Of a DNA stretch of 64,000 bases, positions 1-64,000 are shown piece by piece (positions within the stretch are counted from its first letter, which is position 1; the number at the start of each line of letters is the position of its first letter). The stretch covers positions 62,001 to 126,000 of the forward strand of contig NZ_JAENWM010000001.1 in NCBI RefSeq assembly GCF_016650035.1, in the 5' to 3' direction. The translations under genes were made by a program, and so were the position numbers. Below the pieces are notes generated by a model. It was not told where the DNA came from. It saw only the letters and a list, made by a program, of their open reading frames with translations, and did not search any database. This DNA comes from Clostridium sp. (GTDB taxonomy: Bacteria; Bacillota; Clostridia; Clostridiales; Clostridiaceae).

Positions 1-1
1 T

Positions 2-889
2 AGGAATGGTGACTTTGATACACAGGCCAACTGGCATATGTACTATGGTAAAGATGTACCTGGTTTCCCAGCACATCCTCATCGTGGTTTTGAGACGGTA
101 ACCGTTGTGTTAGAAGGAACCGTTGATCATGTTGATGGTTTAGGTTCAAAAGGCAGATACAGCAATGGTGATGTTCAATGGATGACTGCAGGTAAAGGCT
201 TACAACATTCGGAAATGTTTCCACTGCTATCAACGGATCGTGAGAATAGATTAGAACTTTTTCAGATTTGGCTGAGCTTAGATAGTGAACATCGTATGGT
301 GGAGCCGAATTATAAAATGCTTTGGTGTGAAGAAATACCAGTCATAACGGTTACTGATCATGCTGGCTTACAAGTGAAAATCACACTTTTTGCTGGAGAG
401 CTAAAAGGTAAAGTAGCTCCATCACCTCCAGAAAATTCATGGGCAAGTAATCAGAAGAATCACCTTTCTATTCAGGTGCTTGAACTTGAACCTAGTGCAT
501 CTTATATCATTCCAGAAGCATATGCTACAATGAATAGGTCACTATATTTCTACGATGGTGAAGCTCTAAGTGTTGAGAAGGAACTTTTTACAGATAAGGG
601 TTATGCTTTCTTAACTGCTGAAACAGAGACAGTTATTATAAATGAAGGTTCAACACCTGCTAAAGTACTTATTCTCGAAGCTGAACCAATCCTTGAATCA
701 ATTGTTAGTCATGGACCTTTTGTTATGACAACAGATGAGGAAATCGCACAGGCTTTTAAAGACTACAAAGAAACAAAATTTGGTGGATGGCCATTTTCAT
801 CTTCAGAAATATATCATGATGTTAACCAGGTACGTTTTGCAAAATATGTTGATGGAACCGTTGAATACCCAAATAAGAAGGATATATAA
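2..889 (+). CDS. pirin family protein (5' end outside the window)
   Basis: ORF 38..889 open towards the window start; pirin-like HPHRGFETVTVVLEGTVDHVD and DVQWMTAGKGLQHSEM motifs. Confidence 0.9.
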   Translation, partial: RNGDFDTQANWHMYYGKDVPGFPAHPHRGFETVTVVLEGTVDHVDGLGSKGRYSNGDVQWMTAGKGLQHSEMFPLLSTDRENRLELFQIWLSLDSEHRMVEPNYKMLWCEEIPVITVTDHAGLQVKITLFAGELKGKVAPSPPENSWASNQKNHLSIQVLELEPSASYIIPEAYATMNRSLYFYDGEALSVEKELFTDKGYAFLTAETETVIINEGSTPAKVLILEAEPILESIVSHGPFVMTTDEEIAQAFKDYKETKFGGWPFSSSEIYHDVNQVRFAKYVDGTVEYPNKKDI

Positions 890-1461
890 TGAAAATACTA
901 GCATTTGCAGGTAGTAGTAGGAAAGAATCGTTTAACAAAAAATTAATTAAAATAGCTGCAAAAGGAGCTATAGAAGCAGGGGCTATTGTCACAGTAGTAG
1001 ATTTAGCTGATTATCCTATGCCTCTTTATAATGGTGATTTATAAGCTGATGAAGGAATGCCTCAGAATGCTCAAAGGTTTAAAAAGCTACTCTTAGAGCA
1101 TGATGGAATTATGATTGCATCACCGGAGTATAACAGCTCATTTTCTCCTTTGTTGAAAAATGTACTTGATTGGGCATCTAGAGCAGAATCAGAAGACGAG
1201 GCAACTTACTCAGCATATAAAGGCAAAGTGGCAGTTATTATGTCCGCATCGCCGGGTGCTTTAGGAGGAAGTCGTGGCCTTGTATTTCTAAGAATGTTGT
1301 TATCAAACATGGGGGTGATTGTTTTGCCTGATCAAAAATCAGTTCCAAGTGCAAGTAAAGCATTCAGTGCAGATGGTTTCCTTATTGAAGAAAGGCACCA
1401 AAAATCAGTGCTAAAACTTGGTAACGAGTTGGCGCGAGTTATGGTAAACTTAAATAGTTAA
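889..1461 (+). pseudogene. NADPH-dependent FMN reductase family, interrupted by in-frame TAA at 1042-1044
   Basis: ATG at 889 overlaps the pirin stop; MKILAFAGSSRKESFNKKLIKIA...YPMPLYNGDL*ADEGMPQNAQRFK...GIMIASPEYNSSFSPLLKNVLDWASR; both halves are in the same frame. Confidence 0.85.
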
Positions 1462-2200
1462 CAAATCACTACAATGGCAATAAATATAATTTGTTTAGTC
1501 CTTTTATCTATTTTTGCGTTTCAAAGTAAAAAAGATTATTTGCTACTAGATAAGTATCTTCAAATTGCTCTCTAAAATCAACTAGATTAGATATTCTTAA
1601 TCTTAAGTTAAAAGGTCGTGAGAAAATCGATATTAATATTAGGGTAATCAATATCGCAAAATGCAGCAAGCTGCGACCTGCAATCTAGTAAGTTGAATCA
1701 ATCTCGTCTATCGCTCAAAGGAAATACCCCAGAGATTAAAGTTTCATATCAAAAGGTCGCTTAGGCTAAGTAATAGATTGGATGATCTTTTTGCTTTATA
1801 TTAATAATAATTTCTGTCTCAAAAATATTCGACTCATGAGTTTGTCTAACAATTATTAAATATTACATGAAAATCCCTTCTTATGTCGAATATTAAAGAT
1901 ATAGGGAGGGATTATTTTAGGGCATATTTAGAAGGGAAGATAGATATCGTTTATACCTAGATCATTAGACAAACTCACATGTGGAAGGGAAGCTGAGCCC
2001 ATATTCGATGGGGATCAACTATTTAGTTGATATGTAGCGTTTAACTGTAGATGCACTGACAAATTGATTTAATGCATATACAAACATTGATATAATAGAT
2101 ATTAAGGTTATGGACAGAGTTCAAGCCAATAATATGAAAGGGATTATTGCAATAATAGAAAGAATTGATTTTAGAACAAGTGTAAAAAGGAAATAAAATT

Positions 2201-2398
2201 ATGCTAGTTATAATAACTGATTAAGAAGATATAGATGTTAATGTACAAGGAAGCATTCAACGTGGTGACATATTATTTAATTGACGTGCCACGCCACGTA
2301 TTCGAACATTTGTAAACGCATATAAGTTTAATGAATCAAATTAATATGCAGTCATGGATAAACTTCTTGAAAGAAGTGAATATAAAGGAAATAGCTAA
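2201..2398 (+). pseudogene. small decayed ORF of unknown family with three in-frame stops
   Basis: AAGGAAATAAAATT-ATG start; MLVIITD*EDIDVNVQGSIQRGDILFN*RATPRIRTFVNAYKFNESN*YAVMDKLLERSEYKGNS*; stops at 2222, 2282 and 2342 share one frame. Confidence 0.4.
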
Positions 2399-2453
2399 TC
2401 GGACCCATTTTGTGGTATGTGGTATACGAGACTTTAAGAGAACATCTTGACAA

Positions 2454-2471
2454 TACTACTAACTAGTAGTA
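2454..2471. promoter_or_regulatory. palindromic operator candidate upstream of marR-type gene
   Basis: TACTACTA-AC-TAGTAGTA, perfect 8-bp arms, directly after TTGACA (2448-2453). Confidence 0.6.
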
Positions 2472-2475
2472 AACT

Positions 2476-2919
2476 GTGCTTATGAAAAACAAAACAAATT
2501 ATGATGATTTGAATTCTTTGAACTTAAGAGTGTTGATTACACTTAGCAGAACAACACAAACAGTACATAAACGGTCAGGACAAATTTTTAGAGAAGGAGG
2601 TCATACAACTGCTCAATTTGCAGTACTAGAAGTGTTGTATCACAAAGGGCCATTAAGTGTTGGTCAAATTATTGAATCAATCTTATCTACAGCAGGTAAT
2701 ATGACTGTAGTTATCAACAATTTGGAAAAAGAAGGACTGATTAAACGATATCCTAATCCTGAAGATAAGAGGTCTTACATCATTGAAATTACTGAAAGTG
2801 GTAAGACAAGTATACAAAGTATTTTTCCAAAACATTTAGACGATCTTGAAAAAAGCTTCGGCAACTTAACGGGAGGTGAGAAAAATGTATTGATTAGCCT
2901 ATTGAAAAAAATCAAATAG
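2476..2919 (+). CDS. MarR family transcriptional regulator
   Basis: winged-helix MarR pattern: TTAQFAVLEVLYHKGPLSVGQIIESILSTAGNMTVVINNLEKEGLIKRYPNPEDKRSYIIEITESGK; ATG at 2482 is an alternative start. Confidence 0.92.
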   Translation: MLMKNKTNYDDLNSLNLRVLITLSRTTQTVHKRSGQIFREGGHTTAQFAVLEVLYHKGPLSVGQIIESILSTAGNMTVVINNLEKEGLIKRYPNPEDKRSYIIEITESGKTSIQSIFPKHLDDLEKSFGNLTGGEKNVLISLLKKIK

Positions 2920-2937
2920 GCCTTATTTTTACATATA

Positions 2938-2955
2938 TACTACTAATTAGTAATG
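2938..2955. promoter_or_regulatory. second copy of the marR operator-like palindrome
   Basis: TACTACTA-AT-TAGTAATG, same left arm and centre as 2454-2471, upstream of the 2973 gene. Confidence 0.5.
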
Positions 2956-2972
2956 AATTTAAGGAGCGAATT

Positions 2973-3875
2973 ATGGAAAAGAAAAAACTAGAAATAATTG
3001 AATTTACAGACCCAGTATGCACTTGGTGTTGGGGGAGTGAACCCATTTTACGAAAAATCGAAACAAGATTTGGCAACCAGGTGAAAATCAAATATGTTAT
3101 GGGTGGCTTGGTCAAAGACATTCGTGATTTTTATGATAGTTATAACCACATTGGTGGTGACGCAGAACGTTCTAATCAAGAAATTGCAAAGCACTGGTTT
3201 GGAGCATCATCAAGACATGGGATGCCAGTAAAAGTAGAAGGGTTTAAGTTGTTTTCAGAGGACCATCCATCAACTTATCCCCAAAATATCGCTTTTAAAG
3301 CAGCTCAATTTGAGAATCAACAACTAGCAGACAAATTCCTCAGACGTATGAGAGAAGCATCTGCGTCAGAAGCGAAACAGACAAATAAGCAAGAAATTCT
3401 CATCGAACTAGCTTCAGAAGTAGGTTTGGATATTGCACAATTTATAAGTAGAATTGAAGATGGCTCTGCAGAAACTGAATTCAAAAAAGATTTACAAACT
3501 ACGCGCAAATATGGTGTTTCTGGATTTCCAGCTTTTTTAATTCGATATGGCGAAAAAGAAATGCTTATAAAAAGCTTTCAAGGATTTGAAGCATTTAAAT
3601 CTATAATCCAATCAGTGACCAATCATGAAATTATTGATACAGTTCCTGAAAAGACAGAAGAAAATCTCCTAATGTTTATTAGGAAGTATGGTCGTGTAGC
3701 ACCAGTTGAAATTCAATTAAGTTTTGATCTAAACGAAGTAGAAGTTAATGAGTTATTAGAACAATTAATTGAAAAAAATCTTTGTAGAAAAGTAGCAGCA
3801 GGGAATGGTAGCTTTATCGAAGCCATGAACAATCCAACATCATGTGATATCATCACTGGAATATGCGCAGTATAG
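2973..3875 (+). CDS. DsbA family (thioredoxin-like) protein with C-terminal extension
   Basis: EFTDPVCTWCWGSEPILRKIE (CxxC), KYGVSGFPAFLI cis-Pro region. Confidence 0.85.
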   Translation: MEKKKLEIIEFTDPVCTWCWGSEPILRKIETRFGNQVKIKYVMGGLVKDIRDFYDSYNHIGGDAERSNQEIAKHWFGASSRHGMPVKVEGFKLFSEDHPSTYPQNIAFKAAQFENQQLADKFLRRMREASASEAKQTNKQEILIELASEVGLDIAQFISRIEDGSAETEFKKDLQTTRKYGVSGFPAFLIRYGEKEMLIKSFQGFEAFKSIIQSVTNHEIIDTVPEKTEENLLMFIRKYGRVAPVEIQLSFDLNEVEVNELLEQLIEKNLCRKVAAGNGSFIEAMNNPTSCDIITGICAV

Positions 3876-3911
3876 TTAAGTAAATTAAGAATATTTTTGT
3901 TTTATTAAATG

Positions 3912-4129
3912 CCTCTCTATCATCAATGATGTTTATGCTCCTTGCAAAAGATTTAGGTTGGGATACATGTCCAATGAATTACTTTAAATCGGATGAATTA
4001 TCGCTTGCTCTAGACATTCCAGAAAATGAGATGCCTGTCCTAATGATAACAATGGGTAAAGCTGAAAGTGATAGCGCAAAAATTAGAGGATTTAGAAAAC
4101 CAGCGAGAGATTTTGTGAAATATTATTAG
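3912..4129 (+). pseudogene. nitroreductase family, C-terminal fragment
   Basis: NASLSSMMFMLLAKDLGWDTCPMNYFKSDELSLALDIPENEMPVLMITMGKA resembles only the C-terminal part of nitroreductases; no N-terminal FMN-binding part upstream. Confidence 0.75.
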
Positions 4130-4138
4130 AGGTGAGTT

Positions 4139-4771
4139 ATGAATGTATCTAAAAAATCATTAATAGAAGGTTTATCCTATGCACTTGATATTGCAGAGGG
4201 CAGTTATTTTTCTCATTCAAAACATGTAGCGTATACATCAGTTTTGATCGGAAAGAGTTTAAATTTAAGCAATGAAAGGTTAAGTGAACTTTATTATGTT
4301 GCTTTGCTACATGATATAGGGGCTGATGAACATTATAATATAAAAAGTCATTCAGAAATTGGTGCAAGAACAGCAAAAAGATTAAATTTGAGCCAAAATT
4401 CTATTGATGCGATTAAATACCACCATGAGTATTCAAATGGGACAGGAATAAATGGCTTAACAAATGATAAAATACATTTAATGGCTAAAATCATTTTACT
4501 TGCAAACCTTCTAGATTTAAAGATTCAGGAATATAAAAAAAACCTATCAGAAGAGATTACTTTTGAAATGCACCACAGGCTTATAGACCATCTAAATTCA
4601 ATCAAACATCTTGTAGACCCTATAATTTTAGAACATTTACTTAAGTTAGTTAATCAACCCTATTTTCTATTGTCCTATCTTAATATAAGACACAACGATA
4701 TACAGTTGCAGATAAAATTAGTATTGATTAATCATTTTAGTAGAGTAAATTTATGGCTAAAGATTATTTGA
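4139..4771 (+). CDS. HD domain protein (degenerate HD-GYP-like)
   Basis: ALLHDIGADEHYNIKSHSEIGARTAKRL...IKYHHEYSNGTGINGL. Confidence 0.8.
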   Translation: MNVSKKSLIEGLSYALDIAEGSYFSHSKHVAYTSVLIGKSLNLSNERLSELYYVALLHDIGADEHYNIKSHSEIGARTAKRLNLSQNSIDAIKYHHEYSNGTGINGLTNDKIHLMAKIILLANLLDLKIQEYKKNLSEEITFEMHHRLIDHLNSIKHLVDPIILEHLLKLVNQPYFLLSYLNIRHNDIQLQIKLVLINHFSRVNLWLKII

Positions 4772-4852
4772 ACGAAAGCTCAAAATACAGTTATCCTCTC
4801 GTGCCACGTGGAGTGCGTTGCGAGGATAGAGAGGAAATAGGCTGGTAGCAAA

Positions 4853-4881
4853 GGCTTTGGGCATTATGCCCCTTTTTTTTG
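4853..4881 (+). terminator. intrinsic terminator-like hairpin
   Basis: GGGCA-TTA-TGCCC followed by T8. Confidence 0.6.
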
Positions 4882-4971
4882 TGCGTTTATTTTCCCTCAC
4901 ACTAGTGAAAACAACGTATTTTAGGGTAGGAGGGGTTATAAAAATCTCATTATAATCTAAGCGCAAAATTA

Positions 4972-5018
4972 AGCAAGGCATTCTACGTTATAATTCCGTA
5001 AAGTGCCTTGCTCTTTTT
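4972..5018. terminator. bidirectional terminator-like hairpin
   Basis: AGCAAGGCA ... TGCCTTGCT with inner TACG/CGTA, then T5. Confidence 0.6.
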
Positions 5019-5062
5019 ATCTTACGCTTCTAAATAGTTTATTATTAATTAAATTATTTCTA

Positions 5063-5422
5063 TTAGTCATCAAATCCTAGATGCCCTCTTTTAGGAACAA
5101 TGCAAATAAATTTCAAATCATCTTTTCCTTTGTTAGAAAGTTGATGTTCCTTATTGGGAGGTATAAAAGTAAATGATCCACTTTCAATAGGATAATCCTT
5201 TCCGTCTAAAAACAATGTTCCTGTACCTTCAAGAGTATAAACAATATGTGGATAATCATGTGAATGTCTTCCGGAGTAACCGTTTTCACTTACTTGAAAA
5301 ACTCTCATAACATAATCGTCCCATCCTGTTTCAGAAGAAACTAATACTTTTCCAACAATGTTTGCATAACCTGGAGCACTGATCTGAGAAACTTTCACAT
5401 ATTTTTCATTTGATACTATCAT
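5063..5422 (-). CDS. cupin domain protein
   Basis: GYSGRHSHDYPHIVYTLEGTGTLFLDGKDYPIESGSFTFIPPNKEHQL. Confidence 0.85.
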   Translation of the reverse strand: MIVSNEKYVKVSQISAPGYANIVGKVLVSSETGWDDYVMRVFQVSENGYSGRHSHDYPHIVYTLEGTGTLFLDGKDYPIESGSFTFIPPNKEHQLSNKGKDDLKFICIVPKRGHLGFDD

Positions 5423-5630
5423 ATAATCCCCCTAAAAAAATTATTTAGTATACTATATCATTTTTATACTAGCTTAATAGTAACCTATTAGTTTTGTTAC
5501 TGTCAATAACAATTATTGCGTTAATACTTATTAAATTTACAATTGGAAAAGGAAAATACTAGAGTATAAAAACAAAATGAGATAGCTTAGTATTTAAGTT
5601 ACCCCATTTTATTTTATAGAATTTTTTTAC

Positions 5631-6434
5631 TTACGCTTTTAGCACACCAACCTTAGGAAGCTTAGCTAGTATGCTTGATACTCCATGGCAACTTTCAAAC
5701 TGTGAGGTTAAATCTTTACCAGCAGTTAAGCCAAAGTGCATACCCCCGCTCCATTTTGAATTGTCGCTTACATCATATACAATTCCATTAACTGATACAT
5801 AAGCAGGTTTTCCCATAGTACCATCATACTGAGCAAGTTCACTTTCGGTAAATTCCTTGGTTTGCCTAAGAGCTCTTTGTCCCTTTTGATAGTAATTGCC
5901 ATGGTGCTCCTCATCAGCTTCTGCATCTGCTTTAGTTACATGAACTGTACCAGGTGGATGCTGAGGTGGTGCATAAATAGAGTATAATTTAAGTGGGGTA
6001 TCACCTGTATTGATTAGATTATGCCATTTGCCAGCAGGTATGATGAACGCAAAACCATCATAGACGTTTCTTTGAAAATCCAAGTTATATTTAGTATCAC
6101 CCATTTTAACAAGTCCTTGACCTTCTTCAACACGTATGAATTGATCAAGATTTGGATGAACCTCGAGTCCTATGTCTTCCCCAACATTGATGTTCATTAA
6201 GGTAAGTTGCAAATAATTTCCGGTCCATAAAGCGGTACGATAAGTACTGTTTTGCTTAGTAGCCTCATCAATATTAATAACAAACGGTTCTGGGCCATAG
6301 TCTTCTAATCGAGTTAAACAATCATCATTTGCAGATTGTAAAGAATCAGATCTTGTACTTAATCCTGTTTCATCACTATAGGTATACATTGGTGTGTTAA
6401 TGTAATAAGGATATGGTTCATAAAAATTATACAT
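5631..6434 (-). CDS. cupin domain fused to C-terminal cytochrome b5-like heme/steroid-binding domain
   Basis: cupin: EVHPNLDQFIRVEEGQGLVKMG...FIIPAGKWHNLINTG; b5-like: FTESELAQYDGTMGKPAYVSVNGIVYDVSDNSKWSGGMHFGLTAGKDLTSQF. Confidence 0.85.
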   Translation of the reverse strand: MYNFYEPYPYYINTPMYTYSDETGLSTRSDSLQSANDDCLTRLEDYGPEPFVINIDEATKQNSTYRTALWTGNYLQLTLMNINVGEDIGLEVHPNLDQFIRVEEGQGLVKMGDTKYNLDFQRNVYDGFAFIIPAGKWHNLINTGDTPLKLYSIYAPPQHPPGTVHVTKADAEADEEHHGNYYQKGQRALRQTKEFTESELAQYDGTMGKPAYVSVNGIVYDVSDNSKWSGGMHFGLTAGKDLTSQFESCHGVSSILAKLPKVGVLKA

Positions 6435-6539
6435 ATAGTTATTCCTTTTATATTATTATAAAATTATCATATGATATATGTTTAGAAAATGTGATTCTGT
6501 TCACAGGAATACCATATCCGCCAGGTAATTTAATCAATG

Positions 6540-7958
6540 TTAATAACAAACAACAGGAGTGCCAGCATCAATATTATCAAATATTTTTTGTGCTAAAGCA
6601 GGTGGTGAATTTATACAACCATGGGAACCCCTTGTTAAATATATATTCCCACCAAAGGTTTTTTTCCAAATTGCATCATGTATTCCAATGCCACCAATAA
6701 ATGGCATAAATACAGCCACAGGCGTACTGTAACCCTCTCCATTTAATGTAGCATTTCTTTCTTTATATAGTATGCTATAAACACCCACCGGTGTTTGAAA
6801 TTTTCTGCTTACATTACCAGTAACAACATCTCCGTCTGTTATAAGCTTGCCCTTCTTATAAAACCACATATGCTGCTTAGTCAAATTAATTTCCACATAT
6901 GTATCCCCAATATCATTAATTTCATGAGTTATTGCGGTTTGGAGATAATGGGGTTCTTTTGCTAGGGTTTGTCCAGCTTTTATAGTCATAATTAAATCTG
7001 CAACTTCTCCTTTGCGATCAACTAACCATCCGTAATCGCCGCCACTAGTTTTTATCGTTGTTCCGTATGATGTAGCAAATTCTCTTTGCTTGCCATATGT
7101 GTCATAATTATCGTCCACTTTAGCTAGATAATTTTTCATTTTAGTTTCATCAAATGAAATTGCAAGGGTTTCGTCAACTTTAATCCAATCATGAATTATA
7201 GAACCATCTAAAACTTCTTTGCCTCCAGTAAAGGTATAAGTAACTTTTGAAGCTATATATTTATTAAGCAAAATTTTAGTGTCTATAACCTCTTTGGAAC
7301 TTGAAGTATATTTTGGATTTATATAATAATTTTCCTTATCCAAATTTATTGTTGCCTCTCCATCCAGAATTGCATTTACTACATTTACATAAAAAGGTTT
7401 GTTATTTACTTTAGTTCCAATAACTTCATTTACAATCACATAGACCTTATTTGAATATTTAAAGCTGGGATTTTTAGGTTCAATTATTTTCTTGCTATCA
7501 AAACAAGACAGCTTATCAAAACGTTCTTTCAATAGTTTTTCATCATAGGTTAGAGTGCCATCTATTTTTGAAGTTTTTGTGTTAAAGAGCGAAAAAATCC
7601 ACCTAAAAGATTGCTGTTTGTCTTTTAAATCTTGAATTTTTTCCTTTGCATTATATTTAAGTCCAATGTCAGCAGACTTAATTTGCTCAGTCACACCGTT
7701 TCGTTCTATAAGTTCTAGTGTGTATGATTCACATTTTAATGCTAGTGATTTATCTAATTGATCTACGGTTTTACCAAAAGCATTAATGTTATTTATTTTA
7801 GAACCAAAATAAAAATGAGTGTTAAAATATATTGACATACTAAAATATAGAACAAGAAAAATAGTAATAGAAATTATAATATTCCTTATAATTTTATTAC
7901 CTTTTATTGGTAGCGTTTTCATCCTAGACCTATTGCGTTTTACTGGTTGTGTTTCCAT
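6540..7958 (-). CDS. L,D-transpeptidase (YkuD) with N-terminal peptidoglycan-binding region
   Basis: N-terminal TM segment; C-terminal FMPFIGGIGIHDAIW...YLTRGSHGCINSPPALAQKIFDNI active-site motif. Confidence 0.92.
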   Translation of the reverse strand: METQPVKRNRSRMKTLPIKGNKIIRNIIISITIFLVLYFSMSIYFNTHFYFGSKINNINAFGKTVDQLDKSLALKCESYTLELIERNGVTEQIKSADIGLKYNAKEKIQDLKDKQQSFRWIFSLFNTKTSKIDGTLTYDEKLLKERFDKLSCFDSKKIIEPKNPSFKYSNKVYVIVNEVIGTKVNNKPFYVNVVNAILDGEATINLDKENYYINPKYTSSSKEVIDTKILLNKYIASKVTYTFTGGKEVLDGSIIHDWIKVDETLAISFDETKMKNYLAKVDDNYDTYGKQREFATSYGTTIKTSGGDYGWLVDRKGEVADLIMTIKAGQTLAKEPHYLQTAITHEINDIGDTYVEINLTKQHMWFYKKGKLITDGDVVTGNVSRKFQTPVGVYSILYKERNATLNGEGYSTPVAVFMPFIGGIGIHDAIWKKTFGGNIYLTRGSHGCINSPPALAQKIFDNIDAGTPVVCY

Positions 7959-8125
7959 AAGACACCTCTTTTAATATAATATTGCATGTTAATCATATTA
8001 CAATATATAGGGAATGTAAAGCAGACTAAATAAATATTTTTATAAATTCTAATTAGGATGTTATAATTATATTAAGTAAACTTTGCTACACTAATAATTT
8101 GAAAAAACAGGAGAAGTTGTGAAAT

Positions 8126-8863
8126 ATGAGATTAGATAAATTTTTAGCTGAATCATCAGTTGGAATGAGGAAAAATGTTAGGAACTATATTAAGGAAGGT
8201 ATGGTTACGGTAAATGGAGAAGTGATAACAGAACATGCCATAGAAATTAATGAAAGTTCTGATGTTATTGAGTATCTTTCAAAAGTAGTCGAATATACTG
8301 GAAAAGTATATTATATGTTTAATAAACCTGCGGGCTACATTACTGCAAGAGTGGATACTGTTAATAAAACAGTATTTGATTTTTTTGATGATGTGAACAT
8401 GAATGGAGTATTTCATGTTGGAAGATTAGATAAAGATACAGAAGGATTGTTGCTCCTTACCAACGATGGTGAATTTGAACATCAATTAATGTACCCCCAA
8501 AAGCATGTTTGCAAAACTTATTTGTTTTGGGCTTTGGGTTCTTTAGATGAGGAAGATAGGATGAAGTTAGAGCAAGGAATATGCATGGGGAAAGGTGAAA
8601 CACAAACGAAGCCTGCAAAAATAGAAGTACAAAAATGTGGAATGCTAGATTCAAATCATTATAACCAGCCTGTTGTTTCTGGATATCTTACTATTTCAGA
8701 GGGACGTAAGCACCAAGTTAAACGTATGTTAAAGGCAGTAGGTTGTTATGTGGTGTATTTAAAAAGGGTTTCCATTGGAGGGCTAATGTTAAATGAATCG
8801 CTTAAAAAAGGTCAGTATCGAGCCCTTACAGAGGTTGAAATTGGGAAGGTATTGGGAGAATAG
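8126..8863 (+). CDS. rsuA: 16S rRNA pseudouridine synthase, RsuA family
   Basis: S4 domain MRLDKFLAESSVGMRKNVRNYIKEGMVTVNG; HVGRLDKDTEGLLLLTNDGEFEHQLMYP; SEGRKHQVKRML. Confidence 0.92.
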   Translation: MRLDKFLAESSVGMRKNVRNYIKEGMVTVNGEVITEHAIEINESSDVIEYLSKVVEYTGKVYYMFNKPAGYITARVDTVNKTVFDFFDDVNMNGVFHVGRLDKDTEGLLLLTNDGEFEHQLMYPQKHVCKTYLFWALGSLDEEDRMKLEQGICMGKGETQTKPAKIEVQKCGMLDSNHYNQPVVSGYLTISEGRKHQVKRMLKAVGCYVVYLKRVSIGGLMLNESLKKGQYRALTEVEIGKVLGE

Positions 8864-8982
8864 CGTAAAGTATTTCTAAATCAATAGTAGTCCCTATTTT
8901 TAGGGTTTTGTGTATTAATTATGCTATAATGATAATATAGCAATAATTTTACATGAATTTTATCTGAATAAGGAGTGATCAA

Positions 8983-10236
8983 ATGCAGGATAATAATGAT
9001 ATTAAAGTAGCGATAGGGTTTGCCACAGGTAGAAAGAGTTTTCAAAAAGTGCTGAGAACTAACATAAAAAACTGGAAGGAATCTGGGCTTGTAGCAAATA
9101 AAAGGATTAGTTTAAATCTTTTTGTTGCATATGATCTTTTTTATCGTAAAACAAAAATAACGGATTACACTAATGTACACCCAGATTTAGTGAAGAATAT
9201 TGATAGTAGCTTGTTTATAGGAAGTGAGGAAACAAAGGAAGAAATTGACTATTTAATCAGGGAAAATGTGCTGAATATTGATGAAATTCATATGATTTTT
9301 GGTAAGGGTTATGCGGCGCAGCGTAATGCTGTACTGTATAACGCTATAAAAAAAGATATGGATTATCTAGTTTTTCTTGATGACGACGAATACCCGATGG
9401 CAGTGACTAATACCAGGAATACTGCAATTTGGGGAGGTCAGCATGTTATAGCACAACACCTTAAATATATTACCGAAGCGGATATGACCCACGGAAATCA
9501 CTGCGGTTACATATCCCCTATTCCATATATGGAGTTTAACGATACTATGACAGAAAGCGATTTCCGATCTTTTATTGAAGCTATTAGTAACGATATCGTT
9601 AACTGGGACAAATTGAAAGATGTTATGAAGAATGGCGGGGTAACTTATGCGGATACAAACGTATTGACCAGAGAAGGTGCTATAGAGGTGGAGGAAATAA
9701 ACCGTTCTAAATTTATTTCAGGGGCTAATTTATGTATTAACCTTACGAAACCACTACGTATTTTTCCGTTTTACAATCCGCCAGGTGCTAGAGGAGAGGA
9801 TACTTTTTTAAGTACTTGTCTAAGTGATCGAAAGATTATGCGAGTGCCATGTTATACATTTCATGATGGATTTTCAACATATAATCATCTTTTAGAAGGT
9901 GTTCTTCCAATCAAATTGAAGTTTATAAAAGCTGATTCAGATAAGATTACCACTCGCTTTTATAATGCATGTATAGGATGGGTTCGTTATAAGCCATTAC
10001 TACTATATATAACTCAGCCAGAGCAATACGCGGAAAAGATTAAAGATATGCGAGAACAGCTCAGTGTTACACTACCTAAAATCTGTGCTTATTTCGGAAA
10101 GCCAGAGTTTATGAATGTCTTAGCTGAACTAGATAAATATAATAAAAATGTGGAGAAACATTATAGTGAATTTGTTGAAACAAAGCGTATTTGGGCAAAA
10201 ATTATGGAACATTTTTCGCAACGAAAACAAGAATAG
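8983..10236 (+). CDS. glycosyltransferase-like protein
   Basis: VAIGFATGRKSFQKVLRTNI...DMDYLVFLDDDEYP acidic motif; family assignment tentative. Confidence 0.5.
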   Translation: MQDNNDIKVAIGFATGRKSFQKVLRTNIKNWKESGLVANKRISLNLFVAYDLFYRKTKITDYTNVHPDLVKNIDSSLFIGSEETKEEIDYLIRENVLNIDEIHMIFGKGYAAQRNAVLYNAIKKDMDYLVFLDDDEYPMAVTNTRNTAIWGGQHVIAQHLKYITEADMTHGNHCGYISPIPYMEFNDTMTESDFRSFIEAISNDIVNWDKLKDVMKNGGVTYADTNVLTREGAIEVEEINRSKFISGANLCINLTKPLRIFPFYNPPGARGEDTFLSTCLSDRKIMRVPCYTFHDGFSTYNHLLEGVLPIKLKFIKADSDKITTRFYNACIGWVRYKPLLLYITQPEQYAEKIKDMREQLSVTLPKICAYFGKPEFMNVLAELDKYNKNVEKHYSEFVETKRIWAKIMEHFSQRKQE

Positions 10237-10276
10237 TAGAGGATCTAGCATGATGATAAATGCTAGATTTTTTTGT
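10237..10276 (+). terminator. intrinsic terminator
   Basis: ATCTAGCAT...ATGCTAGAT + T7. Confidence 0.75.
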
Positions 10277-10415
10277 GTCTACCCCAATGGAGGTTTTTGT
10301 TAAATTAAAAGTTATCATTAATTTCCTGATTATCCATATAGAATAAATATAAATACTGATATATTATAAATATTGTGATAAAATATTAATGTATTAGATT
10401 TGAGAGGGGATAACG

Positions 10416-10949
10416 ATGATTACTATAAAAAAGATATTTCAAGATTGGATTTTGCCTATAATTGCAGCTATTATAATAGCATTTATTATAAATAAGCTAA
10501 TTTTCTTTAATGTAACGGTGCCAACGGGATCAATGCTCCCAACCATAAATTTAAATGATAAAATTTTAGTGACAAGGGTTCATAATAAAAGTAACCTTGA
10601 ACACGGTGATATAGTAGTCTTTCATTCTGATGAATTAGGCGATGATGAATCAGGGGAAGATTTAATAAAGAGGCTTATTGGGCTACCCAATGATGAAGTG
10701 GATATTAAGGAAGATGGATCAGTATATATAAATGGAACAAAAACAGATGAGAGTTATGTTTTATATCCAGGTGGGAAAGCAGGAATAAAATTTAAAGTAC
10801 CAGAGAACAGCTATTTTTTTCTTGGAGACAATAGAGCAAATTCTAAAGATGCGAGATATTGGGAACAACCGTTTATAGATGAGAGTGATATAATGGGAAA
10901 AGCAAGAATCGTAATTAGTCCTTTTAGTAGATTTGGAAAATTAAAATAA
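10416..10949 (+). CDS. lepB: signal peptidase I
   Basis: N-terminal TM; VPTGSMLPTINLNDKILVTRV; DLIKRLIGLPNDEV; YFFLGDNRANSKDARYW. Confidence 0.95.
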   Translation: MITIKKIFQDWILPIIAAIIIAFIINKLIFFNVTVPTGSMLPTINLNDKILVTRVHNKSNLEHGDIVVFHSDELGDDESGEDLIKRLIGLPNDEVDIKEDGSVYINGTKTDESYVLYPGGKAGIKFKVPENSYFFLGDNRANSKDARYWEQPFIDESDIMGKARIVISPFSRFGKLK

Positions 10950-10950
10950 A

Positions 10951-11000
10951 AAAATAGCAGAAGTATAAAATGCAATTTTATACTTCTGCTATTTTCATTT
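10951..11000. terminator. long-stem terminator after lepB
   Basis: perfect 21-bp stem AAAATAGCAGAAGTATAAAAT-GCA-ATTTTATACTTCTGCTATTTT. Confidence 0.85.
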
Positions 11001-11119
11001 TTTTGAAAATGATTTATTAAAAGTGACAAAACCTTTATAATGGCTGAATTCAAAATTGGGAAAAATTAATTAGTATTTTTTTAGATTGGTTAAACAAACT
11101 ATATATATTAATAGAATAT

Positions 11120-13072
11120 TTGAGAAATGGAGGATACATAATGGAGAAAAACAAAAAACTTTCCAGTACTGCTTACGGCGGTATTAAAGGTGACGATTAT
11201 TTACCCTTTGTACCAACAAGTCAAGCAATGCCAGAAACAACTGCAATATCTTTAATAATAGGTATGATTTTTGCAATGATATTTGCGGCTGCAAACACAT
11301 ATTTAGGCCTCAAAGTAGGTTTAACGGTTTCAGCTGGTATTCCAGGAGCAATTTTAGCTACAGGATTACTTAAAGGTTTATTTAAAAGGAATAATATATT
11401 AGAGGCCAATATGGTAGCTTCAATTGCTGCAATGGGTGAATCCATTGCAGGTGGAGTTATATTTATACTTCCAGCGATTCTTCTTTGGGGAATGGATTTA
11501 AAACTTTCTACTATAGTTGTTGTAACACTTCTTGGAGGACTTTTAGGAGTATTCTTTGTTTCACCACTTAGAAGATTCTTAATAGTTGAAGAGCATGGTG
11601 AACTTATTTATCCAGAAAGTATGGCGGCTGCTGAAGTTCTTGTAACTGGCAGTGAAGGTGGAGCAGGATTTAAAACAGTATTAACAGGTCTTGTAGCAGG
11701 AGCTCTTTACAAGATATTTTCTGGGGGATTTAAATTCTGGCTTGAAGAAGCTGAATGGACGATTAAGCCAATGCAAGGAACAATATTTGGGTTTAGTACA
11801 TTAGCATCTCTCATGGGGGTTGGTTATATAGTTGGACTTAGAGTCTCACTTTATATGTTTGGTGGTGCTGTAGTAGCATGGCTTGGACTTATGCCATTAA
11901 TAATGTATGTTGGGCATGGACTTCAATCACCATTATTTCCATCAGTTAAGATTATTAGTGAAATGGGAGCATGGGAAATTTGGAGTAGTTATATAAGATA
12001 TATAGGTGCTGGTGCCGTTGCAGCAGGTGGATTTATAAGTCTAGGGAAATCGGCTCCAACTATTATAAAATCATTTAAGTCAGCTATGTCTGGTATTGGA
12101 GCAGCTGGTTCAAAAGTTCAAAAAAGAACAGAGGTTGACGTGCCACTAACTTGGGTTATAGGCGTAGCAGTATTAGTATTTTTATTGTCATGGTTATTAC
12201 CAATAATTAATGTTGGTATAATTGGTTCAATAATGGTAGTTGTATTTTCATTCTTCTTCTCAGTTGTATCAGCTAGAATGGTTGGTATAATTGGAGCATC
12301 AAATAATCCGGTTTCAGGAATGACTATAGCCACATTGCTATTTGTGACATCAGTATTAAAGCTTACAGGTAATGTTTCTGATAAAGGAATGGTTGTAGCC
12401 GTTATTATAGGTGGTATAGTTTGTGTTGCTATTGCTGTTGCTGGTGGTACTGCACAAAGCTTAAAAACAACTTATGTTATTGGAGGCACTCCCAAAAACG
12501 TACAAATAGGTATGTTTTTAGGAATAGTTGCATCGGCTGCAGTTGTTGGTGCAGTAGTATTAATGCTTCATAGCACTTACGGTATAGGTAGCAAAGAAGT
12601 TGCTGCACCGCAAGCTACATTAATGTCAATGGTTATAAAAGGAGTACTTACTGGTGATCTTCCATGGGCCCTTGTATATGTTGGAATTGCAATTGCAGTA
12701 TTCTGTGAACTTGCAGGACTCCCAATACTTCCAGTTGCACTTGGATTGTATTTGCCAATACATTTAAGCTCAGCTATTCTAGCTGGTGGTATTATTAGAT
12801 TAGCAGTTGAAAAGAAATTTAAGAAAGACGAAGCACGACAAAAGACGCAAGTTGAAAGAGGCATACTACTTGCATCAGGGATTGTTGCAGGAGACGCACT
12901 GATGGGTATAGTTGTTGCAGGAGTTGCAACAGTAGGCCTTGACATAGGATTTGGAGCTAAGTTAATTCCAAGTTTAGCAGGAAATGCAACGTTCTCTACA
13001 CTTATATTCTTTGGATTAGGATTATGGATTTACATGTTTGCTATAAAAGTAGATGAAACTCCTGTTAAATAA
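11120..13072 (+). CDS. OPT family oligopeptide transporter
   Basis: about 640-aa multi-TM protein; DYLPFVPTSQAMPETTAISLIIGMIFAMIFAAANTYLGLKVGLTVSAGIPGAI; start likely at 11141 (MEKNKK). Confidence 0.9.
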   Translation: MRNGGYIMEKNKKLSSTAYGGIKGDDYLPFVPTSQAMPETTAISLIIGMIFAMIFAAANTYLGLKVGLTVSAGIPGAILATGLLKGLFKRNNILEANMVASIAAMGESIAGGVIFILPAILLWGMDLKLSTIVVVTLLGGLLGVFFVSPLRRFLIVEEHGELIYPESMAAAEVLVTGSEGGAGFKTVLTGLVAGALYKIFSGGFKFWLEEAEWTIKPMQGTIFGFSTLASLMGVGYIVGLRVSLYMFGGAVVAWLGLMPLIMYVGHGLQSPLFPSVKIISEMGAWEIWSSYIRYIGAGAVAAGGFISLGKSAPTIIKSFKSAMSGIGAAGSKVQKRTEVDVPLTWVIGVAVLVFLLSWLLPIINVGIIGSIMVVVFSFFFSVVSARMVGIIGASNNPVSGMTIATLLFVTSVLKLTGNVSDKGMVVAVIIGGIVCVAIAVAGGTAQSLKTTYVIGGTPKNVQIGMFLGIVASAAVVGAVVLMLHSTYGIGSKEVAAPQATLMSMVIKGVLTGDLPWALVYVGIAIAVFCELAGLPILPVALGLYLPIHLSSAILAGGIIRLAVEKKFKKDEARQKTQVERGILLASGIVAGDALMGIVVAGVATVGLDIGFGAKLIPSLAGNATFSTLIFFGLGLWIYMFAIKVDETPVK

Positions 13073-13156
13073 TATAGAGTATATATTATTTAAATTAAGA
13101 CATAATAAAAATAAAATATAAGTTAAGGGCCGTTATGGCTCTTAACTGTTTTGTAG

Positions 13157-13528
13157 GTGAAATATATGTTTAATAATAAAGACAAAGATAAGTCAAAAGA
13201 AAATTTTTTACTTTATAGACCACTTAGAAAAATTGAACTATGGGATGTAAATGATGAAAAAGTAAAATTGTTTTTTCACCATAACAAGCCAATAGAAAGA
13301 TGTTTGAGGTGGCTCATAAGAAAACCAAAAGTTAATGATATAGTGCTTGACGCACGAGGTTCTATGGTATGGATACTTTGTGATGGAAATAATACTGTTT
13401 ATGATATAGCCCAAACCATGGTGGAAAAATTTAATGAAACTGAGCAGGAATCTATTGATAAATTAATTATGTTTGTAAGATATTTATCTAGAAGCGGATG
13501 GATTACTTTTGAAAATAAAAAAATATAG
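13157..13528 (+). CDS. PqqD family protein
   Basis: PKVNDIVLDARGSMVWILCDGNNTVYDIAQTMVEKFNE. Confidence 0.75.
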   Translation: MKYMFNNKDKDKSKENFLLYRPLRKIELWDVNDEKVKLFFHHNKPIERCLRWLIRKPKVNDIVLDARGSMVWILCDGNNTVYDIAQTMVEKFNETEQESIDKLIMFVRYLSRSGWITFENKKI

Positions 13529-13625
13529 AATGATATGTTATACTATAAATAAATCGCTTTAGTGGGATTAAGCTACATTAGTAGCTTAATCTACAAAAGT
13601 GGACTGTTAATGGAGGTAAAATGTT

Positions 13626-15017
13626 ATGGAATTAAATAATTTAATTGACGCTATGCAACAGGATATCATTGTGTCTACACAGGAGATAATAAGAATCAAG
13701 AGTGTAGAGAGTGAACCAAAACCTGGTATGCCTTTTGGAGAAGGTGTAGCTAAATCACTAGAATGTGCTTTAAACACTGCAAAAAAAATAGGATTTCATA
13801 CAGTTAACTTAGATGGTTATGTTGGATATGCAGAGTATGGACAAGGAGAAGATTATGTTGTAGCATTAGGCCATTTAGACGTTGTTCCTGAAGGGGATGG
13901 TTGGATTCACCCACCTTATGCTGCAGAAATTCACGATGGTAAAATGTATGGACGTGGAACTACAGATGATAAAGGACCAATAATGGCGACACTTTATGGA
14001 TTAAAAGCGCTTAAAGATGCTAAACTTCCTATTTCTAAAAGAATTAGAGTTTTATTTGGAACTAATGAAGAAACAGGAAGCAAGGAACTTGAATATTATT
14101 TAGAAAGAGAAAAAGCGCCAGTTGCTGGTTTTACACCAGATGCAGATTATCCAATAATAAATGGAGAAAAAGGTATAACTATTTTTAATATAGTTAAAGA
14201 TTTTAATAATAAGAATAAAAGTGAAAACTATATAAAGTATATTAAGGGTGGCACAGTAGCTAACATAGTACCTGAATATTGTGAAGCTGGAATTGTAACT
14301 GTTGATCCGCAAAGTATTATTAAATCAATGGAATCTTTTGCAAAAGATACGGATTATAAACTTTCTTCTGAAGTTAAAGAAGATATGGTAATAATTAAAT
14401 CTGAGGGTGAAGCAGCTCATGGAAGTTTACCAGAGCTTGGGACGAACGCCATAATGCAGCTATTTGCTTTCCTTGGAACTATTGACCTTGGATTAAATGA
14501 TGTGTCATCATTTGTAGAATTTTTAAATGAAAACATAGGTATGGAAATACATGGAGAGTCTTTTGGTGTTTGTCTGGAAGATGACAATTCAGGTAAATTA
14601 TCATTTAATGTTGGAGTAGTAAATATGGATGAAAATTCAGCTACATTAATATTAAATTTAAGATATCCTGTAACAAACAAATTAGAAGATATGATGAATC
14701 CATTTAATAGTAGGATAGAAGGAACTGGAATAAAGGTAGAAAAGTTTGAACATCAAGAACCATTATTCTTTTCACCAGATAGCCCAATTATTAAAGCCCT
14801 TCAAAAAGTTTACACTGATCAAACTGGAGAAGAAGCTAAATTAGTATCTATCGGTGGAGGCACTTATGCTAAAGAAATGCCTAACACTGTAGCTTTTTGA
14901 CCGATGTTTCCAGGAGAGCCAGATACTATTCATAAAAGAAATGAATATATTACAATAGATAATTTAATTAAAAATGCTAAAATATATGCTCACGCATTGT
15001 ATGAACTGGCAAAGTGA
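13626..15017 (+). pseudogene. pepV: dipeptidase PepV (M20 family) interrupted by in-frame TGA at 14898-14900
   Basis: ALGHLDVVPEGDGW, YGRGTTDDKGPIMATLYGLKAL, FGTNEETGSKELEYY; after ...GGTYAKEMPNTVAF* the frame continues PMFPGEPDTIHKRNEYITIDNLIKNAKIYAHALYELAK* to 15017. Confidence 0.88.
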
Positions 15018-15019
15018 AA

Positions 15020-15060
15020 ATTAGGCCTATATCTTTTTTATAAGATATAGGTCTAAAATT
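15020..15060. terminator. terminator-like hairpin
   Basis: AGGCCTATATCTT...AAGATATAGGTCT. Confidence 0.65.
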
Positions 15061-15189
15061 TATAAAAATCTATAGCATTAATATGTTTATAGAGGTATAA
15101 TAAAATATTGAACTATAAATAATTTATATAATAATTTATAAAAAGGTTGAATTCTATTAAAAATATAAAAGTATTAGTGAGGGATAATT

Positions 15190-16278
15190 GTGAAAATACA
15201 AGATATTAAGATAGGAAAGATCAATACTCCGCTGTTAAGACCATATAGAATAGGAAAGAAAATTCTTGATTTTTCCGATGAAATAGTTATAAAAATAATT
15301 ACAGATACAGGGGAAATAGGGTACGGAAGTGCAACTCCAACACCTTTAATAACAGGTGAAACAGAGTATTCAATTATGGGAGCAATAAATTATATTAAAC
15401 ATGATATTTTAGGGTTAGATATTGATAACCTAGAAGAAATTATGAAGGTAATCCATAATTCTATTTTTGCAAATAATAGTGCTAAGGCAGGCATTGATAT
15501 GGCTATATATGATTTGCTTTGTAAAAAATATGGAATTCCACTTTATAAATTTTTGGGGGGATATAAAACTACATTAACTACAGATATCACAATAGCAAAT
15601 GGTACAGTTGAACAAATGGTAAGTAAATCATTAGAAGCTATAATGGATAATTATACTTATTTAAAGGTGAAAGTTGGAAATGATATAGAGCATGATATAG
15701 CCAGAGTTAAAGCAGTAAGAAAAGCAGTTAGGAAGGGAATAAAAATAAGAGTAGATGCTAATCAAGGCTGGAGACCAAAGGAAGCTGTAAGCATTATTAG
15801 GAAGTTTGAAGATATGGATCTTGATATTGAGTTTGTTGAACAGCCAGTTAATTCTTGGGATATAGATGGACTAAAATATGTTACAGACAATGTGGAAACA
15901 AAAATTCTTGCAGATGAATCAGTTTTTGGTCCATCAGATGCCTTTAAGATAATTGAAAAAAGAGCAGCGGACCTTATAAGCATAAAGCTTATGAAGTGTG
16001 GCGGAATAAATAATGCAATAAAGATATATAATATGGCAGAAAACATGGGTATAAGATGCATGATGGGATGTATGTTAGAAAGTAGAATAGGCATAACCGC
16101 AGCAGCTAGTTTTGCAGCGTCTAGGTCTAATATGGTTAAAGCGGATTTAGATACTATGTTATATTTTAAAAAAGATTCAGTAATTGGTGGAGCCTCTGTT
16201 ATCGGAAATAAGATAACTGTTAATGATGCGCCAGGTCTTGGAATTTGTGATATTATTGGATGGAAAGAAATTATATAA
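15190..16278 (+). CDS. dipeptide epimerase (enolase superfamily, L-Ala-D/L-Glu epimerase-like)
   Basis: YLKVKVGN, RVDANQGW, ILADESVFGP, DLISIKLMKCGGINNAIKI; GTG start. Confidence 0.9.
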   Translation: MKIQDIKIGKINTPLLRPYRIGKKILDFSDEIVIKIITDTGEIGYGSATPTPLITGETEYSIMGAINYIKHDILGLDIDNLEEIMKVIHNSIFANNSAKAGIDMAIYDLLCKKYGIPLYKFLGGYKTTLTTDITIANGTVEQMVSKSLEAIMDNYTYLKVKVGNDIEHDIARVKAVRKAVRKGIKIRVDANQGWRPKEAVSIIRKFEDMDLDIEFVEQPVNSWDIDGLKYVTDNVETKILADESVFGPSDAFKIIEKRAADLISIKLMKCGGINNAIKIYNMAENMGIRCMMGCMLESRIGITAAASFAASRSNMVKADLDTMLYFKKDSVIGGASVIGNKITVNDAPGLGICDIIGWKEII

Positions 16279-16281
16279 ACA

Positions 16282-18492
16282 TTGAAAATTTATAAAAAAT
16301 ATAATGATTTAAACGGGGTGATAGGTTTGGATACTAATGAATATGATATGAATGCTAGTCTCATAGAATTGGAACTTAAAAAACAGTTGGAATTTAATAT
16401 AGAAGAGGAAAAATTAAAGAGTGCTTCTGAAATTATTAGTGAAGAAATTCTTAATTATATCCAAAAGAGAAAGGAAATATTACAATATATTTTAGACTAT
16501 AGGGAAAAGGTAATTGAAGACTATAGAGACGATGAAGATATGGTAATAGAGTACTTTGATCATGAAAGATACGTTATGGAAGAAGCCTTTAAAACAATAG
16601 ATAGAAGACTTAAAGAATTAACCGCGCTTAAGAGTTCTCCTTATTTTGGAAGAATTGATTTTTCCGAAGAAGATTTTGGTATTGAGAAAATGTATATTGG
16701 AAGATTTGGAGTTACTCCACAAAATACATTTGAACCACTAATAGTAGATTGGAGGGCACCGGTTGCATCACTATATTATACCGGATCTTTAGGTGAAGCT
16801 TCTTATGATGCTCCTAAGGAAAAGATACTAGTAAACATTTTAGCTAAAAGGCAATATATTATAAAAAAGGCAAAGCTTATGGGTATGTTTGACTCAGCTT
16901 TAGATATAAAAGACGAAATACTCCAAATGGTGCTTAGTAGTAACGCTTCTGAAAAGCTAAAAGATATAATAATGACAATACAAAAGGAACAAGATGATTT
17001 AATAAGACAACCAAGAATTAAGACTATTGTAGTGGATGGGGTGGCAGGCAGTGGTAAAACCACAATTGCTCTTCATAGGGTTGCTTATTTGCTTTATAAT
17101 TATAGAAAGGTACTTCAAGATAAGGTTTTGATACTAGGTCCTAATAATGTATTTATGGAATATATATCTACAGTGCTCCCAAGTCTTGGAGAATCAGGAG
17201 TTAAGCAAACAACTTTTAGAGACTTTGCCTTCGATATTTTAGAGATTGATGAAGTGATGAGCCTAAAAGAATACATGGAAAAAGTGCTTGGTGGCGAACG
17301 TGAATTTGTACAAGATATTATGTACAAAAATTCTAAAGAATATAAATATTTACTTGATGATGCAATAGAAAAATTAGATATTGATTACTTTAAAATAGAA
17401 GATTTGATTTTTATGGACCAAAATATATTATCCAAAGAGGACATAGCTGAAATGTTCCACTATCATTATAAAACTATGCCACTATTTAGAAGAAGTAAGA
17501 AAATTAAAAGGATTATTTACTCGAAAATTAGAGATGCTAGAGATGAAAAAGTTAGAGCTATACAAAAGGAATATGAAAAAGCTGTGCAGTCTTTATCTGA
17601 GGAAGAACAGGATTTCAAAGTAAATAACTTAGACTTTAATAGAAGAATTAATATTCGAGAAGTTGTTAAAGCGATAATAGATTTAAAAAGAAATCTAACT
17701 TGGATACAAAATGGAAACTGTGTGGAATTATACAACAAAATAAATGGGTATAAAAGGTTAACTGAAAATGATTTAGCCGGTATTTTGTATGTTAAAATCA
17801 GGCTAGAGGGAATAAAAATTTCTGAGGAAATAAAACATGTAGTAATAGATGAAGCACAGGATTATAATCAACTACAATTCTTAGTAATAAAGGAATTAAC
17901 AAGGTGCGCTTCATTAACTATAGTTGGGGATAGTAACCAAAGAATGATTCCATATGATGGGAATATTCCTATGCTTGATATAAAAAATATACTCCCAGAA
18001 TTAAATGTTGAAGAGTTTAGATTAAATACTAGCTATAGGTCTACTGTAGAAATTATGGAGTATGCTAATAAATATTTAAATTCAGAACCTATTGTTCCTA
18101 TAGTAAGAAATGGTGAAATGGTTACGGAAAATTCAATTTCTAATGTGGATGAACTTAAAAGTTTTATTATTCAAAAGACTGAACAGTTTAAAAGTAGAGT
18201 TTATGAGAATATCGCGATTATCTGTAAAGATATAAAAGAGACAGAAAAAATATTTGATATAACTCGGGATATTGCCGGTATTAAGATTATAAACAGTGAA
18301 AATGCAGTGTATCATAGTGGACTTGTTGTAATTCCATCATATTTTGCCAAGGGTCTTGAGTTTGACGCTGTTATCATGGTGTTAGATGAACCAGGTGGTA
18401 TGGGCGAATATAAACAAGAGGATAAACTTAGATACGTTATGGCAACTAGGGCGCTACATGAGCTTCATGTGGTGGTGAAAAGTTCATTCTAA
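16282..18492 (+). CDS. helD: UvrD-like helicase, HelD (RNA polymerase recycling) family
   Basis: VDGVAGSGKTTIALHRVAYLLY Walker A; HVVIDEAQDYNQLQF; VGDSNQRMIPYDG; alternative TTG start at 16327. Confidence 0.85.
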   Translation: MKIYKKYNDLNGVIGLDTNEYDMNASLIELELKKQLEFNIEEEKLKSASEIISEEILNYIQKRKEILQYILDYREKVIEDYRDDEDMVIEYFDHERYVMEEAFKTIDRRLKELTALKSSPYFGRIDFSEEDFGIEKMYIGRFGVTPQNTFEPLIVDWRAPVASLYYTGSLGEASYDAPKEKILVNILAKRQYIIKKAKLMGMFDSALDIKDEILQMVLSSNASEKLKDIIMTIQKEQDDLIRQPRIKTIVVDGVAGSGKTTIALHRVAYLLYNYRKVLQDKVLILGPNNVFMEYISTVLPSLGESGVKQTTFRDFAFDILEIDEVMSLKEYMEKVLGGEREFVQDIMYKNSKEYKYLLDDAIEKLDIDYFKIEDLIFMDQNILSKEDIAEMFHYHYKTMPLFRRSKKIKRIIYSKIRDARDEKVRAIQKEYEKAVQSLSEEEQDFKVNNLDFNRRINIREVVKAIIDLKRNLTWIQNGNCVELYNKINGYKRLTENDLAGILYVKIRLEGIKISEEIKHVVIDEAQDYNQLQFLVIKELTRCASLTIVGDSNQRMIPYDGNIPMLDIKNILPELNVEEFRLNTSYRSTVEIMEYANKYLNSEPIVPIVRNGEMVTENSISNVDELKSFIIQKTEQFKSRVYENIAIICKDIKETEKIFDITRDIAGIKIINSENAVYHSGLVVIPSYFAKGLEFDAVIMVLDEPGGMGEYKQEDKLRYVMATRALHELHVVVKSSF

Positions 18493-18504
18493 ATTGGACT
18501 AAAA

Positions 18505-18740
18505 ATTTTTCTTGGAGTATGCTTTAACGAAAAGTATATATTGCTTGAATGCTTTCGCATCGCTAAGTAATTCTAAAATTTATTTTACTGAAAGATACTA
18601 AAAATTACAAACTCGCTAACGCTCAAATATGTAATTTTCTTAACGTCTCTTCCACTAAAATAAATTGTGAATTACTAAAGCTTGCTCAAATGCATTCTGC
18701 GCAATATATACTTTTGTTAGCGTGCTCTAAGAAAAAAAGA
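18505..18740. repeat. about 235-bp foldback (imperfect inverted) repeat, copy 1
   Basis: left arm CTTGGAGTATGCTTTAACGAAAAGTATATATTGC...CTAAGTAATTCTAAAATTTATTTTA is inversely repeated as TAAAATAAATTGTGAATTACTAAAG...GCGCAATATATACTTTTGTTAGCGTGCTCTAAG; core ACAAACTCGCTAACGCTCAAATATGT. Confidence 0.85.
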
Positions 18741-18754
18741 GTTTAATTGAAAGT

Positions 18755-18796
18755 GAAGATTGGGATGAACTATCGGCTTAGTTCGTCCCAATCTTC
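18755..18796. terminator. terminator hairpin overlapping the 3' end of the 18770 CDS
   Basis: GAAGATTGGGATGAACTA / TAGTTCGTCCCAATCTTC, 18-bp stem with one G-U pair. Confidence 0.8.
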
Positions 18797-19135
18797 AATA
18801 ATTTCATATAATGCTACCATCGTACTAACCTTATCCTCACTGGCTATGGAAGCGCGAAGTCTGGCTATGTTTAAACTTATATTATATATTTCATCTCTTT
18901 CTACGCTAAATTGAATGCGTGGTATGATTTTTTTCCAAGCTGAATCAATACTAGTAATATCTTGATTAAGCATATCCCATTTTTCATCCTTTACGTGTTC
19001 TATAGAAATTTGAGTATAAGCAATTACATCTTCTGAAGAGTTACGAGGCTTTTTTAAATAACTGCCGCTTAGCATTATTAATACAAAGAGTGTTAAAGTA
19101 ATTATTGGTATAGAATATGATATAAATTTTTTCAT
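18770..19135 (-). CDS. DUF4363-like small membrane-anchored protein
   Basis: N-terminal TM; 121 aa; position next to a YetF/DUF421 gene. Confidence 0.6.
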   Translation of the reverse strand: MKKFISYSIPIITLTLFVLIMLSGSYLKKPRNSSEDVIAYTQISIEHVKDEKWDMLNQDITSIDSAWKKIIPRIQFSVERDEIYNISLNIARLRASIASEDKVSTMVALYEIIEDWDELSR

Positions 19136-19159
19136 AAATTCAAACTACCCCTTTATATT

Positions 19160-19864
19160 TTAGTTGTTTTCATCATCTAACCCGTCTTCATAAAGATCTA
19201 TAAATAAGCCGCTGGTGGCATTATAGGTGGCTAAAAACACTTCAGCCGCATCCTTAACCCCTTGTTTTTTTAATTTTGTCATTAGCCACATTTTATTTCT
19301 ATTAATGCTAGCTAAGTTATCTTGTAAAATAGAGCCGTCATAAATCACTTCAATATCAATACTATCAGTAGGAGTTTCAAGTTTTAAATCCTTTGGAGTA
19401 ACAGAATCATATTCTGTCTTTTTTAAAATGGACAATTTACCGTCTTTTTCGAGCACTGCATATGCAATCTCATCTAAGTCAAAAACACCTTTATCTCTTA
19501 ACTGGGATAGAAGGTCACCAATAGTGTAACGAAATTTTTTCATGGATTTTTCTAGTATTTTTCCGTTTGATATGATAATTGTGGGTTCACCATCAAGAAG
19601 TTTTTCAGCAGTTTTTGATTTAAGAGTTAATAATTGTAAAACAAAACATAAGACAGTCCAAGTAAGCAATCCTACCCAATGAGACCATGCGCTACTAGTT
19701 AAGTCGGTAGTTAGAGTGGAGGCTGTAGAACCTATAGTTATACCAACTACATAATCGAAAAAAGTTAGCTGACTAACCTGTTGCTTTCCGAGAATACGAG
19801 TAAATATAAGTAAAGTAAAAAATCCGATTATCCCCCTAACTAGTACTATTAAAGCTTCATCCAT
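19160..19864 (-). CDS. DUF421 (YetF family) membrane protein
   Basis: MDEALIVLVRGIIGFFTLLIFTRILGKQQVSQLTFFDYVVGITIGSTASTLTTD; GEPTIIISNGKI. Confidence 0.9.
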   Translation of the reverse strand: MDEALIVLVRGIIGFFTLLIFTRILGKQQVSQLTFFDYVVGITIGSTASTLTTDLTSSAWSHWVGLLTWTVLCFVLQLLTLKSKTAEKLLDGEPTIIISNGKILEKSMKKFRYTIGDLLSQLRDKGVFDLDEIAYAVLEKDGKLSILKKTEYDSVTPKDLKLETPTDSIDIEVIYDGSILQDNLASINRNKMWLMTKLKKQGVKDAAEVFLATYNATSGLFIDLYEDGLDDENN

Positions 19865-20044
19865 GGTAGCACCTTCTTTCAATAATATTATCTCCAAATA
19901 TATTATTTGTATTAATTTTTAAAATTCTAATAATTAGTTGTTAAAAGTCCAAAGTTAAATTACAATTAAATTATAGTTAAAATTATCTAGTAAAGAAACT
20001 TGCCACTTGCCATGTGGGTGGCACCAAAAAAAAGGATGATAAGT

Positions 20045-21832
20045 ATGGATTTAATAAAAATAGTTTCAAATGTTCAGAAGATTTCTGAGGCAATAGCTAG
20101 CGTTATAAGTGTAGATGTGACGGTGGTAGACCATAATTATATTAGAATAGCAGGGACCGGAAGATATAGGAATTCCCTTACTGAAAAAGTGAATGAAAAA
20201 TCTGCTTTTGGATTTGCTTTGACACAGGGGAAAAGTTTTATTATAAAAAATCCTAGAAAACATTTTATCTGCACGGAGTGTGAAAATATTGAAAACTGCG
20301 AGGAGCTTGCAGAGGTTTGTTGCCCAATTAATGTAGGTAATGAAACTATTGGAGTTATTGGGCTTATTGCTTTTGATGAGGAACAGCGAAATGCTATTAT
20401 AAATAATGAAACAAATTTAATGAATTTCTTGAATAGAATGGCGGATTTAATATCAGCAAAGCTAACAGAAGAGGAAAATACAGAGCATATAAAGCTTTTG
20501 GCAAGAGAACTTGAGATAGTTATCGATTCCGTAGATAGAGGAATTATAGCGACGGATTATAAGGGGGAAATTCTCCATTATAATACTAAAGCAGTAGAGT
20601 TATTTAATCTTCAGGGTAACGAAATTTTAAGTGCAAATATTAAAAATCTTATTGGAAGCTTAGATTTTAACACGCTTATTGATAATCATAAGAATTTAAA
20701 GAATAGGGAATTTACTTATAAGGGAACTAACCATAGTTTTAGAGGGGTTTTTGATGCAAAGACTATTAGTATTTTGGATAAAAGCTTTGGTATAGTATGT
20801 ACATTTAGTGATATCTCTGATTTATTAAAAACAGTAAATAAAATTACTACAGGGACTATCGTTACTTCGTTTGACAGTATTATAGGTAATAGTTATTGCT
20901 TAGAACAGGTTAAAGTAGAAGCGGAAAAAGCGTCTAAATCTACTTCCACAGTACTTATACAAGGAGAAAGTGGAACTGGGAAAGAATTATTTGCACGGGC
21001 TGTACATTTTTATAGTAATAGAGCTAAGGGGCCATTTATTCCAATAAATTGCGCAGCTATTCCAGAGCACTTGCTAGAGAGTGAGTTTTTTGGATATGAA
21101 GATGGTGCGTTTACAGGAGCAAGAAGAGGGGGTACGGCGGGGAAATTTGAACTGGCAAATAAGGGTACAATATTTTTAGATGAAATTGGAGACATGCCTA
21201 TTCATCTTCAAGCTAAACTGTTAAGGGTATTACAGGAACACATTATTGAGAAGATTGGTGGAAAAGAATCCATTCCTATTGATGTAAGGATTATTGCAGC
21301 TACAAATAAAGATTTAGAAAAAAAAGTATTAGAAGGTGAGTTTAGGCAAGATTTGTTTTATAGGTTAAATGTAATCCCTCTTAATATACCGCCTTTAAGA
21401 GAGAGAAAAGAGGATATAGTAATTCTTGTAGATTATCTTTTGGATAAATGTAATTCTAAGCTGGAAAAACATATAGGCAAAATAGAAGATGATGTAATAG
21501 AAGTTTTAATGAATTATCAATGGCCAGGCAATGTGCGTGAGCTTGAAAATACTATAGAATATGCAGTAAATATGTGCAGCAGTACAGTTATAAGCTGTAT
21601 GGATTTGCCAAAAAGATTGAAGGTTTCAGAAAATATAGCAGTCGGTGATGAAATAGTAGGTATTGTACCTATTAAAGAATTAGAGAAAAAAGAAATAAAA
21701 AAGGCATTAGAACACTTTGGGCATAGCAAACAAGCAATTACAAAGGCTGCTGAGGCTCTAGAATTAAGTAGAGCAACTTTATATAGAAAACTAAAAGAAT
21801 ATGGAATAGAACAGTATCATAATGAGAATTAA
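20045..21832 (+). CDS. sigma-54-interacting transcriptional regulator (Cys-rich N-terminal sensor, PAS, AAA+, Fis HTH)
   Basis: LIQGESGTGKELFARAVH, GAFTGA, FLDEIGDMPIHLQAKLLRVLQE, FYRLNVIPLNIPPLRER, C-terminal HTH; sensor region contains ICTECENIENCEELAEVCCPI. Confidence 0.93.
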   Translation: MDLIKIVSNVQKISEAIASVISVDVTVVDHNYIRIAGTGRYRNSLTEKVNEKSAFGFALTQGKSFIIKNPRKHFICTECENIENCEELAEVCCPINVGNETIGVIGLIAFDEEQRNAIINNETNLMNFLNRMADLISAKLTEEENTEHIKLLARELEIVIDSVDRGIIATDYKGEILHYNTKAVELFNLQGNEILSANIKNLIGSLDFNTLIDNHKNLKNREFTYKGTNHSFRGVFDAKTISILDKSFGIVCTFSDISDLLKTVNKITTGTIVTSFDSIIGNSYCLEQVKVEAEKASKSTSTVLIQGESGTGKELFARAVHFYSNRAKGPFIPINCAAIPEHLLESEFFGYEDGAFTGARRGGTAGKFELANKGTIFLDEIGDMPIHLQAKLLRVLQEHIIEKIGGKESIPIDVRIIAATNKDLEKKVLEGEFRQDLFYRLNVIPLNIPPLRERKEDIVILVDYLLDKCNSKLEKHIGKIEDDVIEVLMNYQWPGNVRELENTIEYAVNMCSSTVISCMDLPKRLKVSENIAVGDEIVGIVPIKELEKKEIKKALEHFGHSKQAITKAAEALELSRATLYRKLKEYGIEQYHNEN

Positions 21833-21856
21833 TTCTCATTATGATACTGTTCTATT
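21805..21856. terminator. 52-nt perfect palindrome centred on the stop codon of the sigma-54 regulator
   Basis: AATAGAACAGTATCATAATGAGAATT|AATTCTCATTATGATACTGTTCTATT, 26-bp arms with no loop, followed by TTGTTTTTT. Confidence 0.85.
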
Positions 21857-21916
21857 TTGTTTTTTCTCATATTAAGAAAAAGCTGCATTAAAAGTGTTGT
21901 TTTTAGTGTGATTTTG

Positions 21917-21933
21917 TTGGCATGGATATTGCT
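21917..21933 (+). promoter_or_regulatory. sigma-54 (-24/-12) promoter
   Basis: TTGGCATGGATATTGCT: GG (21919-20) N10 GC (21931-32), 40 bp upstream of ATG 21972. Confidence 0.8.
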
Positions 21934-21971
21934 TTAATATAATCTATAGCAATTCGTAGAGGAGTGGTTTT

Positions 21972-23261
21972 ATGGAATTAAGAAATCTTATAGTTCAAAC
22001 ACTTAGAGAAGAAGTCGTTCCTGCCATGGGATGTACTGAACCAGTAGCTGTTGCACTTGCATGTGCAAGGGTTAAAGAGTTAATAAATTTCAATTATATA
22101 GTAAGTGCTGAAATTTTTGTTAGTCCTAACATATATAAAAATGGATTGTCAGTGGGTATACCAAATACTGTGGAAGTAGGTCTTTATATTGCAGCCGCTT
22201 TGGGTTTTATAGGTGGAAAAAGTGAAAATGATTTAAGAGTACTTGGTGGCATTGATGAAACACAGGTGAAACTTGCAAAAGAGCTTGTACAGAGTGAAAA
22301 ATTGTCACTTGATATAAAAGATACTGATGAGAAGATTTACGTAGAAGTAAATCTCAAAACAGATAAAGGTAATTGTAGTGTAATTATTAGTGGAAAACAT
22401 AATAGATTTGTTTATATAGAAAGATTAGGAGAAGTTCTTGTGGATTTAAAAAAAGAGAACTCTAGTACCTACAAGGAAAAAAATAATTTGTATAATATGA
22501 AAATAAGAGAAATTGTAAAAGAAATCGAAAAAATTCCACATGAAGATATTTCTTTTATGTTAGAGGGAATAGTTATGAATGAAATTGTAGCTATGGCTGG
22601 ACTCAATGAAAAATTGGGAATGGGAGTTGGGTATGGTATTAAAAAAAGCATAAAGCAAGGAATTTTGTCAGAGGACTTAATGACTGCTTCAATGATGTTA
22701 ACAGCAGCGGCTAGTGATGCTAGAATGTCGGGGATGAATTTATCTGTTATGAGTAGTAATGGGAGCGGAAACAATGGACTTACAGCGATTTTACCTATTG
22801 TTGCATATAAAAATAAATTTAATGTAGAAGATGAAAAATTAGCTAAGGCGGTTGCCATAAGTCATATTGTAAATAGTTATATAAAACATTATATAGGGAG
22901 ATTATCTGCACTGTGTGCTTGTGGCGTTGCAGCTGGAACTGGTTCAGGTGTAGCTATAGCATGGCTTATGGGTGCAAATTATGATCAAATAGATGGAGTT
23001 ATAAAGAATACTATTGCAAATACTAGTGGTATGATATGTGATGGTGCAAAAGAAGGTTGTTCACTAAAGCTTTCCACTTCAGCATCAGTTGCTATACAAT
23101 CTGCGGTTTTAGCTATGCATAATTGTATTGTACCAGCAAGAAATGGAATTGTTGCAGAAACTGCAGAAGATACAATTAAAAATTTAGGGATTTTATCTGT
23201 TGATGGTATGAGTATTACAGATACTGTTATATTGAAAACTATGAAGAAAATGCAAATATAA
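21972..23261 (+). CDS. L-cysteine desulfidase / UPF0597 (YhaM/CyuA-like) family
   Basis: VVPAMGCTEPVAVALACA; GNNGLTAILPIVAY; CACGVAAGTGSGVAIAWLMG; SGMICDGAKEGCSLKLSTS. Confidence 0.88.
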   Translation: MELRNLIVQTLREEVVPAMGCTEPVAVALACARVKELINFNYIVSAEIFVSPNIYKNGLSVGIPNTVEVGLYIAAALGFIGGKSENDLRVLGGIDETQVKLAKELVQSEKLSLDIKDTDEKIYVEVNLKTDKGNCSVIISGKHNRFVYIERLGEVLVDLKKENSSTYKEKNNLYNMKIREIVKEIEKIPHEDISFMLEGIVMNEIVAMAGLNEKLGMGVGYGIKKSIKQGILSEDLMTASMMLTAAASDARMSGMNLSVMSSNGSGNNGLTAILPIVAYKNKFNVEDEKLAKAVAISHIVNSYIKHYIGRLSALCACGVAAGTGSGVAIAWLMGANYDQIDGVIKNTIANTSGMICDGAKEGCSLKLSTSASVAIQSAVLAMHNCIVPARNGIVAETAEDTIKNLGILSVDGMSITDTVILKTMKKMQI

Positions 23262-23396
23262 TATAAGGATGATATAGCATATGGAAATTTAAAAGCATAT
23301 GGTGTTATCGCTTAAGGTATACTTAAAAAAGCTGATTATCAATAGGCTAGTCCACATAATCCTAAAAAAAAATTTTTGAAAAACCATAAATTGCTA

Positions 23397-23424
23397 TTGA
23401 ATTTTATTTTAAATCTGCTATAAT
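23397..23424 (+). promoter_or_regulatory. sigma-A-type promoter
   Basis: TTGAAT-N16-TATAAT upstream of the 23.45-kb RNA. Confidence 0.6.
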
Positions 23425-23439
23425 AAAATTAACAAATAG

Positions 23440-23675
23440 ATATGAAACACTTTCAAAAATTTCAAATTTATTTATTTCTGAGATATTCGTGAAGCTCTTA
23501 TTTTCAACCTACAATATTTATACGGGAGTTCAAGATCGAGGTGTGGAATAGGCTTATAAGTCCAATTTTGAATTGGCAAGGACTGCTAAGCATCTCTGAG
23601 AACACCCACCTATCATAAAGATAGGTGTAAAAATTGGGGCAACGGTACCTTGGATTATGAATTAAAAATTTTTGA
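23440..23675 (+). ncRNA. ssrS: probable 6S RNA
   Basis: CTGAGATATTCGTGAAGC and GCATCTCTGAGA closely match the two strands of the E. coli 6S closing stem (CUGAGAUGUUCGCAAGC / GCAUCUCGGAGA); strong promoter upstream, terminator downstream; exact ends uncertain. Confidence 0.65.
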
Positions 23676-23683
23676 TTCGTTTA

Positions 23684-23714
23684 TAAAAAGAGATAGAAAT
23701 ATCTCTTTTTTTTT
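23684..23714 (+). terminator. intrinsic terminator
   Basis: AAAAGAGATA-GAA-ATATCTCTTTTTTTTT. Confidence 0.85.
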
Positions 23715-23757
23715 GTGGTATAATTATTTCAAATGATTAATATAGAGGTGGATTTTT

Positions 23758-24561
23758 ATGACAGAAGACAAGGCTATTCAAATGATAGAGGTTAATCCAA
23801 TTATTATAAAAAATATTGAAAATCCTAGTGATGAATTAAAGCTTTTAGCTATAAAGAAAGATGGGGCAATGTTACGATATATTAAGAACCCTGCAAAAGA
23901 AATGAAGGATTTGGCAATAAAAAGCAATCCGTGGTCAATTGAATTTATAGAAAATCCAACTTATGATATGAAAAAATATGTTGTTTCAAAGACATGGAAT
24001 ATTTTAGGGCTTATTAAAAGTCCTTGTGAGGAACTCATAAAAATAGGTATTCAGCAAAAAGGATATGCAATAAAATATTCTAAAAGTCCAAGTATTGAAC
24101 TTCAAAAATTAGCTATAGAAAAAGATTATGACTCTATAAAATATATAGATAACCCAATTGAAGAAATACAACTTTTGGCTATAAAAAGAGATTATGCTTG
24201 TTTAAGATATATAGAAAATGCAAGTTTAAAGGCAGAGATATTGGCCATTTCTGAAAATGAATCTGCTATAAAATTCATTTTAAACATAGATGAAAATAAA
24301 AAAATATTGTTATTAAAACACAATGTTTTGGTAATGAAATATTTTAACAATGAACTACCTATAGAGCTGGTGGAGGCCACTTTTAGAGAGGTGTTATCTA
24401 GAGAAGATGTTTCAGAGAAATATGTGAGAGACTTTATAAACTGTGAAAGCATAAATGAGAAATATGGAAATATATCATCGGACAAAATTATTTTTATTTA
24501 TAAATATGGTAGTAAGGTATGCAAAAAAATAGCAGTTGATGAAAAACTTAAAATGATGTAA
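23758..24561 (+). CDS. 22-aa tandem-repeat protein (DUF4116-like repeats)
   Basis: about 8 repeats of the type RYIKNPAKEMKDLAIKSNPWSI / KYIDNPIEEIQLLAIKRDYACL. Confidence 0.75.
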   Translation: MTEDKAIQMIEVNPIIIKNIENPSDELKLLAIKKDGAMLRYIKNPAKEMKDLAIKSNPWSIEFIENPTYDMKKYVVSKTWNILGLIKSPCEELIKIGIQQKGYAIKYSKSPSIELQKLAIEKDYDSIKYIDNPIEEIQLLAIKRDYACLRYIENASLKAEILAISENESAIKFILNIDENKKILLLKHNVLVMKYFNNELPIELVEATFREVLSREDVSEKYVRDFINCESINEKYGNISSDKIIFIYKYGSKVCKKIAVDEKLKMM

Positions 24562-24574
24562 GAGGAGATAGGAA

Positions 24575-25693
24575 ATGAATTTTAAAGACACCTTGCAAAG
24601 CGTTGAGCTTGTTATAGAAACGAATGAAGTACCTCTAATTGTAGGGGAAAGCGGTATAGGAAAAACTGCATTAGCTAAAGAACTTGCTGAAAAGAAAGGC
24701 TGGAGCCTAGTTATAATAGATGGAAATCTTTTGAAAGAAGGAGAAATAGGCGGACTTCCGACAGTTGAGGACTATAGTTTTAAAAATGTTACAGGACAGG
24801 TTACTACTAAGAAAAGCACTGTTTATGCCATTCACACAAAATTACAGGAAATAGATAGTTTAATACATGAGGGCAAAGAGGTGCTCTTATTTATTGATGA
24901 AATAAACCGTTGTGAGCATACGGTGCAGCAGGAACTTATGAATCTTATATTAAATAGAAATATTAATGGCTACAAGCTGGATAATAAAGTGAAAATTGCA
25001 GCTGCCATGAACCCATCTAGTAAGTATGGAGAAGATGTTGATTATCAAGTAGTTGATATGGATGCAGCACAAGAAAATAGATTTGTTTGGCTATATATGG
25101 AAAGTGATTCGAAATCATGGCTGACCTGGGCTACCCAGAATAATCTAGAGGGAAAAGTTGTAGAGTTTATATCTACTTTCCCAGAATATTTACATAGTAC
25201 AGAAAAGGAAGAGCAATTAAAAGCAACTCCTAGGAGCTTTGAACGGGTTTCTAAGAGTTATAAGATTTATAAGAAAAATAAAGATACAATTCCTAAAAGA
25301 GTATTTTTAAACATATTAAAAGGTAATTTAGGCAGTAGAATAGCTCATGAGTTTTTGGCATTTTCACAGGAGAATAATAAACCACTTATTTCTTATGAAG
25401 AGGTATTCGCTTTTGAAGAGTTGTCACAAGATGTAAGAGAAAAGATTAAAACAGAAAGTCATACTAGATTATATTTGATTGCAAAGAATATTTTGAGTGC
25501 AATGGAAAATAAAGAGCTTTTAAGTTTTGATATAAAAAGGTTTGTAGAATTTCTAGAGATCTATCCTGTGGACTTAGGGGTAGGTATTATGCAGGATATT
25601 AAAGAAATCCATAAGAAAGTTTATAAATTATGTATAGAAAATGAGGCTTTTGTTGAAATGTATTTTAAGTCTTACAATGAAATTAAAGGCTAG
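24575..25693 (+). CDS. AAA+ ATPase, MoxR / AAA_5-like
   Basis: VPLIVGESGIGKTALAKELA Walker A; EVLLFIDEINRCEHTVQQELMNLIL Walker B; AAMNPSSKYGED. Confidence 0.88.
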   Translation: MNFKDTLQSVELVIETNEVPLIVGESGIGKTALAKELAEKKGWSLVIIDGNLLKEGEIGGLPTVEDYSFKNVTGQVTTKKSTVYAIHTKLQEIDSLIHEGKEVLLFIDEINRCEHTVQQELMNLILNRNINGYKLDNKVKIAAAMNPSSKYGEDVDYQVVDMDAAQENRFVWLYMESDSKSWLTWATQNNLEGKVVEFISTFPEYLHSTEKEEQLKATPRSFERVSKSYKIYKKNKDTIPKRVFLNILKGNLGSRIAHEFLAFSQENNKPLISYEEVFAFEELSQDVREKIKTESHTRLYLIAKNILSAMENKELLSFDIKRFVEFLEIYPVDLGVGIMQDIKEIHKKVYKLCIENEAFVEMYFKSYNEIKG

Positions 25694-25701
25694 GTGGAAT
25701 C

Positions 25702-27066
25702 GTGGGAAAAAAATTTGAAATTCTCAAAAATACGCTTTATGATGAAATCTCTAATGTGAAAACAATTGAAGATATGCCAAAGAATTTTACAGAAGATTTA
25801 TTTAAACTCCTAGAACAAGTGAATTTTATGCTCATAGAGGATAATGAAAATTTTTATGGCTATTTTTTGCTTCAGATGTCTAAGGAAATAAAGTATGATA
25901 TAACATCGCCTACAGCTGTTAACTTTAAGCTATCTAGGTATGTGATCTACTTTAATCCCTATATATTTTTAAATCTTACTTTGGATCAGATGAAAAGCAC
26001 TATAAAACATGAGATTTATCACATATTATCATTTCATTTAAATCGTGCAAAGAGTCTTAAAACAAAATATAGTAACTTGGCTATTAATATGGCAATGGAT
26101 ATAGTTGTGAATCAGCATTTAGATTATCTTCCACCTTATGCTATAACTTTGGCTGGAATAAACCATAAGTATAGCTTAAAGTTAGAGCCTTATATGACTA
26201 TGGAGTATTATGCGGATGTAATTCAAGCAGCACTAAATCTACTCTCGGAAAAAGATGAAAGTGAAGTGGATGAATCTAAAGTTCTTAATATAGAAAAAGA
26301 ATATGATGTTTCAAGTACTCATGATTTGTGGGAAGAGTCTACGGAGATAGATGATGCTACTCTTAAAGATTTTACTAAGGAATTAGTGGCAACCTCAGAA
26401 AAGGGTTCTGTTCCTCTTTCTTTGCAGGGTATTCTTAATGAATTAAAGAGTAAGAAAGGTGAAATTCCTTGGAATATGTATTTGAAAAAATTAATGGGAA
26501 CATTAGAAGGTGACAGAAAAAAGACTATTACACGTAGGAGTAGACGTCAACCTAATAGATTAGATTTAAGAGGTGAACTTAGGGGTCATATAGCTAAAAT
26601 TACCATTGCTATAGATATAAGCGGTAGCATAAGTGATGAGGAATTTTATGGAGCAATAAAGGAAGTTTTTAATATTGTAAAAACTTATAAGCATGAAATA
26701 ACACTTATTGAATGTGATACAGAAATAAGGCAATCATATAAAGTGAAATCTGCGAATACTATAAGGGAGCGTAGCATTACCGGTGGTGGGACAAAGTTTA
26801 CACCGGTGGTTCAGTATGTAAATAACACTGATACAAATATACTAATATATTTTACAGATGGAAAGGGTGAAGAAACCTTAGGCGTAATGCCAAAAGGTTA
26901 TAAAGTATTGTGGGTTATATCAGGCCGTGGCGATAAACTTTCATTAATTGAGCCTGTTGGGACTTTAAAAAAATTAAAACCAGTAGAAGTAGAAGATGAA
27001 ACAGAGGAAAGATTGGATGTAATGGTGGATGGATTTTCTGGGAATAATCATGAACCAATAATCTAG
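25702..27066 (+). CDS. VWA-like domain protein with putative metallopeptidase domain (DUF2201-like)
   Basis: KHEIYHILSFHLNRA (HExxH) and ITIAIDISGSISDEEFYGAI (DxSxS MIDAS); GTG start. Confidence 0.85.
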   Translation: MGKKFEILKNTLYDEISNVKTIEDMPKNFTEDLFKLLEQVNFMLIEDNENFYGYFLLQMSKEIKYDITSPTAVNFKLSRYVIYFNPYIFLNLTLDQMKSTIKHEIYHILSFHLNRAKSLKTKYSNLAINMAMDIVVNQHLDYLPPYAITLAGINHKYSLKLEPYMTMEYYADVIQAALNLLSEKDESEVDESKVLNIEKEYDVSSTHDLWEESTEIDDATLKDFTKELVATSEKGSVPLSLQGILNELKSKKGEIPWNMYLKKLMGTLEGDRKKTITRRSRRQPNRLDLRGELRGHIAKITIAIDISGSISDEEFYGAIKEVFNIVKTYKHEITLIECDTEIRQSYKVKSANTIRERSITGGGTKFTPVVQYVNNTDTNILIYFTDGKGEETLGVMPKGYKVLWVISGRGDKLSLIEPVGTLKKLKPVEVEDETEERLDVMVDGFSGNNHEPII

Positions 27067-27084
27067 GGAAGGAAGTATGAGAAA

Positions 27085-27235
27085 AGAGAAAGAACTTGTT
27101 GCTCACACTCAGCATCCTGCTTCGGGTTCGCTAGCCTGTCCTCTGGGGGACATAACAATTATTAATTGTTATGCATCCTGTCAGGCTCACGAGAATTTTA
27201 CATTCGCAAAACAAGAATTACTAAATCAAATTTAA
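27085..27235. repeat. palindrome-rich intergenic repeat sharing modules with 33.88-33.95 kb
   Basis: GCATCCTGCTTCGGGTTCGCTAGCCTGTC (27112-) is 22/28 identical to GCTTCCTGCCTCAGGTTAGCTAGACTGCC (33918-); CATAACAATTATTAATTGTTATG palindrome. Confidence 0.6.
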
Positions 27236-27330
27236 TAGTGTTATCGTTTCTTATTGCAAGTCACTTCGTAGAAATTCATACTTAATAACAGTATAAGAAA
27301 AAAACGAACTAGAAATTCGATAGTTTATTA

Positions 27331-27373
27331 AAGATGATACTTTATGATTGATTATAAAGTATCATCTTTTTAG
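27331..27373. terminator. terminator-like hairpin
   Basis: AAAGATGATACTTTAT...ATAAAGTATCATCTTTTT. Confidence 0.75.
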
Positions 27374-27534
27374 GTGTTGAATGTAGGCACTTATATATTA
27401 AAAAAAACATTTTATGATTTTTAAATTAATAGTTAAATATAATAGCTATATTTAACTAGGAAAGATATAATTAAAGTGTTCATTGGGTATAATTACACTA
27501 TGAATAATCAAATGAGTAAGAGGCGGATATATAT

Positions 27535-28272
27535 ATGAGAAATATAAAGATGATATTAGAATATGATGGAAGTAGATATAAAGGGTACCAAAAGCAAGCG
27601 GATAACGAGCTAACTGTGGAAGGCAAAATAGAAAGTGTTTTGTCTAAAATGGTAGGAGAAACAGTTCAGGTCTCAGGTTGTGAAAGAACTGATGTAGGAG
27701 TTCATGCTGAAAATTACATGGCAAACTTTCATACTAATTGTGATTTAAGTATAGAAGCTATGCTAGACTTCTTACATGAATTTTTACCACGGGATATAGT
27801 GGCAAAATCTATGGAAGAAGCAAGTGAGAAATTTCATGCAGCATATAACATAAAATCAAAAACTTATGTGTACAAAATAAATAACAATGAACTAAGAAAT
27901 CCATTCAATAGAAAATATGTTTATCACAGTGAGGACAAACTTAATATCGATGAAATGAGAATTGCAGCAGAGGCTTTAGTTGGATGTCATGACTTTCAAG
28001 GATTTGCTACTGTAACAGATAATACTAAATCCACTACGGAAACTATTAATTATATAAATATAGTAGAAAAGAATGGTGTGATTGAAATAGAAATTAATGC
28101 AAATGATTTTTTATGGAATATGGTAAGAATTGTTATAGCAAGCCTTTTAGATATAGGTGAAGGAAAGCTTATGGTAGAGGATATAGAAACACTTCTAACT
28201 GAAAAAACAGAGTCTAAATATACTTTGATGGCTAAAACAAAAGGGATAGCTTTAAGGAACGTTGAATATTAA
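27535..28272 (+). CDS. truA: tRNA pseudouridine(38-40) synthase
   Basis: MILEYDGSRYKGYQKQ; VSGCERTDVGVHAENYMANF; NDFLWNMVRIVIASLLDIGEGK. Confidence 0.95.
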   Translation: MRNIKMILEYDGSRYKGYQKQADNELTVEGKIESVLSKMVGETVQVSGCERTDVGVHAENYMANFHTNCDLSIEAMLDFLHEFLPRDIVAKSMEEASEKFHAAYNIKSKTYVYKINNNELRNPFNRKYVYHSEDKLNIDEMRIAAEALVGCHDFQGFATVTDNTKSTTETINYINIVEKNGVIEIEINANDFLWNMVRIVIASLLDIGEGKLMVEDIETLLTEKTESKYTLMAKTKGIALRNVEY

Positions 28273-28310
28273 GAAGAAAGTGATATCAGTATCACTTTCT
28301 TCTTTTTGTT
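28271..28310. terminator. terminator
   Basis: AAGAAGAAAGTGATA-TCAG-TATCACTTTCTTCTTTTT. Confidence 0.85.
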
Positions 28311-28328
28311 AGTTTTATAGCATTTTTT

Positions 28329-29441
28329 TTAGTTAACTATTACTAATTCATATTCATCAGTACCAATGCCAATAGCTTTTGCATGGTCTAGTCCTACTTT
28401 CCAATTTGTATCTGGATGTATATGAGAAAATTTATCTTGTCCTTCATGATAATGTCTATCTGAAAGTTCAGTTGAATTTAATGCAGTTGCACTGTTAACC
28501 ATATCAACACAAGCTTTATCTAAGGCTACTGGGTCAAAGGAAGCAGCCATACCTATATCTGGAATGATTGCCACGTCATTTTCTGGTGAACAATCACAAT
28601 TAGGGGAAACGTTCATAATAAAACTAATATGAAAATTAGGCTTATCTTTGATAACGGCATAGGTATATTCTGCAATCTTTTCATTGGCACTATCAGCAGA
28701 TTCATTCCACTTTATTGTTGCTGATCCAAAACGGCATACGGCAACACATTGACCACAGCCTACACATTTATCGTAATCTATAGTTGCTTTTTTATTTTCA
28801 TCAAAGGTAATTGCTTCATGTAGGCAATTTTTTATGCAGACTCCACAGCTTACACATTTATTATGTTTCATAAATGGCTTTGAAGCAGAATGCATTTCGA
28901 GCTTGCCTCCTACTGAACCTGAGCCCATACCTAAATTCTTTAAGGTACCACCAAAGCCAGTCATTTCATGACCTTTAAAGTGAGTCATAGAAATAACTAT
29001 ATCAGAATCAGCAATTGCTGAACCTATTTTAGCAGTTTTACAATGTTTTTGATTTATTGGAATTTCCCTGTAATCTCCACCCTTTAAACCATCGGCTATA
29101 ATTAAATTACAACCTACAGAAATTGGGTTAAAACCATTTTCCATAGCTGCTTCGATATGGTCTACAGCATTATGTCTTCTTCCAGAGTATAAAGTGTTTG
29201 CATCGGTGAGGAAAGGTTTGCCACCAAGCTCTTTTATAAGCTTCACAATTGTAGCAGCATAATTTGGTCTTATGTAGGAAAGATTTCCTGGTTCGCCAAA
29301 ATGGATTTTTATAGCTACAAATTGATCAGTAAAATCTATGTTTTTAATACCAGCCTCTACTACAAGTTTTTGAAGCTTATCGAGTAGACTGTGACCTGGC
29401 TTTGTTCTTAAGTTTGTAAAATATACTTTTGATTTTTTCAT
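28329..29441 (-). CDS. DUF362 domain protein with two 4Fe-4S motifs
   Basis: CVSCGVCIKNCLHEA and CVGCGQCVAVCRFGS; IADGLKGGDYREI; THFKGHEMTGFGGTLKNLGMG. Confidence 0.9.
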   Translation of the reverse strand: MKKSKVYFTNLRTKPGHSLLDKLQKLVVEAGIKNIDFTDQFVAIKIHFGEPGNLSYIRPNYAATIVKLIKELGGKPFLTDANTLYSGRRHNAVDHIEAAMENGFNPISVGCNLIIADGLKGGDYREIPINQKHCKTAKIGSAIADSDIVISMTHFKGHEMTGFGGTLKNLGMGSGSVGGKLEMHSASKPFMKHNKCVSCGVCIKNCLHEAITFDENKKATIDYDKCVGCGQCVAVCRFGSATIKWNESADSANEKIAEYTYAVIKDKPNFHISFIMNVSPNCDCSPENDVAIIPDIGMAASFDPVALDKACVDMVNSATALNSTELSDRHYHEGQDKFSHIHPDTNWKVGLDHAKAIGIGTDEYELVIVN

Positions 29442-29609
29442 TAGCTTACCTCCAATAATTTTTATCTGTTTATTAACTAGTTCTAATATTATAACATATT
29501 GGCATAAATTTTTCCTAGTTTATAATGCAAAATTAGCATAAAAGAAAATACGTGTATATGTAGTCTGTTAATAAAATGTATAGCTATTTAAACATAATGT
29601 ATGCATAAA

Positions 29610-29640
29610 GAGCTGTGAATAAACACAGCTCTTAAAAATT
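29610..29640. terminator. terminator-like hairpin
   Basis: AGAGCTGTG-AATAAA-CACAGCTCT. Confidence 0.65.
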
Positions 29641-30749
29641 TATCTGTTATTTAAATAATCTTTTTCGTATCCGTCAATCTTTTTAATGATTTTTGCGTAC
29701 ACATTATCTAATTTAGAAAAATCCATATTTGGTATAAAAAAAGTTTCAAGTTCATCATGTAGACCTTTAGCTTCTTTTATTGTCGCTAAACCTTTGTTTA
29801 ATAGAGTGTAAAATTCAGTTTCATCATACTGAGTTTCAACTTTGTTCGTTTGAATAGTGTTAGGGTTTAAATAGTTCTTCATGTCAATTATTGTACCGGG
29901 TAAATCTAATTTATTTATTTCGTTAGAAGTTAAAATGGCAACATTTAAATCAGGAATTAATACATGCTCAATTTTTTCAGGAATTAGGGGCGTATGAAAA
30001 ATTTCTACATAGAATCCTCTCTTTAAGGCTTCATCAGATAAGAATTGTAATACATTTGTCTTACCAGTACCTGGACCACCTTTTAATACGTAAATGTTTT
30101 TATAGTCTGAGGATAGGTTTTCAATGTATGTGATAATACCATTAGGGGTAAAAGCTGTAGCAAATAAATGCCTATCAAAACCTATATTAGATGGTGAGGT
30201 AGTAAATAATGATTGTTTTAGACTTTCTTTTAATAGGTTTAATTTATTAATGTCTAAGGCTTCATGGTTATAGGTATACCAATCATCATAAACTAATTTG
30301 GCAGCACCGAAAAACCGATAGGCTCTTTTAAAAGTTTTGCCTACTGTTTTATTTATGTGGATTATTTTTTGCCTATATATCTTAAAACCTTCCTCATTCC
30401 AACAATCTCCCAGGTTTAGAATTTCATCTACTGCACCTGGGTTTTTAGGGTCAACTACATGTGGAGAGGTCCCATCAAGTATTGCAAAGTTAAGCCCTTT
30501 AATAACTAGACCATCTAGTGAGTTATTATCAGAAGAGCAGTGATGGTATTCTATGTTGTAGCCTTTTTCATTAAAGTATACACCGATTTTTTTCATTAAG
30601 GATGACTTGCCAGTACCGGGTCCGCCCTTTATGCATATTATTCTTCGTGCTTCATCCTGACTTATTATATAGCTATAGAAGGAATGGAAGCCTCTTGAAG
30701 TATTACCACCAGGGAAAATATTTTTTATAGTACCTTTAATAAATATCAC
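29640..30749 (-). CDS. ATPase with two P-loops (PRK06851-like)
   Basis: ICIKGGPGTGKSSLMKKIG and IYVLKGGPGTGKTNVLQFLSDEALKRG. Confidence 0.8.
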   Translation of the reverse strand: MIFIKGTIKNIFPGGNTSRGFHSFYSYIISQDEARRIICIKGGPGTGKSSLMKKIGVYFNEKGYNIEYHHCSSDNNSLDGLVIKGLNFAILDGTSPHVVDPKNPGAVDEILNLGDCWNEEGFKIYRQKIIHINKTVGKTFKRAYRFFGAAKLVYDDWYTYNHEALDINKLNLLKESLKQSLFTTSPSNIGFDRHLFATAFTPNGIITYIENLSSDYKNIYVLKGGPGTGKTNVLQFLSDEALKRGFYVEIFHTPLIPEKIEHVLIPDLNVAILTSNEINKLDLPGTIIDMKNYLNPNTIQTNKVETQYDETEFYTLLNKGLATIKEAKGLHDELETFFIPNMDFSKLDNVYAKIIKKIDGYEKDYLNNR

Positions 30750-30937
30750 ACTCCATATAATTATATCAATATATAATATTCATACATAGTTCAATTGGAT
30801 AGTATTAAATTAAAATTATTCTAGCAAGTGAATTATTATTAGTAAAAACATTATATTATAGCAAAGGATATAATAGGTACTTGTGTTTATAATCATACTG
30901 TGATAAAATAAAAATTAATTTAAAAGATAAACTACCT

Positions 30938-31130
30938 AGGGTAGAGGTGCTGTATCTAAGAGTACTTATTTGGAGCTGACAGGCTAAGATGAATAAGAAA
31001 AGGAGATTCGGCCGAAGAAAATATATGTAAAGATATTTTCTGGGTATGCATATAATATGTGTATACTTGTCACTGATTTTTAGTGGAGAGCTACAAGGTA
31101 CACGAAGTTTGTATAAAAACATGTATTTTT
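30938..31130 (+). ncRNA. lysine riboswitch (L box) upstream of lysC-lysA
   Basis: GTAGAGGTGC..., GGAGATTCGGCCGAAG, TCTGGGTATGC, CTTGTCACTG...AGTGGAGAGCTACAAGG; lysine biosynthesis genes downstream. Confidence 0.92.
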
Positions 31131-31132
31131 AT

Positions 31133-31170
31133 ACAGCAAGGGTGTTCCTTTGCTGTATTTATTTTTTTTG
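31133..31170 (+). terminator. riboswitch-associated intrinsic terminator
   Basis: ACAGCAAGG-GTGTT-CCTTTGCTGT followed by ATTTATTTTTTTT. Confidence 0.85.
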
Positions 31171-31288
31171 GAAACAATGTGGAAATATTTGTAGAAGTAA
31201 TTCTAGAATTATTAGCAGTTTATTTAATAAGTAAAATTAATCAGTGTATAAGTTAGGCGCACTAGATATTGATCGGAGTGGATATGTT

Positions 31289-32488
31289 ATGGCAGTAGTT
31301 GTTCAAAAATATGGTGGTTCTTCTTTAGGAACTACGGAAAAAATCAAAAGTATTGCGCAAGGTATAGTGAATAGAAAAAATCAAAATACAGATTTAGTTA
31401 TAGTGGTATCTGCTATGGGCGACACTACAGATGATTTATTATTACTATCAAAAAATATTACAGAAGAACCAGATAAGAGGGAATTGGATGCATTATTATC
31501 AACAGGAGAAATAATTTCAAGTGCACTTTTAGCTATGGCAATTAAGAGTCTTGGCTATGATGCCATAAGTTACACTGCACATCAAATTGGGATTCAAACT
31601 AGTGGACAATATGGTAAAGCATTAATTAAAGACATTCAGGATAAGAAGATTAAAAAAAGCTTGAAAGAAGGCAAGGTTATAATAGTTGCTGGGTTTCAAG
31701 GGATAAATGGAGATGGTGATGTCACCACACTAGGCAGAGGTGGTTCGGATACCACTGCCGTAGCATTGGCAGTGAAGCTAGAAGGTAGCTGTGAAATATA
31801 TACGGATGTTGATGGAATATATAGTGTGGACCCTAGAGCATACAGTGCGGCTAAGAAATTAGATGAAATAGAGTATGAAGAGATGTTAGAACTCGCAAGT
31901 TTGGGAGCTCAGGTAATGCATTCAAGATCTATAGAGCTTGCTCAAAAATATGGAATAACTATATATGTAGGCCGTAGTAATAGTAATATTATAGGAACAC
32001 TAATTAGGGAGGAAAAAAACGTGAATATGGAAAGGAAACCAGTAACAGGGATGGCGACAAGTGATGAGGATGTGGCGGTAACTCTACAAAATATACCTAA
32101 AGATGTAAATATATTAGCCACTATTTTTGAAAATATAGGATATAAAAGAATTAATATCGATATGATAAGTCAAACCTCTTCTATGGATGGTAAAGTGAAT
32201 GTATCCTTTACAATTCCCAAAGAAAGCTTAAAGGAAAGTTTAAAAATTATAGATGGTTTGATTGTAGATAATAATGTTATAGTTGACGAGGACATAACTA
32301 AATTTTCTATGGTGGGACTTGGAATGAAGACTACATCAGGAGTAGCTGCTAGAATGTTCAGGGTTTTTAATGAAAATAATATAGAAATTAAAATGATTAC
32401 TACTTCAGAAATAAGAATTACTTGTGCTATTAAAACAGAGGACAAATTAAAGGCTATACAGTTTATTGCAAAGGAATTTAATTTATAA
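31289..32488 (+). CDS. lysC: aspartokinase
   Basis: VVQKYGGSSLGTTEKI; TLGRGGSDTTAVALAVKL; two ACT regions; start moved to ATG 31289. Confidence 0.93.
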   Translation: MAVVVQKYGGSSLGTTEKIKSIAQGIVNRKNQNTDLVIVVSAMGDTTDDLLLLSKNITEEPDKRELDALLSTGEIISSALLAMAIKSLGYDAISYTAHQIGIQTSGQYGKALIKDIQDKKIKKSLKEGKVIIVAGFQGINGDGDVTTLGRGGSDTTAVALAVKLEGSCEIYTDVDGIYSVDPRAYSAAKKLDEIEYEEMLELASLGAQVMHSRSIELAQKYGITIYVGRSNSNIIGTLIREEKNVNMERKPVTGMATSDEDVAVTLQNIPKDVNILATIFENIGYKRINIDMISQTSSMDGKVNVSFTIPKESLKESLKIIDGLIVDNNVIVDEDITKFSMVGLGMKTTSGVAARMFRVFNENNIEIKMITTSEIRITCAIKTEDKLKAIQFIAKEFNL

Positions 32489-32505
32489 TTAAGAGGGGGG
32501 ATTTT

Positions 32506-33804
32506 ATGAATTTTTTTGGTAATATAAAAGATGATAATAATAAATTGAATATTGCAGGGGTTAGTGCGGTCGCTTTAGCCAAGGAATATGGTACCCCTCT
32601 TTATGTAATGGATGAACAGCTTATCAGAGGTAATTGCAGAAGATTCCATAGTGCTTTTAAGGCTTCCCAAGAGCAAAATAAGATAGCATATGCGGGAAAA
32701 GCATTTCTAACTATAGCCATGTGTGAAATTGTAAAAGAAGAAGGTTTATTTTTAGATGTAGTTTCAGGAGGAGAGTTATATACCGCTTATAAGGCTGATT
32801 TTCCACTGGAAAAGGTATATTTCCATGGTAATAATAAAACTATTGATGAAATTTATATGGCAGTAAAACTTGGAGTAGGAACTTTTGTGGTAGATAATTT
32901 TAAGGAAATTGAACTAGTAAATGAAGCTGCAAAGAAAAAGGGCATTATACAACGGGTTATCCTTAGAATTACTCCAGGAATAGAAGCTCATACTCATGAT
33001 TATATAAAGACAGGACAAATTGATTCTAAGTTTGGATTTACTATATTGAATAATGAGTTAGAAGGGGTTATAACCAATGTTTTTAATCTTTCAAATATAA
33101 AACTTGCAGGACTACACTGTCATATAGGATCTCAAATTTTCGAGTTAGAACCTTATAGAGATGCAGTGGGAATAATGATGTCACTAATTAAAGATATAAA
33201 AGATAAGTTTAGTTACGATATAGAAGAATTGGATTTAGGCGGAGGGTTTGGTGTTTATTATAATCAAGGTGATGAGCCTAAGGAAATAGAGGAATACTGC
33301 AGAGTCATAATTGAGGAAGCTGAAATTAAGTGCAAAGAGTATGGAATAAATCAACCTATTCTTGTAATAGAACCGGGGAGATCAATTGTAGCTAATGCTG
33401 GAATTACCTTGTATACGGTAGGCTCTATAAAGGATATACCTGGAGTTAGGAAGTATGTGGCAGTGGATGGTGGAATGACAGATAATATAAGACCAGCCTT
33501 ATATAATGCAGAATATCAATGCGTACTCGTAAGTAAAATAAATGAACCTTCCATGGAAGTAGTTACTATAGCAGGAAAATGCTGTGAAAGTGGAGATATA
33601 TTAATAGAAGGCGTGAAACTTCCAAAGGTTAATAGTGGAGATATTATGGCGGTACTTTCAACGGGTGCTTATGGATATTCAATGAGTAATAATTATAATA
33701 AAATACCTAAGGCTGCTGTAGTTCTAGTAAGTGAAGGTCACCATAGACTTATATGTAAAAGACAAACTTATAAAGATATGATTAGTAATGAAGTAGGACT
33801 ATAA
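32506..33804 (+). CDS. lysA: diaminopimelate decarboxylase
   Basis: YAGKAFLTIAM, HGNNKTIDEI, LHCHIGSQI, DLGGGFGVYY, EPGRSIVANAG, CCESGDIL. Confidence 0.95.
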   Translation: MNFFGNIKDDNNKLNIAGVSAVALAKEYGTPLYVMDEQLIRGNCRRFHSAFKASQEQNKIAYAGKAFLTIAMCEIVKEEGLFLDVVSGGELYTAYKADFPLEKVYFHGNNKTIDEIYMAVKLGVGTFVVDNFKEIELVNEAAKKKGIIQRVILRITPGIEAHTHDYIKTGQIDSKFGFTILNNELEGVITNVFNLSNIKLAGLHCHIGSQIFELEPYRDAVGIMMSLIKDIKDKFSYDIEELDLGGGFGVYYNQGDEPKEIEEYCRVIIEEAEIKCKEYGINQPILVIEPGRSIVANAGITLYTVGSIKDIPGVRKYVAVDGGMTDNIRPALYNAEYQCVLVSKINEPSMEVVTIAGKCCESGDILIEGVKLPKVNSGDIMAVLSTGAYGYSMSNNYNKIPKAAVVLVSEGHHRLICKRQTYKDMISNEVGL

Positions 33805-33904
33805 ATAATATCGTATGAAATTTTTCCTGCGTGCCTTGCAAACGAGCTTAAAACAGGAAATTACATTAAGAAATTCTAACCTTTTGCAAATATAAAATTC
33901 TCTG

Positions 33905-33996
33905 ACGCTAACATTCGGCTTCCTGCCTCAGGTTAGCTAGACTGCCGTCCTGGCAGTCTTCTTATGCCAAAACGAACGGGAGTTTTTTGTTAGTTG
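33905..33996 (-). repeat. attC-like / foldback repeat A
   Basis: ends CGCTAAC / GTTAGTTG; shares 24 identical nt AAAACGAACGGGAGTTTTTTGTTA with repeat B; inner GACTGCC-GTCCT-GGCAGTC hairpin. Confidence 0.6.
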
Positions 33997-34121
33997 AAGT
34001 CAATTCATGATATTGATGAATGCTATTGGAATATATTACCTATAATGATATTATAAAACACTTTAAATTTTAATCAAATTCATATATAATTATCATATAA
34101 ACTATAAGAGGGTGAAATACT

Positions 34122-34406
34122 TTGGACAAAGAATTAATAAAATCATTAAGCGATTTATTAGATGAAAAATTGACTCCAATAAAAAACGATTTAAAAAGCA
34201 TAAAATCTCAACAAGAGGAAAGTATCTCAATTCTAAGAGCATTAGAACATAAAGCGGATATTAATAAAGCTGAGCATGATAAATTATTTAATGATATTGC
34301 TAACCTTTCTGGTAGTGTAGAGAATATGAGAAAAGATCTTTCTGCTGTAGAAGTTGTTACTGCTAGAAATATGGAAAATATAGCTCAACTAAAACTTGTA
34401 AAATAG
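34122..34406 (+). CDS. small coiled-coil-like protein of unknown function
   Basis: 94 aa, TTG start preceded by GAGGGTG; heptad-like charged helix. Confidence 0.6.
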   Translation: MDKELIKSLSDLLDEKLTPIKNDLKSIKSQQEESISILRALEHKADINKAEHDKLFNDIANLSGSVENMRKDLSAVEVVTARNMENIAQLKLVK

Positions 34407-34497
34407 AAAAATTTTTAGCCTGTTAACTTTTTTATAAAGGTTGCAGGTCTTTTTTTTGATAAAAAATCTTTTCCTATTTTTTCAATTGTGTATAACC

Positions 34498-34815
34498 CTA
34501 ATAAGATTTCAAGTATTCATAGAATTTATGATATCCATTATCGAGTGTATCACAATGTATAAATTGCATATTTAAATTAATAGTTTCTTCTGGAAACCCA
34601 AAATTATCATCCATAAAAATAACTTCATCAGTTTCAACTGAAAGTTTTTCACATGAATTAACTAGGTGAATTATTTCACTTTCTGTAGCACTATTGCTTA
34701 TTACCTTTTCATAAATTTGATTTGTAATAGATTCCATCCATCTTTTGTTGAATACTAAAACACCATGCCAATCAAATAGAATTGCCGTTAGCGCTCGAAT
34801 ACCCCTTCCCCACAA
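34498..34815 (-). pseudogene. HAD-like hydrolase, probably internally deleted
   Basis: AILFDWHGVLV (motif I-like) and VIFMDDNFGFPEE (motif IV-like) only about 50 aa apart. Confidence 0.55.
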
Positions 34816-34852
34816 AAAAATTATAATAACAACTTAAGCCTAGATAGGATTT

Positions 34853-34967
34853 CATCTAACGTTTCGTATCCAAGACGTTCCTGAACCTTAGCCAGACCTG
34901 GCTTGGTGAAGGAATGTGTTTTAGCCATCTTCTCAGGCTAAAACGAACGGGAGTTTTTTGTTATGTG
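34853..34967 (-). repeat. attC-like repeat B
   Basis: termini CATCTAAC / GTTATGTG (6/8 complementary); inner hairpins AGCCAG-AC-CTGGCT and TTTTAGCC-ATCTTCTCA-GGCTAAAA. Confidence 0.65.
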
Positions 34968-35052
34968 AAGTTCTCTTCCCAGTAAAACATGACTAGCATG
35001 GATAGTGAAGTATGGAAGTCTACCCCGATAATTCACTATTTCAATCTTAGTT

Positions 35053-35559
35053 CTAACGTTTATTCAATATATTTAAAAAGTTTTCCTTCTCATCAATACT
35101 GCGGAAGATTCTTATTGGAATAATATAAGCCATTATAGCACTAACGTATATAAATATATGTGCTTCAGATTCAACGACCTTTTCAATTAAATTATAGCTT
35201 GTTTCACTGAATTCAGTTTTATCAACGACACCTTCTTCTGTATATGAAAAGATGTGATTCCCAAGAATACCAGTAGTTTTACCTTCCTCAAGCATCTTTG
35301 AAATGTTTCTTTCTACAGATTTTTTAAAAAATTTAGGATAATAAATAATCCATAATACAGATGAGATTATAAAAACTCCAAACCAATACCATAAAGATAT
35401 GTCGGTAATTTTTACTAGAAATATAGGCAAAATTAAAAATATAATTGGGATGAAAAATCTTTGAATAAATAAGGAACGTTTCATTGTTATTGAATGATTC
35501 ATATGGTAAATATTAAAATCGATGTAGTCTTGCTTAGTTATTTCATATTCTAATTTCAT
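35053..35559 (-). CDS. YcxB-like membrane protein
   Basis: two TM helices followed by SYTEEGVVDKTEFSETSYNLIEKVVESEAHIFIYVS...IPIRIF. Confidence 0.7.
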   Translation of the reverse strand: MKLEYEITKQDYIDFNIYHMNHSITMKRSLFIQRFFIPIIFLILPIFLVKITDISLWYWFGVFIISSVLWIIYYPKFFKKSVERNISKMLEEGKTTGILGNHIFSYTEEGVVDKTEFSETSYNLIEKVVESEAHIFIYVSAIMAYIIPIRIFRSIDEKENFLNILNKR

Positions 35560-35669
35560 AAAATCCCCCTATAATTGAAAATATATTATTGTAAAACATT
35601 TTTTGTAAATAAAAACCGTAACCTAGGCTTTTCAAGCGCAATATCGACAATGTAGTCTTTGCAAACAAT

Positions 35670-35745
35670 TTCACATAACGTTAGTACCCCCGACGTTGGT
35701 GTCGTGTATTATAACTGTGGTTGGGGACCATAACCTCCCTAGTGA
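35670..35745 (-). repeat. weak attC-like repeat C
   Basis: TTCACATAACG (complement CGTTATGTGAA matches the corresponding end of repeat B) followed by palindromic GACGTT.../GGTTGGGGACCATAACC. Confidence 0.35.
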
Positions 35746-35829
35746 ATAAAAAAATATAAGTATATTATACCATTACTTTGATTTAGTGTAAATTTAATAG
35801 CAACTCTTTAATCTGTCGTTATATAGAAA

Positions 35830-35862
35830 AAACCTAGCTTAACTTCGTTAAACTAGGTTGTT
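35830..35862. terminator. terminator-like hairpin
   Basis: AACCTAGCTTAACTTCGTTAAACTAGGTT. Confidence 0.7.
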
Positions 35863-37050
35863 TTACTGAACTCCGAGATAATCCCTATCTAGAGTCATTA
35901 ACGCATTGTAATTAGGGTGTAATTTCTTAATTTCAATATTTATATCTTGTTTCAACTTTACTTCATCACTTTCTGTAAAAGTCTTATTAAAGTCAATTAC
36001 AGCATCAAATATTAAATTTTTATAATCGTCCTCGCCTACAATTCTAAAATCATGAATGGATTTTATTATAGGAAAAGATTCTAATACCTTTAAAAGCTTC
36101 AATCGAGAAGCATTAACCTCTTTATCATCTACATTCAACGGATCCATATGAACAACTAGATATAATTCAAACTCTTTGGAAATTTCCTTTTCAGCTTTGT
36201 CGATGATTTCATGGATTTTAACTATAGAAATATCACAGGGAACTTCTGCATGGATGGAGGCCATGCATCTACCAGGTCCATAGTTATGTATAACTAAATC
36301 ATGTGCACCTGTAATATAGTCATAGAACAATAATTTTGATTGAAGTCCGTTAACTAGCTCCACATCAGGAGCCTCGCCAAGCAAGGGATTCATTGTGTCT
36401 TTTATAAGTGAATATCCAGCGTATATTATGAAAAGGGATACTAACACCCCTATGTACCCATCTATGGGAAAGTCAATCCAAATAGATAGAAGAAGTGATA
36501 GTGCAACACAGCTTGAACTAACTACATCACTTAGTGCATCAAAGGAGGAAGCTTCTAGAGCAGATGATTTTATAGCTTTACCTATAGTCTTATTAAATCC
36601 ACTAATCCAAAGTTTAAATACAATGGATACTAATATTAATATAAAGGGTATAAGGTTGAAAATTACTTTTGATGGATGGATTATTCTACCATAGGAGGTT
36701 TTAATAAATTCAAAACCTACTAGTATTACTAAAAAAGAAACTATAAGTCCAGAAATATACTCAAGCCTTCCATGACCAAAAGGATGCTCTTTGTCTGCAG
36801 GTTTTTCAGCTAGCTTAAAACCTAGAATTGTAATAACTGAAGAGGCTACATCTGATAAATTGTTAAAGGCATCTGCAGTAACGGCTATACTATTTACTAG
36901 CATACCTATAGTTATTTTTGTGATAAAAAGAATTAAGTTTACTATAATTCCAACTAAACCACCTAGGTAACCATAAGCCACTCTTACTTTTTTATTATTA
37001 GTGTCTTCGGAATTTTTTATAAATTTTGTAATTAAAAATTTTGATAACAT
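35863..37050 (-). CDS. cation diffusion facilitator transporter
   Basis: NSIAVTADAFNNLSDVASSVITILGFKLAEKPADKEHPFGHGRLEYISGL. Confidence 0.93.
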   Translation of the reverse strand: MLSKFLITKFIKNSEDTNNKKVRVAYGYLGGLVGIIVNLILFITKITIGMLVNSIAVTADAFNNLSDVASSVITILGFKLAEKPADKEHPFGHGRLEYISGLIVSFLVILVGFEFIKTSYGRIIHPSKVIFNLIPFILILVSIVFKLWISGFNKTIGKAIKSSALEASSFDALSDVVSSSCVALSLLLSIWIDFPIDGYIGVLVSLFIIYAGYSLIKDTMNPLLGEAPDVELVNGLQSKLLFYDYITGAHDLVIHNYGPGRCMASIHAEVPCDISIVKIHEIIDKAEKEISKEFELYLVVHMDPLNVDDKEVNASRLKLLKVLESFPIIKSIHDFRIVGEDDYKNLIFDAVIDFNKTFTESDEVKLKQDINIEIKKLHPNYNALMTLDRDYLGVQ

Positions 37051-37223
37051 AATTTCACCTCTAAATATATAGTATAATTAAAACAACTAAATTTAAACAT
37101 GTATCTAACAATTAATTATATCATTAATTTAGAATTTATAGAAATAATATCTAAAAATTGTTATACTAATGAAGAAGATAAGCAAGACACTTATTTAAAG
37201 TGAAATGAATTGGAGGAATATAT

Positions 37224-38525
37224 ATGAGTAAAGAATTAGAATTTGCACAAAATCTTATTGATTATATTTATGATAGTCCAACAGCTTTTCATGCTGTAGC
37301 AAAGGTTAAAGAAGATTTATCCGAAGAAGGTTTTATTGAAATTAAAGAAGAAGAAAAGTGGAATCTTCAAAAAGGCGGAAAGTATTTTGTAACTAAAAAT
37401 GATTCTGCATTAACTGCTTTTGTAGTTGGCAAGGGAGCGATTGAAGAAAGTGGTTTTAAAATTATTGGAGCTCATACAGATTCACCTAGCTTTAGAATTA
37501 AACCAGCACCAGAAATGGTAGTTGATAATACATATGTAAGATTAAACACAGAGGTGTATGGTGGTCTTATATTAAATACTTGGATGGATAGACCGCTTGC
37601 AGTAGCTGGTAGGGTAACACTTAGAAGTGGGAATATTCTATATCCAGAAACAAGGCTTGTGAATATTAATAAACCTATAATGATAATTCCAAATGTTGCA
37701 ATACATATGAATAGAGATATAAATACGGGAATTGAATTAAATAAACAAAAGGATACATTACCACTACTCTCCATGGTGAGCGAAGAATTAGAAAAAAACA
37801 ATTATCTTATGAGTGCAATTGCAAGTGAACTGTCTGTAGAACAAAAGGCAATTATAGATTTCGATTTATTCCTTTATGAATACGAAAAGGGATCAATTAT
37901 AGGTCTTAATAATGAATTTATTTCAAGTTCAAGATTAGATGATTTAGCTATGGTACATGCAGGAATAAGAGCACTATGTAGGGTAGAAGCAGTAGAGGCA
38001 ACAAATGTAATGGTTTGTTTTGACAACGAAGAAGTGGGGAGTTCAACTAAGCAAGGCGCTGATTCAAATATGCTAGTGAACTTATTAGAGCGTATTACAA
38101 TATCATTAGATAAAAATCGTGAAGATTTTTTAAGAGCTATTGCTAAATCTTTTATAATATCTGCAGATAATGCACATGCAGTTCATCCGAACAGTCCAGA
38201 AAAAAATGATCCAACAAATAAACCTTATTTGAATAAAGGGCCAGTTATAAAAATAAGTGCAAGTCAAAGTTACACTACTGATAGTAACTCCGATGCAGTT
38301 TATGAATTAGTTTGCGCGAGTGCAGGGGTGCCAGTACAAAAATTTGTTAATCGTTCTGATGCCCGTGGAGGTTCAACTATAGGACCAATATCTTCAACGC
38401 ATTTAAATATACGTTCAGTGGATATTGGAAGCCCAACTCTAGCTATGCATTCTATAAGAGAACTGGGTGGAGTACTCGACCATACTTATGTTACAAAATC
38501 TTTTCAAGAATTCTACGAAATTTAA
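37224..38525 (+). CDS. M18 family aminopeptidase
   Basis: IIGAHTDSPSFRIKP; EVYGGLILNTWMDRPL; FDNEEVGSSTKQGADS; SRSDARGGSTIGPI-like region (NRSDARGGSTIGPISSTH). Confidence 0.94.
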   Translation: MSKELEFAQNLIDYIYDSPTAFHAVAKVKEDLSEEGFIEIKEEEKWNLQKGGKYFVTKNDSALTAFVVGKGAIEESGFKIIGAHTDSPSFRIKPAPEMVVDNTYVRLNTEVYGGLILNTWMDRPLAVAGRVTLRSGNILYPETRLVNINKPIMIIPNVAIHMNRDINTGIELNKQKDTLPLLSMVSEELEKNNYLMSAIASELSVEQKAIIDFDLFLYEYEKGSIIGLNNEFISSSRLDDLAMVHAGIRALCRVEAVEATNVMVCFDNEEVGSSTKQGADSNMLVNLLERITISLDKNREDFLRAIAKSFIISADNAHAVHPNSPEKNDPTNKPYLNKGPVIKISASQSYTTDSNSDAVYELVCASAGVPVQKFVNRSDARGGSTIGPISSTHLNIRSVDIGSPTLAMHSIRELGGVLDHTYVTKSFQEFYEI

Positions 38526-38535
38526 CACAAAGAGT

Positions 38536-38576
38536 AAAAAAGAACTCACAATTTTTAATTGTGAGTTCTTTTTTAT
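38536..38576. terminator. terminator
   Basis: AAAAAAGAACTCACAATT...AATTGTGAGTTCTTTTTT. Confidence 0.85.
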
Positions 38577-38665
38577 ATTTTTATTAATAATTAATGGGTT
38601 AATTGGTGATAATAATTAAAGTCAGTTCTGAAATCCATAGATATTATTAACAAAACGTTGAAAGG

Positions 38666-41600
38666 GTGATTATAGTGCTATATATTACAGTTGGGGCAAT
38701 AGTTGCAATATGTATTTTAATTTACATGGTGGTAAGAAAGAATTTAAATTATTATAAAGAAGAGAATCTACTAAAAGAAATTCCAACCATAAATGTGAAT
38801 CGAGAAGATTTAGAAAAACATGCCTTTGAAATAGCACGTTATTATTCTGATATCAAGAGTACTAATTGTAAGAAAAAGCTTATTAGTAATTTGGATAGAA
38901 GCTACGAAAAAATTTTAAAAGGCTATGATAAGATAGATAAACAAGAAAAAAATAAAAAAGAGGTATTGCCTGCTGCAGAATGGCTTTTAGATAATTTATA
39001 CTTAATAGAGAAGGAGTATAAAAACATAAAATATAATATGCCACAAACATATTATAATGACCTACCAGTGATATACAAAGGAGTTATGAAGGGTTATCCG
39101 AGAGTTTATCATATTGCTATAGAAATAGTATCCCACACCGATGGTAGGGTGGATGAAAGTGTTATTGCAAATTTTGTAAGGGCTTATCAAAAGAGCACCG
39201 CACTTACGTCTGGTGAACTTTGGGCTATTCCTATAATGCTGAGAATAGCCTTAATCCAAAATATCAGTAATATAACTGAGAAAATTGTTAATGCAGAGCA
39301 TAACAAAAAAGAAGCAGAACTGGTTGCGGAGAAATTAATTAATGCTTTTAACGAGGGTAAAATTGTTACAGAGATATCATTATTAAAAAGTCAAAAGCTT
39401 ACGTTTAATTCTCATTTTACAGAAAGGTTATTGAAACTATTAAGGGATAGTGGTATTGATTCTAAAGAAGTTTATCATTATATAGATGAGAAACTTGAAT
39501 CACAGGAAACAAGTTTAGAAAAAACGATATCCCTAGAACATCAAATAGAAGCTAGTTTTCAAATATCAATAGGAAATTCTATTAATAGCATAAGAATTAT
39601 TGAAGGTTTAAATTGGAAAAAATATTTTGAAAAGTTAAGTTCTGTAGAAAGTGTTTTAAGGGAAGATCCCAGCTGTACTTATGGAGAAATGGATTTTAAG
39701 TCAAGAGATAAGTATAGACATATAATAGAAAAACTATCTAAACATACGAAGATTCCTGAGTCATATATAGCCAAAAAAGCTATTGAATGTTGTAATGAAT
39801 GTGAAGTCTCAGAAAAGAATTTCTATAATAAGCATGTTGGTTTTTATTTGATAGATGAAGGAATAAAAGAATTAAAGGAAAAAATAGGATATAAGAACAC
39901 ATTCATAGAAGGGATTAAAGAGAGGATAAAGAAGAATAAAGAAAATTTTTATATAGGTACTATTGTTGTATTTACAATACTAATAATATGTCTATTTATT
40001 GTGTTTAGCCTATTAAATGATAGGTCTATATCACTATGGAGATATGTTTTAGCTACAATTGTTATATTAGTGCCATGTAGCGAAATAACAATATCAATTT
40101 TTAACTGGAGTGTAAATGTTTTGGGTTCTCCTTCATTTATACCTAAAATGGCTTATAAAGAAGCAATACCAGAAAAATATAGTACAGTGGTAGTAATTCC
40201 AACCATATTAAATAATCCGTCTAGGGTAAGAAGTTTGGTACATGATTTAGAAATTTACTATTTAGCTAATGCACAAAGCAATATGTATTTTGCATTACTA
40301 GGAGATTTTGTGGATAGTGCGGATAAAGAGGAACTTAGAGATAAGGAAGTAGTAAGTGAAGGACTTCTAGCAATAGAAGCATTAAATAAAAAGTATTGCA
40401 GTGATGAGCAAAAGATATTTTTCTTTTTTAATAGATATAGGCAGTACAATAAAAAAGAAAACAAATGGATTGGGTGGGAAAGAAAACGTGGAAAGCTTAT
40501 GGAATTTAATGAGTTTTTGAGGGGAAAAGAAAATACTAGTTACAATGTAATAAGCAGTAATGCAGAGTGCCTTCGAGTGATTAAATATGTTATTACATTA
40601 GATGCAGACACAAAGCTGCCAAGGGATTCTGCTAAGAAATTAATAGGGGCTATGGCACATCCACTAAATAATGCTATGCTAAATCATAGTAAAAAGAGCG
40701 TGGACAGGGGCTATGGGCTTATGCAACCAAGAATAGGGGTATCTATTCTGGCTGCAAATAAAACTCTATTTTCAAAGATTTTTTCTGGCGAAACAGGAAT
40801 AGATATGTATACTTCTGCGATTTCTGACGTATATCAGGATTTATTTGGTGAGGGTATTTTTACTGGAAAAGGAATTTATGATGTAGATGTTTTTAATTAT
40901 ATGTTAAAGGATGAAATACCTGAAAACACTGTATTAAGTCACGATTTGTTAGAGGGGTCATATGTTAGAACTGCATTGGTTACGGATGTTGAATTCATAG
41001 ATGGATACCCAGCTTATTACAATTCAAGTTCTATGAGATTACACAGATGGACTAGAGGAGATTGGCAGCTACTTCCTTGGCTTAAAAAATCTTCACCTTT
41101 AAGTAAAATATCTAAGTGGAAAATAGTGGATAATTTAAGGAGAAGTTTAATAACACCTTCTATTATGATTTTGATCCTACTTACTTTAAGTGGAGTATTG
41201 CCTGATGGTACGGATAAGTGGTTTGTTACAGCTTTTGTTGCGATTCTAGCACCTATACTTTTTGATGTAACAGAAGCTGTAGTTTCCCCTGCTAAAGGTA
41301 TAAGTTTAGTGGGTAAAATTCAGAATAGCAAGATGGCTATAGAACAGGTATTTTTAATTTTTTGCTTTATACCTTATCAAGCATATATTATGCTAGATGC
41401 CATAATTAGAACCTTATATAGGGTAACTTTCAGCAAGAAAAATTTATTGGAATGGCAGACGGCAGAAGATGTTGAAGTAAAACTAGGGAAAAAACTTAAA
41501 AATTTTATAGCTTCAATGTGGGTAGCTAGTGCCGTTTCGCTTTTAATTTTATTCTTAGCATTCAATTTAGATGTGAGTATTGGGTTCATTAGTATACCTT

Positions 41601-44600
41601 CATGTACTCTTTGGTTTTTAAGCCCTGTAATTGCTTATGTTATAAGTAAAGATAGAGTAATTGAAAGCTTAGAAATGGTGGAAGAAGAAAAGATTTTCCT
41701 TAGGAAATTAAGTAGAAAAACTTGGGCGTATTTTCAGGATTTTATCAATGAGGAGAATAATTTCCTCGGACCAGACAATTACCAAGAAGATCCACCTAAT
41801 GGAGTAGCATATAGAACTTCCCCAACGGACATGGGTATGGGTTTAACTGCAAATTTAGTTGCCTACGATTTAGGATATATAGGTACCATAGATGTTGTAA
41901 GCAGAACAGAGAAAAATATTACTTCAATGGAAGACATGGCTACCTACAAAGGTCATTTTTATAATTGGTACGATACTAGAAGCAAGGCACCGCTGTACCC
42001 TAGATATGTTTCCACTGTTGATAGTGGAAATTTAGTTGGTTATCTTTGGATAGTCACAGAGACGCTAGAGGAATATTTGAGAAATCCAATATTTAATCCT
42101 CAGCAAGTTAAGGGTATTCAAGATACAATGAGGCTGGCTAGTGAGGAAATAGAAGCAACTCTGGGAATAAAAGAATCATACAAAGTAGCTATAGAGAAGA
42201 TAGACATTAATAAAATAGATTTTAATTTATGGAAAGTATTACTTATAGATTTAGAAAGTAAGATTATGGAAATGGAAAAAAATAATTTAGGAAAAGAATT
42301 ATATTGGAATAAAAAACTAAAAGATGATGTGAATAGATTTTTAGAGGAAATAAATGAATTTTTTCCTTGGTCATATTATATTAGTCAAAAAAATCTTGAT
42401 TTAGACCTTAGTAATTCTTTACTTAGCATAATTGAAAAAACACCTTTAAATAACATTCCAAATAAAATAACTAAAGTTCTAAATATGTTAAGTGGTAAGT
42501 CGAAAAAAGATGAATCAATAGCAAAACTAAAAATTATGTTGCAAAATACAAAAGAAAGATCTAAGGTAATTATTTTGGACGTAGAAAAATTAAAAGAAAG
42601 AATAAATGTTATGGCAGAAGGTACGGATTTTAAAATGTTATATGATAAAGACAGGGAACTGTTTAGTATTGGATATGATGTTGAAAATGATAGTTTAGGT
42701 AAGAGCTATTATGATTTATTAGCATCTGAGTCGAGGCAAGCTAGCTTTATCGCCATAGCAAAGGGTGATGTTCCTAAAAAACATTGGTTTGTGCTCGGAA
42801 GATCTATGACTCTTATGGGTAAAGGGAAGGGATTAGTTTCTTGGAGTGGAACCATGTTCGAATACTTGATGCCCCTTCTTATAATGAAAAATTATCCAGG
42901 CACAATGCTAGACGAAACTTATAAAGCTGTGATTGAGGCACAAAAGAAATATTGCACTGAGAGAGGGGTGCCTTTTGGAATCTCTGAATCGGCATTTTAT
43001 AATTTTGATGTAAATTCAAATTATCAGTATAAGGCATTTGGAATAGCGGGAGTAGGCCTTAAACAAGGTCTGGCAAATGAACTGGTTGTGGCGCCTTATG
43101 CAACAATTATGGCATTGCAAACTGATTTTGTAGGAGCATATGATAATCTTAAAAAGCTTACGGATGAAGGATTAGAAGGAATTTATGGGTTTTATGAAGC
43201 TGTGGATTATACTAAAAATAGAATACCTAAAGAGGAATCAAAGGCAATTATTAAGTGTTTCATGATTCATCATGAAGGGATGAGCTTAATGGCTTTGGAT
43301 AATGTATTAGAAAATAATGTTTTCCAAAAAAGATTTCATAGGATTCCAAAAGTTAAAGCTACGGAGCTACTACTTCAGGAAAGAGTATCTAAGAGAGTAG
43401 TGTATGATAGAGAACATAAATTTAATGTTTCAGAAAAAAATATGGGAAAACAAAAGATTATAGTAAGGAAATATACAACAGCAAAAACAGAGTCACCAGA
43501 AACACATTTAATTTCTAATGGAAATTATTCACTAATGATTTCTAATAGTGGATCAGGGTATGCTTCAAGAAATAGAACTATGATTTATAGATGGAAGGAA
43601 GATGTGACTAAAGACAACACGGGAATGTTTATCTATATAAAAGATGTGCGTGAAAATGAGTACTTTAGTGCAACTTATGAACCATGTAAAAAGGAGGGGG
43701 ATAGTTATGAAGTAACTTTCGCATTGGATAAAGCTGAATTTACAAGGAGTGACAGTAGTATCACAACTAAAATGGAAATTACTGTGTCTACAGAAGATGA
43801 TTCAGAAGTTAGACGATTATCAATAACAAATCATGGCACCGGCAGTAAAATCTTAGAAATAACCAGTTATTTTGAAGTAACGCTAGCTCATTATGATGCA
43901 GATATAGTTCACCCAGCTTTTGGTAATCTGTTTGTAAAGACAGAGTATATAGATAATCCTAGTTGTATATTGGCAACTAGAAGACCTAGGGCTAAGGGTA
44001 AAAAACAACCTTGGCTTATGCAAACCGATGCAACAGATGGAACTACTGTAGGAACTATTCAGTATGAGACTAGTAGAGTGAATTTCATAGGACGTGGTGA
44101 AAATACAATACATCCGGCAAGTATGAAGAAAAACTCGATTTTATCTAATACTGTAGGAGCGGTGTTAGATCCTATAGTGAGTATAAGAAGAAAAGTTAAG
44201 ATAAAAGCTGGAGAAACCTGTGTTATAGCTTTCACTACAGCAATAGCCAGTAGCAAAGCTGAGGTAATAAGTTTAGCTAAAAAATATAGTGAACTTCACA
44301 ATGTAAATAGGGTATTTGAGCTTGCTTGGAGTCAAACCCAGGTGGATATGAAATATTATGGACTGAAATCTACCCAAGCAAATTTATATCAAGTAATGGC
44401 ATCTAAGATCTTGTTTTTAAATTCTACTTATAAAGAAAGAAGTGGATATATAAAAAATGTAAAGAAAGGGCAATTTGCTCTTTGGTCATATGGTATCTCA
44501 GGAGATTTGCCTATAATGCTACTTATAGCAAGAGAGAGTAAAGATAAAGATTTAGTTCGCCAACTTTTGAATGCCCATGAGTACCTTAGCCTTAAAGGGT

Positions 44601-47305
44601 TAAGAATTGATTTGGTGATAATAAATCTCCAGAAAGTCTCATATGATCAACCTTTACAAACAGATATTGTGGATTTGGTTGGAAGTAGTCACTTAAGAGG
44701 TAAAGAAAATAAACCAGGTGGACTATTTATACTTAATAAGGCTACTATCTTAGATGAGGATATAGAACTTTTGATAGCTATATCTCGAATAGTTATAGAT
44801 TCCTCAAAAGGAATGTTAGTATCCCAAATTCACAACAATAGTAAAAGAATAAGAAAGCAACCAATATTAGAAAAGATAGAAAGTACACTTACATTTGTTC
44901 CACGCATATTTAATATAGAGCACTTAGAATACTTTAATGACTTAGGAGGCTTCAATGTAGAAAATGAAAACTATACTATTCTGCTTAAAGATTTTAATAA
45001 TACCCCAGCACCATGGATAAATGTAATTTCAAACGGTGATTTTGGATTTCATGTGTCAGAATCTGGATCAGCATATACTTGGCATAAAAACAGCCGTGAA
45101 AATAAAATAACTACTTGGTCTAATGACTGGATAAGTGATGAATGCTCAGAAGCTATATATCTTAGAGATGATACTTTTGGGAATGTGTGGAGTATTACAC
45201 CTAAACCTATAAGAGATGGTGGAGAATACTTAATAGAACATGGATTTGGACATTCAGACTTTAAACATGAGGCTTTTGGGATTATGGGCGAAGTTACGAT
45301 GTTTGTGCCTATGAATCATAACCTTAAGCTATGTAAAATAAAACTTGTAAATAATAGCAATATAGCTAGAGAACTCTCTATAACCTACTATGCAGAACTT
45401 GTTATGGGGGTTGTACCTCAACATACTGCAGAGCATATTGTTACTTACTTGGATGAGGAAAAGGAATATATATATGCTACCAATTCTTATAGTCAGCATT
45501 TTGGAAAATTAAATGCTTTCTTAAAATTATTTGGTGGCGTAGATCAAAGTTTTACTGGCGATAAGGGTGAGTTTTTAGGTAGAGGAGGAAGTGTAGAGAG
45601 CCCAGCAGCGTTAAAAAGAGTAAGACTTTCAAACAATGTTGGAGTTGGACTCGATCCATGTCTAGCAGTTACTTCAAAAATTCATTTAGAGCCTAATATG
45701 GAGATTGAACTAGTAGCTATGCTAGGTGAAGATGAGAATTTAGATAATATTTCTACTACTATTATGAAATTTGAAGATGTTAAAAAAGTAGATTCTGAAT
45801 TAGAAGTGGTGAAGAATTATTGGAATAAGTTACTTCACACTATCCAGGTTAAGACTCCAGATAAGAGTATGGACTTAATGCTCAATGGGTGGCTTATGTA
45901 TCAAACTATAGTATGCAGATTATGGGCAAGAACAGCCTTTTATCAGTCTGGCGGAGCATATGGATTTAGAGATCAGCTTCAAGATGTTATGCCAGTGTGT
46001 TTAATAGAGCCTAGCATGACAAAGAAACAAATTTTGTATAGTGCTTCAAGACAATTTGTTGAAGGTGATGTTCAACATTGGTGGCATCCAGTGGTAGATA
46101 GTGGGATAAGAACAAGATTCTCAGATGACCTATTGTGGCTACCTTTTGTCACTATGGATTATATAAAAAATACTGGGGATTTTGCTATTCTTGATGAGCA
46201 GGCTGGATATTTAATGGATACGCCACTAGCCGAAGGTGAGGACGAAAGATATAATATTTCAGGAAAGGCAGATTTTACAGGGAGCATATATGAACATTGC
46301 ATAAAAGCTATAGATAAGAGTCTTAAATTTGGTACTCATAACATTCCTCTAATGGGAAGTGGAGATTGGAATGATGGAATGAGCACCGTAGGTAACAAGG
46401 GAAAAGGTGAAAGTGTATGGCTAGGATGGTTCTTATATAATATACTAGAAAATTTCACGGAGGCCTGCAAGTATAAAAAAGATGATGAAAGAATTAAGAT
46501 ATACTGTGATATGCAAGAGTATATAAGGGTAAATCTAGAGGAGAATGCATGGGACGGCGATTGGTATAGGAGAGCATATTTTGATGATGGTACACCACTA
46601 GGTTCATCTAAAAATGAAGAGTGCAAGATAGATTCCCTATCTCAATCCTGGTCAGTTATAGCGGGAGCTGCAAAGAAAGAAAGAGCAGGGTCGGCTATGA
46701 AGTCGTTAGAACGTTATTTAATAAAAGAAGATAAGAGCATGATTCTACTTTTAACTCCACCTTTTAGCAAATCTAATTTAGAACCAGGTTATATCAAAGG
46801 CTATGTACCTGGAGTTAGGGAAAATGGTGGCCAATATACACATGCTGCAACGTGGGTAATTCTTGCCTTTGCAAAACTTTCAAAGACGGATAAGGCAGCT
46901 AAATTGTATAATATGATAAACCCTATCAATCATACAAAAACGTTGCTTCAGTGTGAGGAGTATAAAACTGAGCCGTATGTAATGGCTGCTGATGTTTATG
47001 GGAAAAGGCCTCATGTAGGACGAGGCGGATGGAGTTGGTATACTGGGACGTCAGGATGGATGTATACAACGGGTATAGGAGCTATCCTAGGTTTTAAGTT
47101 AAAAGAAGGAAAAGGGTTTACCGTTGAACCCTGTGTTCCAGATGAATGGTCACAGTATGAGATTATTTACAAAAAAGATAATTTTGAATATGTGATTGAA
47201 GTTAAGCGACAGGGAGAAAAAGGTATTTGGCTTGATGGAAAATTATGTGATGATGGGTTAGTACCATTTATCGATGGAGTGCATAAAGTAGAGGTTATAA
47301 TTTAA
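38666..47305 (+). CDS. cyclic beta-1,2-glucan synthase-like giant protein (GT84 plus GH94 regions)
   Basis: 2879 aa; TM segments near 430-490 and 860-1010; VITLDADTKLP, RLHRWTRGDWQLLPWL, C-terminal phosphorylase-like SGGAYGFRDQLQDVMP, GSGDWNDGMSTVG. Confidence 0.85.
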   Translation: MIIVLYITVGAIVAICILIYMVVRKNLNYYKEENLLKEIPTINVNREDLEKHAFEIARYYSDIKSTNCKKKLISNLDRSYEKILKGYDKIDKQEKNKKEVLPAAEWLLDNLYLIEKEYKNIKYNMPQTYYNDLPVIYKGVMKGYPRVYHIAIEIVSHTDGRVDESVIANFVRAYQKSTALTSGELWAIPIMLRIALIQNISNITEKIVNAEHNKKEAELVAEKLINAFNEGKIVTEISLLKSQKLTFNSHFTERLLKLLRDSGIDSKEVYHYIDEKLESQETSLEKTISLEHQIEASFQISIGNSINSIRIIEGLNWKKYFEKLSSVESVLREDPSCTYGEMDFKSRDKYRHIIEKLSKHTKIPESYIAKKAIECCNECEVSEKNFYNKHVGFYLIDEGIKELKEKIGYKNTFIEGIKERIKKNKENFYIGTIVVFTILIICLFIVFSLLNDRSISLWRYVLATIVILVPCSEITISIFNWSVNVLGSPSFIPKMAYKEAIPEKYSTVVVIPTILNNPSRVRSLVHDLEIYYLANAQSNMYFALLGDFVDSADKEELRDKEVVSEGLLAIEALNKKYCSDEQKIFFFFNRYRQYNKKENKWIGWERKRGKLMEFNEFLRGKENTSYNVISSNAECLRVIKYVITLDADTKLPRDSAKKLIGAMAHPLNNAMLNHSKKSVDRGYGLMQPRIGVSILAANKTLFSKIFSGETGIDMYTSAISDVYQDLFGEGIFTGKGIYDVDVFNYMLKDEIPENTVLSHDLLEGSYVRTALVTDVEFIDGYPAYYNSSSMRLHRWTRGDWQLLPWLKKSSPLSKISKWKIVDNLRRSLITPSIMILILLTLSGVLPDGTDKWFVTAFVAILAPILFDVTEAVVSPAKGISLVGKIQNSKMAIEQVFLIFCFIPYQAYIMLDAIIRTLYRVTFSKKNLLEWQTAEDVEVKLGKKLKNFIASMWVASAVSLLILFLAFNLDVSIGFISIPSCTLWFLSPVIAYVISKDRVIESLEMVEEEKIFLRKLSRKTWAYFQDFINEENNFLGPDNYQEDPPNGVAYRTSPTDMGMGLTANLVAYDLGYIGTIDVVSRTEKNITSMEDMATYKGHFYNWYDTRSKAPLYPRYVSTVDSGNLVGYLWIVTETLEEYLRNPIFNPQQVKGIQDTMRLASEEIEATLGIKESYKVAIEKIDINKIDFNLWKVLLIDLESKIMEMEKNNLGKELYWNKKLKDDVNRFLEEINEFFPWSYYISQKNLDLDLSNSLLSIIEKTPLNNIPNKITKVLNMLSGKSKKDESIAKLKIMLQNTKERSKVIILDVEKLKERINVMAEGTDFKMLYDKDRELFSIGYDVENDSLGKSYYDLLASESRQASFIAIAKGDVPKKHWFVLGRSMTLMGKGKGLVSWSGTMFEYLMPLLIMKNYPGTMLDETYKAVIEAQKKYCTERGVPFGISESAFYNFDVNSNYQYKAFGIAGVGLKQGLANELVVAPYATIMALQTDFVGAYDNLKKLTDEGLEGIYGFYEAVDYTKNRIPKEESKAIIKCFMIHHEGMSLMALDNVLENNVFQKRFHRIPKVKATELLLQERVSKRVVYDREHKFNVSEKNMGKQKIIVRKYTTAKTESPETHLISNGNYSLMISNSGSGYASRNRTMIYRWKEDVTKDNTGMFIYIKDVRENEYFSATYEPCKKEGDSYEVTFALDKAEFTRSDSSITTKMEITVSTEDDSEVRRLSITNHGTGSKILEITSYFEVTLAHYDADIVHPAFGNLFVKTEYIDNPSCILATRRPRAKGKKQPWLMQTDATDGTTVGTIQYETSRVNFIGRGENTIHPASMKKNSILSNTVGAVLDPIVSIRRKVKIKAGETCVIAFTTAIASSKAEVISLAKKYSELHNVNRVFELAWSQTQVDMKYYGLKSTQANLYQVMASKILFLNSTYKERSGYIKNVKKGQFALWSYGISGDLPIMLLIARESKDKDLVRQLLNAHEYLSLKGLRIDLVIINLQKVSYDQPLQTDIVDLVGSSHLRGKENKPGGLFILNKATILDEDIELLIAISRIVIDSSKGMLVSQIHNNSKRIRKQPILEKIESTLTFVPRIFNIEHLEYFNDLGGFNVENENYTILLKDFNNTPAPWINVISNGDFGFHVSESGSAYTWHKNSRENKITTWSNDWISDECSEAIYLRDDTFGNVWSITPKPIRDGGEYLIEHGFGHSDFKHEAFGIMGEVTMFVPMNHNLKLCKIKLVNNSNIARELSITYYAELVMGVVPQHTAEHIVTYLDEEKEYIYATNSYSQHFGKLNAFLKLFGGVDQSFTGDKGEFLGRGGSVESPAALKRVRLSNNVGVGLDPCLAVTSKIHLEPNMEIELVAMLGEDENLDNISTTIMKFEDVKKVDSELEVVKNYWNKLLHTIQVKTPDKSMDLMLNGWLMYQTIVCRLWARTAFYQSGGAYGFRDQLQDVMPVCLIEPSMTKKQILYSASRQFVEGDVQHWWHPVVDSGIRTRFSDDLLWLPFVTMDYIKNTGDFAILDEQAGYLMDTPLAEGEDERYNISGKADFTGSIYEHCIKAIDKSLKFGTHNIPLMGSGDWNDGMSTVGNKGKGESVWLGWFLYNILENFTEACKYKKDDERIKIYCDMQEYIRVNLEENAWDGDWYRRAYFDDGTPLGSSKNEECKIDSLSQSWSVIAGAAKKERAGSAMKSLERYLIKEDKSMILLLTPPFSKSNLEPGYIKGYVPGVRENGGQYTHAATWVILAFAKLSKTDKAAKLYNMINPINHTKTLLQCEEYKTEPYVMAADVYGKRPHVGRGGWSWYTGTSGWMYTTGIGAILGFKLKEGKGFTVEPCVPDEWSQYEIIYKKDNFEYVIEVKRQGEKGIWLDGKLCDDGLVPFIDGVHKVEVII

Positions 47306-47309
47306 AAAA

Positions 47310-47346
47310 GAAAGGTAAGACTTCTATGTAGAAGTCTTACCTTTTA
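47310..47346. terminator. bidirectional terminator
   Basis: AAAGGTAAGACTTCTA-TG-TAGAAGTCTTACCTTT. Confidence 0.85.
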
Positions 47347-47396
47347 AAAAAAAGTCATTTGTTTTATTATTTTATTATAAATTAGAATTAAAAAAA

Positions 47397-47609
47397 TTAA
47401 TCTTCTATATCTGGAATTTCTTGACCACCGTTATAGGTGTAATCAAACTCAACATTAGAAATATTATTAGAAACTATAGGGTCAGTTACTGGATCGGGTA
47501 GTGTTGTAAAATCATCTTTGGTTTCTGAATAAGATCTTATTTCTCTGGGTTCTATATCATAAAAATCCCTTTCATGAGGTGCATACGTATTTAGTACTTT
47601 TTTAGACAT
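47397..47609 (-). CDS. small acidic protein of unknown function
   Basis: 70 aa; strong SD AAAGGAGGTATAAAC-ATG on the minus strand. Confidence 0.6.
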   Translation of the reverse strand: MSKKVLNTYAPHERDFYDIEPREIRSYSETKDDFTTLPDPVTDPIVSNNISNVEFDYTYNGGQEIPDIED

Positions 47610-47887
47610 GTTTATACCTCCTTTTATAGTTATATTACAACTTTATATTATATAGTGTTCCACACAATCGAGAAAAAAATGAAGGTAATATTAGTTAAAA
47701 GATTATAGATGAATAGGATGTAATAGTTTAGCTCAAAATATATAGATAAATAATTAATTTTTATTTAAAAAAGAGGAAACAATTAAGAAATGTAGAATAT
47801 ATATAATTGTTATCTATAAATAACTGTTACAGATTAAAAAAATTATAATCAGTATTTATAGAGTTAAATTTAAAGGAGGAATAATAA

Positions 47888-48262
47888 ATGACACAATTAA
47901 GACAAATTTACAAATGTGAAGTATGCGGTAATATAGTTGAAGTGGTTCATAATGCTGGAGGGGTTTTAGTTTGTTGTGGAAAACCAATGACACTAAAATC
48001 AGAAAATACTCAAGATGCAGCGGTTGAAAAACACGTTCCTGTAATTGAAAAAATAGAAGGCGGAATTAGAGTTTTGGTTGGAGCAGTAGAACACCCAATG
48101 ATCGAAGCGCATCATATTGAATTCATTGAAGTACATACAGAAAATAAGGTGTACAGAAAATACTTAAAACCAGGTGAAAAACCAGTGGCAGAATTTAAAT
48201 TAGAAGAAGAAGTTTTATACGTACGAGAATACTGTAATTTACATGGTCTTTGGAAAGCATAA
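47888..48262 (+). CDS. desulfoferrodoxin (superoxide reductase)
   Basis: YKCEVCGNIVEVVHNAGGVLVCCGKPM; EKHVPVIEK; HPMIEAHHIEFIEV; CNLHGLWK. Confidence 0.95.
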   Translation: MTQLRQIYKCEVCGNIVEVVHNAGGVLVCCGKPMTLKSENTQDAAVEKHVPVIEKIEGGIRVLVGAVEHPMIEAHHIEFIEVHTENKVYRKYLKPGEKPVAEFKLEEEVLYVREYCNLHGLWKA

Positions 48263-48374
48263 AATAGAGATTTTGATTGACAATTTATGCGGGTAGGAAT
48301 ATCATTATTTAAAGACATTTAAAATGTTCATAATGTATAGTCGTTGATGAGAAGTAAGTAGATTTAAAAACAGA

Positions 48375-48600
48375 TTTACAGAGAGTCGTAGATGTTGAAA
48401 TTACGATAATTATGTTTAAATTGAATGGGTCTCTAAGACTCGGGATGAAGTATAGTAGTCCTTGACGTAAGCCTTACGTTATAAAGGCAGGATATCGTAA
48501 CGTATCTGTTTGAGTAGAAGCTGGAAGCATAGCTTCTAAGTATTAGGTGGTACCGTGTATATACGCCCTATGGATTTATCCGTAGGGCTTTTTTTCATTT
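48375..48600 (+). ncRNA. T-box leader (Trp) with terminator
   Basis: candidate specifier TGG in GAATGGGTC; AGGTGGTACCGTG; terminator GCCCTATGGAT-TT-ATCCGTAGGGC + T7. Confidence 0.88.
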
Positions 48601-48617
48601 AGCACATTTAAAATAAT

Positions 48618-48807
48618 GAAAAAATCATATATTGAGTAGAGGGCATATGAACAAGTTTTAGTAATTCTTAATTCTTATATTTATAGATGCGTAAAGAAAA
48701 ACACATGTTTGAGCGATAGCGAGTTTGTGTTTTTTAGCAGATGTAAATATAAGAATTTTAGAATTACTTAACGATGTGAATTAGCATTCGGATCAATGTA
48801 TGATTTT
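48618..48807. repeat. foldback repeat copy 2 (same family as 18505-18740)
   Basis: core ACATGTTTGAGCGATAGCGAGTTTGT (48703-48728) is 24/26 identical to the reverse complement of 18607-18632; arms share AGTAATTCT...AATT...TTTA and GAATGCT. Confidence 0.8.
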
Positions 48808-48840
48808 CATTCATTATTTATATTATAGGAGATGATTATT

Positions 48841-49836
48841 TTGGAAGGCGATAAAAAGGTAATATTTAGTGGGATTCAACCTTCGGGAGATTTAACCCTG
48901 GGGAATTATTTAGGAGCCATAAAAAATTGGGTTAGGTTACAAGAAGAATATGAATGCTATTTTTGTGTGGTGGATTTGCATGCTATTACAGTAAAGCAAG
49001 AACCAAAAGATTTGCGAAGAAGAACATTAGAGGTGTTAGCTATTTATTTAGCTTCAGGCATCGATCCTGAGAAAAATACCATGTTTATTCAATCACATGT
49101 TCCAGCTCATAGTGAGGCTGCTTGGCTTTTAACATGTTCTACTTATATGGGAGAATTAAGCAGAATGACTCAATTTAAAGAAAAATCTAAAAATAGTGAA
49201 AGTATAGGGGCAGGATTGCTTATTTATCCGGTGCTAATGGCAGCTGATATTTTATTGTATCAAACTAATTTAGTGCCTGTAGGAAAAGATCAAACTCAAC
49301 ATCTTGAAATTGCCAGAGATATAGCTGAAAGATTCAATAAAACATATAGCGATACATTTGCAATACCTGAACCATATATAGCCAAACTAGGGGCTAAGAT
49401 AATGGATTTACAAGAACCAACTAATAAAATGTCTAAATCAGGAGAAAATGTTAATGGATATATTTTAATAATGGATCCACCAGAAGTAATTAGAAAAAAA
49501 GTTAATAGAGCGGTTACGGATAGTATAGGAGTAGTTAAGTATAATGATGAGCAATTAGGTGTTAAAAACTTAATGACAATACTAATGACTATAACTGGTA
49601 TATCTGTAGAAGAAATTGAAGCAAAGTATGAAGGTTTAGGTTATGCTCAATTTAAAAGGGATGTAGCGGAAGCAATCGTTTCAGAACTTGAACCTATACA
49701 GATTAAAGTCAAGGAATATATAGCTAATAAAGCTTTCTTAGAGGAAATTTACAAAAAAGGTGCTGAAAAGGCTTACTATGTTGCTAGTAAGACACTAAGG
49801 AAAATGCAAAAGAAAATAGGATTCATACCAAGGTAG
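48841..49836 (+). CDS. trpS: tryptophanyl-tRNA synthetase
   Basis: KVIFSGIQPSGDLTLGNYLGAIKNW; NKMSKSGEN; TTG 48841 preferred over ATG 48832, which abuts the SD. Confidence 0.95.
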   Translation: MEGDKKVIFSGIQPSGDLTLGNYLGAIKNWVRLQEEYECYFCVVDLHAITVKQEPKDLRRRTLEVLAIYLASGIDPEKNTMFIQSHVPAHSEAAWLLTCSTYMGELSRMTQFKEKSKNSESIGAGLLIYPVLMAADILLYQTNLVPVGKDQTQHLEIARDIAERFNKTYSDTFAIPEPYIAKLGAKIMDLQEPTNKMSKSGENVNGYILIMDPPEVIRKKVNRAVTDSIGVVKYNDEQLGVKNLMTILMTITGISVEEIEAKYEGLGYAQFKRDVAEAIVSELEPIQIKVKEYIANKAFLEEIYKKGAEKAYYVASKTLRKMQKKIGFIPR

Positions 49837-50084
49837 AGGCAAGAGCTTTGGAATAGAAGATTAATTTACAAAGAATGAAAGCTACTAAAATCTTAATAAT
49901 TGTTAAGATTTTCGTGGTTTTGTCTTCGTTAAGTACAAGCGTAGTTGACATATATGCTCATAAAAGCTAAAATCAATAGGTAGAGAATATAGAAAAAAAT
50001 TTTTAAATTGCTCCAGCTTAGAGAGTAATTTTAGGAATATATACATAGTACAATAAAAATACTAAAAAAAGGAGAATGATAACT

Positions 50085-51680
50085 TTGCTGGATTACATAA
50101 AAGAGATTCAAAAGAGAAGAACGTTTGCTATAATATCCCATCCAGATGCAGGTAAAACTACACTTACAGAAAAATTATTATTATATGGAGGCGCTATAAG
50201 GCTTGCAGGTTCAGTTAAAGCTAGAAAAGCTTCTAAACATGCAGTTTCTGACTGGATGGAAATAGAAAAACAAAGAGGTATTTCTGTTACGTCATCAGTT
50301 ATGCAATTTAATTATAAGGATTTTTGTATAAATATACTTGATACACCAGGACATCAAGACTTTAGTGAAGATACTTATAGAACCCTTATGGCAGCAGATA
50401 GCGCAGTAATGGTTATTGATGGTGCAAAAGGTATAGAGGAACAAACAAGAAAACTGTTTAATGTATGTAGTATGAGAGAAATACCTATTTTCACATTTGT
50501 TAACAAGATGGATAGAGAATCTAAAGAAATCTTTTCACTTATGGAAGAGATAGAAAATGAGCTTGGAATCAAATCTTACCCAATAAATTGGCCTATAGGT
50601 TGCGGGGTAGATTTTAAAGGTGTTTATGATAGACGGACAAAGGAAATTATTGTTTTTGATGATGGAAAGCATGGTCAAGTAGAAGCTAAAGAGACTAGAA
50701 TTAGTATTGATGATGAAAAGGCAATTGAGTTTATAGGTGAGGATTTTTATGAAAAGCTTATGGAAGATATTGAGCTTTTAGATGTAGCAGGAGATGACTT
50801 CGATTTAACCAAAGTTAATGCTGGAGAACTTACACCAGTATTTTTTGGAAGTGCTGTTACTAATTTCGGGGTTGAACCTTTTTTAAATGATTTTTTAAAA
50901 CTGACCTCGGTACCATTACCAAGAAATTCAAGCATAGGAAAAATTGATGTTTTTAGCGATGATTTTTCTGCCTTTGTATTTAAAATACAGGCTAATATGA
51001 ATAAAGCTCATAGGGATAGAATGGCTTTTATGAGAATTTGTTCTGGAAAATTTGAAAAAGGCATGGATGTGTATCATATGCAAGGTGGTAATAAAATAAA
51101 ATTAGCACAACCACAACAATTTTTAGCACAAGATCGAGAGATAGTTGATACGGCTTATGCAGGAGATATTATTGGAGTTTTTGATCCAGGTATATTTAGC
51201 ATAGGAGATACAATATGCCCTTCTTCAAATAAATTTAAGTTTGAGGGCATACCAATTTTTGCACCAGAATTTTTTGCAAGGGTTAGAGCTGTTGATACCA
51301 TGAAGAGAAAGCAATTTATAAAGGGAGTAACACAAATAGCTCAAGAAGGTGCAATTCAAGTATTTAAGGAACTTCATATTGGAGTTGAACAAATTATAGT
51401 TGGGGTTGTAGGAGTGCTTCAGTTTGAAGTATTAGAATTCAGACTTAAAGACGAATATAATGTGGATATTAAGATGGATAGGTTATCATTTACACAGATA
51501 AGATGGATTGAAAATAGTAACATAGACAAGGAAAAACTTAATTTGACTAGTGATACTAGGATAGTTAGAGATTTTAAGGACAGAGACCTACTATTGTTCC
51601 AAAATGAATGGGGTATTAGATGGGCGCTAGATCATAATAAAGGCTTAATTCTATCAGATATGGGTAAGAGTGACGACTAA
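50085..51680 (+). CDS. prfC: peptide chain release factor 3
   Basis: ISHPDAGKTTLTEKLLLYGGAI; DTPGHQDFSEDTYRTL; NKMDRE; TTG 50085 likely start, ORF opens at ATG 50076. Confidence 0.93.
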   Translation: MLDYIKEIQKRRTFAIISHPDAGKTTLTEKLLLYGGAIRLAGSVKARKASKHAVSDWMEIEKQRGISVTSSVMQFNYKDFCINILDTPGHQDFSEDTYRTLMAADSAVMVIDGAKGIEEQTRKLFNVCSMREIPIFTFVNKMDRESKEIFSLMEEIENELGIKSYPINWPIGCGVDFKGVYDRRTKEIIVFDDGKHGQVEAKETRISIDDEKAIEFIGEDFYEKLMEDIELLDVAGDDFDLTKVNAGELTPVFFGSAVTNFGVEPFLNDFLKLTSVPLPRNSSIGKIDVFSDDFSAFVFKIQANMNKAHRDRMAFMRICSGKFEKGMDVYHMQGGNKIKLAQPQQFLAQDREIVDTAYAGDIIGVFDPGIFSIGDTICPSSNKFKFEGIPIFAPEFFARVRAVDTMKRKQFIKGVTQIAQEGAIQVFKELHIGVEQIIVGVVGVLQFEVLEFRLKDEYNVDIKMDRLSFTQIRWIENSNIDKEKLNLTSDTRIVRDFKDRDLLLFQNEWGIRWALDHNKGLILSDMGKSDD

Positions 51681-51705
51681 AAAATTGAAATTTAAAAAAT
51701 AAAAT

Positions 51706-51742
51706 AAAAATCTCTTGAAATTATTTCAAGAGATTTTTTTTA
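51706..51742. terminator. terminator
   Basis: AAAAATCTCTTGAAA...TTTCAAGAGATTTTTTTT. Confidence 0.85.
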
Positions 51743-51753
51743 TTTGGAAGTTT

Positions 51754-51909
51754 TTACATGATTTTATTTCGACTAGAGATAGCATCAATTATAAATACAA
51801 TAGCAGCAACTATTAGTAAAATATTAATTAAATTGTCACCTATGCTTAGGAGTATTCCAATTAACCAAAATAAAACTACAAAGCCACCTAACCAACGTAA
51901 AAAAGTCAC
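51754..51909 (-). CDS. small lmo0937-like membrane protein (not in the ORF track)
   Basis: GGAGGTGATCCT-GTG start; VTFLRWLGGFVVLFWLIGILLSIGDNLINILLIVAAIVFIIDAISSRNKIM*. Confidence 0.75.
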   Translation of the reverse strand: MTFLRWLGGFVVLFWLIGILLSIGDNLINILLIVAAIVFIIDAISSRNKIM

Positions 51910-52157
51910 AGGATCACCTCCAGGTATTTAAAAACAATTTGATAGAGACTGAAAAATGTTTGTTTTAGTTTTGACTTGTAATTATATTTGATGATTAAAT
52001 ACTAGATATAGTATGTATTACTTTAGTAATGTATATGCAAGATATAAATGGAATTATTTTTTTAAAAAGTGTATGGATACATTTGAAAAAAAAATAATAT
52101 TGTATATAATGATATTAGATAAAGATTTAAAACATATTAAGTTCTAGGGGGACAAAC

Positions 52158-52700
52158 ATGGAAAATAGAGTATCAAAAACTAAAACAATTGACATAGTAC
52201 AAATCGGAATTATGGCAGGGATTATTTATATTGCAACATATTTAATTAAATTACCCGTGGGACAAAGTGCTGTATTTCATATAGGCGATAGTATGGTATA
52301 TTTAGCTGCCATACTACTAGGAAAGAAAAAGGGATTTATAGCCGCAGCACTTGGCATGACTATATTTGATTTGACAACTCCCTATTTTTTCTGGGCACCT
52401 TTTACATTGATTGTAAAAGGTGGGATGGCATATATAACAGCTATGATTGCATACAGAAAAGGCTACAGTGGGGATAATATTTGGAATAATTTATTTGCAT
52501 TTGTAGTAGCAGGTGTATGGATGGTCCTTGGGTATTTAATGTCAGGTTTTTTAGTATATAAAATAATCTCTAATAATGCACTAGTTGCCTTTGCAGATAT
52601 ACCTGCAAATATAGGTCAAGTAATAGTAGGTATTGCTCTTGCTTTGCCATTATCACTAGCTTTGGCCAAAAATAATAAAAAACATGAATTTATAAAATAG
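52158..52700 (+). CDS. ECF transporter S component
   Basis: IVQIGIMAGIIYIATYL...HIGDSMVYLAAILLGKKKGFIAAALGMTIFDL; multi-TM. Confidence 0.8.
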   Translation: MENRVSKTKTIDIVQIGIMAGIIYIATYLIKLPVGQSAVFHIGDSMVYLAAILLGKKKGFIAAALGMTIFDLTTPYFFWAPFTLIVKGGMAYITAMIAYRKGYSGDNIWNNLFAFVVAGVWMVLGYLMSGFLVYKIISNNALVAFADIPANIGQVIVGIALALPLSLALAKNNKKHEFIK

Positions 52701-52702
52701 TG

Positions 52703-52738
52703 AAAAGGCTTAGAATATAATATATTCTGAGCCTTTTT
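52703..52738. terminator. bidirectional terminator
   Basis: AAAAGGCTTAGAATATA.TATATTCTGAGCCTTTTT. Confidence 0.85.
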
Positions 52739-53838
52739 TAACTTAAATTATTTTTATGATAATTCCGGTCTTTACTTTGTTTTTTTAAATAAAACACACT
52801 AAAAATTATCGATGGTATTAATATAAAGCTTATAACAGACAGATAGACATAAAGATTTAAAAGCTTATATAATAATAGTACTTTAGCAGAAATGAAATAT
52901 GAAATTATGAAAACAAATAATGTAATAAAGTAAATCCAATATTTATTAAGGAAACGAAGATTTTTAAATAGAATTAGTATAGCATTTAGCGTTAATACAT
53001 ATTTTATAAACCAACCACCTACCATCTGTAGCATTACAAAAAACTCGCCAAACTCTAAAAAATCGAAATAACTAACTAACTGAGTTTGTATAAGCTTGGG
53101 GTAGTTAATATTTAAGGCTCTAACCACGCCGAAGGTACTTATAATACCAACAGTTGAAAAAATCTCCATTTGTATTACAATTAATATTGCAATTATGCAA
53201 TGCTTTGTAATTTTTGATTTATTAACTACTCTAGATAAAAATGGAATGCAAACGGCTATACTGCCATAGCATCCCAGCGCTTTTATTACAGATAAAATAA
53301 AAGAGGGAGTGACGCCATTTGCCATTATAGGGAGCAGATAACTATAGTTTTTATACTTAGCTGTAAGAATCGCTAGGTTTGTACCTGCCACCATTATAAG
53401 ACATATCCCGATAATAGTAACTATAGTTATTGCCCTAGTGCCCTTTTTTGTAATATAAATCGCGGGAATTAATATAAATAAAAGGAAAAACCAAGGGGGA
53501 GTGTCTGAAAGCATATTTACATGTAAGGCATTTGATTCTACTGAAGCACTTTCTATTAAGCTGATAATTAAAGTTATGATAAATATTATCAAAAAAATAT
53601 TTCCCATTTTTTCACCTAAAGCTCTATGGTATATTTCACTCATATTATAGCAATTTGTTTTCTTACAAACAAAAAGTATATAAATAAAATAAAATAATAC
53701 AATAATTGAGGCAATAATAACGGAAATCCACGAATCCCTTCCACCATATACGATGAATACGTTTGGATAAGTCTTCATTGCTACAACAGAAGTTCCCCAA
53801 ATTATGAATATTAAATGTTTTGTATTTAGCTTATCCAT
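52738..53838 (-). CDS. spore germination permease, GerAB/ArcD/ProY family
   Basis: about 10 TM segments; next to gerA and gerC type genes. Confidence 0.85.
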   Translation of the reverse strand: MDKLNTKHLIFIIWGTSVVAMKTYPNVFIVYGGRDSWISVIIASIIVLFYFIYILFVCKKTNCYNMSEIYHRALGEKMGNIFLIIFIITLIISLIESASVESNALHVNMLSDTPPWFFLLFILIPAIYITKKGTRAITIVTIIGICLIMVAGTNLAILTAKYKNYSYLLPIMANGVTPSFILSVIKALGCYGSIAVCIPFLSRVVNKSKITKHCIIAILIVIQMEIFSTVGIISTFGVVRALNINYPKLIQTQLVSYFDFLEFGEFFVMLQMVGGWFIKYVLTLNAILILFKNLRFLNKYWIYFITLFVFIISYFISAKVLLLYKLLNLYVYLSVISFILIPSIIFSVFYLKKQSKDRNYHKNNLS

Positions 53839-53966
53839 TTTGCATCATTACCTCCTTTTGTTTCAATAATGTAAGTCATAGAAATAAATTCACATTACAT
53901 TAGTAGTATTTCCCAATTTGTGAATATTAAACTCAAATGTTACAAATAATAAATATGGTGATTATA

Positions 53967-55379
53967 ATGGAAAATATAAATATAGATTATATTAAAGAAA
54001 AATTTAACAATAGCTACGATGTGAAATACCGAGAGATAGAATGCGAACTAGGAGTAATATCTGGTGTATTTATCGATGACTTGTGTGATTCCAAATTTAT
54101 TAGTGAATATATATTTAAGCCTCTAATGGAAAATAAAAATTGGACTGTAGATTTAGAGTACGTAAAAAAGGATGTATTATCAGCAAATGTAATCGGAGAT
54201 ATTAATAGTAATGATGAGGCTATATCACACGTTTTGGCTGGGGACTTGGTGCTTATATTTCCTTTTGCAAATAAAGCAATTTATTGTGAGGCAAAAGGGT
54301 ATGTGAGGCGGGGGGTTGGCATTCCACCTACAGAAAATGTTATTAAGGGTCCAAGAGAAGGATTTACGGAAGCATTTGTAGATAATGTAGCGCTTATACG
54401 ACGGAAAATAAAGAATTCAAATTTAAAGTTTGAAACCATAATTTTAGGAGAGCAATCTAACACAGTAGTTGTCATATGTTATATAGAAGGTGTGGCACCT
54501 AAAAAACTTGTGGATTATATAAGAAAAAAGGTGTCTAATATAAAATTAGAGTTTATATTAGATGCGAATTATATTGAGACAGAATTAAAAAATAAGAATT
54601 CAGCTTTTGACACAATAGGTACCACCGAAAAACCGGATGTGGCAGCATCTAAGCTTTTAGAAGGAAGAATAGCAATAATTGTAGATGGAACTCCTTTTGT
54701 TATCACTGCACCATATTTTTTCCTGGATAATTTTCATGCTCCTGATGATTATTATTCTAATAGATATTTTGCGAATTTATCGAGACTTACGAGAGTGCTT
54801 AGCTTTTTCTCAGCTAGCCTATTATCAGGATTATATGTGGCTATAGCTTGTTTTCATTTTTCGCTTGTTCCTACGGTATTTGCAGTAAAGTTCACTATTT
54901 CAAGGGCGGGTGTACCACTCCCTACAGTTATAGAGCTATTATTAATGACTTTTTTCTTCCAACTACTTAGAGAGGCTGGGATAAGATTGCCACAGTCCAT
55001 AGGTCAGTCAATGAGCATTGTTGGAGCTTTAATCTTAGGGGATGCTGCAGTGGGAGTAGGAATCGCATCGCAAAGCACAGTAGTAATTGTGGCACTTTCG
55101 TCTATTTCTTCATTTTTGGTACCAAAGCTTTATGGTGCCCTAGCCATATGGAATATAATTATTATTTTCATTTCTTCAGTGCTAGGGCTTCCGGGATTTT
55201 ATATCGGCTTTTTTATTCTGATCTCTCATTTGGCGGGGCTTGAGAGTTGTGGATATCCATATTTATTTCCGTTAGGGACACTAGAAACTTTTAAATTTAA
55301 GGATTTGTTATATAGAAGGGATCTTAGTGAGATATCAAATAATATTTTTGATAAGGATGATTACAATGAAAAAGTATAA
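53967..55379 (+). CDS. spore germination protein, GerA family
   Basis: VRRGVGIPPTENVIKGPREGFTEAFVDNVALIRRKIKNSNLK; C-terminal membrane domain. Confidence 0.93.
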   Translation: MENINIDYIKEKFNNSYDVKYREIECELGVISGVFIDDLCDSKFISEYIFKPLMENKNWTVDLEYVKKDVLSANVIGDINSNDEAISHVLAGDLVLIFPFANKAIYCEAKGYVRRGVGIPPTENVIKGPREGFTEAFVDNVALIRRKIKNSNLKFETIILGEQSNTVVVICYIEGVAPKKLVDYIRKKVSNIKLEFILDANYIETELKNKNSAFDTIGTTEKPDVAASKLLEGRIAIIVDGTPFVITAPYFFLDNFHAPDDYYSNRYFANLSRLTRVLSFFSASLLSGLYVAIACFHFSLVPTVFAVKFTISRAGVPLPTVIELLLMTFFFQLLREAGIRLPQSIGQSMSIVGALILGDAAVGVGIASQSTVVIVALSSISSFLVPKLYGALAIWNIIIIFISSVLGLPGFYIGFFILISHLAGLESCGYPYLFPLGTLETFKFKDLLYRRDLSEISNNIFDKDDYNEKV

Positions 55380-56484
55380 AAAAATATTAGTTATAAGCTG
55401 CATAGTAATGAATTGCTTTACTATGACATCATGTTTTAGTTATAAGGATGTTAATAAAATTTTATTTGCTACTGCCCTGATAGTAGATGTAGATGATGAC
55501 GGTAATCCTATAATATATGTTGAAACTTTCAAGGGAGCAAGAGGAACAACACCTGAAGGAACTGATGAAAGGATCATATTTAAAGGAAAAGGAAAAACAA
55601 TGTTTGAAGCTGTTAGAGATTTGAATACTTCATCTAGTTATAAACTAAATTATACTCAGAATAAGGCTATAATATTTACTGAAAAGGCAGCAAAATTCGG
55701 TATTGACAATTTTATAGATTTTTTTGATCGCGATCAAGAATTTCTTATAAGACCATATATTACAGTATATATAGGGGACCCAGAAAAGCTTATTAATTTA
55801 AATATTCTTCAACAAAAGTATATTGGATTTTTCATAACGCAGCTTATAGAAAATATCGGTTCTTCTTCAAGAGCTGTAAAACTAAGTTTAAATGAATTTT
55901 ATGCTCAAAGAAACATGGGGGATAAAGCCAACGTAATTACCATAATAAATATAACAAAAGATAACTTAACGCCAAAATTAGAAGTAAATGGTGGAGCGGT
56001 TATAGAAGGTGATAAAATGGTTAGCATATTACAAAGAGATGAAGGGCAAGGTTTTAATTTTTTAATGAATACTATTTCAGGTGGTTCTTTAGAAATAACG
56101 AATCCATGCGATATTAATCAATTTGTAACCTTAGAAATTAAAAAATCTAAAACTAAGACTGAAATTAGCTATTATGATAATATTGTTCATTTAAAAAAGA
56201 AAATTAAAGTTAAGGTGGATTTTGCTGAAGCCCAAAAAAGTATAATATTTACTGATGAAAACATTACAAAAATCCAAGAGAAGTCAGAAGAAAATATTGT
56301 GAAAGCGTGTAATATTTTATTTGCAAAATATAAGGGAATGGGGATAGATATATTTGATATAACAGAACAATTTTATCAGAAGTATCCAAACATAAAGATC
56401 GAAGATATTATTAATAAAACAGAGTTAAAAGTGGAAGTAGAAGTAGAAATAATGAATATAGGGTCTGTTAAGAATTTTGATTAA
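55366..56484 (+). CDS. Ger(x)C family germination lipoprotein
   Basis: signal peptide with lipobox (FTMTSC); ATG 55366 overlaps the gerA-type gene. Confidence 0.88.
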   Translation: MKKYKKILVISCIVMNCFTMTSCFSYKDVNKILFATALIVDVDDDGNPIIYVETFKGARGTTPEGTDERIIFKGKGKTMFEAVRDLNTSSSYKLNYTQNKAIIFTEKAAKFGIDNFIDFFDRDQEFLIRPYITVYIGDPEKLINLNILQQKYIGFFITQLIENIGSSSRAVKLSLNEFYAQRNMGDKANVITIINITKDNLTPKLEVNGGAVIEGDKMVSILQRDEGQGFNFLMNTISGGSLEITNPCDINQFVTLEIKKSKTKTEISYYDNIVHLKKKIKVKVDFAEAQKSIIFTDENITKIQEKSEENIVKACNILFAKYKGMGIDIFDITEQFYQKYPNIKIEDIINKTELKVEVEVEIMNIGSVKNFD

Positions 56485-56514
56485 AAAGACGATGGTATTC
56501 CATCGTCTTTTGTT
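56484..56514. terminator. terminator
   Basis: AAAAGACGATGG-TATT-CCATCGTCTTTT. Confidence 0.85.
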
Positions 56515-56607
56515 GTAAACTAGAGTTATAAAAAATAAATAAATTATCATCGAAACATTGTATAACTATAAACATAGTATATTATTATAGCGGCTTGGGG
56601 TGAAAGT

Positions 56608-57753
56608 ATGGATGCAAAAAAAATTAGTTTGCTTTTAAAGAGGGATGAGGGTACAAAATTAGACTTTAAGCAAAAAATCGATATATTTATTGAGAGTGGT
56701 AAAAAAGAACTGGCAAAAGATATAAGTGCTATAGCTAACTCTCGCGGAGGAAGAGGATATCTTGTTATTGGAGTGGAAGATAAAACAAAAAAAATTATAG
56801 GTATTGATGCTTCTGAATTTAAAGAGGAGCAGCTACAACAAATTATTAGTTCAAGATGCGAACCTCCGATTCCAATATCCGTAGATTTTGTAATATACCA
56901 AAGTAAAAACTTAGCAATTATAACTATATATGATGGTGGTCAGAAACCCTATCAGTTAAGGGAAAATGGTGCTTTTTATATAAGGCGAGGATCTACTACA
57001 GATACCATGAGGAAAGAAGAATTAATCTCGGTCCTTCAAGAAAATTTAAACCTTAATATTGAAACCATGCCCATTATTAGTAGTGATATTAACACCCTTA
57101 ATTTTGATATAATTGATAAATACTTTTTTAATAAGGGGATTTTAGTAAATGAGGAAAATAGGTTGGGATTTATGGACAATACAGGAATAACCTTTATTGA
57201 AAGGGATTACAACAAAAGAGTAGTGACACTTGGAGGTTTATTAGTATTTTCTTCAGTTAATAGTATCTATATACCTCATAACATGATAAAAATAATAAAC
57301 AAAGTAAATAGTAACTTTGATGAGGTTATGATTATTCAAGGGAATTTATTAGAGATGTTAGATAGTGTGGAAGAATTATCCAAAAATATATTCCCAGTAA
57401 AGTACCCTATAGCTGCAGTATATGAAGCTGTAAAAAATGCAATACTTTATCGAGATTATACTATATTTTATAAGGAAATTGAAATAATAATAAACTATAA
57501 TAGTGTAAGCGTAGTAAGTCCGGGAAGCCTATTATTTTCTACGAAAATTAGTAATCATAATTCTTTAAAAAGAAATATGTGGATATATGATAAGTTAATA
57601 ACCTTAGATGATAGAAAGAGATTTGCAAAATCAGGAAGGGGCTTTGCGGGAATGAAAAAAGCTTTTGCAAAATATGGAAAAGTAATATTTGTGGATTCTG
57701 AAAAGGATAATAGTTTTAAGGTGATTTTTCCAGGGATTAAAATTTTTATTTAA
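56608..57753 (+). CDS. ATP-binding protein with Schlafen AlbA_2 domain
   Basis: EGTKLDFKQKIDIF...LAKDISAIANSRGGRGYLVIGVED; GAFYIRRGSTT. Confidence 0.85.
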   Translation: MDAKKISLLLKRDEGTKLDFKQKIDIFIESGKKELAKDISAIANSRGGRGYLVIGVEDKTKKIIGIDASEFKEEQLQQIISSRCEPPIPISVDFVIYQSKNLAIITIYDGGQKPYQLRENGAFYIRRGSTTDTMRKEELISVLQENLNLNIETMPIISSDINTLNFDIIDKYFFNKGILVNEENRLGFMDNTGITFIERDYNKRVVTLGGLLVFSSVNSIYIPHNMIKIINKVNSNFDEVMIIQGNLLEMLDSVEELSKNIFPVKYPIAAVYEAVKNAILYRDYTIFYKEIEIIINYNSVSVVSPGSLLFSTKISNHNSLKRNMWIYDKLITLDDRKRFAKSGRGFAGMKKAFAKYGKVIFVDSEKDNSFKVIFPGIKIFI

Positions 57754-57874
57754 TAAACTATAATATTGCAATAATATTCTGAATATTATATAATATGTAT
57801 AACTATATTGTGTGCTGTGTAGACCTGTTTAATAATTGTCTGGTTAGGTTAGATAAAATAGGAGGCGGTTAACA

Positions 57875-58284
57875 TTATTCATGTATTTTGCGGTAGAAAA
57901 GGTTCAGGTAAAACTAAAGCTTTGATTAAACTTGCCAACGAGAAAGTTGACGAAGTTAAAGGAAATACAGTGTATATTGATGATGACACTAAGGCTTTAC
58001 TACAACTAAGTAGTAAAATGAGGTTTGTAGCTACAAATGATTTTAATTTAAAAAGCAATAATGACTTTTACGGTTTTTTGTGCGGTATGCTCTCTAAAGA
58101 TTATGATATTGATACCATTTTTGTTGATGGTGTGTTTAATATTATAGATGATAAACTTGAGCATATGGCACAATTGTTTTCTAAAATAGACTCTTTAGCA
58201 AAGAAATACAGTGTGGATTTTTTTGTAAATGTTAGTTGTGAAAGCACAAATCCACCAGAGTTTTTAAAGGATTATATCGCATAA
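57875..58284 (+). CDS. small P-loop ATPase-like protein with apparent ATT start
   Basis: AGGAGG-CGGTTAAC-ATT ATT CAT GTA: (M)IHVFCGRKGSGKTKALIKLANEKVDEVKG; Walker A GRKGSGKT lies upstream of the ORF-track start (57922). Confidence 0.7.
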
Positions 58285-58479
58285 TTTGGGTGAATAATAT
58301 TTTGTATTGAGCATATGCAGGGATTTAGACCTGAATATGCTCAATACAGATGAAATGGGCGAAATGAAGAGTATACAGAAGATAAGTAAGTTTGATGAGG
58401 TAAAATAGCAATTATAACATTTGAAATATTCTAAATACATATATATAATTAAAAGCATAAAATTTATATTTAAAAGGCT

Positions 58480-58708
58480 ATGAAAGAAAAAAGTAACTAT
58501 AAGAATTATTCAGAGAGCTAGTGGAAGGTGTGAACTAGTTAAGGGCTATAGTGAAATACATTCTGGAGCTTTAAGCTGAAATAAAGTTATCTTTAAATTA
58601 AGCTGAGACGGACTTACCTTACGTTATAAGGCATGAGCGGATTGTTAAATCAATTTGGGTGGTACCACGGAATTATTTCGTCCCTTTCTTAGGGGGCTTT
58701 TTTTATTT
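58480..58708 (+). ncRNA. T-box leader (Tyr) with terminator
   Basis: candidate specifier TAC in GTGAAATACATT; GGGTGGTACCACGG; GTCCCTTTCTTAGGGGGC + T7. Confidence 0.88.
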
Positions 58709-58782
58709 TAATCACATTTTAATTACAACCATCAACAAAATGATGTAATTAATAAATAGCAAAAAATAAGGAGGAATTATTT

Positions 58783-60003
58783 ATGGAAAATGTATATGAT
58801 ATACTTTTAGAGCGAGGATACATAAAACAAGTTACTCATGAAGAGGAAATGAGGAAAATATTTGAAACAGAAAAGGTAACATTTTATATAGGTTTTGACC
58901 CGACTGCAGATAGTTTACATATTGGCCATTTTATTGCTATGATGTTTATGGCACATATGCAAAGGGCAGGTCATAGACCCATAGCTCTAGTTGGTGGTGG
59001 GACTGCAATGATAGGTGATCCATCAGGTAAAACAGATATGAGAAAAATGCTTTCAAAAGAAGAAATTGATTATAATATATCCTGCATTAAAAAACAGCTT
59101 TCAAAACTTGTAGATTTCAGTGATGGTAAAGCTATTCTAGAAAACAATGCTGATTGGCTTTTAAACTTAAATTATGTGGATTTTATTAGAGATATTGGGG
59201 TGCATTTTTCAGTAAACAGGATGCTTACGGCTGAGTGTTTTAAACAGAGATTAGAAAAAGGGTTGTCTTTCTTTGAGTTTAATTATATGCTTATGCAAGG
59301 ATATGATTTTTTAGTGTTAAATCAAAAGCATGGATGTACTATGCAACTCGGCGGAGATGACCAATGGTCTAATATAATTGCTGGTATGGAGCTTATACGA
59401 AGAAAAGAAAGTAAACCTGCTTATGGTATGACCTGCGGCCTACTTACTAACAGCGAAGGCAAGAAGATGGGTAAAACGGAAAATGGTGCTCTGTGGCTTG
59501 ATGCGAATAAGACATCTCCCTATGATTTTTACCAATACTGGAGAAATGTTGCAGACTCAGATGTGGAAAAATGTTTATGCTTACTTACTTTTGTAGAGAT
59601 GGATGAGATTAGACGATTGTGTGCTTTTAAGGATGAAAAAATTAATGATGCTAAAACTGTTTTAGCTTTTGAAGTTACGAAACTTATCCACGGAGAAGAA
59701 GAAGCTATTAAGGCGCGATCTGCATCAGAAGCATTATTTGGTGGTGGGGTTAACATGAGTGACGTTCCTACCATATCAATACCAGTAGATATGAAGAATG
59801 CTCAGTTAATGGATATATTAGTGCATACTAAAGTGGTACCTTCAAAAGCGGAAGCTAGAAGGCTAATTGAGCAAGGTGGATTAACAATTAATGATAAAAA
59901 GATAGAGGATAAAAATGCAACACTTTTAGAAGAATATTTTAAAGAAGGCAGTGTACTTATTAAAAGAGGAAAGAAAAAATACTATTCTTTAATTATAAAG
60001 TAG
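58783..60003 (+). CDS. tyrS: tyrosyl-tRNA synthetase
   Basis: [44 protein letters not shown]4-like C-terminus. Confidence 0.95.
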
Positions 60004-60026
60004 GAATATAATAGAGCAATAATATA

Positions 60027-60083
60027 TTCAATAGAAAAAGCTAAAATTTATTTTAGCTTTTTCTATTGAATTTTTTTTTTTTC
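60027..60083. terminator. long-stem terminator after tyrS
   Basis: perfect 21-bp stem TTCAATAGAAAAAGCTAAAAT-TT-ATTTTAGCTTTTTCTATTGAA followed by T12. Confidence 0.9.
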
Positions 60084-60123
60084 ATACGATAATAAAGTAT
60101 GAAAGTCAAATGGGAGGTGTCTT

Positions 60124-61680
60124 ATGTCAGTAATTAGCAATATTGCTATTTTACAAAATGCACAAGATAAAAAAACTTTTAGTAAAATATCCTTTGAAGA
60201 AGGCGAAAAGTTCAATGCAAAAATAGTAAGCATAGACCTGCAAAATGGAGAAGTTAATTTAAAATTATCAGATGGATGGCAATTTGCAGCTAAGCTGGAT
60301 AAGCCACTAGAACAAGATAACGGTAGTGGTATGCTTAAATTTGTTGTTGAAGGATTTGAAGATAGTAAGCTTAAAGTAAGATTATTATCTGATGATAAAC
60401 AAGTTAAAGTTGTTGAAAGAGAAAAATTTACCATGGAAAAAGTTTTAGTTAATGACAAAAGTGATATCTTGCTTTTTGAAAAAATGATAAAACATGATAT
60501 GCCATTAACTAAAGATAATATAATAGATATAAAAAATTTAGTCCATTTCAAAGAGAAAATTTCTTTTAATTCTGAAAAAGAGGAGATTTTTATTGATAAG
60601 TTTCTTGATAGTAGAAATATTGACACGAGTAGCGAAAAGGCAAATGAAATAACAAAAACCTTAAAGGGCTTTTTTGGGGCTTTAAAGAATTTAGACATCG
60701 ATGAAATATTATTATTTAAAGAGAATAATATAGAAATTACTAAAGGGAATTTGGAGAGCTTTGTAAAACTATTTAAAGGAGAATCAGCCATTTATAACAA
60801 TTTTAAAGATATTAGTAACTTTCTTTCAAATAGTGATATAATTAAAAATATGTTGGAAAATATTGAGCCCTCTTTAAAAAATCAGAATGAAAAGATTGAA
60901 GATTTAAAGCCAAAGGAAAATGAGAAGATTCCTCTAAATGAACTTCATAAAGATGTTATTAATGAAGTGGATACAGCAAATAAAAATGCTGTAAGTAATA
61001 AAATTCATGGATATGGTAAAAATAATTCTCTTAATGATATTATTAATATGATAAAAAAAGAATTAAATGTTCAAGATATTGATAGAGGAACAATAAACAA
61101 TATTGAAAACGATATAGAGAAGTTAACGACAGATTTTATTATTAAAGAGCAAATTAAACTTAAAACCGATGAGATTAAAGATATAGTTAAAGTTCTTATT
61201 GAAAGCAAACAAAATCTAAAATCTGAGTCTTATCAAAAAGTTATGGATATGTTTGGTCAAAAGTTTAATGATATAAAAATGTTTAATTCTATTTCAGAAC
61301 AATATTATTATTTGGACTTACCTATAAATATTAAAGAAAATGAATATCAATGTAAATTGATTATTAAAGATGACAGAAAAAAAGGTAAAAAAATTGATGG
61401 TAAAAATGTGAAAATTGCTACTAGAGTAAAAACAATAAATATGGGAACTGTGGATGCATATATTAAAATTAACAATAATAATATGAATATTGACATAAAT
61501 TGTGATGAATTTTGGGTTAGTGTTTTTGAACTTGGTAAAGAAAAATTAATGAAAAATTTATCTACTCTAAATTATAGGGTTAACATTGATGTAAGTAAGA
61601 AGGATAACGAGTTTACACTGACTAATATCAGAGAATTTTTTGATGATAGGAGTTTTAATACAATAGATATAAAGGTATAA
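60124..61680 (+). CDS. large protein, FliK/YlqG-like by context
   Basis: 518 aa; followed by an FlhB C-terminal-domain homologue; assignment from context and a weak C-terminal pattern. Confidence 0.5.
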   Translation: MSVISNIAILQNAQDKKTFSKISFEEGEKFNAKIVSIDLQNGEVNLKLSDGWQFAAKLDKPLEQDNGSGMLKFVVEGFEDSKLKVRLLSDDKQVKVVEREKFTMEKVLVNDKSDILLFEKMIKHDMPLTKDNIIDIKNLVHFKEKISFNSEKEEIFIDKFLDSRNIDTSSEKANEITKTLKGFFGALKNLDIDEILLFKENNIEITKGNLESFVKLFKGESAIYNNFKDISNFLSNSDIIKNMLENIEPSLKNQNEKIEDLKPKENEKIPLNELHKDVINEVDTANKNAVSNKIHGYGKNNSLNDIINMIKKELNVQDIDRGTINNIENDIEKLTTDFIIKEQIKLKTDEIKDIVKVLIESKQNLKSESYQKVMDMFGQKFNDIKMFNSISEQYYYLDLPINIKENEYQCKLIIKDDRKKGKKIDGKNVKIATRVKTINMGTVDAYIKINNNNMNIDINCDEFWVSVFELGKEKLMKNLSTLNYRVNIDVSKKDNEFTLTNIREFFDDRSFNTIDIKV

Positions 61681-61734
61681 TAGGATTGCGCTATTTTAAA
61701 GTTGTAATTTTGAACACTAATGAGGTGCATTAAA

Positions 61735-62001
61735 ATGAAAAAATTAAAAAAAGCTGCTGCAATAAAATATGTAAAGGGGTATGATGTGCCTATAGTAACA
61801 GCAGCTGGAATAGGGTATATAGCAGATAAAATTCTACAGAAGGCTGAAGAGAGTAATGTGGCTATAGTGCAAAACGATGAATTAGCTAATTTACTTTTAA
61901 ATGTTGATGTGGGATCAGAAATACCTCTAGAATTATATGATGCAATAGCAAAGGTTATTGCTTATGTAATGGATACAGATGCATTAATGAAAAAACACTA
62001 G
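61735..62001 (+). CDS. FlhB C-terminal-domain homologue (EscU/YscU/YlqH type)
   Basis: AAAIKYVKGYDVPIVTAAGIGYIADKILQKAEESNVAIVQNDELANLLLNVDVGSEIPLELYDAIAKVIAYVM. Confidence 0.88.
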   Translation: MKKLKKAAAIKYVKGYDVPIVTAAGIGYIADKILQKAEESNVAIVQNDELANLLLNVDVGSEIPLELYDAIAKVIAYVMDTDALMKKH

Positions 62002-62024
62002 AATGTTAAAAAAGGAGATATAAT

Positions 62025-62714
62025 ATGGCGTTATGGGCAATATCTGATCTTCATTTAGCTATAAATTCAAATAAACCAATGGATATATTTGGATATAAAT
62101 GGAATAACCATCAAGAAAAAATAAAAAAAAATTGGCTTAGTAAGATTTCTTCAAAGGACACTGTACTAATTGCAGGGGACATTTCTTGGTCTATGAATAT
62201 TTCTGAGGGGAATGAGGATTTAGAATGGATTCATAATCTACCAGGCACAAAAATACTTATTAAAGGAAATCATGACTATTGGTGGAATAGTATCACAAAG
62301 CTTAATACTCTTTATGATGATATGGATTTTATACAAAATAACTCTTTTAACTATAATGATTATGCTATATGTGGAACCCGTGGTTGGAACTGTCCTGGTA
62401 GTGCAAAATTTTCGACTCATGATGAAAAAATATATGATAGAGAACTGATAAGGCTCCGAATTTCATTAGATGATGCAGTGAAAAGTGGATATAATAAATT
62501 TATTGTAATGCTTCATTATCCACCTACTAATGATAGTTTTGAAGAAACTAAACTTATAAGGTTAATAAAAGAATATAAGGTGGAAAAGGTAATATATGGA
62601 CACTTGCATGGAGCATCTTTAAATAGGTTGTATGAAGGAAATATAGAGGGGGTAGAGTATATAGTAACCTCTTGTGATTATTTGGACTTTGATCCACTGA
62701 AAATATTAGATTAA
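62025..62714 (+). CDS. metallophosphoesterase
   Basis: ISDLHLA, IAGDISW, IKGNHDYWW, VIYGHLHG. Confidence 0.93.
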   Translation: MALWAISDLHLAINSNKPMDIFGYKWNNHQEKIKKNWLSKISSKDTVLIAGDISWSMNISEGNEDLEWIHNLPGTKILIKGNHDYWWNSITKLNTLYDDMDFIQNNSFNYNDYAICGTRGWNCPGSAKFSTHDEKIYDRELIRLRISLDDAVKSGYNKFIVMLHYPPTNDSFEETKLIRLIKEYKVEKVIYGHLHGASLNRLYEGNIEGVEYIVTSCDYLDFDPLKILD

Positions 62715-62753
62715 TATTATTAAAAATTAAATTTTATATAAAGGACTGAGGAT

Positions 62754-63545
62754 ATGGCAATAAGAGAGTGGAAGAGATTTTTAATCCCTTATGAACAGGC
62801 AGTAGAAGAATTGAAAGTGAAATTCAGAAGCATAAGGAGAGAGTATAGACATAAAAATGACTATTCACCTATAGAGTTTGTTACCGGAAGGGTTAAAGAA
62901 ATATCTAGTATCCTTGAAAAAGCTAGTAAATTTTCTATACCTCTACAGAGAATTGAGTTTGAGATGGAAGACATTGCAGGTATAAGAATAATGTGTCAGT
63001 TTGTAGATGACATTGATAAGGTGGTAAATTTAATTCGTCAAAGACGTGATATGCAGATAGTTTATGAAAAAGATTATGTTGCAAATGTAAAAGGTAGCGG
63101 TTATAGAAGTTATCATATGATTATAAAATATCCTGTGAACTTATCTGATGGTCAAAAGGAAATACTAGCGGAGTTTCAAATTAGAACTTTGGCAATGAAT
63201 TTTTGGGCTACAGTTGAGCATTCTCTGAATTATAAATATAAACATGATATACCAGAGAATATAAGGGCGAAACTTAAGAGCGCTGCGGATGCGGCTTTTC
63301 AGTTAGATCAGCAGATGTTAGAAATTAAAGATGAAATCAAAGATGCACAAAAATTGTTTGAGGTAAAATCTAATTTGGTATCGGATATAATGAATAATAT
63401 TATTATGCTTTCTTCTCTCGGGAAATTAACTGATGCAACTAGATATAGAGATCAATTAAATAAGCTAGTAGAAGAAGGAGAAGTTTTTGAGCTTAGTAGT
63501 CTGCTTAAAGCAACGCAAAAAACATTAGATATGTACGGAGCTTAA
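62754..63545 (+). CDS. small alarmone synthetase (RelQ/YjbM-like GTP pyrophosphokinase)
   Basis: FVTGRVKEISSILEKA; DIAGIRIMCQFVDDI; VKGSGYRSYHMII; EFQIRTLAMNFWATVEHSLNYKYK. Confidence 0.92.
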   Translation: MAIREWKRFLIPYEQAVEELKVKFRSIRREYRHKNDYSPIEFVTGRVKEISSILEKASKFSIPLQRIEFEMEDIAGIRIMCQFVDDIDKVVNLIRQRRDMQIVYEKDYVANVKGSGYRSYHMIIKYPVNLSDGQKEILAEFQIRTLAMNFWATVEHSLNYKYKHDIPENIRAKLKSAADAAFQLDQQMLEIKDEIKDAQKLFEVKSNLVSDIMNNIIMLSSLGKLTDATRYRDQLNKLVEEGEVFELSSLLKATQKTLDMYGA

Positions 63546-63569
63546 TTAGGTAATACAGTCTTAAATACA

Positions 63570-63617
63570 AAAAGGATAGTAGAGTATTCAATAAAAAAAC
63601 TCTACTATCCTTTTGTA
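63570..63617. terminator. bidirectional terminator
   Basis: AAAAGGATAGTAGAGT...ACTCTACTATCCTTTT. Confidence 0.85.
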
Positions 63618-63627
63618 ATAAAATTTA

Positions 63628-64000
63628 TTAAACTACTATATTAACTAGTCGTCCTTTAATTACAATAACCTTGCGCACAGTTTTACCGTTTAGGGCAGCA
63701 ATTATTGTTTCATCTTTGAGAGAAACTTCTTTTATACCTTCTTCATCTAAATCTGAAGATACGTTTATTTTAGATTTTATTTTTCCGTTTACTTGAAGAG
63801 CTATTTCTATTTCATCTTTGATTAGAGCGTCTTTATCAAATTCAGGCCAGCTTTGATTAAATATGGAGTACCCCATACCTAAGGTTTCCCATTTTTCTTC
63901 CGCAAAGTGAGGGGCAAAAGGAGCGAGAAGTTTAAGGTAATCCACAAGTACTTCTTTTAAGAATTTTTTATTTTTAATTTCTTCAGTAGCATATTTTGAA
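63628..64000 (-). CDS. leuS: leucyl-tRNA synthetase, C-terminal part (continues beyond window)
   Basis: LKLLAPFAPHFAEEKWETLG...IALQVNGKIKSKINV...VRKVIVIKGRLVNIVV*. Confidence 0.92.
   Translation of the reverse strand, partial: SKYATEEIKNKKFLKEVLVDYLKLLAPFAPHFAEEKWETLGMGYSIFNQSWPEFDKDALIKDEIEIALQVNGKIKSKINVSSDLDEEGIKEVSLKDETIIAALNGKTVRKVIVIKGRLVNIVV

Follow-up and report, generated by a model that had tools for sequence, protein, structure and literature searches.

A stretch of 64,000 nt of Clostridium sp. DNA (the window) carries, between lysA and the gene for a CDF transporter, what is very probably the decayed remnant of an integron: an attI, two cassettes, and one whole and one half attC, with the integrase gone. 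The same high confidence extends to its class, integrons of Bacillota and Bacteroidota in which the tyrosine recombinase lacks the IntI patch and has a HARP-like N-terminal domain. The integrase, being patch-less, falls outside IntI as defined, but by anatomy and inferred mechanism the system is judged, from its sequences, to be a new sort of integron. This type is apparently undescribed, and appears to be widespread in Gram-positive bacteria and Bacteroidota.

The array between lysA and the CDF transporter gene

Read on the minus strand, the array consists of a promoter-like site, a shortened attI (site C), a cassette with a YcxB-like gene, a whole attC (B), a cassette with a HAD-like ORF and a half attC (A); the window thus holds one complete and one truncated cassette (Table 1). 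The first-pass annotation had proposed an integrase-less cassette array read in this direction, with A, B and a weak C as attC-like repeats. Arrays in relatives uphold the direction, as 111 genes between their sites follow the minus-strand reading and 15 are opposite. The plus-strand orientation of the sites is rejected by gene direction and by the cassette breakpoints described below.

Table 1. Features of the lysA-CDF interval (positions in the window)
Feature	Position	Strand	Description
Promoter-like site, possible Pc	35792-35764	-	TTTACA-17 nt-TATAAT, TG before second hexamer; reads into attI and cassettes
attI remnant (C)	35676..35745	-	One CGACACCAACGTCGG repeat copy and R' box AACGTTATGTGAAATT
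Cassette 1	34857..35678	-	TTATGTGAAA..., YcxB-like gene, attC B
YcxB-like protein, 168 aa	35053..35559	-	PF14317, E=7.5e-8, above gathering cut-off
attC B	34857..34963	-	R'' CACATAAC, L'' ACTCCCG, two hairpins, L' CTTGGATAC, R' CGTTAGATG; 103.9 bits
Cassette 2 body	33990..34859	-	HAD-like ORF and antisense ORF; ends at half attC A
HAD-like ORF, 105 aa, possibly a fragment	34498..34815	-	ORF call; no Pfam family at cut-off
Coiled-coil-like ORF, 94 aa	34122..34406	+	Opposite to cassette direction; no Pfam family at cut-off
Half attC A	33957..33992	-	R'' CAACTAAC, L'' ACTCCCGTTCG, start of first hairpin; L' and R' lost; 41.6 bits
Unrelated palindromic repeat, 3' of lysA	33868..33960		Outside integron; fused to half attC at GGCAGTCTT

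Repeats A and B are real and lie where they had been placed. A 24-nt block is common to them, and over a 44-nt stretch their identity is 89%. The 22-nt core AACGAACGGGAGTTTTTTGTTA occurs at these two places only in the source genome (3.97 Mb in 167 contigs), even allowing three mismatches. A covariance model, R1, was built from sites of relatives, with the window sites, B included, left out. Searched over the whole genome, it finds B with E=3.4e-15, and the attC layout that had been read on the minus strand of B is upheld, with its fold, by this independent model. A is found with E=9e-4, its right side unaligned. As nothing else in the genome rises above noise, the repeats are not scattered genome-wide. 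Does B still function? Its L'' and L' boxes come from two different site types and are unpaired, which gives a chimeric L stem (mispairs are marked in the model alignment); with this stem broken, B may no longer work.

Repeat A stood in part. Only its attC half is related to B, and the remainder belongs to the palindromic repeat 3' of lysA, copies of which are found elsewhere in the source genome at 82-86% and which is kept at the same place in congeners. The letters at the fusion point are common to both parts, and this suggests that the half attC was joined to the lysA repeat by short homology. The lysA repeat is a member of this second palindromic family, about 90 nt long (AAAATTCTC...GAGAATTTT with CCTGCCGTCCTGGCAGG inside), which was observed also at loci L012-L015 and L017.

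Site C had been taken for a third, weak attC, which is not borne out: the attC model misses it and it aligns to attI, so that the attC assignment is rejected. The nearest array-bearing relatives of the source genome are Clostridium sp. CS001 and CF012. C aligns at 25/27 positions to the attI-like region adjoining the CS001 integrase (score 44 vs a best of 26 among 300 shuffles) and gives score-41 matches to the attI of CF012 and of a further relative, G006. Its 24-nt motif has zero chance matches in shuffled windows. The CF012 attI has two CGACA...TGTCGGG repeats 43 nt apart and C has one, and C therefore looks shortened between the copies. The repeat in C is followed by CGTTATGTGAAATT, which matches an arm of attC B. 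The promoter-like site agrees with 11/12 consensus positions and is the best in the region, a consensus match of a kind no more numerous here than in shuffles; the CS001 attI has no convincing promoter match.

The arms of cassette 1 (GTTATGTGAAATT / GTTATGTGAAGTT) match at 9/10 variable positions and those of cassette 2 (GTTAGATGAAATC / GTTAGTTGAAGTC) at 7/10, and both pairs have an A/G difference at position 11. All three ORFs that had been noted between the repeats are present. The YcxB assignment holds; the HAD-like ORF is there, possibly as a fragment, and its HAD assignment is without Pfam support.

Where did the cassettes come from? In a DNA similarity search against all collected loci they matched nothing over 130 nt, and their tblastx matches, among those listed, fall on sites. 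The lysA-CDF interval of congeners is rejected as a source, with sites in 0/14. A comparison of this interval across strains had been suggested, and it is not invariant: its length varies among congeners from about 0.2 to 2 kb. Because the interval is variable and free of sites in the 14 congeners, the array appears peculiar to the source lineage. As the first-pass annotation had stated, the window has no integrase, and the profile of the arrays' recombinase family finds none of that family anywhere in the source genome, its matches being distant recombinases and IS91-linked fragments. The window array would now be stranded, unless an integrase works in trans. The IS91-type recombinase genes of the source genome are present only as fragments, at the ends of contigs C30 and C81. 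A lysine riboswitch (RF00168, 52.6 bits, window 31000-31101) lies upstream of the aspartokinase-lysA genes, the match being cut by the edge of the searched stretch.

The recombinase and its arrays

In three relatives (G002, G012, G019) the arrays begin with a tyrosine recombinase of ~350 aa, and one array in G006 begins with a broken copy of it. Among sampled Clostridia genomes, 12/291 encode the recombinase at full length (436-520 bits), and the sites co-occur with it (p=2e-4 over 290 genomes). A scan of named genomes found relatives of the recombinase in Clostridium, Halonatronum, Orenia, Lutispora, Halanaerobium, Alkaliphilus, Fusibacter, Paenibacillus, Cohnella, Flavobacterium and others. 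Recombinase and arrays occur together in Halanaerobium, Lutispora, Alkaliphilus, Fusibacter, Paenibacillus, Cohnella and Flavobacterium, as well as in Clostridium.

In contigs that bear an integrase, R1 matches are downstream and on the recombinase strand without exception (59/59). A generic hairpin scan was too noisy for counting arrays, and complementarity of cassette arms was used instead. This independent test gave 78 cassettes downstream and 0 in shuffles; its minus-strand calls are in Clostridium-type loci, where AACGTT is palindromic, apart from one Lutispora call. At a stricter threshold, cassettes are found downstream in 20/46 loci vs 1/154 upstream control stretches (p=6e-14). The other 26 of the 46 integrase loci with at least 1.2 kb downstream gave no array at the strict threshold, and fewer were arrayless under looser tests. 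The best of these arrays are those of Cohnella lupini (13 cassettes) and Flavobacterium noncentrifugens (11). In 12 loci a GTT lies 79-157 nt past the recombinase stop, with arms that match the first attC, and this is taken as attI.

The solved structure nearest to the Clostridium recombinase is VchIntIA (2a3v), both by sequence (4e-38) and by fold (3e-17). The sequence match is split: residues up to 181 and from 239 align, and between them there are 15 residues here, ~42 fewer. The IntI patch is thus absent from the family, the region of VchIntIA 182-238 being about 42 aa shorter, and H-x-L-R-H follows K-G-x-K-D-R at a spacing of no more than 69 in 49/49 measured members. VchIntIA reads the extrahelical bases of its sites with residues that include K209, Y210, W219, P232, H240 and H241 (PMC3053210), of which K209, Y210, W219 and P232 fall in the stretch without counterpart. 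The catalytic R, K, H, R and H are invariant among 51 sequences and the Y is nearly so. The family protein P0001 scores 216 bits vs the TIGR02249 cut-off of 265; this is close to the cut-off of 220 for NF040815, a model named site-specific tyrosine recombinase/integron integrase.

The first ~70 residues of the recombinase are outside the IntI and Xer matches. Pfam HARP (PF07443) matches 16/51 members, with a best value of 5e-6. Modelled separately, the N-terminal 67 residues give a pLDDT of 88. Foldseek matches of this model are weak: E is about 0.05-0.5 over the damage-recognition domain of XPB, the HARP domain of SMARCAL1 and domain I of MutS, and about 0.05-0.1 for the folds relevant to the HARP likeness. 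These three folds recognise distorted DNA. The likeness to the SMARCAL1 and XPB domains is weak in sequence and in fold, and unlike them the domain here is fused to a tyrosine recombinase. We infer that it reads the folded attC.

Could the arrays be mobilised instead by IS91-linked recombinases, with the 350-aa recombinase a passenger? The IS91-type proteins are closely related, patch-less and present inside some arrays, and the source genome contains no other such genes, only their fragments. They adjoin IS91 transposases, however, and lie at varied places in the arrays, whereas the 350-aa gene is at the array head, by attI, in Clostridium, Paenibacillus, Cohnella, Halanaerobium and Flavobacterium; mobilisation by IS91-linked enzymes is therefore very unlikely. 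Together with XerA/XerC/XerD-like enzymes, IS91-linked tyrosine recombinases are the nearest patch-less sequence relatives (NF040815). The HARP-like domain is absent from the two IS91-type proteins examined, unlike the recombinase here. We know of no IS91-linked or XerA/XerC/XerD-like recombinase with attI and attC arrays. Elements of the IS91 type that carry a patch-less recombinase of their own (C-terminus SPLD) are inserted in arrays, e.g. at L048 5393-7430.

Sites, cassette ends and strand asymmetry

The core pattern matches 9/60 relatives, with 12 same-strand copies in G006. R1 finds 132 sites in 30 loci; counted by genome, there are 71 sites in G006 and 15-26 in six others. The sites are 35-172 nt long, about 1 kb apart, and form long one-direction arrays. 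In a 39-site alignment the L''/L' stem consists of 8 pairs, continuous and without a bulge in the consensus, that are 94.6% paired and show two-sided changes in 8/8 pairs. Its covariation is 0.657; shuffles give 0.212, and sliding by 1-3 columns leaves no more than 0.156. Rfam has no family that covers the attC-like sites, group II introns being its sole matches in the arrays.

Where a cassette is common to different array contexts, the break falls exactly at CGTTA, the R' box. Thus, identity between two contigs of G002 (L054/L055) stops exactly after GTTA, and genomes G006 and G016 (L049/L050) have a common cassette from CGTTA onward. With breakpoints at this box, each unit is a gene followed by its attC and joined at R', like an integron cassette. 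Some common cassettes differ between their two places in the attC, which is full at one and a 35-nt mini-site at the other. Because two mini-site cassettes have a full attC in another genome, the middle of the mini attC seems to have been deleted between the L boxes. Mini sites of ~35 nt, with R''-L''-L'-R' alone, are found at L049 3043-3097, L099 639-692 and L046 546-600.

The two ends of a cassette are related to one another. Between the R' flank of a site and the R'' flank of the following one, 5.84/8 positions are complementary vs 3.59 for all pairs, and the covariation spans ~15 nt. Among 48 Clostridium cassettes, the matches at positions 5-9 and 12-16 come mostly from covariation. Position 11 differs: 48/48 have A in R' where the reverse complement of R'' has G. 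In 87 cassettes of other genera (26 contigs), which were scored without position 11, this position is A/G in 82 and identical in 1. The asymmetry gives an A.C mismatch on the top strand and a G.T pair on the bottom strand. When naked strands of the modelled circular site are folded computationally, stability favours the bottom one in 45/48 and 83/87 cassettes. It may be, as far as these sequences indicate, that the fixed A.C/G.T arm position takes the strand-choice role of the extrahelical bases.

Might the repeats nevertheless be ordinary interspersed palindromic (REP-like) repeats that flank genes by chance and have no role in recombination? A second palindromic family does exist in the source genome and overlaps A, but the attC-like sites are confined there to one locus, and in relatives the arrays lie behind a recombinase gene, run in one direction at ~1-kb intervals and consist of sites with cassette-specific complementary ends and covarying stems. 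Chance flanking is thus extremely improbable.

How would an intact integron of this class operate? In its members the tyrosine recombinase (HARP-like N-terminus, no patch) precedes attI and then cassettes of one gene plus attC, all in the same direction. A cassette would leave as a circle. The bottom strand of attC is predicted to fold, with the R''/R' and L''/L' arms paired. Strand exchange by the recombinase would take place at G^TTA of R', the partner being attI or a further attC. A more tentative proposal, held with somewhat less than even confidence, is that of a widespread, undescribed integron class in which the HARP-like N-terminal domain replaces the IntI patch in reading the folded attC, and the near-invariant A.C/G.T arm position is a strand mark in place of the extrahelical bases.

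Among 54 cassette proteins there are GNAT acetyltransferases (11), methyltransferases (7), HD-domain proteins, hydrolases and two matches to Cass2, which is an integron-associated effector-binding family. Such a mix of accessory genes is usual for integron cassettes. PADLOC gave few matches to the cassette proteins. Group II introns (RF02005) are present directly after attC R' boxes (CGTTA, then GTGCGCC) in several arrays, e.g. L046 16375-16615 and L047 9741-9981, and reverse transcriptase ORFs are found also in L048, L053 and L107. These recall the group IIC-attC introns known in classical integrons.

Relation to known integrons

The arrays resemble the sedentary chromosomal integrons of the VchIntIA/superintegron type in having a recombinase gene, an attI and one-direction cassettes, each with an attC. 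They are alike also in the R''-L''-L'-R' layout, the G^TTA junction (from sequence), a bottom strand that folds better (computed) and varied accessory genes (GNAT, methyltransferases, Cass2). There are differences, however. The recombinase here is patch-less, has the extra HARP-like N-terminal domain and points the same way as the cassettes. The R''/R' arms reach about 15 nt, with the fixed A/G position; the L stem is bulge-free in the consensus and many sites have a second hairpin. The window copy is like a CALIN, as it has cassettes and attC without an integrase, but unlike one it keeps an attI remnant and a promoter-like site, and its single whole attC and half attC fall short of the size usual for a CALIN. 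That the window holds the remnant of a canonical integron (IntI with patch) acquired from Proteobacteria would account for the overall layout, the one-direction cassettes and the two Cass2 matches, but it has hardly any likelihood, given that no recombinase exceeds the TIGR02249 cut-off in the source genome or in seven array-bearing relatives tested, and that in sequence both the sites and attI agree with the patch-less family from Clostridium relatives.

Firmicutes are listed among integron-bearing phyla in reviews (PMC8618304), but for this phylum IntegronFinder 2.0 reported a single complete integron besides a few CALINs (PMC9024848). A survey of 103 Firmicutes genomes found none, with selection for the IntI patch stated (PMC2426708). 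Searches of this kind, directed at a patch-bearing IntI, would pass over a system with a patch-less recombinase. No description of a patch-less integron class was found in the open-licence PMC papers searched. Should the recombinase prove active, folded attC sites can be read without the patch, the definition of integrons and the tools that search for them would need revision, and Gram-positive hosts would have a native tool for gene capture. The system also allows the recognition of single-stranded DNA by a recombinase to be tested cleanly.

A phage collection yielded distant recombinases only. Two contigs classed as viral carry the recombinase, one (L198, IMGVR_UViG_3300000568_000548) with several weak attC-model matches downstream and the other (L278) with a single attC-like pattern. 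On plasmids, the recombinase with a few cassette-like units downstream is present in Chryseobacterium (L311 8971-14769) and Rufibacter (L313 8626-15415); plasmid-borne copies would make the system mobile.
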